From assembly GCA_956465555.1 (NCBI GenBank), contig OY101122.1, positions 1,189,001-1,253,000 of the forward strand: a stretch of 64,000 bases of DNA, given 5' to 3'. A program made the translations under genes and the position numbers. This DNA is from Nitzschia sp. pyKryTriq1 (taxonomy: Eukaryota; Bacillariophyta; Bacillariophyceae; Bacillariales; Bacillariaceae). The notes under the pieces were generated by a model. That model saw nothing but the letters and a program-made list of their open reading frames with translations. It was not told where the DNA came from and made no database searches. Shown piece after piece: positions 1 through 64,000 of the stretch; position 1 is the stretch's first letter, and each line of letters opens with the position of its first letter.

Positions 1-221
1 TCTTTTTCTTCATTCATCTCAGCGTGAAAAATTCCCACAGCCCATGACCATGGGAAAGTTGCATGGGATACTGAAAGGCTTGAGCAGAGACCACAGGCCA
101 AAGATCTTCTCGGCGACTCGCCGAAACACACAAGGATAAAGTGGATAGTATCGTCAATAAGCCTTGAGCAAGTCCTACGGTACGAATGGAAGGTCAGTAG
201 TCAAATTCTGAGGTCGGCAAT

Positions 222-1985
222 ATGGCGTCATCGTCGTATCAGTCGGCGCCGGTAGCAAAAACGGCTTTTGACTCGTTGCAGGCAAAGCAATCAGCTCTTT
301 CTGTCGGGTATACACCAATGGTGACACGAAATGAAGAGCATTATCAAGATCTTCTTCAACGGGCGACAAGTGATTGGAAAGTCAGGCGGCAAACACCACT
401 GGTCAACGCGGGATATGCGACAAGGGTGTTGGCGGTTTCGCACGCGATCGATGGCTTTGTTCAGTACCACCAGCACGTCCATCCAGAAACAGAAATACAG
501 ATTGTCTTTTTCGGATGTGGTGTAGATGTCATCGGGCTTTGGAGCCATTCCTTGGTAGAGAGGAGTGATCGGATCCGAATTCTGGAGCTAGATATGCCAA
601 GTGTATGTGCCACCAAGAAGGATTTGTTGATCAGCAAGGGTCTAGTTACGGAAATGCCAGGTCCATATGAAACGAAAGAGGAAGGATTAATCGGCCAAAT
701 AAGAACAGCCCCGCCAAAAAATGAAAGGCTATCGCAGCCAGATTACTTTCTGCTGCCTGTTGATTTGATGGACACTTCAGCTTTGAATCGAATACTGGAC
801 GAGTCCTTAGTGATGGATCCTTCCAATGCGCCAACTTTGGTCGTATCCGAACTGGTGGTGGCATATTTACGTCCCGAAAATACAGACCAGCTCTTTAGTT
901 GGTGTGCCTCGAGGCTGATTCGAACCTCTGGAAGCGCCATGTTGCTGTTGGAACCTCTGGGGCATGACGAAACAAAATCTAAACAAGTTACATCGGTTCT
1001 TGAGGGCTACCGACGCAAATATTGCCAAATGTTCCACAGTAAGATGGAGCGAGGCAAGTCGACAAACACACCAAATTCGAAGAATGATATATTGAATGAA
1101 TCCTCGGTATCGTCGTCTTTCTATCCGATCGGTGTGTCGATTAGATCCGTGGAAAAGCGATTTCGGACTGTGGGATTTCAAAGTGCCCATGTGACCACTC
1201 TGGGTTCGGCTGCCGCCCATTCATCCAAGGGATCAGAGTTTCGAATACCAGAAATCTTTGATGAGCATGCAGCCTTGATTCTGCATCTTCAATCTTATGT
1301 GGTTGCCACGGCATTTCCTCATGGTTCTGACGGCCTGCTTTCACGTTTAATGTGTCCAGCAACGTATGCTGGGTCCGAGATTCCGCCTCTACTGGCAGAG
1401 GAGGATAGAGTTGTCTATACTGTTTTGCAACCGAGAGATGAGATTGCCATGAGGGATCTGTTCTTCAAAACGTATGCCAATTTGTTTGATTCGTATCCTG
1501 CCGTTCGAAAAATGGTGAATGGCATTTTGAATCGCGAATTTGCGTTATCTTCAGATGGCGGCGTGGAAAAGGCAGATGATGATTCGTCAGAAATCACGAC
1601 ACGGTACAAAAGTCAGGGAGGCTGCTTCTTTGTGGCCGTCCGGTATGTAGAAGGCAATGACGGCGAACGGGAAGTGATTGGGTGTGTCGGTGTTCGACGC
1701 TGTGAGCGCAAAGATGATCTCAACACTTTGGAAGTTTTTCGTCTGGCAGTTCACGAGAGTTGCCGTGGAAAAGGTATCGGGCGTCATCTCTTGCAGATGG
1801 TCGAGTCCTTTGGCCGGTCCAGGAAGAGTCCAAAGCTCGTTGCCCACACCATCACATGTCTAGAACGAGCTCTTCTCGTCTACGAAGCCTGTGGATACAA
1901 AATTGAAAAGGATAGTCCTCTTGGGGCTTTGACCATGAGAACCTACTTCAAGACGCTGTTGTCTGGTACGCCTACTAAGTCATAG
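222..1985 (+). CDS. LCMT-type methyltransferase fused to a GNAT acetyltransferase
   Basis: Single-exon frame of 587 residues. The N-terminal half (about residues 20-340) looks like a leucine carboxyl methyltransferase (LCMT1/TYW4/PPM) domain. It has a glycine-rich SAM-binding stretch (FFGCGVDVIG), an acidic strand ending ILELDMPSV followed by a lysine pair, and a later SELVVAYL segment like the family's SEcvLvYm block. The C-terminal part (about 400-580) is a GNAT N-acetyltransferase with a GCVGVRR strand, LAVHESCRGKGIGRHLL as the acetyl-CoA pyrophosphate loop, and an ALLVYEACGYK terminal motif. Known LCMT members methylate the PP2A C-terminus or wybutosine tRNA; the substrate here cannot be read. 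The ATG at 222 opens directly on LCMT-like sequence and no targeting peptide is evident. The fusion is the odd point; separate genes would be more usual. Confidence 0.8.
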   Translation: MASSSYQSAPVAKTAFDSLQAKQSALSVGYTPMVTRNEEHYQDLLQRATSDWKVRRQTPLVNAGYATRVLAVSHAIDGFVQYHQHVHPETEIQIVFFGCGVDVIGLWSHSLVERSDRIRILELDMPSVCATKKDLLISKGLVTEMPGPYETKEEGLIGQIRTAPPKNERLSQPDYFLLPVDLMDTSALNRILDESLVMDPSNAPTLVVSELVVAYLRPENTDQLFSWCASRLIRTSGSAMLLLEPLGHDETKSKQVTSVLEGYRRKYCQMFHSKMERGKSTNTPNSKNDILNESSVSSSFYPIGVSIRSVEKRFRTVGFQSAHVTTLGSAAAHSSKGSEFRIPEIFDEHAALILHLQSYVVATAFPHGSDGLLSRLMCPATYAGSEIPPLLAEEDRVVYTVLQPRDEIAMRDLFFKTYANLFDSYPAVRKMVNGILNREFALSSDGGVEKADDDSSEITTRYKSQGGCFFVAVRYVEGNDGEREVIGCVGVRRCERKDDLNTLEVFRLAVHESCRGKGIGRHLLQMVESFGRSRKSPKLVAHTITCLERALLVYEACGYKIEKDSPLGALTMRTYFKTLLSGTPTKS

Positions 1986-2103
1986 TACCGCTCTACAAGC
2001 GACAAATAGTGGTCAATGCTTAGTCTGTAGGAACAACACTCTCACACACAAATCAATTCTCTTGAGTAATTAAAGGATCAGGGAAGAATCATGGATATAT
2101 CAT

Positions 2104-3686
2104 TTATGCAGTCGATTTCTCAAGGGTCTCGTCGACGAACTTCTTGAAGGCCTCAACAGTGCGAACTTCCGACTCGTACTTGACGGCAGTTCCGTCGGGC
2201 ATGATGACGTTGACGGTGGGGAAAGATTGGGTGTTCAAGTTTCCTTGGACAAATTCACGTTCCTCGTCTCCACGGAAGCTGTAAATATCAAGATCACCTC
2301 CAACTTCAGCAGCAAACTTTTCATATTCTTCCTCCATCTTTTGAGAGAATTGGCACCAGGGGGCATAAACGACCATGACAGCGGGCTTGCCAGATTTCTT
2401 GACTTGAAGGGCGGCATCGGCGCTTTCAAGCTTCTTGACCTTGGATTCTCCAGCCACCCACAAATCGCGATCCCAGGTCTTCTCAGCACCGCTGACGTGG
2501 ATACCGCATTCCGTCTTGGTGGAGCCGTCGGCATTGGCCAAACCGACGAAACGTCCCTTACGCTCAGAGGCATAGTCGAGCCATGCGGTCTTGTCTCCCT
2601 CGAATTTGAAGTTGACGAATTTGGTGGAACCATCTTCGGGGATGGGGATGGTATCCTTGGCATCTCCAATGGATGGGTATCCCTTGGCGTGAAGAGGGTG
2701 GTGGGGGACTTCGTACTTGGCGATGTAGTCGAAAGTGTCCTCAAGAGTCCAGTAAGCGATGGGGTTGCACTTGGCAAGTCCTCCGCCGATGGGGGCATTT
2801 TCGAACTGGTCGATCCAGGCACGTTCAAATCCTTGCCATCGTGTTCGGCCATTGATCATGCAGTTGGTGTTGAGGGTCTTGAGTCCTCTTTGGAATGGTT
2901 CGACTTTGCAAACTCTGTCGTATTCCTACAAAACAATAAATTAAAAAACGTTGAAAATGCCATGAGCGACGAAGAATGTAAAACAAAGACGACGATACGA
3001 CGAAGCCCATAGACAGAAAAGAAAAGGTCATGATGTCAGAATTACCGATATAACCCGAGAACAGAAGAGAAAGAGAAAGACGATGACGAAGATGCTAGCA
3101 GCGACGATTGGAATCGGCGAGCAAGCGAGCCTGCGAAATGACGAAGACCGTTTGCACCGAAAAAGAATTGGAAAATGGGATGTCAGAGCTGATAATCTCT
3201 CACCTCGATGTTCTCCTTCCAGAGATCGGCGCCGTACTTCTTGTCATAGGCAGCCTTGTCACCGACAGGGACGCCTTCGGCGCAGAAGACCTCGGCCTTG
3301 AAGCCGTAGAAGTCCTCGATTTCTCGCAAGAACTCCATGGTCTCGGGGAAGAGGTGGAACGTGTCGACGACCATGACGGTGCACTTTCCATCCTTAAGGT
3401 AGCCCATGCGGTTCAAAAGGTGAGTAATGACAACGTCACCGGCAATCATGGCGTTCGGGAAGACGGCATTTTCGTAGTTCTCGCAAGCGATCTTGAGGGC
3501 AAACATGGCTTGCTCTTCCAAGTGCTTCAACCGCATTTCCTTGGATTCGGCAATGAATTGTTCTTGGTCGAACCGTTCTTCGGCCATTTTCAGGCCAGTG
3601 GGGCGGCTGAAGGCGGCACGGCTGGGCGCAAAGGCCGAGCTAAAGGAGGCACCGAAGGCGGCAGCGAGGGCAACGACAAGCTTCAT
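2104..3686 (-). CDS. plastid adenylylsulfate (APS) reductase, Fe-S-less type, with thioredoxin-like tail
   Basis: Two exons: 3686-3204 and 2925-2104, with a 278 bp GT-AG intron. An in-frame ATG lies five codons upstream at 3701. The product is about 434 residues: a signal peptide ending SSAFAP (the diatom plastid motif), a PAPS/APS reductase domain ending with the catalytic TECGIH motif, then a thioredoxin/PDI-like domain. It would reduce APS to sulfite in plastid sulfate assimilation. Plant APR binds a 4Fe-4S cluster through a CC pair and a later CxxC. Here the first site reads RVCKVEPF with one Cys, and the region after YPSIG has none, as in the cluster-free APR-B form described from a moss. 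The thioredoxin active site reads WCQFSQ, so the second Cys is Ser. The next gene (4259-11413) lies on the same strand, 573 bp upstream. Confidence 0.88.
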
Positions 3687-3701
3687 GGTGGATAGTATCA
3701 A

Positions 3702-4258
3702 CGACGACGAGAAGCTTTCGCAAAAATTGTGGTCTCCAGTCGGGTGTCGGGTTTCGTCGGATGAATGACGCTGTGCGGTGGGCTTTGGTTCTCACACAAA
3801 AAGATTTGCGGCTCACAGAAACGCACGTGTGCGTCGTAGACTACACGTGTACCGGTACATATTTTCATTTGCATTTTCCCGCCAACACCGCGCATACTCG
3901 TACAGCACGTACGAGTACGAGTACAGACGATACGACGAGGTCCTTTTGTGACGCGAGGTCCACAATTCAAAGGTTGACCTGCCGTCGTAAGATTTCAAGG
4001 GACATCTACGTGACCTTTGACATGTCGAGCTCCAGCGGATCCATCGCAGTTCGACAGAATAATTTACGATCCAAATCTTCGATCTTCGCCACCACGAAGG
4101 AGAACCAAAACGAAAATCTTCTCACATTTTTTTACGATCTCGGATGGAAAGACCGCTGAACTGATATTCCATTTCGTCATAACAATGGGCTCTACTGAAT
4201 GTTAAAAATCGATTACGCATGTACTCGATCCTCGGCAAACAAGAACAAAATCTTTCCC
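3702..4258. other. intergenic gap with GTAC repeats
   Basis: This stretch lies upstream of the APS reductase and downstream of the ether-lipid megaenzyme. I see no convincing gene. It holds ACCGGTAC near 3850 and a run of GTACGAGTAC units near 3900-3927, the kind of GTAC-rich block that recurs in most gaps of this window. Confidence 0.5.
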
Positions 4259-7200
4259 CTAATCGGAAAAGGCAAACGGACCATTCCTGGCACCAAAAAT
4301 GTTGTCTTCGTCGACACTGTGTTTGATATTGTTCAGCGTCGTTTGAAATGCCGACGACATCCGATCTGTCAATTGAGAGGCCCGATGCTTTCCAATGCCG
4401 TGGTGGTGACTCAATGATCCACCTTGCTTCAATATTTCGTCACGAGCTGCAGTCTCGAGTGCTGAGTAGACAGTACTTGCGTTTTTAACTCCGTCGAAAC
4501 TAATGCAGAGGTAAAAGTAAAGACAAGCTCCTTCGTGGTAGAGTTGCGTCACACGACAACCCACAAAAGGGATCCCAGGCAATAGACGGGCGCGATGTTC
4601 CTCTCGAATACGATTCTTGGTTGCGGAGACCAGCTTCTCAATTTTGGACCACGGTGCGAAGGTTTCGAAGGATTCCCCAAGCACATGGTATGTCATGGCA
4701 AAGTCCCGAAGATAGGCAATCATAAAAGTAAGGTCGTATCCCGCCTTGCCAACCCTCGAGCCCAGGCGTATCCCTCCAAATTGGGCAGCAAGTCTCTTAA
4801 TCGTTGCCTCTTGTCCAAGCACTTCAGAGTGGCTCCCTTCGTAGCCGATTGTGGCGCATACAACAGAATTCTCGTCCAGGTTGCCCCTGATCGCCGACGA
4901 CGCGATCTTCGTGAAGACTTCCTTGGCCTTGCTGATCACTGAACCGTCGTCTGGACGAAGGGATTGTCCCAGTCGAAAATGGGCATTATCTAGCAATCGA
5001 ACGCTGGAGGGCGCTTGGAATCCATTGTACTTCGCAATTGCCCGTGCAAAGTTGAGCCCGTCCTCGAAGCAAGGGAAAACAATGCTGTCGAATTTGCGCA
5101 CTTCCGGCAAGCGCCAGATCCGAATCACAGCGCTGGTGACGATTCCAAGACATCCTTCGGAACCAATGAAAAGAGATCGAATGTCCATGCCTTCTGCAAC
5201 TCTGCCGGGAACGACATCTTGCTTTTCGGACCCCTTCCAAAGAATTCCTGTAGACGTAATAGCCTTTGCTGATTTGACAATGTCTTCTATGTTGCCGTAG
5301 CGACTCCTTTTCATGCCACTGGCCTTGGTGGCAATCCACCCACCCAAAGTACTGAATTCAATGCTATCGGGCTCGTGACCCATAGTGTATCCACGCCGTT
5401 CAAGCTCTTGGACTAGATGGCGACCAGTGATTCCAGCCTCGATGTGTGCCAGTCCATCCACTTCATCTATCCAAATTATCCGTTTCATTTCTCTCATATC
5501 GACGGAAATGATCGGTCGGGGTTCCACATCCCTTCCAGGGCACCTGGTTGCATTGCTGACGTTGGTCCCACCACCAAAAGGAATCAAACACCAACCGCGC
5601 TCCTTTGCCGCGTGAATCAGGGCCAACACGTCATCCTCCGAGGTTGGCCAAACTACAGCATCGGGAATCCGAAGGGAAGAAGCTCCACTCCGAATGGCGA
5701 AGACATCCTCTTGTGAATGTCCGGTTCCGTGTCGGACTCGTTCTTGTGTCAAAGTGGAAACCAAAGAGATTTTACTTTTCAGGAAGCAGATATCTTCTGT
5801 ATTGAGGTTGGATTCCATTTCTGTGCTCCACATTGACGACGCCAAAGGAAATTCATGGAGAGGATCAATTTTGATGTTCATCTCGGATTCAATGAATGGC
5901 AAAAGTTTCGTCATCAAACGACCACAAAGATCGTATTTGTCTCCTGTCATTGTGACGGATTGGCCAGAGTTAGCTTTTTTGACAACAAACCCAGAATCCG
6001 AGAAACCCCAAAACCCGAGCCTCTCCTGATCACCATTGGATTGCACAATTTCAGCTGCCATAGATGATGTTGCCGGTACTGTGTCGCCATCCAATGCTTC
6101 CACAGTTGGGCGTTGATATTTTTGCACCTGGACTGCTGCATGGATGAATATATCAGGGACGAAATTCTCCCTATCCTTGTTGATTGATTGGGCGATTTGA
6201 AGAACATGATTTGAGTCCGGTTGTTCAAAGCCTTTGGTGCGTAGCGATTTCTCGGCTTCTGCTACGGCAAAGGATGCCGAATCGAAGAAGCGAGCTAGAG
6301 CCTTGTGGATCTCCGCTGTATTTTCATCAAGAAGATGGGAAGAATCATCCCTGCCCTCAAATGTTTGGTGGTGATTCAACCATTGGGACCAGACCGGGTG
6401 GCTGTCGCGAAACAGTGGAGCAAGATTGTGGCCAGCTTGGAGCACGATCGACATCAATTCAGACTTATTACTTGGAAGAGGAAGAGGGCTTTCATTGGCA
6501 ATCGCAGGCCAAAAGTTGCATCCAAGCTTTGCCATGGCATCGGCCACAACGGAAGCGGGAAGAGAAAAAAGGGCTGATGCGGCTCGGATGTGATAGTCTG
6601 AAACAAGAACGCTGTCTTGCTGTCGCTTCTGGATTTCCAGTGCAAAGGCTGCGAAATCTTCCCTTGTTTCGCACTCCATACGTGTGGCTTCGCCTGCGGA
6701 TATGTGAACTTTACCCAACTCAACCCGGCCCAGGATGACATCTTTCAACCATATCACCAACGAATACATCTTCAATCCACCTCTTCTGCAACCGGAGGCT
6801 TCGTATGTAAGATTTGCTTGCTCTGGTATCCGTTCGTAGTTGATAATTATCGGAACTACAACGTGATTTCCACCAGTGAGATCAAGACTCTTAAGGAGAC
6901 CTGTCTTTGGTTCAACAAACCTACGGTCGCGACTTCTTGTACCCTCGAGGAAGACTTCTATGGAAGCACCCTTGGCAAGTAGATCGCCATCTTTGAGCTT
7001 GCTTAACTTGTCGTTGAGTGCTGGGTCTTCTTGGCCACGTCCCCTTCGAATATACAGTGCCCGAAGTTTCTTAGCAAACCAGCCAACGAAGGGCAGTTGC
7101 TCGAAGTCGTCAGCCGCGATTATGTATGGGATGTCAAGTTGAAGCTCTGGAAGAGCAAACACAGCAAAGCTGAGCAAGATGAAGTCAAAAAGGCTCCTGT

Positions 7201-10200
7201 GCGTCGGGGCAAGGATCAAGTACGTCTGGTCGTACTGGTTGTTGTTCCTCAGAGCCTCGATAACAGTCCGAATCGACACGATATCAACCGTCACGACGGA
7301 GCAAACATGTCGAAGGATCTTGGTGAAAGACCAAGCACTGAGACGCACTGCAAAGGTCCCGCGCGGCTGGGATGATGCCCACCAAAAATCTGACGATATT
7401 TGCTTGTGAATTGCGCCACCGATCTTGTGCATAGAAGGCGGTCCCGGGGAAGATTCAGATTTGTCCAAAGCTGCTGGTTTGCGACTCCGTTCAGAAATGA
7501 ATCGATGTGCAGCCACTGCTGTACTGAAGACATATCTTTTAGCGTCGAAGTCAATCGGCGCTACAAGTTCCGAATGAAAATAAAAGTTTCTTCGCACGAA
7601 AGGGAAAAACAGCAGTGGCAAATCAAGGAAGGGGAGCACCTTCTCAATGTGGGAGGTCTTGAAAGAAAGAGCTCCGAGCCCCCATATCAGAGCTTTGATC
7701 GGTCCTCTCACAAGAATAGAATGTAGTTGCTCGTATGCGCCGTCTTTGGAGCAGTAACATGGCGTCAGCTGGGCTGAAATGAGCAAAGTCAAATATGCCA
7801 AGCTTCGGTCAAAATAGCCCAGAATGCAACCCAACTGTAGATAGCCGACACTAAACTCAAGCCAGGTAAATGTCGACGATTCAGAGGTAGCACCCCATGT
7901 TGCATTGAAAATCCTTCGTCCCGTAAGGGTGCTTGGATATTTGCTGCTAGTCGAAGAAGTCTCATCGAACTCTGAAAATGTCTCACTGCTTGCTCGACTA
8001 AGCTTCTCGAAACTTCCATCGGACGAAGACGCCGTGTCAGCATTGACAGGATTAACCTCTTTCGTTTCGCCAAATGCCTTGACAACGATGAATCGAGAGA
8101 GCACGTCAACGGGGATGTGGGATACCGAGTTTGGCTCCAAATACCAAATATTCCACTGGTTCAGTAGATGAAGGCAAGCACCAGCCACAATTGTGGTTGG
8201 CTTCTCCCCAGCCCACCCTTCAAAAGGTGACTCTACTGCTGGACCCACTATGCTCGGTCGGATGATGAGGGTCTCCGTGGTCTTCTGTCGAAGAAGCAAA
8301 TGCTCACACACGCACTTGCTTAAAGTGTAGGAGTTGGGGAATCCAAGTTCGGTCATAGCCTTCGAAGCGTAGAATTGTGTACCAAGCATAGACCGATAAA
8401 TTTCTCCGGCATCAAAGGTTCCCAGTGGGAACAGGTCTTCGGGTAGTGGTGATTCTTTTGAACCGCACCGCCCTCCATGAACAAATGCAGTGCTGATGTG
8501 AACGAACTGTGCAGCTTTGTGGCTTAAACGAGACGTCAATGCCTGCATTGTCAAAGCAGAGGTAATATTCGATCTTGCAGCATCTGGTAATTCTTGAGTA
8601 AAACCAACCGCAGCTGCACAATGAAAAACATGAAAGATCGTGGGATCATCAAGGATACGGCGAAGATCGCCACCCGACAGCCCTGCAGAAGGCTGTGTTA
8701 CGTCACCGGTTAAAACCTCCACATAGGTTTCCTTTTCATAGTCAGAAAGAAACGAAAACATTGGTTTTTGCAGTAACGTGGATATTCTGGATGCTGAAGT
8801 TTCTCCTTTCTTTCCTCTGCATATCAATATTACTTGTCCTAGAGAAAGCGCTTCTCGTTGTAAAAGTAGATCGCGAAGCATCATGGATCCAATAAACCCT
8901 GTCGCACCGGTAAGCACAATGGTGCGTCCTCCGCTCACTGGTGATGGCTCCATAAGCTGGAGGGCTTGCACTCGAGAAAGAATAGCGTTTCCAGACTGGG
9001 TGTAGCGATCTGGATCAGGCTCCTGTGACGTTGCCGCATCGATCATATCGCTGTGTTCGGCAAAAGCTGTGGATCCCTCCAAGTACAACCTTGCTGCTCG
9101 CGAGTGAAGTATATAGAGGCACAACAGTGCAAAGAGGGTGCCAGCCGTCATACATACCAAGGAAACTGTTCCCATGTAGAGGATCAATTGGATTGGTTTT
9201 AAGAGACCTATCCGGTAAATTGGTAGTATCAAAACCGGAAGAAGGCTAGCCATCCCCAGCATCCACGAACGTTCCGAGGGAGGGCCTTGTAAGAGTAGAC
9301 AGTCCGAATTCCCGCCCGCCGTTGTCATAGTTTCCGCCATTTTGATGGCGTAGTCGACAGCATCTCCGAGTCGTTCCAGGTCAGCAGGAAGTAGCCGCTG
9401 GCTGGCAATGGGTAGATACAAAATGGAATCCATGAGATTCGATGCGTTCGGACAGGAATCTTGGTCCGCAGTGAATGATGTGACACAGCATAGCTGCGAG
9501 GCTCCGCTGACGACATCGAATCCCATAGCGGCAAGATTTCTACTGACAACATCACGGTTTTGGCATCGCACGGGGAAAGCCCAGTAGGTATTCAGCAAGT
9601 CACGACTATATGGAAGAGGGGCATCGGGTATGGACCGTGACAATCTCGTTTCCATCTGGGTACATTGGTGTATCCGATCGCGCACAGAAGATGCCGTTTG
9701 ATTTTTCAATTGTGATAACCGCCGAAGTAAAAGCGCCAGAAGAGCGTACGATGGCCGTTTTCGGATTTGATAGATAAGATCCATTTGATCAGAATGTCGC
9801 GTTTCACCTTTCTTTGTCGGTTGCATCCGAAAACCACGCAATGAGTGGGTGACCAAGTGGTCGAATTCCATTCTCAAAACAGAGCAAACTTTTGCCAGTA
9901 CTCCAACTCGCCACGACGAGTCAGCGATACAATTGAGAACCATTGCCAACAAAACCCTTCGAAGAAACTGGAACGTCGTCTGTGATTGAGGTAGCGATTG
10001 TTGCAGTTGTTCCACGTCGTAACACGATGATGGATTTCGAAATATGGCAACCCCTCCCCCCAAAGCTGTCGAAGTCTTGATCATTCCAAACGAGAAAAAG
10101 CGTATGTCTGCCAATGGATTTCCTTTGTAACAATCATTATTTGCCCCCAGACCGATGAAACATTCGGCACAGTCTTCCCATATATCAATGCCGTGTTCAT

Positions 10201-11413
10201 CCGATAATTTCCTCAGATATTGCATTTGTTCCGACGAGACTGACATCATTCCAAATGGGTGGACTATCATGATAGCGACTGTTTTCGAGGTGATGGCATC
10301 TTCGATCTGCCCGCAGTTGCACCAGGATGATGATCTATCATCATCACCACTACTTGTTGGCAGGTCGATTGGTACCACTTCAAGTTTGTGAAACTGAAGG
10401 ACATGCATCATACCAGGTACACTTATAGGAGGAGCCACAATAACCTGCGATCCGTCTGGAAATTTCTTGGTACACAAATACAAGTCCAAGATGGACCGTA
10501 CGGACAAACCAGTAATCAGGCCGTCCCCCGATCCTTGTTCGGCCTCATTCCAGACGTGACGTATCTGACGGCTCATTTTCTGACAATGATAGGGGGTCCA
10601 TTGCCACCAGAGACAGCATTGCCACAGAGCATAGCACAAATCCCAGCAGGCAATATCTAGCCGACCACGAGGAAGGAGCGGACGAACTCCTAAGAATAGA
10701 CATATTTGAATGAAAAAAGATGAAATCCAACCATACAAGGCGCCCAGCAAGGCGCCCAGCAGAGTACTTGACGCAATATTTCTTCTCGAACCGTCCGAGG
10801 TGATAGGCAACTGGTGCCCATTCCCAGGTAGCTCAGAGGGACTATCGTCATGTAGCTGCGAGATCTTTGGCTGAGATCCCTCCGACGAACCCGTCGAATC
10901 ATCGTCTATCCGGCTGGCCGTGAATTTCTTGACGATATCTTGGCATTGCTGCCCCAGTGTGTCTCCACGAGAAGCTACTACATCGATGTATTCCAACATG
11001 GCTTGTTGCGTTGTAAGACCTCGACAATCCATCCAGGCTTGGATTTTGGATCTCGCCACTAATTGAAAGACCGACGGGCCAGCAATATCTTCAGAGGAGG
11101 AACAAGGACCTTCTGTCACATGCTTGTAAAGCCCATACAGGCGCAATTTGTCTTGATTCGATGTGCTGACCCTTTCGGCGGGTGTCTCGCGCACCAACTG
11201 GGCCACTAAATCAAACAGTTCCTTCTTGTCTTTGGGCGACAGTGAGGAGACAGGCACTATCGGAGACTGCGCCATGCTGACAATGTTGATAGACATGTCA
11301 AGAAACGAGGAGGTATGAGCATGATGTGGGAGAGGAGATGTACTTGTAACTTGTACCAGTATCGGAAATCGGAAGTTTGAAGTCCAAAAAAGTCCAAAGA
11401 TGGTGGCTCTCAT
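4259..11413 (-). CDS. ether-lipid megaenzyme: ACBP - DegT-like PLP - fatty acyl-CoA reductase - DHAP acyltransferase - alkyl-DHAP synthase
   Basis: Uninterrupted frame of 2384 residues; ATGs at 11296 and 11275 are alternative starts, the latter in better context. Domains in order: acyl-CoA-binding protein fold (about 60-150, KLRLYGLYKHVTEG); a hydrophobic segment (215-245); a DegT/DnrJ/StrS-type PLP domain (about 285-690) with D414 in WEDCAE and likely Schiff-base K446 in SFGMIK; two hydrophobic segments (717-770); fatty acyl-CoA reductase (829-1300) with TGATGFIG at 835, YTLSK (Y1029, K1033) and RPSIVGP; DHAP/glycerophosphate acyltransferase (1340-1640) with HRSLFD at 1405 and EGTRSR at 1490; alkyl-DHAP synthase (1790-2384) with PFGGGTN at 1945, an EPDSIEFSTLGGW block and HHHG at 2336. 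Together these should reduce acyl-CoA to fatty alcohol, acylate DHAP and swap acyl for alkyl, giving 1-O-alkyl-DHAP. The PLP domain's role is unknown. The C-terminus (FSD) is not a PTS1 signal. Confidence 0.9.
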   Translation of the reverse strand: MRATIFGLFWTSNFRFPILVQVTSTSPLPHHAHTSSFLDMSINIVSMAQSPIVPVSSLSPKDKKELFDLVAQLVRETPAERVSTSNQDKLRLYGLYKHVTEGPCSSSEDIAGPSVFQLVARSKIQAWMDCRGLTTQQAMLEYIDVVASRGDTLGQQCQDIVKKFTASRIDDDSTGSSEGSQPKISQLHDDSPSELPGNGHQLPITSDGSRRNIASSTLLGALLGALYGWISSFFIQICLFLGVRPLLPRGRLDIACWDLCYALWQCCLWWQWTPYHCQKMSRQIRHVWNEAEQGSGDGLITGLSVRSILDLYLCTKKFPDGSQVIVAPPISVPGMMHVLQFHKLEVVPIDLPTSSGDDDRSSSWCNCGQIEDAITSKTVAIMIVHPFGMMSVSSEQMQYLRKLSDEHGIDIWEDCAECFIGLGANNDCYKGNPLADIRFFSFGMIKTSTALGGGVAIFRNPSSCYDVEQLQQSLPQSQTTFQFLRRVLLAMVLNCIADSSWRVGVLAKVCSVLRMEFDHLVTHSLRGFRMQPTKKGETRHSDQMDLIYQIRKRPSYALLALLLRRLSQLKNQTASSVRDRIHQCTQMETRLSRSIPDAPLPYSRDLLNTYWAFPVRCQNRDVVSRNLAAMGFDVVSGASQLCCVTSFTADQDSCPNASNLMDSILYLPIASQRLLPADLERLGDAVDYAIKMAETMTTAGGNSDCLLLQGPPSERSWMLGMASLLPVLILPIYRIGLLKPIQLILYMGTVSLVCMTAGTLFALLCLYILHSRAARLYLEGSTAFAEHSDMIDAATSQEPDPDRYTQSGNAILSRVQALQLMEPSPVSGGRTIVLTGATGFIGSMMLRDLLLQREALSLGQVILICRGKKGETSASRISTLLQKPMFSFLSDYEKETYVEVLTGDVTQPSAGLSGGDLRRILDDPTIFHVFHCAAAVGFTQELPDAARSNITSALTMQALTSRLSHKAAQFVHISTAFVHGGRCGSKESPLPEDLFPLGTFDAGEIYRSMLGTQFYASKAMTELGFPNSYTLSKCVCEHLLLRQKTTETLIIRPSIVGPAVESPFEGWAGEKPTTIVAGACLHLLNQWNIWYLEPNSVSHIPVDVLSRFIVVKAFGETKEVNPVNADTASSSDGSFEKLSRASSETFSEFDETSSTSSKYPSTLTGRRIFNATWGATSESSTFTWLEFSVGYLQLGCILGYFDRSLAYLTLLISAQLTPCYCSKDGAYEQLHSILVRGPIKALIWGLGALSFKTSHIEKVLPFLDLPLLFFPFVRRNFYFHSELVAPIDFDAKRYVFSTAVAAHRFISERSRKPAALDKSESSPGPPSMHKIGGAIHKQISSDFWWASSQPRGTFAVRLSAWSFTKILRHVCSVVTVDIVSIRTVIEALRNNNQYDQTYLILAPTHRSLFDFILLSFAVFALPELQLDIPYIIAADDFEQLPFVGWFAKKLRALYIRRGRGQEDPALNDKLSKLKDGDLLAKGASIEVFLEGTRSRDRRFVEPKTGLLKSLDLTGGNHVVVPIIINYERIPEQANLTYEASGCRRGGLKMYSLVIWLKDVILGRVELGKVHISAGEATRMECETREDFAAFALEIQKRQQDSVLVSDYHIRAASALFSLPASVVADAMAKLGCNFWPAIANESPLPLPSNKSELMSIVLQAGHNLAPLFRDSHPVWSQWLNHHQTFEGRDDSSHLLDENTAEIHKALARFFDSASFAVAEAEKSLRTKGFEQPDSNHVLQIAQSINKDRENFVPDIFIHAAVQVQKYQRPTVEALDGDTVPATSSMAAEIVQSNGDQERLGFWGFSDSGFVVKKANSGQSVTMTGDKYDLCGRLMTKLLPFIESEMNIKIDPLHEFPLASSMWSTEMESNLNTEDICFLKSKISLVSTLTQERVRHGTGHSQEDVFAIRSGASSLRIPDAVVWPTSEDDVLALIHAAKERGWCLIPFGGGTNVSNATRCPGRDVEPRPIISVDMREMKRIIWIDEVDGLAHIEAGITGRHLVQELERRGYTMGHEPDSIEFSTLGGWIATKASGMKRSRYGNIEDIVKSAKAITSTGILWKGSEKQDVVPGRVAEGMDIRSLFIGSEGCLGIVTSAVIRIWRLPEVRKFDSIVFPCFEDGLNFARAIAKYNGFQAPSSVRLLDNAHFRLGQSLRPDDGSVISKAKEVFTKIASSAIRGNLDENSVVCATIGYEGSHSEVLGQEATIKRLAAQFGGIRLGSRVGKAGYDLTFMIAYLRDFAMTYHVLGESFETFAPWSKIEKLVSATKNRIREEHRARLLPGIPFVGCRVTQLYHEGACLYFYLCISFDGVKNASTVYSALETAARDEILKQGGSLSHHHGIGKHRASQLTDRMSSAFQTTLNNIKHSVDEDNIFGARNGPFAFSD

Positions 11414-12114
11414 CTCTCATCATCTCTCATCGGAGATCGAGGGCTCTCTCGCTCGACGCGCGGGGGGCGGAACTTTGGGTCGTCCGAGTCCATCACAAAC
11501 TCACGACTCACTCACACTCATGACTGAAACCTCCTGGTATATTTTGGATTTGGATACTACCGGTACTCGTAGACTACACTGATAGCAGTACTGTGGACGA
11601 CGTGGATAGCAGTCTCAAAACTGGTTGCCACTCATACCCGCTGGCTTGAGAGAGTACTAGATGTTTTGGGAGGAAAACGGGACAGAAAGGGGGTGCTGGT
11701 AGGCCTTTTGCAAGTGATTGGGCGCGACGAAGATTATTCTGAAGTACGATCCGAGGCACACAGACTGGCGATGCTTTTAAAGTCGAAAACGAAAGCAACC
11801 CAGACTTTGGAGACACAAAAGAAAAGCAAAAGCAGAGCGACACAAACTTCCAGTGAGGTGGTACAAAGCAGAGCGACACAGACTTCCGGTGAGCTGATAA
11901 TCTTCGAGCATGGCTTCTTCTGTCATAGATAAGAGAGTTGGCTACACTGGGAGGTATTCTTGTATAGTGCCCTCGATAAACATGCTAGTAGGAGAAAACT
12001 AATGTATCCATTACAAGTAGCCGTGCAGTGTGGAATTAATTTGTGACTATTAGGCTGGAATAGAACCATCACTAGCACGCAACAAAAAAATACTGGATTT
12101 ATACTGGATTTGGA
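11414..12114. other. intergenic gap with a possible TQT-repeat reading frame
   Basis: This lies between the megaenzyme start and the end of the HTH gene, both on the minus strand. A plus-strand frame open from about 11571 to 11932 has no in-frame ATG start that I can find. It ends with three KATQT/RATQT units in a basic, Q- and S-rich context. The DNA behind the last two is a 27-base near-repeat at 11831 and 11867, 36 bases apart. It may be a terminal exon of a gene whose start I cannot place, or noncoding. No other gene is visible. Confidence 0.35.
11831..11893 (+). repeat. 36-base tandem repeat, two copies
   Basis: Copies start at 11831 and 11867 (AGCAGAGCGACACA followed by GACTTCC-like sequence and GTGAG) with two mismatches over the 27-base core. 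In the plus frame each encodes RATQTS. A more diverged third unit encoding KATQT lies just upstream, near 11790. Confidence 0.7.
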
Positions 12115-13122
12115 CTAGATATTCTGCTGCTGCGTAGCCCAAAAAGAAAAGTTTACCATGTTCGGTGGATATCGGTCATCGTTATTCTGAGTGGGAGCAG
12201 GGTGTGCAGGGGGAACGGCGCCAAAGGGAGTGGGTCTGTACAAATCTCGTTGAGGAGGAAGCATCGACGGTGGGTTGTGATTCTGTGGCGGTACACGACG
12301 TTGGAGAAAGGACATCTCGTATCCTACTTCTTCATTGCCATCGCCACCCTCCATCCTGGCTCCCTCGTCATCTTCGCCTCCGATCTTCGTCGTCACTACA
12401 TGTTGCAATCTTGCGGAAAGGTTCTGTGCTTCACTTCCAAGTTTTCGCTTCTTACAAAATCTCTTCAACGACTCCAGATAGTAGAGAGCATCACCATCAC
12501 TCACTTCGAAATCTATCTTCATTTTGTGTCGCTTCAAGACGTTAGCGAGCCATCCAGGGCTCGCGCGGAATTCATCAGGAGGATGCCCCAGAGCCACGGC
12601 AAATCGTTTTGCCATCTCCAACAAAAAGGGCCACGAAATGGCCATTTTCCCATTGTCAGAGAACTGCTCTCGTGTTTCGATGAACGCCAGCAAACATTGC
12701 TCAACATCTAGGAACTTCCCCTTTCGATTCCTCTTGATGGAGTCGTCCCGAGGGAGCTTGCCATCCTTGTACGCCTTCAGACGTTTCCCAAAGGCTTGGC
12801 GGTCTTGGTAGTCAAGCACTCCAGAATCGGGAGATTTTAGAAAATTGACTTGATTCTCCTGATACTTTGCGGAATCGTTGACAAACTTTTCACACATTTC
12901 GTACCAAAAGCTTGCCGGATACTCTTTGCGGTAAGCGCGGCGTTTCTTCGTCTTGGAGCCTTTCCCAGTACTTTCAGAGGGGGCAGCGGCTACCGCAGTT
13001 GGTGCGATGATATTAGTTCCAGCATCTTCTTGGCTTGCATTTGGGGCTTCTGCCGTCTCGACGACTTCTTGAGTTTCAGGTAAACCCTCGGCATCCGTCG
13101 CTGCTGTTGAACTGATCGACAT
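12115..13122 (-). CDS. CENP-B/Tc5-type helix-turn-helix protein without a transposase domain
   Basis: Single-exon frame of 335 residues. An N-terminal low-complexity, Ala- and Glu-rich segment (1-55) ends in a basic KTKKRRAYRK patch that could serve as a nuclear signal. Residues about 65-130 resemble a CENP-B N-terminal HTH (FWYEMCEKF, then AFGKRLKAYKDGKL). Residues about 135-205 resemble the Tc5/CENP-B second HTH (VEQCLLAFIETREQF, LLEMAKRFA, SPGWLANVLKRHK). The tail is Pro- and Asn-rich and disordered. Such DNA-binding pairs come from pogo/Tigger/Tc5 transposases. No DDE catalytic domain follows, so this is either a domesticated DNA-binding protein or a host family sharing the fold. Function is not assignable. 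Confidence 0.7.
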   Translation of the reverse strand: MSISSTAATDAEGLPETQEVVETAEAPNASQEDAGTNIIAPTAVAAAPSESTGKGSKTKKRRAYRKEYPASFWYEMCEKFVNDSAKYQENQVNFLKSPDSGVLDYQDRQAFGKRLKAYKDGKLPRDDSIKRNRKGKFLDVEQCLLAFIETREQFSDNGKMAISWPFLLEMAKRFAVALGHPPDEFRASPGWLANVLKRHKMKIDFEVSDGDALYYLESLKRFCKKRKLGSEAQNLSARLQHVVTTKIGGEDDEGARMEGGDGNEEVGYEMSFLQRRVPPQNHNPPSMLPPQRDLYRPTPFGAVPPAHPAPTQNNDDRYPPNMVNFSFWATQQQNI

Positions 13123-13934
13123 GATGCGATGTTGTTGGATCGATGTTTGCGATGATGCTTTGTTCCTTGTTCTTTCGTTGTTCTTATGGCGAGCACCAGA
13201 TTGGTTTTGGTGCTCGTCTTAGCGTGCTCATTGGCCGCTGCAAGTGCGTTGGATAATGTTGCATGCTTTGTGCTTGCCCGCCCGGCGAGTAGTCACAAGT
13301 ACCAGCGGTACGAACTACTTGTACCGATACCTGGTACCAGGTACATACACTGGTAGTACCGTACCGATACTGGGTACCGTAGATGGTACAAACAATTTTT
13401 TTTAACAAGGTACACGTAACTATGACGAAATATTAAATAACAGACACACAAGCAAAGAAGTTGAAGTCAGAAGTCACAGTGGGCGTCCTACGAATATGAT
13501 TGGACAAACAAGCTCAGAAGGACGGAACACGGCAACTGATGTTTGTTCTGGCGATGACACTCAAATCGAGTCGGCCGGCCATGCGTTTTTTATGGTTACA
13601 TAGGATTGACCGAGCATGCACACCCTCACTGCGACAAAATTGCGTCATCGGCGGACAAAAAATTGCAAAGTCCATAAGTATGAGTTCAGTACAAATTCCA
13701 CTCGTTCGCTGAAATGCCGTCTGACGTACACGACCTTCAAGACTTTACACATGAAAGAAAGCCACGCACGAAGAGAACAGTCGCCAATAAAACCCGCCAA
13801 AAGGTTTTGCGCGCGCCACGGCTGGAGACCACGAACTCAACAACACCTCAATCCACTTTCATCATCGAAAGACATCTGTCCATCTGTTTCCACCACTTCC
13901 ATAATACACCAACGATCTGCACGACAGAGGAAGA
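13123..13934. other. divergent promoter region with a GTAC island
   Basis: Shared upstream region of the HTH gene (minus) and the ClpS-like gene (plus). A block at about 13299-13392 is dominated by TACC/GGTA/GTAC units. A TGACGT element lies at 13722. No gene is supported. Confidence 0.5.
13722..13727 (+). promoter_or_regulatory. CRE/CCRE-like TGACGT
   Basis: TGACGT lies about 210 bases upstream of the plastid ClpS-like start. TGACGT/ACGTCA elements mediate CO2/cAMP responses of a carbonic anhydrase promoter in a pennate diatom. A six-base match alone is weak evidence. Confidence 0.25.
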
Positions 13935-14435
13935 ATGATCAGCAAATCGAACTTGTTTGTGGCTTTGTCGGTGTTTTTTGCGGTGGTTGGGGCTTTCACG
14001 GAGCCGTGGGGTTCGGCCTCTCGCCGATGTGCGAGTATGTCGGCGTTTGGGGTAGCGAGGGACACGGTTGTAATGATGCCTGCAACTCTGGAGAAAGAAT
14101 CTATCCAAACAGCCGGGCCTGCTGTGTTGGAACGACCTCAAGTTGAAGAAAAGAAGAAGAACGGACCAAACAAGGAACGAAGCAACGCAGGGAGCGAAAC
14201 GTGGGAAGTCCGAATCTACAATGATGGCATGAACACACGGGAGCACGTGGCTCGAGCCCTCGTCCAAGTAACGGGCTTGTCCGAGTTCGGTGCTTATCAA
14301 ACAATGATGCAAGCTCATCAAAATGGCATTGCAGCAGTCGGACGATGGTGCTTCGAAGTTGCTGAAATGTACAACGAAGGACTACGAACAAATGGCATTA
14401 TCTCGGATATTGTACCTGTCGACGAAGAACAGTAA
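13935..14435 (+). CDS. plastid-targeted ClpS-like adaptor
   Basis: Single-exon frame of 166 residues. A signal peptide (1-20) ends in VGAFTEP, an AFAP-like plastid cleavage site, followed by a variable linker and a ClpS fold (about 93-160). The fold shows IYNDGMNTREHVARAL, then MMQAHQNGIAAVGR, and a final hydrophobic strand before the acidic end. ClpS binds N-degron substrates and hands them to the Clp chaperone-protease; here the site would be the plastid stroma. The bacterial NDD substrate-pocket motif reads NDG, nearer the plant NDN form, and the His of the QAH segment is kept. A TGACGT element lies about 210 bases upstream. Confidence 0.8.
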   Translation: MISKSNLFVALSVFFAVVGAFTEPWGSASRRCASMSAFGVARDTVVMMPATLEKESIQTAGPAVLERPQVEEKKKNGPNKERSNAGSETWEVRIYNDGMNTREHVARALVQVTGLSEFGAYQTMMQAHQNGIAAVGRWCFEVAEMYNEGLRTNGIISDIVPVDEEQ

Positions 14436-15259
14436 TGTGGCATACGATTCCTGGTGTTTGCACGATTTGCTTTGCAAGTTTGGCGTTTTTATCGTGAAAG
14501 AATGCAACAGCAAGAATCATTCCACTCCCATCAAATACAGATGGGTCCAAATGTTCATTTCTCTGGTTCAATTTCAACCAAAACACATCACTGATATACT
14601 ACTTATGTACAATTCCCTGTTTCTAATATTAATAAAAAGCTAATTTATCGAAACAAACGCCCTATAATGGCTGTCGACTTGAAACATGGGATCGAGTACC
14701 ACCGCGGAAAGAAAGGTCCCCTCGCATTCGGTCTCGAATGGTGTTTGGCGAGCCAAGAGGTGCGAGAAAATTGTGTCCCAACTTGTTGATGGCGAAACCA
14801 AATATATTCCAGTAAATGTATCTTGGGACATGATACCATCTCTCCTTCTAAGATCGAAATTCATGTTTTATTTTTCCCAAGTGCATCATCCGGCTGACTT
14901 TTGTGTGGCCGTGGCGGCCAAGCCATGGACTTGTAACCTTCTTACCAACAACAAACGGTGATTGTAGTGCTCGATGATTCTGCTTGCCGCCACAACAGCA
15001 TGTCCTCGTCCTCTCCACACTCGATCCCAAGATCATCCAAATTAGATATTGGATGTTTCTATGACACAAAGACTACTTCAACTAAACTTCAGACGACGAC
15101 TACAACAAATAAATATTCCACCTATTCCTCGTTAGTTTCATACCATTGCCGGTGAAATAATGGTGATATGTTGAGTTTCGTTTCCTGTTCCGTCTTTTGC
15201 TCATAAATTTTCTTTTCTGACGCATTATAATGACAAAACCGACATGTACCCAGAACGTC
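14436..15259. other. intergenic gap, no gene seen
   Basis: AT-rich 3' flank of the ClpS-like gene followed by leader sequence of the tRNA gene. The short open frames on both strands have no recognisable domain or targeting signal. Confidence 0.5.
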
Positions 15260-15331
15260 GTCCACTTGGTCTAGAGGCATGATTCCTGCTTTGGGTGCAG
15301 GAGGTCCCGGGTTCGATTCCCGGAGTGGACC
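15260..15331 (+). tRNA. tRNA-Pro (anticodon UGG)
   Basis: The 7-bp acceptor stem GTCCACT/AGTGGAC pairs perfectly. The anticodon arm is CCTGC-TTTGGGT-GCAGG, giving anticodon TGG. The T arm is CCGGG-TTCGATT-CCCGG. The D-arm TGGTCTAGAGG and T-arm GGTTCGATTCC double as the A and B boxes of the internal pol III promoter. There is no intron, and CCA is not encoded. A TTTT terminator follows about 11 bases downstream. Confidence 0.96.
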
Positions 15332-16271
15332 AGCGTTACTCTTTTGCTTGTCTTCACGTTCCTTTTATCATTCATCAACCATATTCTTTTGCTTGCTCCT
15401 TTGTGATTGAGCCCTCGAGCTGTTGTGACAGAATAATCGCGACAAAATTTACTACTTGACTATTTGTAGCTACTAAATTAGAAATAACATTCTGGCTTGA
15501 AATTGGAGACTGTGGGGGCCATCTGCTCTTTTTAATAAGAAAATACTCGTCCGAGATGGCCGAGAATGTCCGAGAAGTCGATGAATTCCAGATTTCAGAC
15601 AGTCGAACGAGTCGTCCGTCCTCGTACAGTACCAGTACTGTAGTATCTGTCCCCCCCCCGGACTCCTACCCCACCTGCAGGATAAATAATTTACATATGC
15701 CTGCATAATATTTTGCACGTGCCAGGACTGCTGCATCTAAGGGTGCAAAAGTTGCAACATGACTCAATCAGCACACGATTCCCCTACGACATCCCTGTTG
15801 CCCAGTAGCATTCGCCCAGTCGCGTCCATCTTCCATCATCCACACTGACCCTACTCTCACAAAAATACATTTTGCATCGTATCAACCGTCGGCATTCTAC
15901 CATTGGAGGAGGAAGAAGATGACGAAGACGATGTTGAACAAATCGACAATATTCCACTCCCACACCTTGCTGATCAAATTCCACCAGTTGATCCTCCTCA
16001 GGAAGCTGCAGCCAATCCAGCAGCACCTGTCCATCCTGCTTCCCTCCTCCTCTCCCACCACCGTCGGCGCAACTATCAAACCAATCCTGATCGGCCCATT
16101 CTTCTCACCTGCCAAGGCCGGGGTGCCCCTTTTGGGTAGTATCTCGACGAATAACTGACATGGGACATTTGATGCCAGTACGATATCTACGTAAAATTGG
16201 ATGCTCTTTCACGTGGTTACACTTGGAGGAGGCAGAAACATGTTTTAAGGGGAGATAAGAAGCGCTAAAGG

Positions 16272-16327
16272 CTTCGAGGCCCCTATAGGGGCCTCGAAGG
16301 CCTTCGAGGCCCCTACAGGGGCCTCCG
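16272..16327. repeat. duplicated GC-rich palindrome
   Basis: Bases 16272-16299 are a perfect 28-base palindrome (arm CTTCGAGGCCCCTA). A second, slightly imperfect copy follows from 16302 with CTACAG replacing the central CTATAG. The DNA could form tandem cruciforms or RNA hairpins. Confidence 0.85.
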
Positions 16328-16560
16328 ATCCGATTGGCGTTAAAGAATAAAACAAATTAACACGTGATTTTGACGCGCTAAAAAGCGCAAAATTTCGGTT
16401 GTAGGACAGACTCCCACCAGGTTCTACGTGCGCTACTACGCGTTTTCGCGCTTTTGGTACAGTAGCTGCCGCAGGCACGCCTGGCGCGCGCGCATCTTCG
16501 TACTTTTTGAAACAATAATGTCTACGAAGTCCCACGTTGACTTTGGTACTGATTTCTACC

Positions 16561-16640
16561 GGTAGGTGGTACCAGGTACCGTACCTGTAGGGTACGAGAA
16601 CTCGTACTGTACCTGGTACCAGGTACCGTACCGTTACTGT
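16561..16640. repeat. GTAC-rich palindromic island
   Basis: Successive GGTACC, GTACCTG and CGTAC units make overlapping inverted repeats about 260-340 bases upstream of the TM9SF start. Similar blocks lie in most other gaps of the window and not in the coding frames. Confidence 0.7.
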
Positions 16641-16897
16641 ACAGCAGTGGATTTACTTCGAAACAACGCGAGAGAAAACGCGATGAAAACGACGACTCCT
16701 CCTCCTCCTCCTCGTCGTCCTCACACCACCGCGCGCAACTTCAGAACAGCGGGGCCATGGCGAAACTCACCACATACCGGTACATCACCATCGTAGAAGT
16801 GACCAGTGACTTGGATTTTATTGCGAGCCTCGCATCTAGAGCAATCTACTGTAGCATCATCTAGCATAGCTTACTTGGTTGTTACAGAGAGACATAA

Positions 16898-18850
16898 ATG
16901 ATGACTGTAGCTTTACGCTTCTTGGCCTCGGCCGCCTTGTTGGCGTCGGTGAATGCCTTTTACATCCCCGGTGTGCAGCCGGCAGAGTTCAAAAAAGGGG
17001 ACGAAGTTCCCATGAAGGTGAACGCAATGACTTCGATTCATACTCAAATCCCCAAGGACTATTACCGCTTGCCGTTCTGTCAGCCCGAGGGGGGGCCCAA
17101 GATGGCTTCTGAGAACTTGGGAGAGTTCTTGACTGGAAACAAGATTCAAAGCAGTCCCTACGCCATCAACATGTTGACCGAGACGTACTGCCAAAAGCTG
17201 TGCCAGACAACGATTTCCAAGGTGGAGGCTGCCAAGATGCGCCTGCACATCAAATACGGATACCACAACAACTGGATCATTGACAACTTGCCCTCTGCCG
17301 CTGTCGGTTTGAACGCCGCCACTGGAGAAAAGCAAAAGCACTACGCCGGAGGCTTCCCCATTGGTTTTATCGCGAGCAACACCAAGCAGCCTTACATCTT
17401 CAATCACGTCAACATCATTATTGACTACCACCAGCGGGATCCTGCAGTGGAAGCTTACCGCGTGGTAGGCTTCGCTGTTGAGCCCATGAGTGTGGCACAC
17501 GAGTTCCAAGGAGGGTTCAAGTGGGACGGAGAGAGCAAGGAAGGACTCACCAAGCCTCTCGCGACCTGCGATCCTGCCAGGCACATGGACCGCTCCATGA
17601 TCACTAAGAACCAGCTTGTACAGCCAAACTCAGATATATTGTACACCTACGATGTCATTTGGAAGGAGAGCGATGTTGCCTGGTCTTCCCGCTGGGACAT
17701 CTATCTTTCGGAAGATCACTTGGTTCCTGCACAGGTGCACTGGTACTCCATCACCAACTCCATTTTGGTGGTTCTCTTCTTGAGTCTTCTTGTCGTTTCG
17801 ATCTTGGTACGCAACTTGCGTCGAGATATCGCGGCTTACAATGCACTTGCTGCCCTTGCAGATGAAGAGAAGGACGAAGACATGGACGAAAGTGGATGGA
17901 AGTTGGTTCACGCCGACGTCTTCCGTCCTCCCAGCAACATGCCCATGATGTACTGCGTGTGCATTGGAGGCGGTGTCCAGCTTGGGATTACCATTCTCTT
18001 TGTCATTCTATTCTCAGCAGTCGGATTCTTGAGCCCCGCTCGTCGTGGATCGCTGATGAACGCCATCCTGGTCTTTTACATGCTCTCAGGGATCATTGCG
18101 GGCTACGTCTCCAGTCGCCTTTACAAGGCATTCAAGGGACGTCTCTGGCAGCTCTGCACTGTAATTACTGCGCTTCTCTTCCCTGGTATTGCCTTTTGCT
18201 TGTTCTTGTTCTTCAATATCATCCTCTGGTTCATGCATTCGGCGGCTTCGGCTCCCTTCTTGGATGTTATTATTGTCGCTGCTATGTGGTGCTGCATCTC
18301 CATTCCTTTGGTCTTCTTGGGTGCATACTTTGGATACAAGGAAGAATCCATTGAGTTCCCCACTGTTACTTCGACCATTGCTCGGGCAATTCCTCCCCCG
18401 CAACCACTCCTACACCCTACGGTGGGTATGTTGGTGGCAGGGATTGTTCCCTTCGCGGCGGCGTACGTGGAACTCTTTTTCATCATGACCAGTTTGTGGA
18501 TGGACCAATACTACTATGTTTTTGGTTTCACCCTCATTGTGTACCTCATTCTTATTACCACTTGCGCTGAGGTCACGGTCTTGCTCGTCTACTACCAACT
18601 CTGTGCTGAAAATCACCGCTGGTGGTGGTTCTCCTTCTTTGCCCCTGGATCCACCGCTTTGTATACGTTTATCTACAGCATGTTCTGGTTCAAGTCATTG
18701 GAGGCCTCGCGAATGCTCATGACTTATTTGCTGTATTTCGGATACATGTCCTTGATCTGTTCGGCCATGTTGCTGGTGACTGGTACGGTTGGATCCTTGA
18801 CTTCCTTGTGGTTTGTCCGCAAGATTTTTGGAACCATCAAGGTCGATTAG
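16898..18850 (+). CDS. TM9SF / EMP70 nonaspanin
   Basis: Single-exon frame of 650 residues; two adjacent ATGs open it. A cleavable signal peptide (1-21) precedes a lumenal domain of roughly 260 residues with the family's FYIPGVQPAEF start and conserved YRLPFCQP. About nine transmembrane segments follow (from about residue 285). The C-terminus ends IFGTIKVD, matching the KxD Golgi/COPI retention signal of TM9 proteins. Family members act in endosomal and Golgi membrane-protein sorting. Length and architecture are normal. Confidence 0.95.
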   Translation: MMTVALRFLASAALLASVNAFYIPGVQPAEFKKGDEVPMKVNAMTSIHTQIPKDYYRLPFCQPEGGPKMASENLGEFLTGNKIQSSPYAINMLTETYCQKLCQTTISKVEAAKMRLHIKYGYHNNWIIDNLPSAAVGLNAATGEKQKHYAGGFPIGFIASNTKQPYIFNHVNIIIDYHQRDPAVEAYRVVGFAVEPMSVAHEFQGGFKWDGESKEGLTKPLATCDPARHMDRSMITKNQLVQPNSDILYTYDVIWKESDVAWSSRWDIYLSEDHLVPAQVHWYSITNSILVVLFLSLLVVSILVRNLRRDIAAYNALAALADEEKDEDMDESGWKLVHADVFRPPSNMPMMYCVCIGGGVQLGITILFVILFSAVGFLSPARRGSLMNAILVFYMLSGIIAGYVSSRLYKAFKGRLWQLCTVITALLFPGIAFCLFLFFNIILWFMHSAASAPFLDVIIVAAMWCCISIPLVFLGAYFGYKEESIEFPTVTSTIARAIPPPQPLLHPTVGMLVAGIVPFAAAYVELFFIMTSLWMDQYYYVFGFTLIVYLILITTCAEVTVLLVYYQLCAENHRWWWFSFFAPGSTALYTFIYSMFWFKSLEASRMLMTYLLYFGYMSLICSAMLLVTGTVGSLTSLWFVRKIFGTIKVD

Positions 18851-19805
18851 TAGAAAAGTTCTCGATCAGTGGATGGATGCGTGTGTGTTTCATTTCCCGA
18901 TGTTTGGGGCAGGGCAGGGCAAGACTAGACCTGGGTGTGGTCACCGGAGTGAATACCGAAAGTATTACAATATCGACATTCGAGGATCAATCATTTCATG
19001 TTCCAAGATCAAATTAACATCAAAACTATGGACGAAGAATTTTAAGATGATGTTTGTGCAATGCTCCTCTGTTTTATAATATGTATGCATGTTAAACATC
19101 AAGGAGGCGTATACTTCACGACGACAGGAAGACGAGCCCCACGTGTAGACTACTACTATGAAATAGCCGTCTCATGGTAGAGAAACACAAACGGACAGTC
19201 ACCAGTGGGTAGTACAGTAGTAGGTATTCTCTGAGATTAATCATCGTTTTCCGGGGATCTACTATGTTTCCAGAGAGGCCACACGTTACAGTCCTTCCCC
19301 GACAGCAGACTCCTCACTCTATTGTCGTAGGCCTGTGCTCACTCTCTCTAGCGCTATCTAGTAAAGCACGAAACTCTCTCTCTCTCTCTCTACTCTCTCT
19401 ACTACTAGTAGTAGAGTATTTACTTTCTACTCGTACCACTGTACCGCTGCTGTACAAGTACCGGGTATGGAGAGAGGAGGCGACAACAGCTCGTCCTTTG
19501 TGGAAGCAAAAGAGGTCGCATGAGTCGGAGTCATTTCTTTTATTATGACCGGGATTCAAAACGAACACGTGACTCCAATCACGACCAGCAATACTCATGT
19601 TTTTAATGGGCCTCTTTTACTTTCTTTTGGCTTTATTCTCGCTCGTCGTCTACTTGTACCGTTGTCATTATCATCGTCTTCTCAAGAGAGTCTTTGGTGG
19701 AAAGTCCTTTTCTCGTTGCCCTTTGACAGGAAAACAAGCCCTCTAAGTTATTTGTTGTTTGCTCGTTAATCCTTTAGTTGAAAGCAAGCAAATTGTTCGG
19801 AGAAA
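18851..19805. other. intergenic gap with CT microsatellite
   Basis: Downstream flank of TM9SF and promoter of the metallophosphoesterase gene. It holds a CT-repeat tract at about 19373-19410, an adjacent CTACTAGTAGTAG palindrome and several GTACC units near 19430-19470. No gene is supported. Confidence 0.5.
19373..19410. repeat. (CT)n microsatellite
   Basis: Nearly pure CT dinucleotides interrupted by two A bases, about 400 bases upstream of the metallophosphoesterase start. Confidence 0.9.
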
Positions 19806-21926
19806 ATGACGTTTCATCGTTTCCTTCGTGCCCTGGTGGCACTCTGGTGGGTCTTACAACGAAATTCTTTGGTTCGGGCCGCTAAACCAGACTTGCCATT
19901 TGGAGACATCAATATTATTGTGGTGACCGATGTCCACTCATTCATCGGTGGACACCCTCATGAAGTTGATCGCAACGCCAATTACGGTGACGTCCTTTCG
20001 TTTTACCAACATGTCAAGGGCCATTGCAACAAACACGGCCTCGATTTGTGGTTTTTCATGAATGGCGACTGGGTACATGGGACCGGGCTCGCCATGGATG
20101 GGAATGCGACCATGCTACTGCCGCTTTTGAAAAAGATGCCTTGGGATGCCGTTAATTTGGGCAATCATGAAATCTACCATAGTGCGATCGTGGAATTAAT
20201 GCGAGACGACATGATTCCGCATTTTGGGGATGCCTTTCTGACTTCCAACACATTGTATGCCGAAACCATGGAACCGTTTGGTGGGGCTCGGTATCGTTTA
20301 TTGAAAGGTACCAAATCTACGCTTTTGGTGTTTGGATTTCTGTACGATATGCACAATCCAAGTGAATTGCTCCACATATCGACGGTCGAAGAGACGTTGG
20401 CCCAGGATTGGTTTCGTGACGCTCTCAGGGAGCATCAATATGATGCTATTTGTGTCTTGGCCCATATGGATAACGACGACGCTCTCGTTGACGCAATTCT
20501 GCACAAAATTAGGGAGCACACGCACGAGCATATGCCCGTCCAATTCTTGACAGGCCACACTCACCTTCGAAAAACTCGCAAGGTTGGGAAAGATATGTGG
20601 GGATGGGCCACGGAGGCTGGCGGAAATTTAGATACCGTTGGCTTTTTGTCGATACCCACAAAGAAAACAGCTGAATCTGTTACCAACAGAGAAGTCGGCG
20701 GGCTGTTTCAGACCTTATTTTTGAATGCAAACAAAGAGGTCCTCCAGCAACGAGGCGGGGGTGGCGCGCAGACGCAGGAGGGGGCTGCGCTGGCTCAACG
20801 TATCAACGAAACCCGCCACAGCTTGGGATTGGATGAGATTGTGGGCTGTCCGCCCAGGGACTACTTTATTAATCGTTCCATTCATGATGAAGATTCGGTC
20901 TTCAAACTTTGGATGGATCATGTCGTGCCGACGCAAATTTTCAAGACACAAAAAGATTGTGTCATGTTCATTTCGTCGGATTATTTTCGCTACGATGTGC
21001 GAGGATCAGGAAGGAATGACGCCATAACGGTGGACGATATTGTAGCGATTGTGCCCTACATGGAACCGGTCATCTATGTTGGAGAGGTTCCAGAATGGGT
21101 TGTTCGCCGTATGAATGTCAGTATGAATACAGAGTCGCTGCATCATCACCGTCTGATTCCCGATTACTTGATCGCCGGCGAATTCAAAGATGTCGGGGAT
21201 AAGAACAAACCGTACAGGCTATATACGCATGAGTACAATTTGCCTGAAGTCATGCATGATCTCGATCGTCTGCATTTGCATGAATTGAAACCGAAACGGA
21301 CAGATTTGAAGGATACACTCTACTGGTTAGAGTATGCCGAGATGGCATGGAAATGTAAAGATCACCGAGAACCTAAGCAGGTTATGCCGTGGTTTGCAGA
21401 TATCAAAGAATTGGACGAAGAAGATACAGATGGCGAATACACAAGTGGAAATATCGATACCGAACTTGACAAAGAAATGGACAAGGAGGATCATAATGAT
21501 CTCACCGACAAGGGTAGCAACCTGCACTATGAGGGATATGAAGGATATTTGCCACCAGCAGCCATCCAACAATTTGGAGACAAACTACCGCCTGGAATCA
21601 CACCGTCGGTGCCACAGAAGCCCAAGGACAAGGTTCCTGCACCCACGGCTATAAAAACGACCGTCAAACATTCCGCGGCGGCAAACAAGGCCGAGCGCAT
21701 GGAGCATCGGAAAAAGGTGAAGAAGACCATTTTCAAGGTAATGGGTGGTCTCGTCGCTTTCGGTCTTCTGCTGATTCCAGCCTGTGGATTGTATGGTGTC
21801 TTCTTTCCTGACAAGAAACGTAATGACATGTCGGATGAGACTTTTTACGATATGAAGGAGATGCGATCATTAAAACGAAGGGGCAAAAGTCGAGGGCAGC
21901 CAATACATGAAATTCAACTGACATAG
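19806..21926 (+). CDS. secreted or membrane-anchored metallophosphoesterase (5'-nucleotidase-like)
   Basis: Single-exon frame of 706 residues. A signal peptide (1-25) is followed by a calcineurin-like phosphoesterase domain with the metal ligands TDVHSF (DxH), MNGDWVHGTG (GD), LGNHE (GNH), LAHMDNDD and TGHTHLR (GHxH). The layout resembles the 5'-nucleotidase branch that includes yeast YHR202W, with a C-terminal nucleotidase-like region. A Lys-rich stretch precedes a hydrophobic segment (about 640-662), then a basic cytoplasmic tail. It probably hydrolyses nucleotides or phosphoesters at the cell surface or in a vacuole. A paralogue begins at 63590. Confidence 0.87.
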   Translation: MTFHRFLRALVALWWVLQRNSLVRAAKPDLPFGDINIIVVTDVHSFIGGHPHEVDRNANYGDVLSFYQHVKGHCNKHGLDLWFFMNGDWVHGTGLAMDGNATMLLPLLKKMPWDAVNLGNHEIYHSAIVELMRDDMIPHFGDAFLTSNTLYAETMEPFGGARYRLLKGTKSTLLVFGFLYDMHNPSELLHISTVEETLAQDWFRDALREHQYDAICVLAHMDNDDALVDAILHKIREHTHEHMPVQFLTGHTHLRKTRKVGKDMWGWATEAGGNLDTVGFLSIPTKKTAESVTNREVGGLFQTLFLNANKEVLQQRGGGGAQTQEGAALAQRINETRHSLGLDEIVGCPPRDYFINRSIHDEDSVFKLWMDHVVPTQIFKTQKDCVMFISSDYFRYDVRGSGRNDAITVDDIVAIVPYMEPVIYVGEVPEWVVRRMNVSMNTESLHHHRLIPDYLIAGEFKDVGDKNKPYRLYTHEYNLPEVMHDLDRLHLHELKPKRTDLKDTLYWLEYAEMAWKCKDHREPKQVMPWFADIKELDEEDTDGEYTSGNIDTELDKEMDKEDHNDLTDKGSNLHYEGYEGYLPPAAIQQFGDKLPPGITPSVPQKPKDKVPAPTAIKTTVKHSAAANKAERMEHRKKVKKTIFKVMGGLVAFGLLLIPACGLYGVFFPDKKRNDMSDETFYDMKEMRSLKRRGKSRGQPIHEIQLT

Positions 21927-22038
21927 CTGAAGGCATGGCAAGATTGCAATAGTATTTGGCCAGTCTACTTTTGATTCTATTTATGTCTAGCTCTCCATGG
22001 TGTGAGATTCCTCGTGTTCACAATCGCAGCAACGCAAT

Positions 22039-24327
22039 TTACAACATGCTTCCAACTATGGTCGCAAACTCATTTTCGTAAAATACAAGTGGAATCCAAA
22101 CGTACTTGATGAAGTTGGTCCACAAAAGGTAGAAAATAGGGAAAATCGTCGTAACGCTCCATCGAAGCACTCGTACGGGTCCCAACTTAACAACACCTTG
22201 AACTGCTTGTGAAACAATCTCCCCCAAAGATCCAAGCCGCGGATTGAGGAGTAACTGAAGCAAAAGGCCGGGTGCAATCCATCGCGCCACAAATGGTTTC
22301 GGCAAAAGTTCTCCTGTCATAGCGTCCAATTCGCCCGTGAAGAAGACCACGAAGACATCTAGGAAGCACACAATGCTCACCAATATCAAGAATTCCTCAA
22401 GGATAAAGTCGAACATTTTGCGATATAATGAGTGGATGGAACTGTATGGTTCGTGACAGTACCAGCGCTTCGGGGCAGGTTTGGACTTTTGCCACAATCG
22501 GCGTTTCCTGTCTCTGCAATCTGGCCATTCTGCAACTGGTGCTGGCACAAGCAGTAGTGATACAACGTCGCTATACGCTTCTTGGATCGTAGAACCTGGG
22601 GGGTTACAGTACCAGGGCAGTTCATTTTGATCTTCGTCTGCGTGGTTTCGGCCGCGATGCCTGCTTTGAAGAAATCCCGAATTAAGAATCAGCCCTTCCC
22701 TCTCGGGAACAAAACCACATTCCGGATGAAGGGAAGCACGTGTTGGTGTGAACTTGAGAGAAATAAATTCTGACATCGACATTGGATTGCCTTTTCGTTT
22801 TTTCGTGTAGCTGTCCAGCCATGGCTTGGCCATGAGATATGAGATTTCTACCATGATACAAATGATGAATAGAATCTTCCAAATGACAGCAAACCTTGTG
22901 TTTGGACGTAGCAAAAGCTTCCGATTGATCAATTTTTTGGCTTCTTGGGAAAGTTCGTCTTGAAGCTCATAGAAACGGCGCTTCTCGTGCGGATCGAGTA
23001 TTTCTTCTTTGTTGTTTTGTATGAGACTGAAGCGTCTGACATCATCCTTTTTCTTCCGGAGTCGCTTCCGCGCCAGCACAAGTGCAGTACGCAATCCACG
23101 CTGAACTTTGATTGCTGCAAGGTACTGTTTTTCGCCTCGCAGTACCATCAAGGCATTCAAAGTCTTTCGAGCTCTATGGGCGCGGAACACGCTTTGGATC
23201 ATTTTGGCTGCTTCTTCTTCCCGAACATGCATTGGCCGTCCTTCCCACAAAAGTTGTCGCACTCTCCTCTGTTTCTCGGCAATACTCCTTTGTTTGCGCT
23301 TCTTGAGCATGTCGCTCACGTTTGCTTTCAATTTGTTAAACGTTCCAATCAATGGTGCCAAATATTTGATCCAACGAACAGCAGTGAGCACCCTTTGGAT
23401 TGTCCGCCGAAACTTCAACGGGTTTGTGATGGCTCGTGACAATAACTTTTTGATAGCTGCAGGGCGAGCACGCTTTAAAAAGTCGCCGAACTTGGATCGA
23501 AGAGCCCTTGTTGTTGAACCCGAAATTTTCAGTAAAATATGATGAATGATGGCAAAGAGTAAACTGATCTTCGAATGCGTCGAGAATTGTTCATACTCAA
23601 TTTCGTCGTCAGCGTTGGCGACCGCAACCGTGACGGACTCGTTCAACCCATCAAGGTCCTCCACCATTTCCCCTCGTATCAGTTGATCTAAAGAGTAGAA
23701 AGCAAGAAAGTAAAAGCCAACTGGAAGAAGTAGTAACTGAAGCGTCATACTCCGATAGTAAACCAACGAAGCCGTTTCCCACCACTTCTTTGACTTCATC
23801 TCTGTTGAATGATCAAGACCTAGGCAGCGACTCCGTTCTTCTTGAATAAGAAACGTTGCTCGACGCTTTTGCGCTGCAAAAAATGCGTCCATAAACCACA
23901 TGGCTGAGAAAATGAAGCTGATGGTAACGCCGTGATGTTCCAGAAATGAAGCGAGACCCAGGATTACACTTGGCAAGGTATCTTGGGCATGAGAATATGG
24001 GTCCTTGCATTTTTTATGCTGCTCCGATTGTAAGGATTCCACAACTGATGGAAGTAGACAAGCCGCAATGTCCAAGGCGCCCGCACACCCCAAAGAAAAA
24101 CTCCAAAAGCAACGGAGATCTTGAAACTCAATACCGACGTCGGTATCCACAAGCACATCTTCAAAGTACCCTGGAGTGCTGGGCAAGAATCTTTCCTCCT
24201 CGCGGCTTTCTGACGACGTTTCCACTATACTTCCGATCGAAATACTTCCTATTGTCTCACAGGGGCTGTCGGGCGCTGGCTCCGCCTTCAGGGTTTTCAA
24301 TTTCGAAGGCGTCGATACCGACATCAT
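22039..24327 (-). CDS. multi-pass membrane protein with IQ motifs, function unknown
   Basis: Single-exon frame of 762 residues with no family that I recognise. The N-terminus (1-70) is Ser- and Glu-rich. Hydrophobic segments lie near 135-155, 190-215, 495-520, 645-670, 690-705 and 725-750. A long basic cytosolic-looking middle contains two IQ-type calmodulin-binding motifs: MIQSVFRAHRARKTL (about 375-392) and IKVQRGLRTALVLARKRLRKK (about 410-432). The segments are uneven and no pore signature is visible. It could be a calmodulin-regulated channel or scaffold, but that is a guess. It converges on the metallophosphoesterase gene with a 112-base gap. Confidence 0.7.
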   Translation of the reverse strand: MMSVSTPSKLKTLKAEPAPDSPCETIGSISIGSIVETSSESREEERFLPSTPGYFEDVLVDTDVGIEFQDLRCFWSFSLGCAGALDIAACLLPSVVESLQSEQHKKCKDPYSHAQDTLPSVILGLASFLEHHGVTISFIFSAMWFMDAFFAAQKRRATFLIQEERSRCLGLDHSTEMKSKKWWETASLVYYRSMTLQLLLLPVGFYFLAFYSLDQLIRGEMVEDLDGLNESVTVAVANADDEIEYEQFSTHSKISLLFAIIHHILLKISGSTTRALRSKFGDFLKRARPAAIKKLLSRAITNPLKFRRTIQRVLTAVRWIKYLAPLIGTFNKLKANVSDMLKKRKQRSIAEKQRRVRQLLWEGRPMHVREEEAAKMIQSVFRAHRARKTLNALMVLRGEKQYLAAIKVQRGLRTALVLARKRLRKKKDDVRRFSLIQNNKEEILDPHEKRRFYELQDELSQEAKKLINRKLLLRPNTRFAVIWKILFIICIMVEISYLMAKPWLDSYTKKRKGNPMSMSEFISLKFTPTRASLHPECGFVPEREGLILNSGFLQSRHRGRNHADEDQNELPWYCNPPGSTIQEAYSDVVSLLLVPAPVAEWPDCRDRKRRLWQKSKPAPKRWYCHEPYSSIHSLYRKMFDFILEEFLILVSIVCFLDVFVVFFTGELDAMTGELLPKPFVARWIAPGLLLQLLLNPRLGSLGEIVSQAVQGVVKLGPVRVLRWSVTTIFPIFYLLWTNFIKYVWIPLVFYENEFATIVGSML

Positions 24328-24870
24328 GGTCCATGTTTTGTGAGATGTGTAATCCGTAAACCATTTCAGGGGGGGAAATTCCTCGTTCCTATCGTTTTTT
24401 CGGTTTTGGGCTTCGGTGGCTCGTGTAAAGTTTACGCTGGTAGAAGTGTTATCCGACGAAAAAAGATCCCGCTTTGTTCAATCAGCGCTAACATGGAACG
24501 CCAGCGTATACCAGTAATAAATACAACACGACAAAGGTTCCGATTTACCGTTTTGAGGATCGAAGTTTGGCGCGCTCTGCCTGCCTGCTGGCTGCTGGCG
24601 GCCGTCCGATCAATTCGAGCACATTTTCTGGTAGTAGTACATGACAAAACTGATACCGTACTTGTACCGGGAGAAAAAACCAAAAATTAGGGATAGTATT
24701 TCACTTACCACCAGCAGCATATTCTATTCAGCTTGGAATATAAGCTCATTGTGCAATGAAGGAGTGTCTTATAAGAACACCCTAGAAAAGCGGCAACTAC
24801 AATTTGATAGCGGAGTGCACCAGTAGTACTAACAGATCCCTTTTTTAATATTGGTCCTCAAAGGATTAGT
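24328..24870. other. intergenic gap, mostly promoter sequence
   Basis: This lies between the start of the IQ-motif gene and the end of the Sgf11-like gene, both on the minus strand. It holds one E2F-like TTTGGCGCGC near 24565 and a few GTACC units near 24655. No gene is supported. Confidence 0.4.
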
Positions 24871-25620
24871 CTACTTTAAACTGCTAGAAGAACTTCCACC
24901 GCGATTTGGAATTCCTGTCAATGGTCGCGTCGATAATCCCATGCACTTCTCCAGGTGCGATGCAAAGCGCGTCGTACTCACGTGTCGGCCGCACAAAGTG
25001 CACTCCACGGGGTGTTTGGGTTCTTTTGGCGGTATTCGGTTCCAAATATCTACCCCTGGTGGCTGCTGTTCTGGCTGACCAACAACCGCGACCGGTGCTT
25101 CAGGTGCTTTTGTCGTCTTGGCTTTATCAGTCTTGGCATCTTCATCATCGTCGTCGCCGTCAGCATTTTCGTCTTTGAAGTCCTCATCATCGTCATCATC
25201 ATCATCATCGTCGTCGTCGTCGTCATCTTCACCATCACCATCTTCGTCGTCCTTCTCGCCATTTTTCTTATCATCACCGAAATCGTCCCTTGTTTGCGTA
25301 CTAGCTGCTTGGTTGGCTTGGCGACGTTTTCTCTTTTTCGACTGCCGACTCGGAATTTCGGTTGCATATATGTCCAATTCTGCTAGAATTTCCTCTGAAT
25401 CTTTTCCTTCGTACAACGCGGGAAAGATCTCTTGGCGAGACGAGGGGGTCTGAAGCTCCGTGGCCGAAATACCACCAGTCTTAATCATGGCATGCATGTT
25501 GCTTGCATACCCTACCACGACGGACCTGAGTAAGTGGTCGTAAATGGACTGAACGATGCGCTCTTGACCTTCATCTTGGTCACCGGATTGGTTTGCTGCT
25601 GCGGATGTAGACGAGGACAT
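24871..25620 (-). CDS. Sgf11/ATXN7L3-like SAGA deubiquitinase-module subunit
   Basis: Single-exon frame of 249 residues. A short N-terminal helix (IVQSIYDHLLRSVVVG, about 22-37) matches the region by which Sgf11 packs against Sus1/Ubp8. The middle is a basic KKRKRR patch and a very acidic tract with an Asp run about 15 long. Near the C-terminus, ECTLCGRHVSTTRFASHLEKCMG-type sequence (split C2HC; about residues 204-227) is the Sgf11 zinc finger that binds the nucleosome acidic patch in the SAGA H2B-deubiquitinase module. The acidic tract is unusually long for the family. It lies head-to-head with the LRRC57-like gene. Confidence 0.82.
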   Translation of the reverse strand: MSSSTSAAANQSGDQDEGQERIVQSIYDHLLRSVVVGYASNMHAMIKTGGISATELQTPSSRQEIFPALYEGKDSEEILAELDIYATEIPSRQSKKRKRRQANQAASTQTRDDFGDDKKNGEKDDEDGDGEDDDDDDDDDDDDDDEDFKDENADGDDDDEDAKTDKAKTTKAPEAPVAVVGQPEQQPPGVDIWNRIPPKEPKHPVECTLCGRHVSTTRFASHLEKCMGLSTRPLTGIPNRGGSSSSSLK

Positions 25621-26243
25621 TGCTTCTGGGACGCTTCAAAGTACATCCACGGATCCTTGCTTCGGGTCGTAACAATAACCAGTGAAGCGAATGATGAAAG
25701 CAATTGGCTCTTGCGTTTGTGTCGAAGTGAGGAGACGGGAGGCTCTACCCGAGAGCATGTTGTGATCACTCGCCGTGTTACGTGCTGGGTGCTGGTCAAT
25801 GATGATCAAGAAGATCGGCTTTTTGCCCTGCCGGCTGCTGCCGCCCGCGCGCCCGTGAAAGCAATGGGGTGTGGGCGGGGTGTGTGTTCTGGGGACTTCA
25901 TCAAAGTCACATCTTTCCCCCGAAACAACGAGCCGGTCGGGTCATCGTTACGACACAACGGAGATCCCACGACTGCTGTTTGCGGCGCTGCGCTTGGGCG
26001 CTATCTTGGCGCTCAAAAGATGGACAACAAGCTTCCAAAATCCAAGCGACATCTGTTGCGCCATGCGAGCCATGATGCCTTATTAGCTAACAACAATCCA
26101 CGAGTACACTGCTCTGTGCTTGTCATCGCCTAGATCCATCAGCGACTCAAGAGCCATCCGGAAGATAAGCTCAAGGATCTAGTGCGATATCATCGATATC
26201 CTGGATCTTGAAAAGAAGATTTGCATCGTAGTATTTTGCATCG
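25621..26243. other. divergent promoter region
   Basis: Shared upstream region of the Sgf11-like gene (minus) and the LRRC57-like gene (plus). It is GC-rich around 25830-25880. A plus-strand frame covering most of it has no recognisable domain and is rejected as a gene. Confidence 0.45.
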
Positions 26244-27287
26244 ATGGGGAACGCTCAACCGAAGAACAAGACGGGGCGAAAAGTCGTAGCCCAGGTATGT
26301 AAGAAGGCTAGTACATGGTGCTATTTCGAGCCTCTATTTCGCATCTTCTGCAAACACTCATCGAATACTTTCTCACCTGTTGCTTCATGTTGGCGATTTA
26401 CAGAAACTTGAAAATGCACAAAAGACGGGGATTTTGTCATTGAGTGAGCACAACTTGGAAGATTGCCCAAACCAAGTTTTTGAGTAAGTTCTGGCCGTCT
26501 CTGGATATGTGTAAGCAAAGTTTTTCTTCATCGATCAATCAGGCTCACAGCTCGCTCTTTCAGAATCAAGAATCTTAAAACATTGGATCTATCGAAGAAT
26601 TCACTAAGTACACTCAACCCAAAAATTTCGGTGTTGGTCAATTTAAAATCATTGAATTTGGAACATAATCAATTGCCTGTTGGATCTTTGATGCCGTTGG
26701 CGAAGCTATCCAAGCTGCAGAATCTTTCGGTGGGAGGAAACTTACTGGGAAAGCATGTCGTGTCAGCAACTTCAGCTGGGGCCCAAACCTTTCCATCCGA
26801 ACTGCCGCTGGGACTCAAGCAGCTAAAGGTGAACGACAATTTCCTGTCGAATGTCCCGCGGCCCATTCTCTCCGCCAAACTAGTCAAACTGGAGAAATTG
26901 GATTTATCCTCGAATCAACTAGCAGCAATCCCGATGGAGATATCAAATTTGGTGGCTCTGACGGAGTTGAACCTCGATAACAACGTGATTGTTAGTTTAC
27001 CGAACGACATTGGCAAGCTGAAAAAGTTGAAGGTTTTGTCGCTCAGAGGAAATCGTATATCCGCACACTCCACTAATTGGTCTGAGAAGAATCCACAGCC
27101 ACTACCACGATCTCTCTTCGCGGATACTCCGATCATTGATCTCAATCTACACGGTAATCCGATGACGAGTACAGAACTGAATACGATGGAAGGTGTCGAC
27201 GCCTTCTTGGAACGACGGCAAAAAGTGAAGACAAGTACTCTTTTGGGAGGTGGTTTGACGAGTTTAGATGTTTGTGGGTTGGAATGA
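26244..27287 (+). CDS. LRRC57-like leucine-rich repeat protein, N-myristoylation signal
   Basis: Three exons: 26244-26294, 26404-26483 and 26564-27287, with short GT-AG introns of 109 and 80 bases; 284 residues. The tiny first exon encodes MGNAQPK, a good N-myristoylation start, so membrane attachment is likely. About eight leucine-rich repeats follow (LxxLxLxxN units from about residue 44 to 220). A C-terminal cap PLPRSLFADTPIIDLNLHGN and a terminal helix with RRQKVKTS match LRRC57, a widespread eukaryotic protein of poorly known role. Length is near the animal protein's. The 5' exons are supported by family alignment (KTG...LSLSEHNL). Confidence 0.82.
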
Positions 27288-27365
27288 TTGGGCTTGTGGC
27301 ATTTCATGACAGTTTTGTCCCACTTGCTGTAGCATATTTCTTCCACCGGATGATAGCATGAGCTT

Positions 27366-27761
27366 TTAACATCTCCCGCCGGTCAGAAGTGGGTTACAGA
27401 CACCTTCGCCATAGTCCGTAGTAGCAGGGATAATAATCCCGGCGATCAATAGTGCAGTGATAGCCAGAATTAGGGAGCCAGCAATAACCTTGGTGATGAA
27501 TGGATCGGTGGATACCTCCAAAGCGATATCGAGATCATATTCGTCTTCATCATCCTCGATCCCTAACTGATTGCGTCTGCTATTGGATATCTTCCTTTTT
27601 TGGACTTCATTATCGCTTATCTTTCTTGCACTCCGTCTGGCAAGCAGGAAGGAGACTTCTCGAGAAATAGTTGCAGTGGGATGTCGTGGAGCAAAGCCCT
27701 CTGTGGATCCGAAAGTCGCGAGAGCGACCACGATTGCGAGCAAGATTACCTGTAGCATCAT
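27366..27761 (-). CDS. small plastid-targeted single-span membrane protein, function unknown
   Basis: Single-exon frame of 131 residues. A signal peptide (1-22) ends STEGFAP, the diatom plastid motif, then a basic transit-like stretch. The mature part is acidic (EDDEDEYDLD) with one hydrophobic span (about 92-114, VIAGSLILAITALLIAGIII) and a short Cys-containing tail (GVCNPLLTGGRC). It is likely a thylakoid or envelope membrane protein. I do not recognise the family. The 3' end faces the LRR gene across 78 bases; the 5' end faces the MMADHC-like gene. Confidence 0.72.
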   Translation of the reverse strand: MMLQVILLAIVVALATFGSTEGFAPRHPTATISREVSFLLARRSARKISDNEVQKRKISNSRRNQLGIEDDEDEYDLDIALEVSTDPFITKVIAGSLILAITALLIAGIIIPATTDYGEGVCNPLLTGGRC

Positions 27762-28338
27762 TTTTCGCGTAGCAATTCCAATTCGTACGAATGCTTTCCG
27801 AATATCAAGCCTATCAATGTCTTTGAGATTTGAGTGTTGTAAGAAAGCTGCAACTTCTCACGGGGTTCCATCAATCGTACCGTACCGGTATCCATCGTCA
27901 TGGCACGCGTTGACGTCGTTTAGACTACAAGTACAATACCGGTATCTGTCGTCTTGAGTGCAACTACGGCAATAACATCAACGTACGTCACAAATCTCAG
28001 TCTTCTTCCTTTTACAGTATAGTTTAGTCGGACGGTTCAACTCGGGCGATTCACCACATACATACCACACCACACCTTCACGCAACAATAAAACATGCAC
28101 GTTCCACTTTATTCGGCGGGCGCTGACGCGATTGCCGCCACAAAACGCACAGTACGTTTTCCGACAAGAACATCAGTACCAGTACTGTACTGCACAGTGC
28201 CAGTTACCGCTACCAGTCCCTGTAGAGCCTACTCTCGAGTGTGAGAGAGAGAGAGAGACCACAAAAAGGTATTTGCTTCTGAATCGAACGTCTTCATTTG
28301 TTCCGCAAGTACTATTATTTTCAATTACTCGTTTGACG
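27762..28338. other. divergent promoter region with CRE-like and GTAC elements
   Basis: Between the small plastid protein (minus) and the MMADHC-like gene (plus). It contains TGACGT at 27911, ACGTCA at 27985, GTACCGGTA units near 27880-27950 and 28170-28230, and a GA repeat near 28242. An in-frame upstream ATG (28132) for the plus gene exists, but the added sequence is just translated GTAC repeats, so it is treated as leader. Confidence 0.45.
27911..27990. promoter_or_regulatory. pair of CRE/CCRE-like elements (TGACGT, ACGTCA)
   Basis: TGACGT at 27911-27916 and its complement ACGTCA at 27985-27990 sit in the divergent promoter of a plastid membrane protein and a cobalamin chaperone. The spacing and inverted arrangement recall diatom CO2/cAMP-responsive promoters. 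This is inference from short motifs only. Confidence 0.25.
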
Positions 28339-28908
28339 ATGGCACCTGGCTCGACTCTTCTAGAACCCAAGCTGGCTGCTCAAGCCGGAAAGAAAGATGA
28401 CCCCATAGAATGCAGCGTTCACACTCTTCCCAAACCTTTGATGCGAGAATTCCGGCATGTTTTCGGGGAGAAATATCAGCAAGATTTGGACACAATGCAG
28501 GATGATGGCGACAGTGGCATGGAACTATTGGCTATCCCGACAAATCAACAGGCACGCCAGGATTTGGTAGCCGTCGGCGAAGAAATTGAATTTGAGAAGG
28601 ATCGCCTGTTGAACGTCTTTTTAGACTTTGGAAAAGAAATTTGCGAGCGTATTCGCAGCAAGGGGTACTGGGCGGACTATATCGATCCATGTTCTGGGCT
28701 ACCAATGATCACACGGGACTGCAACAAGGTTTACAGTGAAGTCGACGGTATGGAATGTTTACTAAATTACAGGGCATACAACGCTGGCTTTTGCAAGGTG
28801 CTCACGCATCCCAAGTGGGGCACGGCTGTGTATCCGGCCACGATTTTTTGCTACGCACCGCGAGATTCCGTGATTGAAATTGTCAAAGAATATCAATTTT
28901 CTTCTTGA
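28339..28908 (+). CDS. MMADHC (cblD)-like cobalamin trafficking protein
   Basis: Frame of 189 residues from the ATG at 28339 (context ACGATGGC). It matches the C-terminal domain of human MMADHC. Conserved blocks include GYWADYIDPCSGLP (about 113-126), a central VYSEVDGMECLLNYRAYNAGFCKVL, and HPKWGTAVYPATIFCYAP near the end. MMADHC receives cob(II)alamin from MMACHC and routes it to methionine synthase or methylmalonyl-CoA mutase. That fits an alga that uses B12-dependent enzymes. The CFCKVL-region Cys corresponds in position to the cobalamin-thiolate area of the human protein, but I cannot confirm the exact residue. No mitochondrial presequence is evident. The last 16 bases overlap the end of the convergent centrin-like gene. 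Confidence 0.85.
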   Translation: MAPGSTLLEPKLAAQAGKKDDPIECSVHTLPKPLMREFRHVFGEKYQQDLDTMQDDGDSGMELLAIPTNQQARQDLVAVGEEIEFEKDRLLNVFLDFGKEICERIRSKGYWADYIDPCSGLPMITRDCNKVYSEVDGMECLLNYRAYNAGFCKVLTHPKWGTAVYPATIFCYAPRDSVIEIVKEYQFSS

Positions 28909-29741
28909 GCAGGGGCGTGGGAGTTGGCGCCATCACCTTCTTCGTCTGCCTTTTGGAATAAATTGAGCGTCATCATTTTAGAGAATTCCTTCAGTGTGAC
29001 TTTTCCTGTCTTTCGGGAGCGTGCTCTGTCTACCATCTCTTGTAGTTCGTCCATTGTCATGTCATTTTCACCTAGTTCAAGGGCCACGCGTCGCAAATCC
29101 TCGACTGAGATGAATCCTTTCCCATCGGCGTCAAATAAGTCAAAGACATGCTGGAAATTTGGCTGATCGCTCGAACTGTCCTCCTGGAGTCTTTGCTGAA
29201 GACTGGTACTCGCCATCAATGATAAATAGCCATCAAAATCAAGCATTTCATCGTCTGAACGTCCAGATAATAAACGAAGGATTTCTTCCAAATGAGGATA
29301 GGATTGTTCGTGGCTGTCTAGAAGTGACTCAAGGACAAATCGCAATGAACCGACCGTAAAACTACCGTTTCCCTCTATATCAAACAAACGAAAGGACTCT
29401 TTCAATTCCATAATTTCCTGCTGACTAAATCCTTCCGTCGATGGTATCCCAATCCGCGCCGGTTGCGAAGGTGACTTTGCGTTTCTTGAACTGGATGGTG
29501 TCATTGGTGTCCGACCAGAGCTGGTTGGCGACTTCCAAGATGGGGTCCGTGTCCCATTTCGTTTAGCGAGGCCACCCAATAACTGGCTGCGTGATCTGTT
29601 GTTATTGGAACTTAGCTACACAGGCGTGAATGAACAGGGTGAGAGATAAATTAGCGACGGCGGGTGATGTTCCTAGAACACATGGTGCAAATACCTCGAC
29701 GTTTCTTTGACTCCTCATAGATGCCAGCGTTTACTCACCAT
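28893..29741 (-). CDS. centrin/calmodulin-like EF-hand protein
   Basis: Two exons: the start codon alone (29741-29739, ATG then GTGAGT donor) and 29615-28893, with a 123-base intron; 241 residues. An internal ATG in exon 2 is the fallback start. A Ser- and Pro-rich basic tail (1-55) precedes a centrin-like body with EF-hand loops DIEGNGSFT, a degenerate second hand (SDDEMLDFDGYL), DADGKGFIS and SRKTGKVT, and the centrin EFSKMM segment. Loops 1 and 3 look calcium-competent; loop 4 lacks the first Asp. It probably acts at basal bodies, the microtubule centre or nuclear pores. It overlaps the MMADHC-like CDS by 16 bases tail-to-tail. Confidence 0.78.
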
Positions 29742-30530
29742 GGTAATAATGAAATGATGCTCTTTTAAAAAAGGCAACTGTCGTTTGATGATTATGAAAA
29801 ATGACAAAGCAGGATGACAGTCGGTCGGCTGAGTGGTTCATTCAACAGCGAGCACCAAAACATGAAGATGAAACACATCGAATGCGATGGTGCAAGGTGC
29901 AACGCCGGACGCGGGCGGTATGGCGGAAATCGAAATTTTCAAACGAAGAGATGCGGGCGCGGGGGAGGGCAGGAGGAGGAGGAGGATTTGCTCGAAGAAG
30001 TCGACTGTCTGTCTATCGTCGGTCTATTCGTGTTTTTGCCGGACGACTTGACGTACGTCGGCTAAAGTACCTGGTACTGTACCTGGTACCCCACTGACGT
30101 CCCGGTCGGTCTGCGTACCGGTACACGTACTGGTGTACGCGAGTACCAGATATGGATACCCGGTACTACTGTCGTACTGTGGTACCGGTACTGGTACCCT
30201 GGTACCTGGTACCGCCCATTGCGGTCTATCATCATTCTTCAGTGGGTGAAAGCAAATCCTCTCATCATCATGATCACTCGTTATTCATTCTTCATGTGCA
30301 CCCAATCTACGAAGTAGTAGACTACTCAAGTGTTCTCGTGTCGGATACTGACAATAGAATGAAGCGCAATTATGTTCTCAACAACAATAAGGCATTAAAA
30401 TATGAATCTAGATTTTTATTGTCATTGTGACATCATGTCCAGAGATATATTCAGAATTGGCTGAGTCATCGAAGTCTTTCCGTGGTACTACTCTGCGTGC
30501 CGTACCGTCCAACACCAAAAGGCAAGTTTC
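29742..30530. other. intergenic gap with the densest GTAC island
   Basis: Upstream of the centrin-like gene and downstream of the small 30.5 kb gene (both minus). Bases 30066-30215 are almost entirely GTACC, GGTAC, CCGGTAC and GTACTG units. A TGACGTACGTCG element lies at 30049. No gene is supported. Confidence 0.5.
30066..30215. repeat. GTAC-rich palindromic island, densest copy
   Basis: About 150 bases containing roughly sixteen GTAC tetramers, many inside GGTACC or CCGGTACT. They give overlapping inverted repeats rather than a fixed-period tandem array. Confidence 0.8.
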
Positions 30531-30773
30531 TTAGCGCGGAGGATTCTCGCGGTAGTATTGCTCGATCTTCTTCGTGTCCGGATCTGCCATGAAGAACTTG
30601 TAGTAAAGACCTACGCCAAGTCCCAAAATGACTCCGTGGGTGGCAGCCATGGAGAATCCCTGAAGAGGAGGCATGCGAGCGTAGTATCCACGGATACCAG
30701 AGGCAGGCAGACGGGCCACGGGACCAGGCCCATAGAACCTCTTGTTGTAGTTCACGATACGTTCTGGTGACAT
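30531..30773 (-). CDS. small putative mitochondrial membrane protein
   Basis: 80 residues from the ATG at 30773, which lies one base after a polypyrimidine-AG acceptor (TTTTCAG|G), so a 5' leader intron is likely. The N-terminus is basic (NYNKRFYGPGPVARLP), followed by one hydrophobic span (about 41-60, MAATHGVILGLGVGLYYKFF) and a charged tail rich in Tyr and Lys. Size and shape fit an accessory subunit of ATP synthase (f-like) or another inner-membrane complex, but I cannot place it in a family. It lies head-to-head with SDHC. Confidence 0.55.
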   Translation of the reverse strand: MSPERIVNYNKRFYGPGPVARLPASGIRGYYARMPPLQGFSMAATHGVILGLGVGLYYKFFMADPDTKKIEQYYRENPPR

Positions 30774-31621
30774 CCTGAAAAGAGAGTGAGGAGATGAACG
30801 ATAAAATGTGAGAAATAGTGTTCCGCAGAAATCCAAAAATCGACTCGTTCGACCAGTAACATAATTTCCGGCGATCCCCGCGGCATCGAAATACGCGTTT
30901 CTGGGTTTCCGATTGTTCTCCTTTTCCATCAAAAGCACATTGCTCTGCAGTCCACCAACTATCCAAACATGAAATCAGATTGGCAATGGCGCTCTCACCT
31001 GTCGATCTGGACTCTTCCTTCTTCAGTGCAAAAGCGCAACAAGGAGCAGGAAATGAAAATTTGACGACGCGACGTTGCGGTTTGTTCTGTTGACCAGCGG
31101 CGCCAGCCCGATACCGTACCGGTACCAGGTACAGTACGGTCGTCTAATGTACCGGTAGAGATGGGCGAGAGATTCCTTTCGAGAGCGCGGTAACGCGCGT
31201 TAGACGCAGCGAGAACTCAACACTAAACTCGAAACGCACGCCGAACCGAAAAAACGGTTGCTTGGCATGTTCGTTTTTGACCACTCCGAGTCTTTTCCGG
31301 AAGACGGACAAACGAACGATGGAGAAGATGCGAACTCCTCCGGATGAAGGATGCGCATCTTCATCTGCGGCCTGGGGCAGCAAACTACGGGAAGATCGCG
31401 CGGGCGGCGAAGAAAAAAAGCGATGTCTGGTGACTTGTAGTGTACTACTCGTACCGGTACGGTACCAGGTACCTGGTACTAGCTATTAGAGAGGAGTCGT
31501 CGTCGACTCATGCCTCTTGGCTGTTGATCCGATGCGGTCACCATGATGATTCGAGGCCCGATGGCCAATTAATGCATAAAGAAAAGCATTCCCAACGGAT
31601 TGACAACAACTTGGTTTAAAG
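30774..31621. other. divergent promoter region with GTAC units
   Basis: Between the small mitochondrial-like gene and SDHC. It probably holds the 5' exon and leader intron of the former (about 30774-30970). GTACCGGTACC units occur near 31110-31155 and 31445-31485. No further gene is supported. Confidence 0.45.
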
Positions 31622-32350
31622 ATGAGTATGACGGCGCTTTCCCCCAAGCTTCAGCCGCTGATCCAGCGTGCTGTCAAATCGCAAGGAGTTCGATCAATGG
31701 CTGTTCTCTCTAAGGAGAGTGGTGAAGAGTACAAGAAGTTGGTAAGGATGATGATTCGTAACCATATTCGTTTCGAACCCCGCTCGGGAAAGAACATCCC
31801 GCTGTGGGACGGGGTTGTCGGTGCATAACCGTGCTGTAATATGTTTCTCACTTGACCTCCGTGATATGCGTAGAACTACACGGCCCGAATGAAGAAGACT
31901 GGTCGTCCTGTGTCCCCTCATGTTACCATCTACGCCTTCCCGGTGGGTGCGTTATCATCGATCACGAATCGCGTCACTGGCGTTGCGCTCTCTTTGGGCG
32001 CTGCCGGCCTTGGGGCGATTGAAATTGTGGCTGGATCAGGAACGTCTCTTGAATTGATGCAAATGATTGGATCCCAAGGTTTCCTCATTGCAGGACCTGC
32101 CAAATGTAAGTTATCAGGGCAAGGGCTTTTGGATATATACCATAGCATGTGCGCTCATTCCTTCTTTGCTGTACGTTGGATGACTCCAGTCTGTGTTTCT
32201 TTCCCAATCGTCTATCATTATATCGGAGCCATTCGCCACCTAGCGTGGGATTACGTTCCTGACTACCTGGAGAATGCGGATGTGGAAAAGTCCTCTATGG
32301 CGTTGTTCGGTGCTTCCACTGTGATCAGTGCTGGTACCATGTTCCTCTAA
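31622..32350 (+). CDS. SDHC: succinate dehydrogenase cytochrome b subunit (SDHC)
   Basis: Two exons: 31622-31741 and 31874-32350, with a 132-base GT-AG intron; 198 residues. The N-terminus (1-40) is a Ser-, Lys- and Arg-rich mitochondrial presequence. The mature part has RPVSPHVTIYAF, three transmembrane segments, an AHSFF segment and the second heme-b signature HYIGAIRHLAWD. It anchors complex II, binds heme b and helps form the ubiquinone site. The first signature normally reads S-x2-H-R; here it is SITNR, so the His is Asn while the Ser and Arg remain. Confidence 0.92.
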
Positions 32351-32439
32351 CTTCGAAACTTGTAGACGATTGAAACGAACGATAAAGTAATACATGCCCT
32401 TCGATTAGCAACTTATTAATTCTTCTATATAGACATACT

Positions 32440-35400
32440 TTAACCTGTTAGAGCTCCACCCCGTCTCATTCCAATGACTGGTGCTTGCCTCACTAGCTGC
32501 TCCTCTGATTCATCCTGGAGACTTGCATCTTGCACTGTTCGTCCAATGGCAGTATATAGCTCATCGTCATCCAGACCCATCGTTTCTAGCGTCAGCTGCA
32601 AATCCTTTGGAGTTATTGCCTCAACGACTGCTTGGAAGTCAGTAAACGATAGGGGGCCCTTCAATGGAATAGACTCTTCCTGAAGCCCAGACATTTGTTC
32701 AGTCCAGTATTGCGTCGTCCTCAACTGAAATTCGTGTCGGTTCAAGACAACCCGCTTGGCAGATTCAACATTGTCTGGGGTGATCGGTTGAGACTTTCTC
32801 AGACTGTGCAGAGTCTCCTTACAAGCCTCGAGAGCCTTTTGAGCGTTCTCCTTCGAAGCGGTAACTGTGACGAGGAACCACCCACCCAACAACCTTTCAA
32901 ATCCAGTGAAGGAAAAGTTGGCGTCGTAGGTCAACTGTTTGCGTTCTCTAACGTTGCTGAACAGGCGGCGATTGGCAATCTCGGACAAAAGTAACAACGC
33001 GACACGGGCGAACAAGGGATGCTTCCTACGCTGCTTGTCATAATCGGATGCACGTTTGTCCATTTCAAGGATCTTCTCCGCTACAGTGGATCCATCGGCG
33101 AGGTAACCCCAAGCATTTGGGGCCGTTCCAGCAACATAGGATACCGCTCGAGGATCAGAGTCTGGGAGTTCTAATTCAACAAACTTGCCAGGGACGGGGG
33201 CTGCGGGGACACTGCCGATCCGAGCCCCTTCGTTTTCGTTCCGCGGCTCCTTCACATATTCTTGGTTGGCGTCAGCCGGAATCGTTCCAATGTACTTGTA
33301 GACCATTTCCAAAACTTCGGGGACATCAAAGTCTCCCGAAATTGAGATTTCGAGGTTCGAAGGCGACATCTGAGACATAACAGCATTCTTAGCATCTTCA
33401 AGAGTGATGGCCTCGACCGACGGCACGTCAATCGATAGGAATCTGAAAAAGTAAAAAAATGTGAGAGAGTGGCTATTTGGTCGAATTGACTGATGATAGC
33501 TTATCTTGGACGTACCTTTCATCCTTGTTGGTCATGACCTCCATAATCTTTTCCGTGCTTAGATTCTCAAGGTTCTTCAGCAGACTTTCATGTGTGGCTC
33601 GGAAACTCGACTTGCTCCTTCCAAGTGCATCCTGCTCCCACTTGAATCCAACAATGATTTCTCTCACGATCTGCATCACGGACTCTGTTCCAGTAATTCC
33701 CAGCTGGATCTCGTCCCCAAAACCAACATTTCCAACATTCGTCGTAGGGAAGACAAAGTCAACAGTGATAGACTCCTCACTGCAGTTGATCTCAACCATG
33801 AGCAAATGGTCAACGCAAAAGAGCTCAACTTGTTCGCGAGTCCACGGGCCGAAAGCACCTCCTTCCTGCATGGTTCGTGCGCCGATCGCCATCGAGCCCT
33901 TCTTGAAACCTAGTCGTTTCTCGGCATCGCGACCTCCTGGTGCGACGAGACGTAGATGACCTCGCTGGGATTCGTGCGGATTATGTGAGACGCCCATGCG
34001 GATCCCATTGGACAAACGGCGTAGAGTGAACGGACGAGTAATCGTGTTGGGTGATGTGTTGGGTGTTCCATCCGAAAATTTCCCTCCCAGCCACTCAGGA
34101 GGGTTCTTTTCCATCGCGAGAGCAAGTTCATCCTCGGGCACGAGGGTGAAAGGGACGACGACGTCCTTCTCTGGTTCCACGTCAATCTGGCAAGCCTCAT
34201 AAATAGCTTGGACCAAAAGATCCTCGTCACAGTATGCCGGGTCATCTTTGCTGTACCCCTTGGGCATACAGGCAACGGCAATCACGGGACCTTCCACTGC
34301 CGGTTCTCCGTCCTTGAAACTCATGACGTGCGAGCAAAGCTCTCTAGCAGCAATGTTTACATCTTCCAGCGTCAGAGACGACAATGCTCGAGCAGTCACA
34401 TGATAGGATTGTTCAGGGGACATGAAGGTATGCCCATTAGCAACAGTCTCCATCAAATAAGCAAGCTGGTCTCCATGCTGGATGCGATCTCCTTGCGCAG
34501 CCAGCTGTTCGGCGTCAGTCATCAACGAAGACGCATATCGCTCCATTTCTCCCATGGTCACACCGAAAACACCAAGCTTCCTAATCTCCGAAAGTGACTT
34601 GAAGATTGCCTCCTTCCACTTGTGTGGTTCGGCAGTCATGTCCAAACTACAGACAGCGCAGCCCTCACGAGCAGAATCCAACTGATTGAATTCGACAAAG
34701 GTGAAAGCAGGGTCGTCACTACGTCCGCCAACGTTCAAGCGAATTTGAAGCGCCGCAAGAGCCACTCGACGAGCCAAACTACGACGGAAAGAACCAAGAT
34801 CCACAGTGGGCTCGACTGGTCGTTTGCTGAACAAGTGCATGGAGAACGCTTGAAGAAGCTCGTGTCTTTCGATCAACAACAGTAGCGTGAGGCGACTGAG
34901 AGATACACTGAGGATGATATCATGCTTGCTGTGCTTACCTGTAGATATGGGGACGGATCTTCTTCCCGGGTACTACTTCTTCCGTTTTGAGAAAGAAAAC
35001 ATCTTCGTCGAGGGGGTAGGATTTCTGAAGGTTGATGTCGTATTCAAGACTGTCCGCAGGAATTATGAGCTTGGGGTCAATCTCTGCTTCAGCTTCCACG
35101 CACCAATCATGACGAACAGGGGGGTAGTGCCAGCTCTGTGCTGCCTTGACAGAGCCACTCACTACAGCCTTTGCCAAGTCCTTTGCTTGCTCTTTGATTT
35201 CTTTCAGCTTGATTTCGCTACCTTGTTTTTCAGCAGTAACCCGACCAAACTTTTCCGCAATTACCCGCTCTGCCTCATCTGGGTCGACATCACCCACCAA
35301 ATACAAAAGAACGTTATCCGGACGATAGTGTGTTCTATGCCACGACTTGACATCATCCGTGTTCCATGTACGGATCAATTTTTCCTTGCCAATCGGAAAT

Positions 35401-36318
35401 CTCTTGGCCAAACGATTTTCACGATGCAAGGTTGAAAGGATTTGACACTCCACACGGTACTCGATGGTATTGACCATTGTCATCTCTGATAAGACAGCGG
35501 CCCGCTCCTTTTCCAACCGAGAACTTTCTACCCGTGCCTCCATAACATCCACCAGGGCATCCAAGGCCATGGGAAGCATCGGTGCTCCTCCCCTTGGTGT
35601 CTGCACGGGGCATACGGCATAGAAAACAGTGTGATGAAAATCAGTGTAGGCGTTCGTTTGGGAACCAGTTCCGAAAAGAAGTTCACGCTTTCGAGATCCC
35701 ATGTACGCCACGTGTTCCGTCAAGTGTGCAATGCCTTGCTGTGGCTCCAATTCATCAGCTGTTCGATACGAGAAAGTTAGAGAACAAGGTCTTGGGAGTC
35801 AGCCAACGAAAGATGATTGATTGATTCATTCATTTACTCAAATGAGATGCCACAAACTGCGACCCAAGGATATTAAACCACTTACCCGAACCAGAGAAAA
35901 CTTGCAAGTGCGCCTCGAAGCGTCCAGGAGGACTCTTGTTGGGGAGGATGACATACGGGAGGCCATTCGGCAAAGTTCCACTTCGGACAAGCGGGTGGAT
36001 TGGAAGAGGTTCGGAGGAAGTAGGTTTCTGCTTATCTGGCCCAAGACGATTCAGAGGAGAAATATGCGGAAGGACACTGGGATGGGGTTCCATGTTCTTG
36101 TTCCCCCGAAGTGTCGGTGCTGATTGGCCGCCTCCGCCACTCTCTCCACCAAAGAGATTGGTGAGGGAGAACGAGCCGCCCGACTTGCCGCCGCTTGAAT
36201 TCATAACCATCGCCGAGCGCGTCGTCTGCATGCCCCATGACGACGACGTGTACGATAGAACCACTGGCGCCGCCGTTGTCGCCGCTACCGCCATCGAAAT
36301 TGCCGAGGAGATCCTCAT
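32440..36318 (-). CDS. stromal processing peptidase (M16 metallopeptidase, SPP/CPE)
   Basis: Four exons: 36318-35886, 35758-34939, 34895-33516 and 33442-32440, with introns of 127, 43 and 73 bases; about 1211 residues, close to plant SPP. An N-terminal signal-like and Ser/Gly-rich region precedes the first M16 domain. The inverted zinc motif HLTEH lies at about residues 156-160 inside a GSADELEPQQGIAH...GSRKRE block typical of plant SPP, with the distal Glu in VLSEMTMVN. Two further M16-type domains follow. SPP removes transit peptides from imported stromal proteins. Intron 2 is very short and has two in-frame acceptors 12 bases apart, so its exact edge is uncertain. No clear AFAP-type site is visible at the N-terminus. 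Confidence 0.88.
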
Positions 36319-37325
36319 GATAGTTGTTGGGTGTTACTTATTCGTTCTTCCAAAAAGCAATATATGAACTTCTTGCACCCTCGACTTCCGATCGCTTCAA
36401 GAACCTTCCAAGTTGGATCTTCAAAGATAACCAGACCACAGGGAGGACTTGATTGGTTAATTCTTTCTAGAGAGAATCACAATAGTGAAACACTCTTGAT
36501 GTTTGATGTATCGAAAGCCCAAACGGGCGGAGAGAAGATAGGGGATACTCGTACCGGGAGCTGATTGCACACTGCACACTGCTTCGAGACTCGAGACGAC
36601 GACTCTCCTCACTACAGTAACTCTCGAGACACTTCGACTTTCAACTTCCAATCTAAAAAAATCATCGCTTGCCTCGTGGCGCAGAGCTGCGAAAACGTCT
36701 GCCCTCGGCACGTCGAGTGACGTAGACCATCATTGCTTCAAGCTTCCTCGTGGAACAGGCTATGGGCTACCGGTACCTTATTTCGATCGGTCAATTATTG
36801 TCCATATACCGAACCCAAAAGTCGGTCGAAAATCGGTTCTTTTCACCCATCACGATCGAAGTCTATCGCGTTTTTCGCCCAATCAAAAAGGCGAAGGTTT
36901 GAAATTCTTGACGTCACGTCGACGCTTTCCGGATCCCTGAGACCCGAATGCGTCGTCACTACACCGATCATTGGAGTGTGAAAAGAGACCATGAAGATAA
37001 ACGATGCCCCTCCTCATTGTTCAACAGAACTAGGTCGTTCAGAAAGTTCTAAAGTTCTTTTTCCACTTCAACAGCTGGCCATCGGAGGCAAAATACAATG
37101 ATGGCTCAGCAATCACCGCCGTCCATGCATGATGATGGTCGTTCATTTCATTCGAACAAGTTCTTTCGCCCATCAAGCCATGCTTCGCCCGAGAAAGCTG
37201 CGAACCGATATTATTTGTTGATCTCTTTCAAAGAACAAAACATCATAAATCCAATCAGCATTGTTTACATTTTATATTGTTGTGAGCTATTTACTTTCTA
37301 GAAACAGTATCGTACCCACCCCAGC
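36319..37325. other. divergent promoter region with a perfect CRE
   Basis: Between SPP (minus) and a plastid protein of unknown function (plus). It contains TGACGTCA at 36909 and a few GTACC units (36549, 36771). Short ATG-initiated frames (for example 37098-37301) show no domain and are not called. Confidence 0.45.
36909..36916. promoter_or_regulatory. palindromic CRE, TGACGTCA
   Basis: A perfect eight-base cAMP-response element, followed at once by CGTCGACG, lies about 590 bases upstream of SPP and 410 bases upstream of the plastid protein gene. bZIP factors bind such sites in diatom CO2/light-regulated promoters; use here is inferred. Confidence 0.35.
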
Positions 37326-39446
37326 ATGAAATCGAATACAATAATGTTCCTACAACCTCTGCTCGTTGCAGCATTGTTCAGTTCTTGGAACGAAGTCACC
37401 AATGCGTTTGTACTAACAACAACCACACAGCAGCCACGTGTTATCAACAGCAGGAGCCACCAATGCCGTGCTTCTCCTTCTTCATCATCCTTGGGCGCGT
37501 ATGATCCTTACGGAAAATCGTATTCTTCTGGGGATGCTCTAGATCGCAACAAGGCTCGAACCGATCTTCGCAACTTTTTGACGCAACGATCCATCCAATC
37601 GTTTGTCTTTTTGTTGAACCAATGCAAAGAAGGACACACTGTGCGATGGCTAGAGGTACGAAAACGCGACCCCGCGTCTGATCTGATCTTGGTGACTTGT
37701 TTATACCAGTGCTGGAAGACCGTCTCGCTCACCACCTAATTCTTTCTTTTCCCCCGACCACCACAGAACAAATTGGATTTCAAAAAGATTGATAGCTTTC
37801 ATGGCACTGGGGCGTTCAACATTACAGAGTTCCCAGAGTGGGACTCTCTTTTCCTGGATCTGGCCACCCAGGATCCCGAGCAGGTGATTATCGAAGTCAC
37901 ACAAAAGAAGACTCGACGAGGATGGGCAAATCAAGGCAGCTATGTCGATAGTATCAGCAGCAGCAGCAGCAGCAGCAACAGTGAGTCCTCGGCGGCCACA
38001 TCTACAAATCTCTTTTCTCCGCCTACTTCTGCTACTCCTTCTATGAATCGACCAAAAGGAGTCCGTTCCAGCTATATGCCAAACAGTGCGCCGTCGTGGA
38101 AGGCGAAACCTGATGATTCTTCGGTGGAGAAAGCCAAGAAGACACTCCCACGGGCCATGGGAGCTCAAGGTAACTACATGGAAGCTCTCAACCAGCAGCA
38201 ACAACAAAAGGAACAGCCCGACCTGCTGCTGACTGAAGTGGAGAAGCCAAAGCAGGCACCACGGCAGAGAAAGAGGACAGGGAGAAAGACGAGGAAGGAA
38301 CGAGAGATGACCAAAATGCAAACAAAGAAGCCTGAACCAGCGAAAGTGGAGGAAGCAGCATCGTCATCGCCAGAACTATCCGCACCCTCCAGAAAGCTCG
38401 TGGGCTCTCATGGTGGATATTTGGAGACTTTGCTTAGCAATACTATTGAAGAAACTTCGGAATCATCATCATCATCATCAAAAGAGCGCAGTGAAAATCC
38501 ACACATTGAAGAGGTACGTTGCAATATATCATGCGAGAACCTTGGCTGCCACTCAACCTTTCTAGCTAGGCAGCAACATCTATCTCACACGCGTCTTCCT
38601 TTTCGTGGATAGAAAACAATCGAGTTCGAATTTGATATTGATCCACCTTCATTAGTGACCCGCATTATCACCGTCCGGGAACAAATCTCAAAGGAATGGA
38701 AGGAGGATCTCGATACAGTGGTGCGAACAAACGACCGAATTCTGGATGAATACGAGGAAAACCAGCGTAAAGCCGAAGAAGCAGCCCTTGAAGAGGACGA
38801 TACAGACGACGAAAACGAATCACCCAATGACCTGGTTAGCAGTCCCTACCGAGCATCTCAAGAGGGCAAAACCTTGTTGTACGATCGAAATGTCATGTCT
38901 TACTTGACAAATTCAATGGCTAGTCAAGATCGTGCGTCTTCGCCGCTTCGGCGACCCAACCTTGACCTTCTGTTGCTCCTTTGCACGCAAGAAAGCATCC
39001 ACCGCGTCTTGCGAGAATATCAAGAAGATATGGATGACGAAATGTATATGGAGAAGTATGAGTGGCTCCAGGCATTTTACAAGGCCAATGTCAAGGAGTA
39101 CTTTGATGGCCATGAACATTCCTTCGGACGAGCCGACAAATTCTTGGAGAAGTTGCTAGTTCAGCCTGCGGTTGCCCGCGAGAAACGAAACGGCGGGATG
39201 TATCTCATAAATCCAATCGCAGTCACAGAGGACATCTTGCGTGAGCGATCCATGGTCGCACGAGAGTGGAAGTCTATTGTAGCTACCATCCCAGATGAGC
39301 ACCTTGATCTCAGAAGGATTCTGTTCTCTCGGCATCTCATGGAAGTTACTGACTGGAAGATCGGTGGTATTGGGAGCAACAGCCTCCATATTGAAGAATC
39401 TCCACTCATGGAGGCCAACCCTGAATCATCAGGAGCCTTCGAATAG
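37326..39446 (+). CDS. large plastid-targeted protein with GxxYxxSL-type repeats, function unknown
   Basis: Three exons: 37326-37655, 37767-38513 and 38613-39446, with GT-AG introns of 111 and 99 bases; 636 residues. A signal peptide ending TNAFVLT suggests plastid import. Residues about 75-155 form a compact globular region (LRNFLTQRSIQSFVFLLNQ, then LDFKKIDSF). A disordered Ser-, Gln- and Lys-rich middle carries four short related motifs: QGSYVDSI (167), VRSSYMPNS (209), QGNYMEAL (244) and HGGYLETL (325). The C-terminal 270 residues are helical and acidic, with a conserved-looking globular end (LLCTQESIHRVL, then FLEKLL). I do not recognise a named family. It lies head-to-head with SPP. Confidence 0.75.
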
Positions 39447-39841
39447 ACTAGACCTTTCTCAAATTTTCAGTGACTTTTCTGCGGCATCATTTTCTCACAA
39501 TGCACTATTCGTCTCTTGATTTTGAGGCTTGGCGAAGCTTCGAGTTTTCGCACTGAAGGTTTTCCTGCCACACCAAACAGTCGCAAAGTCCACTTGTGCC
39601 TCCCCATGTTCATGGCCTCTCCTAAACCACTCCCGGCTTCAAAATCTTTTGAAATCAATGTGACTCTCGAGCTGCTTATTTCAACGCATAGCGATTAATC
39701 CTAAATCAGCGTAGACAAAGCCATAAGTTAGACCACCACCTTCCAGTTTAGAAGATCGATCTACGAGTGTTCGACGCTACTCGTTGCTCTATTCATTTAT
39801 TCATCTAACATTGTCTAGTCCCGCTGCGATTTCGTTCACGA
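39447..39841. other. convergent 3' flank region
   Basis: 3' ends of the plastid protein gene (plus) and the potassium channel gene (minus). No gene or conspicuous repeat is seen. Confidence 0.5.
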
Positions 39842-42800
39842 TCAAGTTCCCGATGAATTCCTCCAGTAGTGAGGGGGGTCCAATTCCGAATGAGGCGTGG
39901 ACGGGGTACTGGTAGTTGAATCAAAAGTGCCGCCCATACTACTGACTTCGTGGGTCGGAGTGCTGGAAGGAACGAAGATGTTGCTAGTGACTCCAGAGCC
40001 CCAAGGGCTAAAGCCGTAGGATGATTCCCGAGAGCGGTTACTCGGAGGATCATCAGGAGTTTCCGCCAAATTAGCCAAATCAAGCTGGGAGGATTCCCTG
40101 GAGCGGGTTGATCGCCGCTTTTGGATCATACCTGCAATGATTGCACGGCTGTTCAAAACATTCTCATCATTTACGTCGAGTTTCTTGAAAGCCGCGAAAG
40201 TGAGCTTGATATCTTCTTCTGTTACTTTGCCCAGCCGAACCAGCATTGCGAGACAAAACATTTCACGCGTGCACTCATCTAGAGCATGGTCGGTTGCTAG
40301 ATTGAGCCTCCGGATCAAGGGCCCCGTCGCCAACTCGCGAAGAGCGCTGTCATCCAAAGAATCACCAAATTGGGTCAGCACTGCCTTTTCTGTTCTTCTC
40401 CGTCGCAGTTCTAGAGGGATCATACTAATCATGGACATATTGTTGAGCAGAATCGTGCCAGCTACAAGAATATAAACCGTCGCAAAAAGCTTCCCTCCCT
40501 TCGTGTATGGCACGAGATCTCCGTAGCCAACAGTCTGTAGCACAGAGAAAGTGTGAGAACATTCAAAACAATAACCAGAACCAGAGTAGAGACAGGAGGT
40601 AACTTGACTCACCGTCAATAGTACTGTGGTGAAGTACCAACTGTCCACAAAAGAGAACCCTTCGATGAAGTAAAACCCAAAACACCCAGTGCCGATGATG
40701 ACCAGAGAATTGATAAGCGCCTCCCGCAGGGTCAAGAAGACATATCTGGCATTCTTTACTGGGTTGTACTGTTCTTCCAAGTTCAATGACGCTTCGTCGA
40801 AAGACGAGTCGGAGGATGATCCAGAGCTAGAAGACGAGTCGTCGTCTTCGTTGTCATACTCGCCTTCGAATCCATTTTCATTGTTTTGCCAATGTGGCGG
40901 CGGTGGTGGAGGAGGGTTGTTGGCACCGGATTGGCTTCCAGGCGTTTCCTCGATAGTGGCTGGAACACCGAGGTCTACACTATATTTTCTCCGTGGAGGC
41001 ACATTTAACGCTCCTACGGCGCCGCCCAGATCCATAGAGGCATGGCGAGAGTGCGACTGGCGTCTCAAAATCCTCGCGGTGGACGGAGAGCTCAAAGGTG
41101 GTACATGGCGTGAATGTTGCGTTGAGGGAACGCTGCTGTGGCTCGATGGAGAGTCTTCTAGTACCGTCTCAACCGACAAAAGAGGGCTTTCAGGCAAAGT
41201 TGTTGGGCTTGATCGGATGTCCGCAGAGTTGCTCTTTCTGAATTGATCCCGGGCTCTTTCAGTAGACGGGCCTCCATTGGGTCTGTCACTGCGCGTCAGG
41301 TTTTGGATTTGACCCTGGAACGATTCTCGGCCATGCTGTCGCTTCATTCTTTTGGAATCATGTCCAGGAGGGTCTCCACCTTCCATAGTCCCAGATACAA
41401 GTTGACTCCTTTGTTGCAGTTTCTTCTCCCTTCTTAACAGCTTTCGCCGTCTTTCTGCGGCATCCTGTATGTTTTTGATCCGCACACAATTGGGGCAAGA
41501 TTTAATTCTGTTGGCTTGAGCCGCGCGACGAGAACTTTCATCAAGCATACCAGCGATGTACGAGCCAAGCAACAAACCGATGCAGGCCACTCCAAAATAA
41601 ATGAAAATTGAACAAACTACCTTTGCCCCGTCGGAAGTCGGAACGAAGTCACCAAGGCCTGCCGTCGTTAAGGTGATGACTTACGAAAGCAAATACCGAG
41701 TACAGAGTAAGGACAATAGGCTGAATTGGGATAAATACACCCCGTAGAATCAAGATGACTTACCAGCAAAATAAATACAATCGAGTTTTCCCCATCCTTC
41801 TTGCAGACCAAAAATGTATAGGGCCGAAATGACGTATATCCCGAAGTAAAAAGCAATGTAACCCGACGCACTTTCGAATTGCCGGGGAGCATTCGTTACA
41901 GTAAAAAATTCACGTTGACGAGTCTTGCAGACGGGGCAGACGAACGAAGGCTGATTTTCATCATTATCGTCGAAGTGTGAAGAGGGTAAGAAACGGCTCC
42001 TGTCGGCTTTTGTGAATTTTTTCCCAATCTTTGAAAACGGCGATGAATCAAATACTTTTTTGCCCTCACTCAGGATGGGGCCAAAATTGACACCTCGCCG
42101 GTTTTTGGCCCTGACCTCTGTTTCAAATTCATACGGACGAATCGCTGGGTGGCTTTTTGACTGCTGTGGCTGAACACCATAAGTCTTGAACTCAGATCCA
42201 ATGAGAGGAGACATTTCTGAGCTTGGAAAGAATGAGTTATTGTTTCCAGAAAGCCAAGAAAAAGATGTGTCAAGGGATCCTGTGCTATGGTTTCCCCAAG
42301 CGCCCACATTTCCCTCCTCAAGGCTCTGAGAGCGGGCATGGGTACCAAATTCCAAACTACTGCTTCGAGCCACTGGATCATGGGGACGCGACGTGGGAAG
42401 AGTAGTCATCCCACTGGGTCTGACTGCGCCGTAGTTATACTCATCCATACCCGCACTAGCCGTTGTTCCCGAATGATGTGATAGTGGAGACCAGTGGACT
42501 GGGGGATTAACTTTTCGAGTGTGTTGGTGATTCCCTGGCGTGCTCCAATCAGGGCTTGCCAAGTATCCTGTAAAAGCAGATGATGGAAGGGATGCCGTAC
42601 GACGTCCCTGTTGCGATTCAAGCGGGGGGTCCCAAGAAGCCATGCTGGAAGAGGAATCTTCTGAGTCTAGCATTAGGCCAGCCGTTTTTCGTCCACGGTA
42701 CGAATCTCGCCGATAGCGAATTCTCGATGATCGTCGTTGCGCGAAGTATTCCTCATTTCCGCCAGTGCCCAGGGCGAATTGAGAGAACTGGCTGATCTCT

Positions 42801-44317
42801 TGTTTGACTTGTGACGGTGATGGACGACTGGACGATGGCGTTACAGACCTATTTTTTTGAGTCGTTGCCTCCTTTATTCCTTCCACTTGTCGGGGCTTAT
42901 TGCTTCGGTTGGAACCATTCATAGGCTTGACATTTTTTACATCATCGTCATCGTCTTCATCGTCATCATGACCACCCGGCACAGGTGGCAGTGGAATCTT
43001 GTTAAGCTCCATTCCTTTCCACTCCTTACTTCCCGTAGAAAGTGTGGCCGCAGCGGCATCGCCTGATCGTTGCCGGCGGTGGCCTTTCCCGCCTCCATTA
43101 TTGCCCCCTCGACCTCCCCCGGCACCGAACGACTTGCTTCCCGAAGAAAGTGTGCCCGAAGCGGCATCGCCTGATCGTTGTCGGCGATGTCCTTTCCCGC
43201 TTCCATTGTTGTTGACTCCTCGACCTCCTCCAGCACCCAACGATCTCGAACTGCGGATAGCCATAAACACCCGACGTCCCGCTGTCTTTTCATCGTCCGC
43301 CGATTCCTTTTCTTCCCAATCGAGCGGTGTCCGTTCTGACCCCTCCGTCGTTTTTTTGGTTTCATCTCCAGAGTCATCCGATAAAACCATCACGACAGTT
43401 TCATCCGCATTTTTCACCTTGGTTCCCTTAAGGTCCGAGCCATGGTCACTACCTTCACCTGCCGAAGATGTGTTGTCAACAGCTGTAGTATCTATACTCG
43501 ACATTCTGGAATGCTGCTGCGGTTGTTTGCGGGAAGATGAGTTCGGCTGCGTTCGCAAAATTCCCTTTTTGTCATTGGGTGCTCCTGCATACGTCGAAGA
43601 CTCAAAGGAAGTATTGGCTCCTACGGCTTCCTGAACTTGACCTTTGCTATTGGTACGCAAATCTTCCAGAAAGGATTCCAACAGTCGTTGTTGACCTTCT
43701 GATGCAGGGGAAGTTGAATTAGAAGAGTTTACATAACTTCGATCAGGTGTCTTGGCGCCAGTTGAAGGTGGAATTAAACCAGATGCAAGGTATGGATCAT
43801 GAGGGAGATGTTGTGGCGGATGAAAAGAAGGATGATGGGGGGAGACTCGTTGATAATGATTTTGCGTTTGCGGATTGCTCTGGACCGAAGCGTCGGCTCT
43901 ATGTGACAATGAATCCCCTCCCGGTGAAAAATGTAAATGTATTCTGTGCTGGTTCACGTGAGGACTTTCCCACGAACTGAGACTGGTGTTGCCAGGTGAC
44001 GAAGGAGCCTGGGGTGTTAGCAGGCGCGCCGGAGGTGGCGGTGGAGCTAGATAACCACGACCGTGAAGCTCATCTTCGTCTTCTGTAAAGCTCCCGAAAG
44101 GAGAAAGTAATCGCATTTGCATTTCCGAGGATTCGTCTGCTTCGCTGATGGACGGTTCACTCATGAACAAATTGCTACTGTCATCGTCTTCCACGCCGAA
44201 ACCCTTTGCTCTAAAGGTTCGATTGGACGGGGGGCGACTCGAAGTGGGCTGCTGTTGCAACAGATCTGCTTTGATGTACTCCATTTTCTCGTCCTCGTCT
44301 TGGGAAGAGTCTGCCAT
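39842..44317 (-). CDS. two-pore (2x 2TM-P) potassium channel with a very long N-terminal tail
   Basis: Three exons: 44317-41764, 41679-40613 and 40534-39842, with introns of 85 and 78 bases; about 1437 residues. Residues 1-760 are disordered, rich in Ser, Pro, Gly and Asp. A CPVCKTRQRE Cys pair precedes the first TM (about 815-840). Pore 1 reads TTAGLGDFVP (about 856-865) and pore 2 TVGYGD (1208-1213), each between two hydrophobic helices. A second disordered linker (about 900-1130) separates the halves. After the last helix comes an EF-hand-like FKKLDVNDENVL and a Ser-rich tail. The layout matches plant-type TPK/KCO and animal K2P channels. Pore 1 departs from the canonical TVGYGD. Probable sites are the vacuolar or plasma membrane. 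Confidence 0.85.
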
Positions 44318-45068
44318 GGTTGTCGTGTGAAGGTACGAGGTGCTATTAAAAGCTCGATTTTTTCTTTCAAAAGTCAGGGTCCGGCGTGGAATCGATTCGA
44401 TTCGTGGAAAATCCCAGATTTCGTTTGACTTTCGACAAGCCGCTGATTTTATCTATCGTTTCGGGATCATGAAGTCAGGTATGGTTATGTCTGCGACTTG
44501 CACGCAACAACGTCAACTGGTGCCCCCCCAAACACCTGGAAATGAATGAAACGAATACACCGCTGGAGCAATCGAGGATGTGAAGGAGTTTTCGTTTTAC
44601 TTCTTGCGAGATGGCAGATCTTCTACTGTATATTCTACTTGGGGGTCTTTGTTTCTTTAGGATACTGAGGGTCAGCGTAACCGATGATTTGACAATTAGC
44701 TTCTTTGATTGAATGGTTGTCACTGTAGGTTCCCGACAGTTTGAAGTTCAACAGAGGGAGGAGGATGGAAGCAAGGTCCAAACCGCAAACTGTCAAAAGT
44801 CAAAACCCAAAACTGACGGTCGATATTAGTGGCGGGTGCGTGTGAAATGAGAAAGAAATCGGTGACATCATCACGACACCTTCTTTGCTTTGGCATCATT
44901 GGCATGCGATTTTTCTGGCCAATGGGAGATCGCCATCTGTGGTGCGTTTACGGACGCAGGACAGATCACATCAACGAGCAGAAATAATAAAATAATCATC
45001 TGCAACAACCAACAACCAACAACCAAGAGCCAACAACCACGCACGGTTGCGCTTTTTGACAACGCGGT
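44318..45068. other. divergent promoter region with AACAACC repeat
   Basis: Upstream of the potassium channel (minus) and the deaminase (plus). It contains a short (AACAACC)n tract at about 45004-45038. No gene is supported; the short frames lack domains. Confidence 0.45.
45004..45038 (+). repeat. short AACAACC tandem repeat
   Basis: Four 7-base units plus a diverged copy, in the probable 5' leader of the deaminase gene. Confidence 0.8.
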
Positions 45069-45923
45069 ATGCTGTGGTCTGCGATCTCGGCGGAGGCAGG
45101 ACGCAGGATGAGTGGTGAAATTTATTTTTTGATGTCAAAGGAACGAAGTGATCATCGTTTCCGAAAGCGGGCTTGCAGCCTGTCAATACTACTTTTAGCC
45201 AGAGACGACCCTCGAAGTATGGCATTTGAAGAAAATTCGGACGAGCTGTCGTCATCGCCAAAAGATTTTTTATCTCCCGCCCATCAATTCGATCTTTTTG
45301 GTTGGTCGCCCGACAGAAATATTTCCGATGACGAAAATTACATGTGTATTGTCTTTTTGATTACACGAAGTGTGAAGAATAGTCAACAAGGGCACATGGG
45401 CTCCTTGATTGTGAGACCGTCATCCTCTACGACAGACGAATCGGTCCACGATCACTCAAAACGGATCTTCTCCAATATCTTGGGAGCTGCCACGAACGTT
45501 GCATTGTTTGGGACCAAGGATGTGACGAGTGATATTCATGCCGAAATCTCTGCTCTTGGTCAAGCTTGTCAAGCATCGCATTCCACGACGGCGGGCACAG
45601 CTTACATTACTATACCGCCGTGCAAACGATGTTTTGCCGCCTTGGTTGCCTTTGGCATTCGTCGCATTGTGACTCGGATACAATATCCTCAAGATATTAG
45701 AGAGACAGCGGCTCTAAAGGGGATGGAAGTCGTGTCATTAACACGAGAGCAGAATCGGAGACACATGCAACGCATCAATGAGCTTGTAAATTCTGGTCGT
45801 TCCGATCAAGAACTGATGGAAATTGCGGAACGCAACAAACTAGAACGACTAGAACGCAAGAAGGCGAAGAAGAATAAAGCTAACGCACCGAAGGCATATG
45901 CATGGCGTACCGGTACGGACTGA
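45069..45923 (+). CDS. cytidine/deoxycytidylate deaminase-family protein
   Basis: Frame of 284 residues from 45069; an ATG at 45219 (MAFEENSDE) is an equally likely start giving 234 residues. The deaminase core has the zinc ligands in DIHAEISAL (His plus catalytic Glu) and TIPPCKRCFAALVAFGIRRIV (PCxxC), as in dCMP deaminase and related enzymes. The region before it (IVFLITRSVKN...GHMGSLIV) fits the first core strands. A basic helical tail rich in Lys and Arg follows. The exact substrate (dCMP, cytidine or a nucleobase) cannot be read. The extra N-terminal 50 residues are Arg-rich and could be an organelle presequence if translated. Confidence 0.78.
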   Translation: MLWSAISAEAGRRMSGEIYFLMSKERSDHRFRKRACSLSILLLARDDPRSMAFEENSDELSSSPKDFLSPAHQFDLFGWSPDRNISDDENYMCIVFLITRSVKNSQQGHMGSLIVRPSSSTTDESVHDHSKRIFSNILGAATNVALFGTKDVTSDIHAEISALGQACQASHSTTAGTAYITIPPCKRCFAALVAFGIRRIVTRIQYPQDIRETAALKGMEVVSLTREQNRRHMQRINELVNSGRSDQELMEIAERNKLERLERKKAKKNKANAPKAYAWRTGTD

Positions 45924-46004
45924 GATCCGGAAAACAGACAACAACTAATGATGCGACGGCGTCACACGATCGCTTCATGGCAAGGGGGGGGGGAGGTGCT
46001 GGTT

Positions 46005-46766
46005 CTATGATTTGGTTTTCCATGGTAGGACTACAGGGTTGTAGACACCGGCATCGGCATCCCCATCAAATTCTTCTCGGTTCAGAACATTTTCCTCTTC
46101 CACGCGTTTCCTAGCCGCCTCGAGTTTGTCCTGAGGCATGTACTTTAGAAAGACGAATAAATTCTCGCGACACGCCTGCAAGGAATCGGTGAGAAATTTT
46201 CTTTGGGACTCTGATAGTGGACCATCCCCTAAATCATTCCGCACGAAATCGATAGCTCCTTGCAAGGCATCCACAGCTTCATAGCCAGCCTCACTGGCCA
46301 AAACCAAGTCGTCCTTGGGCTGACAAAAGCTGGAGGCATAGTTGATTTGGTCCAGGAGCCGATAATTTTTCTCGACTAGTTTCAATGTCAGTTTCATTTT
46401 GGCCTTGAGATCTTGTTGTAGCGTGGCTTTATTCACAAAACGCTCTTGTTGAACCGTCGCTTCTTGGACTCGGCTGATGAGGTAAAGGGATTCTCGAAGT
46501 TTGTCAGCATCGGGCGTGTACGCCATGGTTGGTTTTGATCCAATGAAAGATGCCGCGGAAAACAGGAATCCGGCCATCGACGCGACATGGTCCCTTCTCG
46601 TAGAGACTGTACCACTAGGATTGATTGGAAAAATAATTCTTCCGATGGTATCGGATCTGGCAGTCCGACAATTATCTGTAACCCTTGACGGCGCCCAAGC
46701 TGTTGACCCGCTGCATAAAAAGGCAAAGATCAGAACCAGGAAGCCCCCTGTCATTTTTCTGTACAC
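46005..46766 (-). CDS. thylakoid-lumen protein precursor, function unknown
   Basis: Single-exon frame of 253 residues. The targeting region is tripartite: an ER signal peptide ending TAWAPS (plastid motif), a transit-like stretch, then a twin-arginine lumenal signal (STRRDHVASMAGFLFSAAS... ending near PTMA|YTP, about residues 57-82). The mature protein of about 170 residues is all-helical and charged, like the four-helix lumen proteins of plants, with a single Cys in SSFCQPKDD. I cannot assign it to a named photosystem assembly factor. It converges on the deaminase gene with an 81-base gap. Confidence 0.78.
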   Translation of the reverse strand: MYRKMTGGFLVLIFAFLCSGSTAWAPSRVTDNCRTARSDTIGRIIFPINPSGTVSTRRDHVASMAGFLFSAASFIGSKPTMAYTPDADKLRESLYLISRVQEATVQQERFVNKATLQQDLKAKMKLTLKLVEKNYRLLDQINYASSFCQPKDDLVLASEAGYEAVDALQGAIDFVRNDLGDGPLSESQRKFLTDSLQACRENLFVFLKYMPQDKLEAARKRVEEENVLNREEFDGDADAGVYNPVVLPWKTKS

Positions 46767-47432
46767 AATGGAAACTCGTCTTTTTCTGCAAAAAAGTCAG
46801 AAAGTAATGTACGAGTAGCAATTGTTCTATTCGCTCGAAACTGACAAGCTCATGCTGTAGTTGTGTCGTCTAGTAGTACAGCAAAGTATTTGTCCTTCGT
46901 CGTTGGGCATTGGGCATGCAGCAGGCAGGCATGTTGACAGTACCGGTATCATGGTCAGGGGCGGGGGTTGTATGTGCTCTACCGGTTAGGGTACCAGGTA
47001 TTCGATCCAGTCGGAGATAAACTCGGGTCGGTCCGTCCTCTGGCTAAGTAGAATGTATGTACGTACGTACTACCGGTACGTACGTACGGTACCGGTACAG
47101 TACGTACCTTTTCGTTCCGCAAATCCGTTTTCCCCACTACTCATGCGCGTTTTGAGTTTTGCCGGTTTCGCCTTTTTCGCGCCATCATCCTTTTGTCGTG
47201 GTTGTTGCGGCGCGCCACGACAGCCCGCGGCGGAGCTAGAGGTTTTATTGCAAGGATCAATGCATGTGCTGCTCGACTCCTCCTCCTCACACTCCCCTTC
47301 CATCTTTCTTGCGCTCTCCAGACTACTTTTGATGACAAGTTTGGTTGCCATCCAAGACCCTGATAGAGTACGGTAGGACCTCAAGAGTTTGAGAATCATC
47401 AAACATCGGAAGACAACGGCACAGTACCAAAG
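46767..47432. other. divergent promoter region with GTAC island
   Basis: Between the lumen protein (minus) and the RBR ligase (plus). Bases 47056-47105 are a run of TACGTACGTAC and CCGGTAC units. Frames crossing it are low-complexity translations and are not called. Confidence 0.5.
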
Positions 47433-49778
47433 ATGGCGGACAATGTGTTTGATCTCTGTTCCTCGGACGAAGAAGAAGAGCAAGGAAGAAAGTTACCTGC
47501 TTCCAATAATCATCATGCTGTGATTGATCTCGAGAGACCAACCAATGAACCGAGGGTACTGCAGACGGCCGCCCAAAACTTTGCACGGGCTTCTGCGGAG
47601 GTGGTGAGCATATTGGATAATGACGAAGGCGACAACGACGGCAATGCTGCTGATGATGACAACGACTTGGATCGAAAACCGGCCGCGAGACGGTTACCCA
47701 GGAAACGCGGAAACAACCACCAAGACATTGTGGATCTTATTTCTGTCTCACCACCGATGGCGAGCCGAAACACTCCCTCCACGGTGGCCAAGCGGCCCAG
47801 ACAAAATCATAGCATTGCCGACGTTGTGCAAGTGGTTGCGGCACCACCACAGAAACCCAAGACGCCGCTGGAAAGAGTCTTTGAAGTGTTCCCTGATGTA
47901 GAGCGCAACCATGCCGAGAAGGTTCTTCGAGAGTGTAACAACAATCTGGACATGGTCCTCTCCATACTGGCGGAGCGATCCTACCCCAGGAGTAAGCACT
48001 ATGTTGACACGCCTTCCTCGACAGGGGGGTTTGTTTCAGGTTCTGTGGTAGTCAAGAGGACGAAAGTTCAACCCAAGTATGACTACATGTCCGCATCGTC
48101 CTTCGAACCTTCAAGCACGTACATTGAAGAGGCCGTTGCTCAACTGTCATACGAATTCCCCTTTACGCGGATGGATGGCATGAAAGCGCTATACCGAGAG
48201 GGGAAGAGTCACTATTCCATTGTTCGAAATCGAATACTGGATGTTCTCAAAGGGGTGCAAGGGAAAAATGCTGCCAGCAGCACAGAGGACGAGGAAATCA
48301 AACAGTTTCAACGTTTCAAACCGGTATGGGCTTCCAGATGGCCCACCGAAGGTCAAAGGATTGCTATTGGTATGAATCGTTGCCTCACCAGAAAGCCTCA
48401 GAGACGAGCTGCACCCTCCATTACAGATCCTATTCTAAAGGACGAGATCCAGTATGCACAGTGGCAACTGGACGAATGGACGCTTGAAATGGAGGAACGG
48501 ATCAAACGTCAGGAAGCACGTAAACGCTCCGAGAGAAGCGGCTGTGGGGTTGAATGTGGCTGTTGTTTCGATCAAGTACCGATAGAGGAAATGGTAGCTT
48601 GTCGCCAGGAGGGGCATCTGTTTTGTGGCGACTGTATTCAAAGTTACGCCAACACTGCTGTCTTTTCGAATGGCAGCCTGGGGGTTGTCAAGGCGACGGG
48701 GAAACTTTCTTGTGAACTACTGTGTTGTGATTCCAGTGGTTGTCAGTCCCCGTTTCATGAAGAACATTTGCAAAAGGCGTTGTCTGTGAAAACTCTTGAG
48801 AAGTACAATGAACTACAGTTTCGAGCGAGTATCGAAGCGGCGGGTCTCCAAGAAGAAATCTGGTAAGATGTCCCATGGCTTCAATTACGGAGGGCTACTA
48901 CTCCAATTTAGCTGACATCTTTATTTTGTTCCTTTCCCTCCAGCTCTTGCCCCAAGTGCGGCTTCTCTGCGGATCTCCCTCCGAATCTTATCGTTTTTCA
49001 ATGTCCTGTCGAAGACTGTAGATTCGAGTCCTGTCGAAAGTGCGGAAAGGAACCACATATTCCTCTTCGCTGTGATGAAGTTGTCCAAAAGAAGCGAGAA
49101 GGTGAAGGTCGGCTCAAGGTGGAAGAGGCCATGGCTGAAGCCAAAATCCGAAAATGTCCCAAATGCAAGACACCCATTATCAAAAGCGATGGCTGCAACA
49201 AAATGACTTGTCGATGTGGAGCCAAAATGTGCTACATCTGTCAAAAGCAGCTTGGTGGCCAAAATCCCTATTCCCACTTTTGTCAAACACCACACTGCAC
49301 GCACAAGACTTGCAAGTCATGTACTTTGTACTCTAATGCGGAAGAAGATGACGAGCGAGCGATGCGGGAAGCGGGGCGGGCTGCTGCCCAAAGCTATCGA
49401 GACGAAGTGAAGGAAAAGGAAGGTGGGGATGTGAATATTGACGTGGATGGAATTATGAACACGGGTGTTGCGGGGCGGGCATCTGGTACTGTGAATGCGT
49501 CAAGAAGAAGAAGAGCGATCATGGCCGGGGCTGCCGCATTTATACCTCCGAGGCAGCCAAGACACGCTGCTGCAGAGGCTGATGAACGGATACGCGAGGA
49601 GCTGAGACGCGCTGCCGAACGAGGGGTTGTAGCTGCGAGGCGGGATGCGCAACCGAGACACGCTGCTGTAGAAGCGGGTGGACGTATACGTGAGGCGCTG
49701 AGACAGCACGCTGAAGGCCGGGATGTTCGGATGCGTGAACAGCTGGCAGCTGCACATACTCGTAGACGTCCAAGGTGA
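47433..49778 (+). CDS. RBR-type E3 ubiquitin ligase, RNF216/Triad3-like
   Basis: Two exons: 47433-48862 and 48944-49778, with an 81-base GT-AG intron; 754 residues. An acidic N-terminus is followed by a CUE-like segment (about 145-190, VFEVFPDVERNHAEKVLRECNNNLD) that may bind ubiquitin. RING1 (about 371-430, CGCC...HLFCGDC), IBR (about 478-520, CPKCGF) and RING2 (about 548-590, CPKCKTP then GCNKMTCRCG) follow. The likely catalytic Cys is near 566 in MTC. RING2 is closest in memory to RNF216. The C-terminal 100 residues contain an internal duplication (QPRHAAAEADERIREELR, then QPRHAAVEAGGRIREALR). It should transfer ubiquitin through a Cys thioester; substrates are unknown. Confidence 0.88.
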
Positions 49779-49877
49779 AATGCCCTGCACTGACTGCCTT
49801 ACGAGTAGAGATTTTTAAGAACATTCAAACGGGAATCATCACATAGCGTCTAATTATCCAAAAGGTGAGATTTGTGA

Positions 49878-52800
49878 CTATAGCCAGCCTTGCTTCAATG
49901 CTTTTTGAGAGCCCATTTGTCGGACAACAAAAAGCACAATCACTAGCCCAGCAGTGACGAAAGACACCAGAATTCGGCTGTAATTGTCTGGCAACAAATC
50001 AAAGCCCTTGGAGGGCGATGTGCGGGTAAAGAAGAGGTCCGGACCACCGAATGCCAGCACCAGCGATTGAGATTCGAGCGCAGTGGGTGCAGAGACGACC
50101 GTGGTGACCGATTCCACTGTATGATTGTAGGAGACAACCGAAATGGGCATCTGCAGAATCATTTCGTTGTAGGGGAACAGTCCTTCCTTCTTCTCAGCCT
50201 CTTTTACCTCTCCCATGGGACGTCTAGTTTCCAACATGACTTGCTTAATCGCAGTAATCTTGCCATCGTCGCTGGCAATGAGAATATTTCGAGTACTGAT
50301 TCCGCCACGAGTCGCTGTGACTCCCAAAGCAGTAATGAATTTGGGGTAGGTGTATGTCTTGGACAAGACGACAGGCTTTGTTTCTCGAGCGTCAAAGCTC
50401 GAAAAGCTCGTCGTTTGTTCAGGCGATTTGAACAGACTGATCCCCTTGGGATCAATCATACCCTCGTGCAAAGTCAACACTCCAATTTCAGTCCTTCGTG
50501 TTTTGGCATTTGTATAGGAGTAAATGACCCAATTTTCCGAAATGAGGGCCGTTACATCCATATTCACATCAGCATTGGCATGGCTCGCACGATGCAATAC
50601 ACGACCTGAGACAGTATCCACCAAATTCACAAACAGATTGGAGACCATTTCTTCGGGCTTGCTTTCAGTCACCGCGGCCGCATCTCCCACCCCGGCGGGC
50701 TTTCGTTTGGGACCCTCACCTTGACTCTTTTCGAGCGAAGCCGCAAGGTTTGTTTTAGACGAAACACCTTCATCGGCGACGGTGATGATAACTGCCAAAT
50801 GAGGATTTATATACTTGAGCAACAAAGAATTGTCACCCAAGATGTGGCTCATGGTCTGGATAATTTCATCGCGAATCGGGTACGTCACCTTGACAATCCT
50901 TTCGCCAGCGAAGGAAGTGCGTCCAACTTGACGTGCCGCAAAGGTTCCAGAGTCAGGGGCGTAAACTTGGAATGACTCTAGTTTGCTGGAAACCTTGTCA
51001 ACAATATGCGTGTACATTCCATTGGGGGCATGGGCGAGTTGTTCCTTGACCAGTGCGGCAGTATCAGCATCCCCAGGAACGACAGACAAGGTCCGGTCCT
51101 CGTGGAAGAGCAAAGCGGACTGACGACAGCCTCCGGCCGAACCGTAAATAGGGACTACCTGTACCACGGGGGATGTGATCGGAAATGATTCTTGCGCATG
51201 AATGACACCGTTGGTACCGTCAATGCACTTCCACTCGACCGAATTGGTGGAGGCCGAAACTACAAGAATTTCGCGACTGTGCGTTCCACCGTTGATTCCG
51301 TGAATCGCCTTGGCAGAGTTGATGGTCCCATGAACTAGGGTGTGCCAAGAGGCAGTCTTGGGCAGGTCAAGGGACCAGCGAACAGCCCCACGGTCATCCC
51401 CCGAAGTGTTGACTCCCCAAATGCGATGGTTGGTCTGGGACAAGAGTGCAGCAATCTTAACAAACCCAAAAGTATGGTCACGACGGCTGAATTCTCCCTC
51501 TTTCAATGAAAATAGCGACACAATACCTTCGAGTTGCGAGGACAGGCGCGACGAAAGTGCCAACTTGTTGGCCACAACATCTTGTTCCTCGACCAAATCA
51601 TCCGAGCCCAAGTGACTGGCGTCGAGTACTACTACCGACGAGACGGTGGCTAGTCCCTCCTCAGCAGTCCAGCCCATCTTGGCAGTGGCAGACTTGCCCT
51701 GGAGTGAAAAGCTGATCTGTGTCGTTGTGCCCCCTGCGGTGCTGAGTAGGGTGGTGACAGTGTCCGCCGTGCATTGGACCACAGAAATGTCTTCCACAAA
51801 GTCTCCGTCAGGAACAAACATATCACCTGTCACCGACAATGGGCTCATGGAATCAAACTGATAAGCCTTGAGTGAGTCCGAGCCCATGGCGACGACCAAC
51901 TTGGCTTCGGGACAGTACGCAACTACACCATTCGGAGAAGCATCAGAACCCTTGACTGCTTCCCAGCTCTTGTCGCCAAATCTAAAGAGCCCCATAGTTT
52001 GGGTTCCTTCTCTATCGACTCCCTGCACGGTAATCATAGAAGGATTAGCAGTGGGGCGAATGGCTGTAACGCTTGTCCAGCTGGGATTCCAAGCTTCCGC
52101 TGTAATCTCGTCCGCGTCCTTGCCATCCAATGAGCTCGCAACCGCACTTCCACCCCCGCTGGTCAGTGCGAGCCCATACCAGGATCCTCCCACAAGATGT
52201 GCTTGAAAAGAAGACGTGATAATAGTACCTTTGATACTTCCCATACCCTTGGAAGAAGTGAATTCATCATTTCCAATCTCAATGGTGACTGCCCACATAC
52301 GATTTCCACTCGTGGTTCCATCCGCCTGCACAAAGGCGACGACTCCTTGCAATCCACTTCCTTCCGGACTAGCGACGACGCTAAGCCACTGTGCAGTCTC
52401 ACCACTCTTGAGCTTCTGCGATAGCGCCTTGATGGCGGAAATCGTATCTACAGCCGCTCCAGTGTCGGCATCCAAAATCGTCAAATCTCCCTGCGACGCG
52501 GCTGCAACATATTCCTTTTCAGAGACTGCGACGTTCCACACTCCCGGTGGACTACCCGAAGCAGCTGGAACTTGCGCGTCCCACAATAGATTTCCCTCCT
52601 CGATCGTCCAGGCTCGTGCAACTCCGGCGCTGTCCAGGGTGTAAAACTGATACGTCGACACCGCCAAGGCATGCTGGGTTTCCTTCGGATGACTACAGAC
52701 ATTGCGACGCCACACCAAACTTCCCGAATCGATCTTGCGACTCGCCACATAACAGGAGGTCGACAAAGCCCCGCCACCGGCAGCAGCGTCCGAAGTCAAA

Positions 52801-52964
52801 ACAGTGTCCTTGTACGGTGAAGCCTGTCGCGTCACCCCGTGGCCGGCAGTGGAAATCACAAAATCCAAGACGCCCGCATCTTCTCGTTGCAGCGACTGAG
52901 CATTGTCCGGTGCCAACAACAGCAACCCGACCCACTGTAACAAAACCTTGTGGGAGAACCTCAT
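49878..52964 (-). CDS. EMC1: ER membrane protein complex subunit 1 (EMC1)
   Basis: Single-exon frame of 1028 residues. A signal peptide (1-24) precedes a large lumenal region with PQQ/beta-propeller-like repeats. The conserved C-terminal EMC1 domain ends GGPDLFFTRTSPSKGFDLL, one transmembrane span (about 995-1016) and a short basic tail closing GW. EMC inserts tail-anchored and multipass proteins into the ER membrane; EMC1 is its largest scaffold subunit. Length is normal for the family. It converges on the RBR ligase gene with a 99-base gap. Confidence 0.92.
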   Translation of the reverse strand: MRFSHKVLLQWVGLLLLAPDNAQSLQREDAGVLDFVISTAGHGVTRQASPYKDTVLTSDAAAGGGALSTSCYVASRKIDSGSLVWRRNVCSHPKETQHALAVSTYQFYTLDSAGVARAWTIEEGNLLWDAQVPAASGSPPGVWNVAVSEKEYVAAASQGDLTILDADTGAAVDTISAIKALSQKLKSGETAQWLSVVASPEGSGLQGVVAFVQADGTTSGNRMWAVTIEIGNDEFTSSKGMGSIKGTIITSSFQAHLVGGSWYGLALTSGGGSAVASSLDGKDADEITAEAWNPSWTSVTAIRPTANPSMITVQGVDREGTQTMGLFRFGDKSWEAVKGSDASPNGVVAYCPEAKLVVAMGSDSLKAYQFDSMSPLSVTGDMFVPDGDFVEDISVVQCTADTVTTLLSTAGGTTTQISFSLQGKSATAKMGWTAEEGLATVSSVVVLDASHLGSDDLVEEQDVVANKLALSSRLSSQLEGIVSLFSLKEGEFSRRDHTFGFVKIAALLSQTNHRIWGVNTSGDDRGAVRWSLDLPKTASWHTLVHGTINSAKAIHGINGGTHSREILVVSASTNSVEWKCIDGTNGVIHAQESFPITSPVVQVVPIYGSAGGCRQSALLFHEDRTLSVVPGDADTAALVKEQLAHAPNGMYTHIVDKVSSKLESFQVYAPDSGTFAARQVGRTSFAGERIVKVTYPIRDEIIQTMSHILGDNSLLLKYINPHLAVIITVADEGVSSKTNLAASLEKSQGEGPKRKPAGVGDAAAVTESKPEEMVSNLFVNLVDTVSGRVLHRASHANADVNMDVTALISENWVIYSYTNAKTRRTEIGVLTLHEGMIDPKGISLFKSPEQTTSFSSFDARETKPVVLSKTYTYPKFITALGVTATRGGISTRNILIASDDGKITAIKQVMLETRRPMGEVKEAEKKEGLFPYNEMILQMPISVVSYNHTVESVTTVVSAPTALESQSLVLAFGGPDLFFTRTSPSKGFDLLPDNYSRILVSFVTAGLVIVLFVVRQMGSQKALKQGWL

Positions 52965-53561
52965 TCTTTAAAAGTAATGTACTAGCTACTATTGAGCTTA
53001 TCTGTCCAAAAGCCAGATCCACAATGAGAAAGAGGAGGTGTTACGATAGATGATAGTACCGTAAGTGCGCCACAGGGTTCACAACACGATGCCGAGAAGA
53101 GTGAAGATGCGCAATGCTAAATGCTACGGTACGAACCGGTACCGGTGTACTCGTACGAGGATGGCGATGCGTTTAGCGGCTGCAGAAGAATGTGTCGGTT
53201 GACGGTCTGACTGACTGACTCATCCGATCTCGTTTACCGACTGGACCGACTGCACACTTCACAGCTGCCCGGAGTCCGGACAGACGCGCAAAGAATTTGG
53301 AGGAAGGATTTTCAATTTCGGGGGGCGATGATCACGCCCACTTTATTTGCTTGCTTCTCACTACAGTACCATTCATTGACCACTGTGGAAGTTGGTTAGA
53401 CTCCTCTCTACCGGTACGTATGTACTAACTCCACTAGCTAGTAGAGTCGTCAGACAAAAAAGAGCTTTAGTCATCCGTAACGAGTCGTCCCTATAGGTTG
53501 TGACTATTATTACACAAGAGCTGGTCTAGAGTGCCAACGCCCGATCAACTAGGTAACGTCA
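52965..53561. other. intergenic gap
   Basis: Upstream of EMC1 and downstream of the CrtI-like gene (both minus). It has GTACCGGTACCGG units near 53130-53155 and 53411. No gene is supported. Confidence 0.45.
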
Positions 53562-55763
53562 TTACTTTGACGACTCAAGTCGCCGCACCGCCTTTTCAGA
53601 AACTAATTTACTGCCGATCAAAACCAATGGCACTCCATTCCCGGGCCGTGTGCTGGCTCCACAAAATAATACGTTTGGATTTTCTCGGCATTCATGGCCT
53701 GGTCGCGTCAAGCTGAGTTGCGAAAACCCATGGCTCTGTGATGATACCGGTATGCATTGCATTCATAACGAGCAAGTACTTTAGAGCGAGAAGACGTCGT
53801 TGTCATACACTTTCGGCATTCTGTCCAACGAGAACGTACCAGTGCAAAAGGAGTTCCAGCCGCCAAGTGGAACTGTTCGGCCCATGTCGCTGGAGTATCC
53901 ACGACTTCATCGAGAATCCATTGATCCAAATTCTGAAGAGACTCCACGGCACTCAGCCTGGCCAAAACCGCCTCTCGCGCCTGGGCCACAATGCAATCGG
54001 AAAACTGTTCTCTATACCGTCCAAATGCCTCTTTCCGCGGTAATTGTGCGCAGTCCGTATCCCGTAGCAGTGTGCGACAGGGAATCAATACCATAATGGA
54101 ATCACATCCTTCCGGCGCGGCGGTCGAGTCCACCTTGCTGGCTCGGTGAACATAAAAGTTGAAAGGACTATTCTTCTGGACATCGCCTTGATTCGTCCGC
54201 AGAATCTCCCAGCTCGCTTCTGCTTGGGATTGAGAGCCAGCGACCAGAAAGACATTGTGTGTGTTTAAGTCTTCCAATCGCTTACCAATAGACCAATGAA
54301 ATGAAATAACACCACTGCTGAAAGAAAACTGATCGTCCCAATCGAACGTAGGAGGATCCTTGGGTGGCGAGGTCGAATCATTTTGGTCAGACGAGAACAA
54401 ACTTTTGGTCGCATAGGGGAGGTCGGCATTGACAACGATAAGATCTGCGGGTACAAACTTGGGAGGATCATTTGGAACTGCTGATAATTTGTCTACCACA
54501 AAGACACCATCCCGTCGGATACTTGTCACCAAACTGTTGCACTGCACTTCCACACCAAGACTACTCGCTAGACGTTCCACCGCATCGGTGACTGCCTGAA
54601 AACCTCCAATGGGCGCAAACACTGGAGTGCCATTAGACGACAAACCACAATTGGATCTCAATTGTCTCACACTATACCCGACCATCCACTTCTAGACTCA
54701 CCACCAGACTTGTCATTGTTCGGGTGTAATTCGATGGCCGCCAATAGTCCAAAGACAGCAGGTGCCGTGGATTTGAGAACACCACCACCTATCAGCGCGT
54801 TGTTGCGATAGGGTTCCAGTCCAACATACAAGTCTTGAAAGGATGCCAATGCCTTCATCTTGTCCGAGACAAAGATGGCATCGAGAACCTCCGAATGGGG
54901 TTTCAGCGGCCACGCCTGTCGATAAGAAATGGGCCGGCAGGATAAGGCAATATAATCTCAATGTTTCTAGCCCCACGCTACCAAATAAAATAGCCTTCTT
55001 CACTCTCCATTCCGAGACGCACCTTGGCGAAATCTCGAAGGGATTCCCTCAGAAAATTTGGTAGTGAAAGAACATCGAGGCACTCTTCAATAAAGTTTGG
55101 AAGCCCTGCATCGAGGAATGCACTCGTAGCCTCCATATATTCGTCCCACTTTTTGGCACCATCCTGTTCATACTCGTTCATCTTGCTTCTCGATCGACTC
55201 TCTGCGTCACTTCTTCCTTCCGTTGGTTGTCGAGGGAATCCGACTTCGATCAAATCACCATCGTCAAATACAACTTGGTAGGCCGGGATGCATTGTCTCA
55301 TACTCAGGCCAAAATCTTCGGCATTCAAATTATTGGAACAGTCCTGGAATAGGCTCCGATACACATGTGGCAGCAACAGTAGACTAGGACCTCGTTCGTG
55401 CCGAAAACCTCCCACATTGTCGACTTGTCGATCAAACGAACCACAACGTCCCCCAACACAGGAATTCTTTTCCAAAATGGTAACTTTGAATTGCATATCA
55501 TTATCTTTGGCCCGACTACTTGCAGCTATAATTCGTGATGCTACAGCGAGGCCACCGATTCCTCCTCCGACCACGACAACGCGCTTTTCGGAGAACAGGG
55601 CAGTGCCAGTAGTGCCGATGCAATCGTTCCTTTGTGCCCCGCCGATATGCCGACCATCCGTCCGCGGTCGCGTATTGATATCAGCGCGAAAGGAAAAACA
55701 GACCACGACCAAAAATGTCAGTTGAAACAGGCAACAACATACTAATAGTAGAAACAGCGACAT
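53562..55763 (-). CDS. CrtI-family FAD desaturase/isomerase (phytoene desaturase-like)
   Basis: Four exons: 55763-55023, 54915-54702, 54621-53840 and 53735-53562, with introns of 107, 80 and 104 bases; 636 residues. The apparent frame breaks are all explained by GT-AG introns. An N-terminal hydrophobic signal (1-24, ending VCFSFRAD) suggests entry to the secretory path or plastid. The FAD-binding Rossmann motif VVVGGGIGG lies at about 62-71, followed by EKNSCVGGRC. The C-terminus has the CrtI signature HLAAGTPFAL-SHGFSQLSL-TRPG and CGASTRPGNGVPLVLIGSKL. CrtI relatives desaturate or isomerise carotenoids. Whether this one acts in xanthophyll synthesis or on another polyene cannot be read. Confidence 0.82.
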
Positions 55764-56352
55764 TTTCGATGCATGCCAGTCAATGGAAGCAGTGAAGAAG
55801 ATACCGGCTTTCCTCCTTCACGCAGGTCTCTCTAAAGCGTTTGCGTTTGAAGAAAAACGAAAGTGTTCATACGAGTACATGTAGACTATGCACGTACGAA
55901 TACTGTACTGTGCATGATGGGGGTGGTACTCGTACCGTGGTTGGGGCTTGGCTAGAGACCGCGGGCGAGGGTGTGGGAGGTCGGCGGTCGGTGGTACACC
56001 ACCACAACGATTTTTTCGACTAAATGGAGTCAAAAGGCTATATACAGTCGAAGGAGTCGAGCGAGCTGGCCAGCTACCTCAAACTGTTCACCTCTCTTGT
56101 TGATGAAACAGCTACAAAAGAGATATGCTAGCTAGAAGATGCTGCGCTGTACTAACAATGTCAATGTACTATAAAAGGTACAGTTGAAGTTGACGAAGAC
56201 AACTAGCATCATTCTGATGATGATTATTCTTATCTTCTTCGATCAAAACATCTTCTTTTTTTTGAAGTCAATGTTTTGCGTTTCGCCGACAATGAAGCCT
56301 CGATGATGATCCAACCAATTAGAGCAAAAATAATAATGTGTTGAACCTACAT

Positions 56353-56544
56353 GTTGAAACTACTAGGCCGTAGTTTCAACAGATCTGTTGAAACTAGCGG
56401 GTTCGCCGCCTTACTTTCAACAAAAGTGTTGAAACTAGGCGGTAGTTTCAACAGATCTGTTGAAACTAGCGGGTTCGCCGCCTTACTTTCAACAAAGTGT
56501 TGAAACTAGACTACGAAGTAGTTTCAACAGACTTGTTGAAACTA
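56353..56544. repeat. array of alternating GTTGAAACTA / TAGTTTCAAC arms
   Basis: Six forward GTTGAAACTA copies (starting 56353, 56387, 56428, 56459, 56499, 56535) alternate with five inverted TTTCAAC copies (56371, 56415, 56443, 56487, 56519, the first digits approximate to a few bases). Two near-identical 72-76 base units begin at 56371 and 56443, and a partial third at 56519. Each unit starts with a 26-base palindrome whose centre is AGATCT (AGACTT in the third), followed by GCGGGTTCGCCGCC, itself a hairpin. The whole block can fold as a series of stems. Confidence 0.92.
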
Positions 56545-56588
56545 AGGCGAGGTCTGATGGTCGTCTCGCCTCTTTTGTGAGCTAGCCC

Positions 56589-56597
56589 GGCGCGAAA
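56589..56597 (-). promoter_or_regulatory. E2F-like site, TTTCGCGCC
   Basis: GGCGCGAAA on the plus strand is the complement of TTTCGCGCC, a full match to the E2F/DP consensus, about 415 bases upstream of the MCM2 start codon. Confidence 0.5.
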
Positions 56598-56746
56598 GAC
56601 GTTATTTGCTTGCTAAGTAAATATCTTACATACAGGCGTTTTCATGTGAGACCGTATGTACGTCGACCATGCTCATTATTTTTACCCCGTGTTGCAGTCT
56701 ATTCGTTTGCAACGACACTCGCACTTTTTCAATTTCGATCCCAAAA

Positions 56747-56757
56747 TTTGGCGCGAA
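56747..56757 (+). promoter_or_regulatory. E2F-like site, TTTGGCGCGAA
   Basis: TTTGGCGC fits the E2F/DP consensus TTTSSCGC, and the overlapping GCGCGAA reads as a half-site on the other strand. It lies about 255 bases upstream of MCM2, a classic E2F target in animals and plants. Confidence 0.55.
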
Positions 56758-57011
56758 CCTGAAATAATGCGCGGTCGGGCTCTCTTCTTCTGTGCGTACA
56801 GTTAGATTTAGTACCACATTCTACCTGCGGCAATGCTGCTGTGGCAGCAGCAGCGATCGAACAATACCGGTACCAGTACCGGTGTGCGGTACTGTACGTA
56901 ACATGATTACAAACAAAATTATTTTTTCTTGTCGTCTTGTTATTCTTCGCAATCGCAAGTTATAGTAGACTAGACGACTGCAGAGCAGCATTTCCAACGA
57001 CAAAAATAATA

Positions 57012-60000
57012 ATGAGCAGCAACGATAGTAGGGATCGAGACGAGGAAGACGCTGCCAGTCCAGCCCCCAAGCGTCGGCGAACCATTGCCGATGACGATGA
57101 GGACGAGGAAGAGACTGAGGATGTGGGCACCTTGGGAGCGGGCGATAATGATGACGGTGATGATGATGATATTTCCTCGCCCCCCCGTTCCTCGGGTCGC
57201 GCCGATCGTGCCGCAGTATTGCAACGCCGGGCCGCTGAACGCCGTCGTCAACGAGAACTGCGAGACGAAGTTGCGGATTTGATGCAAGCAGAAGACTTTC
57301 AACCGGTCGACGACAACAACAATGACGGCGATCAGCAGCCTCCCAGCGAGGATGATGACGCGGACGATGAACTGGATCAAGACTACGACTATCAAGACAA
57401 CGTTGAGGATGCTCCCTTGGAAGAAGAGGAGGAGGAAGGAGAGGACTTGCTCGAGAACGCCGAGCGTGATTACCAGAGGATTGAAGCTCTGGACAACTAC
57501 GGAACGGAAGGAATCGATGATCGTGACTATGGAGACATGGATATTGACGAGAGACGCGCCGCCGAAGCCGAGTTGGCGATCCGGGATCGTCAATCCGGTC
57601 GCGAAGGCCGCAGTGCTGGGCTGTACGACATGGCTTTGGCTTTGGAGACGGAAGAAGACGATGACGCGCGTCGGGCCCGTCGCGGTCTCTTTCGGGGTGG
57701 AGAGGACGGGCGAGAAGGATTGCCTGACGAGGAAGAGGGCGACGAAACTGACGAAGAAGACTTGGACGGGCTTGATCCTATCAATATTGAAGCCTTTGAC
57801 GTTCCTCTTCGAGAGTGGATTGCTCAAGAGCGAACTCGACGAGAGATTCAACGAAGGTTTCGAGCCTTTCTTCGTCACTATACCGAAGACGAAAACCCCA
57901 TGGAACGTCGCCGCCGTGGCAAAGGAATCTATGAACAAAAGATACGAGCCATGTGTGCGTCCAACTTGTCCACCTTGCAGGTTTCGTACATGCATATCAT
58001 GAACGCCGAACCCTCCCTGGGTCTGTGGCTCAACGACGCCCCCAAGGACATGCTGGAGGTCTTGAACGAGGCAGCCACTCGTCATACTCTCATGCTGTTT
58101 CCGTCCTACAACGCTATCAAGAAGGAAATTCACGTGCGAATCAGCGACCTGCCCATTCTCGATTCGCTCCGGGATTTGCGTAGAGAACACTTGGACCACT
58201 TGGTCAAGGTCCATGGTGTGGTCACCCGACGCAGCTCAGTCTACCCGCAGTTGCAGATGGCATACTACCGTTGCTCTTCCTGTAAGATGCCTCAAGGCCC
58301 TTTCCGCATTGAAGGGTATGGGCAAAATGCGGCCACAGCCTATGCCCCGGAAGAATGTCCGCGATGTGATTTTGCGGTGTCCTTCAAGTTGGATACCAGC
58401 ATGTCTCAGTACACAAACTACCAACGGGTCAACTTGCAAGAAACCCCTGGGTCCGTTCCACCAGGACGTGTCCCACGTACCAAGGAAGTTCTTTTGATGA
58501 ATGATTTGATTGATATTGCCCGTCCGGGTGAAGAAGTCGAAGTCACGGCAGTCTACGAGCATACCTATGATGCGAGTTTGACAATGAAATCGGGATTCCC
58601 AGTCTTTTCCACCTACCTCACAGCCAATCACGTGAGAAAGCGCGAGGATGCTTCCAGTGCCTCGAATCTTTCCGAGTCAGATATCCGGAAAATTATCGAA
58701 CTTTCCAAGGACCCTCGCATTGGGGATAGAATTGTGCAAAGCATTGCTCCAAGTATCTTTGGGCACGACAACTGTAAGATGGCATTGGCGATGAGTTTGT
58801 TTGGCGGCGTCCCAAAGAATATCAATGACAAACACCGCATTCGTGGTGATGTCAACGTTCTCTTGTTGGGTGATCCAGGAACTGCCAAGAGTCAACTGCT
58901 AAAGTACGCCGAAAAGACTGCTCCTCGGGCCGTTTACAGTACCGGAAAAGGAGCCAGTGCCGTTGGTTTGACAGCTGGGGTCCACAAGGATCCTATTACC
59001 AAGGAGTGGACCTTGGAAGGTGGCGCTTTGGTCCTGGCCGACAAGGGAGTCGCGCTGATTGACGAATTTGATAAGAGTAAGTGCGACCTCACTACAGATT
59101 GTTCGGACAAATTCTCAAACCAGCAGCAGTCTGGCTCACTCATACCTCCTTCTCCTCGTCTCGCTACCCAGTGAATGAGCAAGATCGTACCTCCATTCAC
59201 GAGGCCATGGAACAGCAATCGATCAGTGTCTCCAAGGCCGGTATTGTGACTTCCCTCCAGGCTCGCTGTTCTGTTATTGCAGCGGCCAACCCGATCGGCG
59301 GACGATACGACAGCTCCAACACATTGGCGGACAATGTGGAACTCACTGATCCTATTCTCCAGCGCTTTGATATCTTGTGCGTCCTTCAAGATGTGGTCGA
59401 TCCTGTGTCGGATGAGCGTCTGGCCAAATTTGTGACCACCAGTCACATGAGTGCTATTCCCACAAGGGACGTTTTGAACGGATCAGTTGAGCCGTCGTCC
59501 AGAGCAGCATCCAACAACAGACCCGACGTGATCGACCAAGAACTCCTTCGAAAGTACATTCAGTATGCGAGGACCAATGTGCGCCCCAGTTTGCGCAACA
59601 ATGCCTTTGACCAAGAAAAGGTGGCCTCTCTCTACGTCGCACTCCGTCGTGAGTCTGCTAATTCGGGAGGCGTCCCCATCGCGGTGCGGCACGTGGAATC
59701 TATCATGCGCATGGCCGAAGCTCATGCCAAAATGCACTTGCGAGATTACGTCCGCGACGATGATATGGACGTGTCGATCAAAATGATGTTGGAGAGTTTC
59801 ATCGTGGCTCAAAAGTTTAGCGTCCGACGATCGCTCCGCCGCAGCTTTGCCAAGTTTATCACCAGCGGGGAGGATCGTGCACATTTACTTCTTCATATGT
59901 TGCAAGAGATGATGCGCAAAGAACAGATGTACCAAGTCATCCGTTTACGCCAGAAGAACCTCTCCGAAGATCTGCTCGATACGCTGGAAGTGTCTCTGGA

Positions 60001-60139
60001 GGAGCTTCAAAATCGGGCGAGGGAGCGTCGTATCTACGATATTATGGATTTCTGCAAGGGGCCAAGTTTCCAAGAAGCTGGATATTTCTTGGATGAAAAT
60101 CGTGGTGTCATTGCGAGAAGTGTGGTCGAACAACACTAG
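57012..60139 (+). CDS. MCM2: MCM2, replicative helicase subunit
   Basis: Two exons: 57012-59076 and 59172-60139, with a 95-base GT-AG intron that splits the Met codon of the DEFDKM motif; 1010 residues. The start at 57012 is chosen over an upstream in-frame ATG at 56937 because MSSNDSRD begins the typical acidic tail. The N-terminus (1-280) is very acidic with an early KRRR nuclear patch, the histone-binding region in other MCM2s. A C4 zinc finger has Cys at about 421, 424, 449 and 452. Walker A GDPGTAKS lies at 620-627, Walker B is ALIDEFDK, and the arginine-finger segment reads LQRFD. MCM2-7 unwinds DNA in S phase. E2F-like sites lie upstream. Confidence 0.96.
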
Positions 60140-60418
60140 ATTACAGTTAGCTGCTATCGTACGGTAGAAGATGGGAAAGAAAGAAATGGAAGATCAAAGA
60201 GGGATTGCATCCCATTGGCTCGAAAGATACCAGTATTATCTTAGAATCAAGGTTATCGTTTCTGGGGGTCAATTAGCAGAGTAGGAGCATCTCTCGTAGC
60301 TGTCTACTAGAGCTAGTAGACTGTATCGACTTGAAAACTGATTCTACTTATAGGTAGATGGATACTATTCTGAAACGACTACATACCAGTCAGAAAGATG
60401 ATGGTTCCAGGCTCCAGG

Positions 60419-61084
60419 CTAGCTCGCCATGGCCGAAGACGGAAGTCCAAATTCGTCTACCTTTTCGCCGGGAACACCTGTTGGCTGGCTCGGCAGGGCA
60501 TCTGTTTGTAGATAGCTCGGCGTTGCATTGGAATCCAGAGCCTCTGCCTCTTCTTCCAGTTCGTCTTCCAGCATTTCTAGTTCCGCTTCCAGATCCCCCT
60601 CATCCAGACCCTCGGGCGTCGCAAAGTTTCTTCCTAGTGCTTCATTGATTTCATTGAAGTCCTCCATCAGTTCCGCCATATCATCTGTCATATCCTCAAT
60701 TGCATCAATATCCAAATCGTTCTTCATGACAGTCTTGAGTTGCGTGGTAGCTGCCTTCATGGCAGCTACGGTTTGGACATTCGCCTTGGCAGACTCAATG
60801 CCAAAGGACGCTTGATCAATATTAAATTGCTGCCCGGCGAGCATGTCTCGTTGTCCCTCATACATCCTTTTCCGCTTGAGGACTTCCATGGCGCGTTTCT
60901 GAAGCGTGTTTTTTGCAGCGGTACTCGTAGCCTTCTTGATCTTATCTTTGAAGACCCTCAATTCGTTTTCCAGGCTCGCAATCTTGGCGTCCATTTCACC
61001 CACACGACCGCCAAGTCCCGAAGAAGCATCGTCCAAGGAAGGGGCTGGACCAGCTTTTTTCTTTTTTCCAAAGACGCGATTCAT
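60419..61084 (-). CDS. ESCRT-III subunit CHMP5/Vps60
   Basis: Single-exon frame of 221 residues beginning MNRVFGKKK, the CHMP5/Vps60 start. The Snf7 core is a basic helical hairpin (about 25-110, with LQKRAMEVLKRKRMYEGQRDML) followed by an acidic C-terminal half (about 130-185) that holds the autoinhibitory and MIT-interacting helices. DLEAELEMLEDELEEE precedes a Pro-rich end (PGEKVDEFGLP). ESCRT-III remodels endosomal and other membranes with Vps4; Vps60/CHMP5 recruits the Vps4 activator LIP5/Vta1. Length is standard. It converges on MCM2. Confidence 0.93.
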   Translation of the reverse strand: MNRVFGKKKKAGPAPSLDDASSGLGGRVGEMDAKIASLENELRVFKDKIKKATSTAAKNTLQKRAMEVLKRKRMYEGQRDMLAGQQFNIDQASFGIESAKANVQTVAAMKAATTQLKTVMKNDLDIDAIEDMTDDMAELMEDFNEINEALGRNFATPEGLDEGDLEAELEMLEDELEEEAEALDSNATPSYLQTDALPSQPTGVPGEKVDEFGLPSSAMAS

Positions 61085-61786
61085 TATGATGTTCTAGGTT
61101 CCTGGTAGCTGGCAGATACGATGTATGAATGAGTTGAAGAGGCAAAGAGAGGGGCGATGCCTTTCGGAAACTTGTGAGTTGTGGGTCTGCCTTTTGTGCT
61201 AAGTGCTTTGTGCATTGTTATTGTTGTTGCCGTCATCGCTGAAAACCGCGAGAAAAAGGCAACGCGGCCAGCCGCGAGTTCTGGGCGACCAGTGACCAGA
61301 CCGTTCGCTCGATTGAGTCACGCCGTCCTTCCTGCGTCCGTCTCGGAAGCTTTGCGCCAAATTCAATAGACAAGTGGAACTGGTAACTGGTACTCGTACA
61401 GTAGTAAATCTATACAAACCTACGAGGAAATCTGAAATCTTTCGTCCCCCGCCGTGCCTTCAGTTTCGTCTTGTCCTTTGTTGATTTGTTGTCATGTCGG
61501 CTGACGGCGATGGGATGTGGAATGTGGATGTACTGTACCATGTAGACTACCAAGAAGTCGCAAGAAAAGCAGCGATGAATGAATCAATGTCTGACTCTAT
61601 TAGATTGTAATTACACTCATCTATTCGATTCGCCAACAGACCTGGGAGCACACAGCGACTTTTCACGCAGAGAAGAAGAATCTACCTCTCAAGTCCAAAC
61701 AGTCGGAAGAATGAAGGAAGAATGAATCAAAGTATCGCTCGTACAGAACGCACGACGATCACCCTCTGACTCAACGAGGAAACGAT
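61085..61786. other. intergenic gap, no gene seen
   Basis: Upstream of CHMP5 and downstream of the small secreted protein (both minus). A hydrophobic plus-strand frame near 61181 lacks an ATG and is not called. A few GTAC units lie near 61395 and 61530-61545. Confidence 0.4.
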
Positions 61787-62542
61787 TTAGTTCTCGGCGT
61801 GGTCAGCGAGGAAATCTTCTTCATTAGACGACTCGTCGTGATCGAAGTCCATGCGAATGAAGCAGCGGTTGGGGTGCTTCATTTGCTTGAATTTCTTGAG
61901 TTTCTTGCAAAAGAGTTTCTCCCAGTTCATGACGACGCCTCGCCCCTCGCCGGTCAGGTAGTAGTCGTTGGTCATGACAGGTGCAGCGGAGGTCATGAAG
62001 GCGTCGTCGTCTTTGCCTTTCTTGCCCCCTCCGCAGAGTCTGCAACCGTAAGACACCGCGGTGTACCCGCGGAAGCGGAACTTGCGGGAAGACCACTTCG
62101 ATTTGCCACGGAGCGAGGATGCGGGGGTCTCCCCGTTGACGTTGGGGGACAATATCCCTGCGATGATGGCTTGCGCAAAGTTCAGCTCCGCTTCCGACGA
62201 GAGATCGTCCTCATCCTCGTCATCTCCCACCTCCTCGTGGATCACATTCTTGATGCGAACGCCCTCGAAACGGATGTCGTTGATCTCGTGGGCCTCGTTG
62301 GCAGATTGGATGAAGGCCTCTTCGACTTGAGCAAAGATGGTGGAATCGTCCATGACGTCGGAGTCCAACTCGTAGGTCCAGATGCAGGGAGAGACATGGT
62401 AGTCGAAATCAGCATCAACAAAGGCGTCAATGGTCTCGTTGAGATTCGGCATGGATGCGACACCATCCGATTGCTCGAATGGCACGTCCTGGGCTCCACA
62501 AAGAGCGGCGATGGAGAGCAAGGCAAAGGCAGAAAGTTTCAT
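61787..62542 (-). CDS. small secreted protein with a GCRLCGGG motif, function unknown
   Basis: 251 residues from the ATG at 62542 (MKLSAFALL); a longer in-frame start at 62752 adds unconvincing sequence. A clear signal peptide (1-18) leaves a mature acidic protein with scattered Cys: SPCIWTYEL, GCRLCGGG followed by a KKGKDDD patch, LFCKKLKKFK and NRCFIRMD. The pattern suggests an extracellular or frustule-associated protein of a diatom family with a short Cys-rich linker between two similar-sized halves, but I cannot name the family. GC content and codon use look like the neighbouring genes. Confidence 0.65.
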   Translation of the reverse strand: MKLSAFALLSIAALCGAQDVPFEQSDGVASMPNLNETIDAFVDADFDYHVSPCIWTYELDSDVMDDSTIFAQVEEAFIQSANEAHEINDIRFEGVRIKNVIHEEVGDDEDEDDLSSEAELNFAQAIIAGILSPNVNGETPASSLRGKSKWSSRKFRFRGYTAVSYGCRLCGGGKKGKDDDAFMTSAAPVMTNDYYLTGEGRGVVMNWEKLFCKKLKKFKQMKHPNRCFIRMDFDHDESSNEEDFLADHAEN

Positions 62543-63589
62543 AGTGATGCAGTTGGTATGGTAAAGAGAAGAGCGGGTCTCGACGGAATGGTGGTATACA
62601 ATGTGTTGGTGGCTAGTAGTGAGCTTTTCGAAGTGATGGCTTTCAAATTTATGAGCTCTGCTTGTCTTTCCAGTTCCTTGCGGGGCCGGCGGCTTCTGGA
62701 TCCTACGAGTAGTAATAGCAGTTCTAATCGTGAACGGATCGTGCCGCGACAATGGGATTTGTGCCAGGCTTCACTGCAGCATGCCAGCGAAGAATCATCA
62801 TCAGCTCATGGTTCCAACGGCCGCGGTCGGTCCGTCCAAGAATAGTCGACTTTCCAAGAGTCAAACACACTTTCTGTTGCTGGGATCTCATCAACAACGC
62901 TACGTTGACAGTACGAATATTCATACATTTAAAATGAGATGCTAGGGACTGTGTTTATTAATGAAATTCCGGTTGTTTGTTCATCCAGGGCACATCAATG
63001 GCGGCCGGCATGATTCAAATATGTGGTAGAGAGTCGTCGTTTTTCTTGCGCGTGGGAGTCAGTGAAGCGGGGTAATGGAGGAGGAGTCACAGCAGTCATC
63101 GGACGAGTACGTACAGTACTCGTACACCATACCGGGTAGTCGCTCGGTGGGAGTCAATTTTTTGCCGGCGTCGATGGTGAAGGACAAAAGTGGTGGTGAG
63201 AACGAGTACTACTGTACTCACTCGTACTACTCACTCGTAGGACTACAAGAAGGTGATGATACTCGCCCCGTACTACACTATGTACAGTAGGAGCTCTCTC
63301 CTCTCCTCTCCTCGTTCCACTCTACCGGAAGTATGTACTGTAGAGAGGACGAGGAGGATGAGGATTAGTGATGAGTCGTCTCGGTCGCAGAGTCCAACCA
63401 AATAAAGGGGTTATCCTATCCCCCTCTCTCACGTTCCGCACCTTTCATATTCCCGCAAAGTTCGCGCCCTCAATCAGAAACGAGAAAGGAGAGAGACATT
63501 ATTTCTTCTTTCCATCTTCCATCACTCATCATCATCACTCTCCCCAAGTCCAAGCCAAAACACTACTGGAAAGCCTACGAGAAGGAACA
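62543..63589. other. divergent promoter region with GTAC island
   Basis: Between the secreted protein (minus) and the second metallophosphoesterase (plus). Bases 63103-63290 are rich in GTAC, CGTACTC and GAGTAC units. A CT-rich tract lies near 63291-63320. An ATG frame at 63075-63290 is a translation of these repeats and is not called. Confidence 0.5.
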
Positions 63590-64000
63590 ATGTACACGTT
63601 ACTCCTACTGACCGGGTTGTTATTTATATTACAGTCTGCAATAGGCTTCGAGATCAAAGGCAACGAAGACGGTCAACCCGATTTGCCGTGGTCAGACATT
63701 AATCTTTTGGTGATTACAGATGATCACTCGTGGCTGGGGGGTCATGGACGGAAAGACACTTATCTGAATGCTGACTTTGGGGCTGTCCTATCATTTTATC
63801 AACGCCTGAAAGCCTACTGCGACTCGTCGAACAAGGATCTATTTTTTGTAATGAATGGCGATTGGATTGATGGCACGGGTCTGTCGTTAGATGGAGACAT
63901 TTCGCATTTGGTCCCCCTGATACAGAAAATGCCTTTTGATGTTGTCAACACTGGAAATCATGAATGTACGCATTTATTTTATGATGGTTTTCTCCTGCTT
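63590..64000 (+). CDS. metallophosphoesterase (5'-nucleotidase-like), 5' part, runs off the window
   Basis: Starts at the ATG at 63590. A signal peptide (about 1-19) precedes the same opening as the 19.8 kb gene: DLPWSDINLLVITDDHSWLGGH (split DxH motif), then FYQRLKAYC, MNGDWIDGTGLS (GD) and VVNTGNHE (GNH). After GNHE the frame diverges from its paralogue, and GAAT|GTACGC at 63966 is a likely splice donor, so the last 35 bases are probably intron. The rest lies beyond the window. A secreted or surface phosphohydrolase is expected. Confidence 0.8.
   Translation, partial: MYTLLLLTGLLFILQSAIGFEIKGNEDGQPDLPWSDINLLVITDDHSWLGGHGRKDTYLNADFGAVLSFYQRLKAYCDSSNKDLFFVMNGDWIDGTGLSLDGDISHLVPLIQKMPFDVVNTGNHECTHLFYDGFLLL

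Follow-up and report, generated by a model that had tools for sequence, protein, structure and literature searches.

The closest described system is FARAT of Dictyostelium, the product of fatA, in which a fatty acyl-CoA reductase (FAR) is followed by an acyltransferase in one chain and which is described as making both acyl-DHAP and fatty alcohol (PMC7375469). A FAR–DHAP acyltransferase fusion, ART1, has also been reported from Tetrahymena (PMC3143110). FARAT and alkyl-DHAP synthase (AGPS) are reported to make alkyl-DHAP in Dictyostelium (PMC7375469, PMC13256971), the C2 ketone of which is removed by a separate reductase (PMC13256971). The protein investigated here, from the diatom Nitzschia sp. 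pyKryTriq1, resembles FARAT and ART1 in its FAR-to-acyltransferase order within one chain and in its pathway, as far as the available text of those papers goes (PMC7375469, PMC3143110). It differs in that AGPS, ACBP and DegT modules are also part of the chain, none of which is described for FARAT in the available text of that paper. AGPS as represented by the solved structures 4bby and 2uuu is a separate protein, whereas in the diatom it is one module of a larger chain.

Architecture of the diatom protein

The window (the whole 64,000-nucleotide stretch of DNA that was analysed) contains, at positions 4259–11413 of the minus strand, a single unbroken frame of 2384 codons followed by a stop, whereas the plus strand over the same positions, read in frame, contains many stops. 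The true start is probably Met47 (codon 11275–11273), which would give a protein of about 2338 aa, because nine of 11 aligned relatives begin within a few residues of it, one starting further upstream and one later; the first 46 codons of the 2384-codon frame are accordingly doubtful. An earlier note, made from the DNA alone, had placed an uninterrupted frame of 2384 residues at these coordinates, which were correct, without giving the strand. It had also described five modules with intact catalytic motifs and set a profile search of each segment; profile searches found every module, PlsB/GNPAT-type and AGPS domains included, and the motifs were kept. Its statement that FARAT-type fusions are already known likewise holds, the diatom protein being an extended variant.

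All six Pfam domains (ACBP, DegT, NAD_binding_4, Acyltransferase, FAD_binding_4 and FAD-oxidase_C) scored above their gathering cut-offs. On the minus strand, the ACBP module (residues 65–146, positions 10976–11221; PF00887, 2.4e-17, 63.3 bits compared with a gathering score of 28.3) is followed by a DegT-type PLP module (residues ~242–714, 9272–10690), within which DegT_DnrJ_EryC1 matched residues 328–471 (8.2e-15). Two hydrophobic segments come next (residues 718–736 and 751–769, 9107–9262; family-mean hydropathy 1.66 and 2.19), predicted to form a transmembrane hairpin. Conservation tracked the modules, with mean identities to the window protein of 56 % for FAR, 55 % for AGPS, 45 % for the acyltransferase, 41 % for ACBP and 39 % for DegT, compared with 13 % in the first linker and 15 % in the hairpin (averaged over the 49 to 65 rows that were sufficiently filled).

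FARs carry TGxxGxxG and YxxxK motifs. Both were present in the NAD-binding part of the FAR module (residues 834–1109, 8087–8914; PF07993, 4.5e-39), as TGATGFIG at 835–842 and YTLSK at 1029–1033, and no match to the FAR C-terminal Sterile domain (PF03015) was detected in the window protein at E values up to 10. The acyltransferase core (residues 1392–1524, 6842–7240; PF01553, 9.6e-20) contains HRSLFD (1405–1410) and EGTRSR (1490–1495). Its best named matches were PlsB/GPAT, the NCBIfam PlsB model matching at 5.7e-19, below that model's cut-off, and no GNPAT structure was listed among its PDB matches. As in FARAT, a single chain carries FAR ahead of a PlsB/GNPAT-type acyltransferase, and from this fusion the acyltransferase would be expected to be specific for DHAP.

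The C-terminal 585 residues (1793–2377, 4283–6037), with FAD_binding_4 at 1917–2059 (1.9e-35) and FAD-oxidase_C at 2103–2374 (3.1e-24), aligned with peroxisomal AGPS 4bby at 1.1e-136. Solved AGPS structures matched at 1.1e-136 and 1.3e-65, and the next family, the D-lactate/glycolate dehydrogenases, at 3.5e-17 and weaker; we take 4bby and 2uuu to be the guinea pig and Dictyostelium enzymes, respectively. His300, Arg419, Tyr578 and His615–617 (guinea-pig numbering), presumably the catalytic residues of AGPS, aligned to His2013, Arg2139, Tyr2299 and His2336–2338. Among the rows with a letter in an alignment of 72 relatives, these were kept in 69 of 72 (the three exceptions carrying Met), 72 of 72, 65 of 65 and 64 of 64, respectively. 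Both the similarity over the whole module and the presumed catalytic residues are as in AGPS, and the ether-lipid part of the reading is strong.

A whole-protein search of the source genome (40.65 Mb, 20 contigs) revealed a single copy of the five-module gene. Apart from a free-standing ACBP and a 568-aa frame that matched more weakly (39.6 bits) as an FAD-dehydrogenase, it gave no other match, which rules out a redundant paralogue. NAD_binding_4 had 16 matches in this genome, of which one besides the five-module protein exceeded 61 bits; as a candidate second FAR it was rejected, since it has an upstream acyl-carrier-like stretch and, judged by eye, reads as aminoadipate-reductase-like. A plasmalogen desaturase was also sought, but the sole PF10520 match, with a leader that we take to be plastid-like, was judged by eye to be of the plastid FAD4 type; no plasmalogen step is therefore claimed.

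Distribution and predicted location

Relatives were collected from a protein search at E ≤ 1e-3 (best 120 of 127 matches) and two piece searches (14, and the best 120 of 153), giving proteins P0001–P0206. BLAST with the window's modules found all five in the same order in 52 of the 206 proteins, the window's own included, DegT-FAR-AT-AGPS (AT, acyltransferase) in 20 and FAR-AT-AGPS in seven; these counts are lower bounds, as many of the remaining proteins are fragments or frames running into introns. The five-module protein spans eight named diatom genera, being found in Nitzschia (two), Seminavis, Thalassiosira profunda (P0035), Fistulifera, Cyclotella (two), Skeletonema marinoi and, with taxids checked, Chaetoceros sp. 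GSL56 and Thalassionema nitzschioides; some organism labels among the relatives are incomplete. Shorter matches came from Discostella, Cyclostephanos, Stephanodiscus, Pseudo-nitzschia, Cylindrotheca and Amphora. The order that the earlier note suggested seeking in other stramenopiles is therefore present in diatoms. That note had also named separate mRNAs as an outcome that would speak against one protein; instead, relatives' transcripts span all modules, the MMETSP transcript P0015 (2287 aa, labelled complete) covering every one and the transcript-derived P0039 (Chaetoceros) and P0058 (Thalassionema) also spanning modules.

A fusion of FAR and acyltransferase was reported in 2011 to be absent from Thalassiosira pseudonana and Phaeodactylum tricornutum, according to the available text of PMC3143110. 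For the genus Thalassiosira as a whole this does not hold, because T. profunda P0035 (all five modules) and T. exigua P0091 (FAR-AT-AGPS) carry the fusion. Beyond the diatoms, DegT-FAR-AT-AGPS was found in the bolidophyte Triparma strigata (P0112) and the dinoflagellate Effrenium voratum (P0200); the absence of ACBP from these two may be a fault of the protein models, since both begin inside DegT. P0193, from the green alga Pycnococcus provasolii, consists of just FAR-AT-AGPS and lacks DegT. Relatives of about 1500 aa were considered as a four-module paralogue and rejected, many stopping at or shortly past the common site RDRR..TGLLR, as a frame entering an intron would.

No paper recognisably on this enzyme was among the literature matches listed, and as far as these listings show the five-module extension of FARAT is undescribed. 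Nothing of use on ether lipids in diatoms was among the matches listed; in the available text of PMC6723447 the term occurs in one reference title only. The phrase occurs once each in the available text of two papers on diatom transcriptomes (PMC7281586, PMC9959416).

FARAT is described as a peroxisomal enzyme with SKL at its C-terminus, whereas the window protein ends in FSD, has no PTS1 and has a predicted membrane hairpin. A PTS1 ([SAC][KRH][LM]), the signal for matrix targeting of the Dictyostelium type, was found at none of 71 candidate family C-termini, of which at least three are intron read-throughs and from which AGPS-bearing rows with other ends were left out; a PTS2-like stretch lay within the first 60 residues in one of the 71. 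Import by PTS2 has been reported missing in P. tricornutum, according to the available text of PMC9244630. The two stretches between DegT and FAR were kept as hydrophobic rather than in sequence. The two-helix hairpin between DegT and FAR, together with the lack of a C-terminal PTS1, suggests a protein anchored at the ER or peroxisomal membrane, outside the peroxisome matrix.

The DegT-type module and its bacterial relatives

Lys446 (10076–10078) and Asp414 (10172–10174), which we take to be the lysine forming the PLP Schiff base and the aspartate opposite the pyridine nitrogen, were never replaced in alignable rows, and in a profile alignment to 7n63 the subfamily lysine fell on the lysine of SFYPGK. 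The predicted model of the module has a complete DegT aminotransferase fold, the nearest solved folds (Foldseek) being nucleotide-sugar aminotransferases; most solved DegT relatives bear the names of sugar or inosose aminotransferases. From this conservation and the predicted fold, the module is probably a complete, active aminotransferase. Unlike the DegT/DnrJ/EryC1 sugar aminotransferases (ArnB, perosamine synthase, scyllo-inosose aminotransferases), it has a distinct SFGxIKTxTAL signature and is fused to ether-lipid genes, to which its bacterial kin are linked, and neither the window protein nor P0127 nor the protein of L015 scored above the cut-off of any NCBIfam model, equivalogs included.

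Ten gene families were sought within 6 kb of DegT in 80 bacterial loci, the neighbour counts resting on mechanical ORFs and many of the contigs being short. A DprE1/ALO-like FAD oxidase was near DegT in 10 of the 80 loci, a TPP enzyme in five, a beta-ketoacyl synthase in four (L015, L037, L039 and L059, with another at L129), an acyltransferase in three, a glycerol-3-phosphate-dehydrogenase-like gene in three, AGPS in two, FAR in two and three further families in two each; 57 loci had none of the 10 families within this distance. The DegT subfamily is thus not ether-lipid-specific, given the 57 loci with none, AGPS in two and the DprE1/ALO-type oxidase in 10. Glycerol-3-phosphate dehydrogenase was the best NCBIfam name for the neighbours at L039 and L065, but below cut-offs.

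Both neighbouring AGPS are true AGPS, matching 2uuu at 2.9e-128 and 5.2e-125, with the next-ranked families following at 5e-26 and 6e-27. In the Verrucomicrobiota locus L015, the genes for acyltransferase, AGPS and DegT lie on the same strand with overlaps of a few bases. A ketoacyl-synthase-like frame is found upstream, and a 104-aa frame in convergent orientation, where the contig ends, has a FAR C-terminal (Sterile) domain just over the cut-off. DegT, AGPS and FAR adjoin in L037, from the Gemmatimonadota. No lipid genes were found among the ORFs scanned beside the AGPS of genome G003 (L114).

Co-occurrence was scored with cut-offs of E ≤ 1e-40 for DegT and of E ≤ 1e-80 (loose) or > 800 bits (strict) for AGPS; all Fisher values given here ignore kinship. 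Among 298 Gemmatimonadota genomes, DegT was found in five, AGPS in nine and both in four (Fisher 1.9e-6), and all three genomes with strict AGPS had DegT (Fisher 2.3e-6). This sample includes G002, the source of the queries, chosen for having both genes; without it, DegT was found in four, AGPS in eight and both in three of 297 (Fisher 5.1e-5 loose), and strict AGPS in two, both with DegT (Fisher 1.4e-4). The link between DegT and AGPS is not mere adjacency, because the two genes are on different contigs in G518, G520 and G529; in G518 and G520 AGPS adjoins FAR. In 387 Verrucomicrobiota genomes DegT was found in one, the query's own (G001, chosen for both genes), and strong AGPS in two, with 11 other matches to the AGPS query at 205–223 bits. 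Among 16 genomes hand-picked from the 80, AGPS was present in G001, G002, G003 (where the match was confirmed as AGPS-like) and G005, G004 had partial weak matches and 11 had none. The four DegT genes that the tree places closest to the eukaryotic clade belong to G001, G003, G004 and G005.

A quick tree built from 114 rows united the 23 eukaryotic DegT modules, without exception, in a single clade (SH-aLRT 95), which grouped with L015, L048, L056 and L059 (SH-aLRT 91). A careful tree of 57 rows, in which the bootstrap had not settled and P0112 and some other rows were omitted, recovered the eukaryotes at 99/95 and split off the eukaryotes plus these four loci at 81/90, the inner order being without resolution. 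The AU test did not reject eukaryotes with L015/L048/L056/L059 (p 0.93), a clade named after the tree was viewed, nor eukaryotes with L037 and L078 (p 0.29). A single origin of the eukaryotic module is likely from these trees, its exact bacterial source not being settled by them.

Proposed route and alternative readings

We put at about 0.7 the probability that the protein is a membrane-anchored diatom ether-lipid synthase whose DegT module is an active aminotransferase of the pathway, its best candidate substrate, at less than even odds, being a DHAP-family ketone. The modules, their order, motifs and conservation, the single copy, the predicted DegT fold and the bacterial neighbourhood and co-occurrence were obtained directly; in the route that we infer, ACBP would supply long-chain acyl-CoA to the acyltransferase and FAR, the former converting DHAP to acyl-DHAP and the latter a second acyl-CoA to fatty alcohol, after which AGPS would swap acyl for alkyl to give 1-O-alkyl-DHAP. 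The C2 ketone would be retained in this intermediate, and DegT would aminate it (in DHAP, acyl-DHAP or alkyl-DHAP) to yield a 2-amino-2-deoxyglycerol (serinol) phosphate ether lipid, which could be N-acylated. The aminotransferases RtxA (PMC3222319) and Cj1437 (PMC11800397) are described, in the available text, as converting DHAP to serinol phosphate; they are likened to the DegT module by the reaction proposed, but give a soluble product.

A DHAP-type ketone is put forward tentatively, because the DegT subfamily adjoins AGPS, glycerol-3-phosphate-dehydrogenase-like and DprE1-like enzymes, which would make or hold such a carbonyl: alkyl-DHAP for AGPS, DHAP for the glycerol-3-phosphate-dehydrogenase-like enzyme and, by homology only, a lipid-linked sugar ketone for the DprE1-like enzyme. 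Other DegT substrates are conceivable in view of the ketoacyl synthase neighbours and the sugar-aminotransferase fold. Several observations weigh against the synthase with an active DegT module as proposed: the bacterial subfamily is not ether-lipid-specific, P0193 shows that alkyl-DHAP does not require DegT, the nearest solved DegT folds act on sugar ketones, beta-ketoacyl synthase near DegT (four of 80 loci and L129) fits another substrate, the AU test leaves the eukaryotic module with another bacterial pair unrejected, the glycerol-3-phosphate dehydrogenase neighbours fall below NCBIfam cut-offs, and in the Verrucomicrobiota the sole genome with DegT of 387 is the query's own.

The protein might instead be a conventional enzyme with 1-O-alkyl-DHAP as product, a separate reductase leading on to alkyl-glycerol-3-phosphate, and with a DegT module whose role is PLP binding, scaffolding or regulation, without a lipid step. 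This is possible though unlikely: FARAT and AGPS are reported to make alkyl-DHAP in Dictyostelium, DegT appears dispensable for it because P0193 has FAR-AT-AGPS without DegT, and the hairpin and linkers flanking DegT vary freely, but Lys446 and Asp414 never do in alignable rows, the predicted aminotransferase fold is complete, and a free-standing bacterial DegT of the same subfamily adjoins or co-occurs with AGPS. The FAR reaction passes through an aldehyde; amination of a chain-side carbonyl, either this fatty aldehyde or a beta-ketoacyl thioester, would yield a product aminated in its alkyl chain, or a fatty amine, and the beta-ketoacyl synthases near DegT at L015, L037, L039, L059 and L129 would fit. 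We consider this slightly less likely still, in view of the three glycerol-3-phosphate-dehydrogenase-like and ten DprE1/ALO-like neighbours and of the solved DegT relatives, named mostly as sugar or inosose aminotransferases.

That the acyltransferase is a glycerol-3-phosphate acyltransferase and the protein feeds mainly ester lipids, with AGPS and FAR secondary, seems improbable. The PlsB/GPAT names of its best matches and the lack of a listed GNPAT structure point that way, but the FAR-AT order is that of FARAT, whose acyltransferase is reported to use DHAP (PMC7375469), the acyltransferase is fused to AGPS, which needs acyl-DHAP, and JGI names P0110, P0119, P0142 and P0165 glycerone phosphate O-acyltransferase. 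The module order shared by 52 of the 206 proteins, which come from different genera, together with the transcripts, rules out a chance frame or mis-assembly; the same order and the transcript-derived P0015, P0039 and P0058 make it very improbable that separate genes lie in one frame or that a polyprotein is cut into enzymes, for which no support was found.

The five-module ether-lipid reading of the earlier note thus stands, but it had left the PLP module unexplained, and the end product may differ from plain alkyl-DHAP because DegT is conserved, complete, probably active and linked to bacterial ether-lipid genes. What is surprising in the finding is this module, together with its link to bacteria. 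It is conceivable, though we hold it with less than even confidence, that diatoms and some bacteria make undescribed ether glycerolipids in which nitrogen replaces the sn-2 oxygen (1-O-alkyl-2-amino-2-deoxyglycerol, N-acylated and ceramide-like), the diatoms by way of one membrane-bound synthase outside the peroxisome matrix.

Many genera of diatoms, which are major marine primary producers, carry the five-module enzyme. Should the ether-lipid reading be right, diatoms would have a dedicated ether-lipid route that seemingly lies outside the peroxisome matrix, the site of the Dictyostelium enzymes. If DegT aminates a DHAP-type ketone, the finding predicts an ether lipid with a nitrogen backbone and supplies a testable gene for it, both in diatoms and in bacteria carrying these genes. 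A PLP enzyme fused to ether-lipid enzymes, with bacterial kin near ether-lipid genes, hints at an undescribed kind of lipid.

Variation among relatives of the megaenzyme and genes beside it

Among the proteins retrieved as relatives of the megaenzyme (ACBP-DegT-FAR-AT-AGPS), methionine replaced the AGPS-module residue His2013, which aligns to His300 of guinea-pig AGPS, in P0117, P0118 and the protein P0200 from the dinoflagellate Effrenium voratum, and histidine was kept in the other 69 of 72 rows. Judged from the sequence, the AGPS active site of these three proteins is altered by the change of His2013 to Met; P0117 and P0118 also grouped with P0200 in the DegT tree. In P0121 (2249 aa) the modules follow the order FAR-AT-ACBP-AGPS, and therefore the ACBP was recruited elsewhere in the chain. 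Five shorter relatives of 767–897 aa (P0198, P0199, P0202, P0204 and P0206), all bacterial-looking, were FAR-acyltransferase fusions in the order of the Dictyostelium FARAT.

A short distance upstream of the megaenzyme gene (window 4259–11413, reverse strand), the frame at 12115–13122 (reverse strand) encodes a DNA-binding domain of the Tc5 transposase type. On the forward strand, a single frame (222–1985) combines a domain resembling leucine carboxyl methyltransferase with a GNAT acetyltransferase domain, and tRNA-Pro (TGG) (15260–15331) is followed by an EMP70 gene (16898–18850).

Bacterial ether-lipid-like gene clusters

Four bacterial loci carried ether-lipid-like clusters. That of L113 (95–5988) comprised ACP-FAR, acyltransferase-like, SDR, AGPS and CTP-transferase-type genes, and that of L133 (5183–9866) FAR-like, acyltransferase and AGPS genes; FAR-AGPS pairs were present in L130 (5934–9303) and L131 (8138–11480).

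Bacterial partners of the DegT subfamily

In five betaproteobacterial loci (L005, L006, L007, L009 and L013) a TPP enzyme was encoded on the opposite strand, 3–32 bases from DegT. Of these MAG records, two carry the title Bordetella parapertussis, but the DegT tree placed both with unnamed Betaproteobacteria.

A DprE1/ALO-like FAD oxidase was paired with DegT of the megaenzyme-type subfamily at 10 loci (L017, L030, L031, L043, L049, L050, L052, L053, L055 and L076), eight from Planctomycetota and two from Pseudomonadota; comparison with solved structures covered L053 only. An oxidase of this kind and a DegT of the same subfamily were fused in one protein, P0130. Oxidase and DegT form a two-gene module without an existing name, for which a lipid-linked polyol, oxidized and then aminated, would be a candidate substrate.
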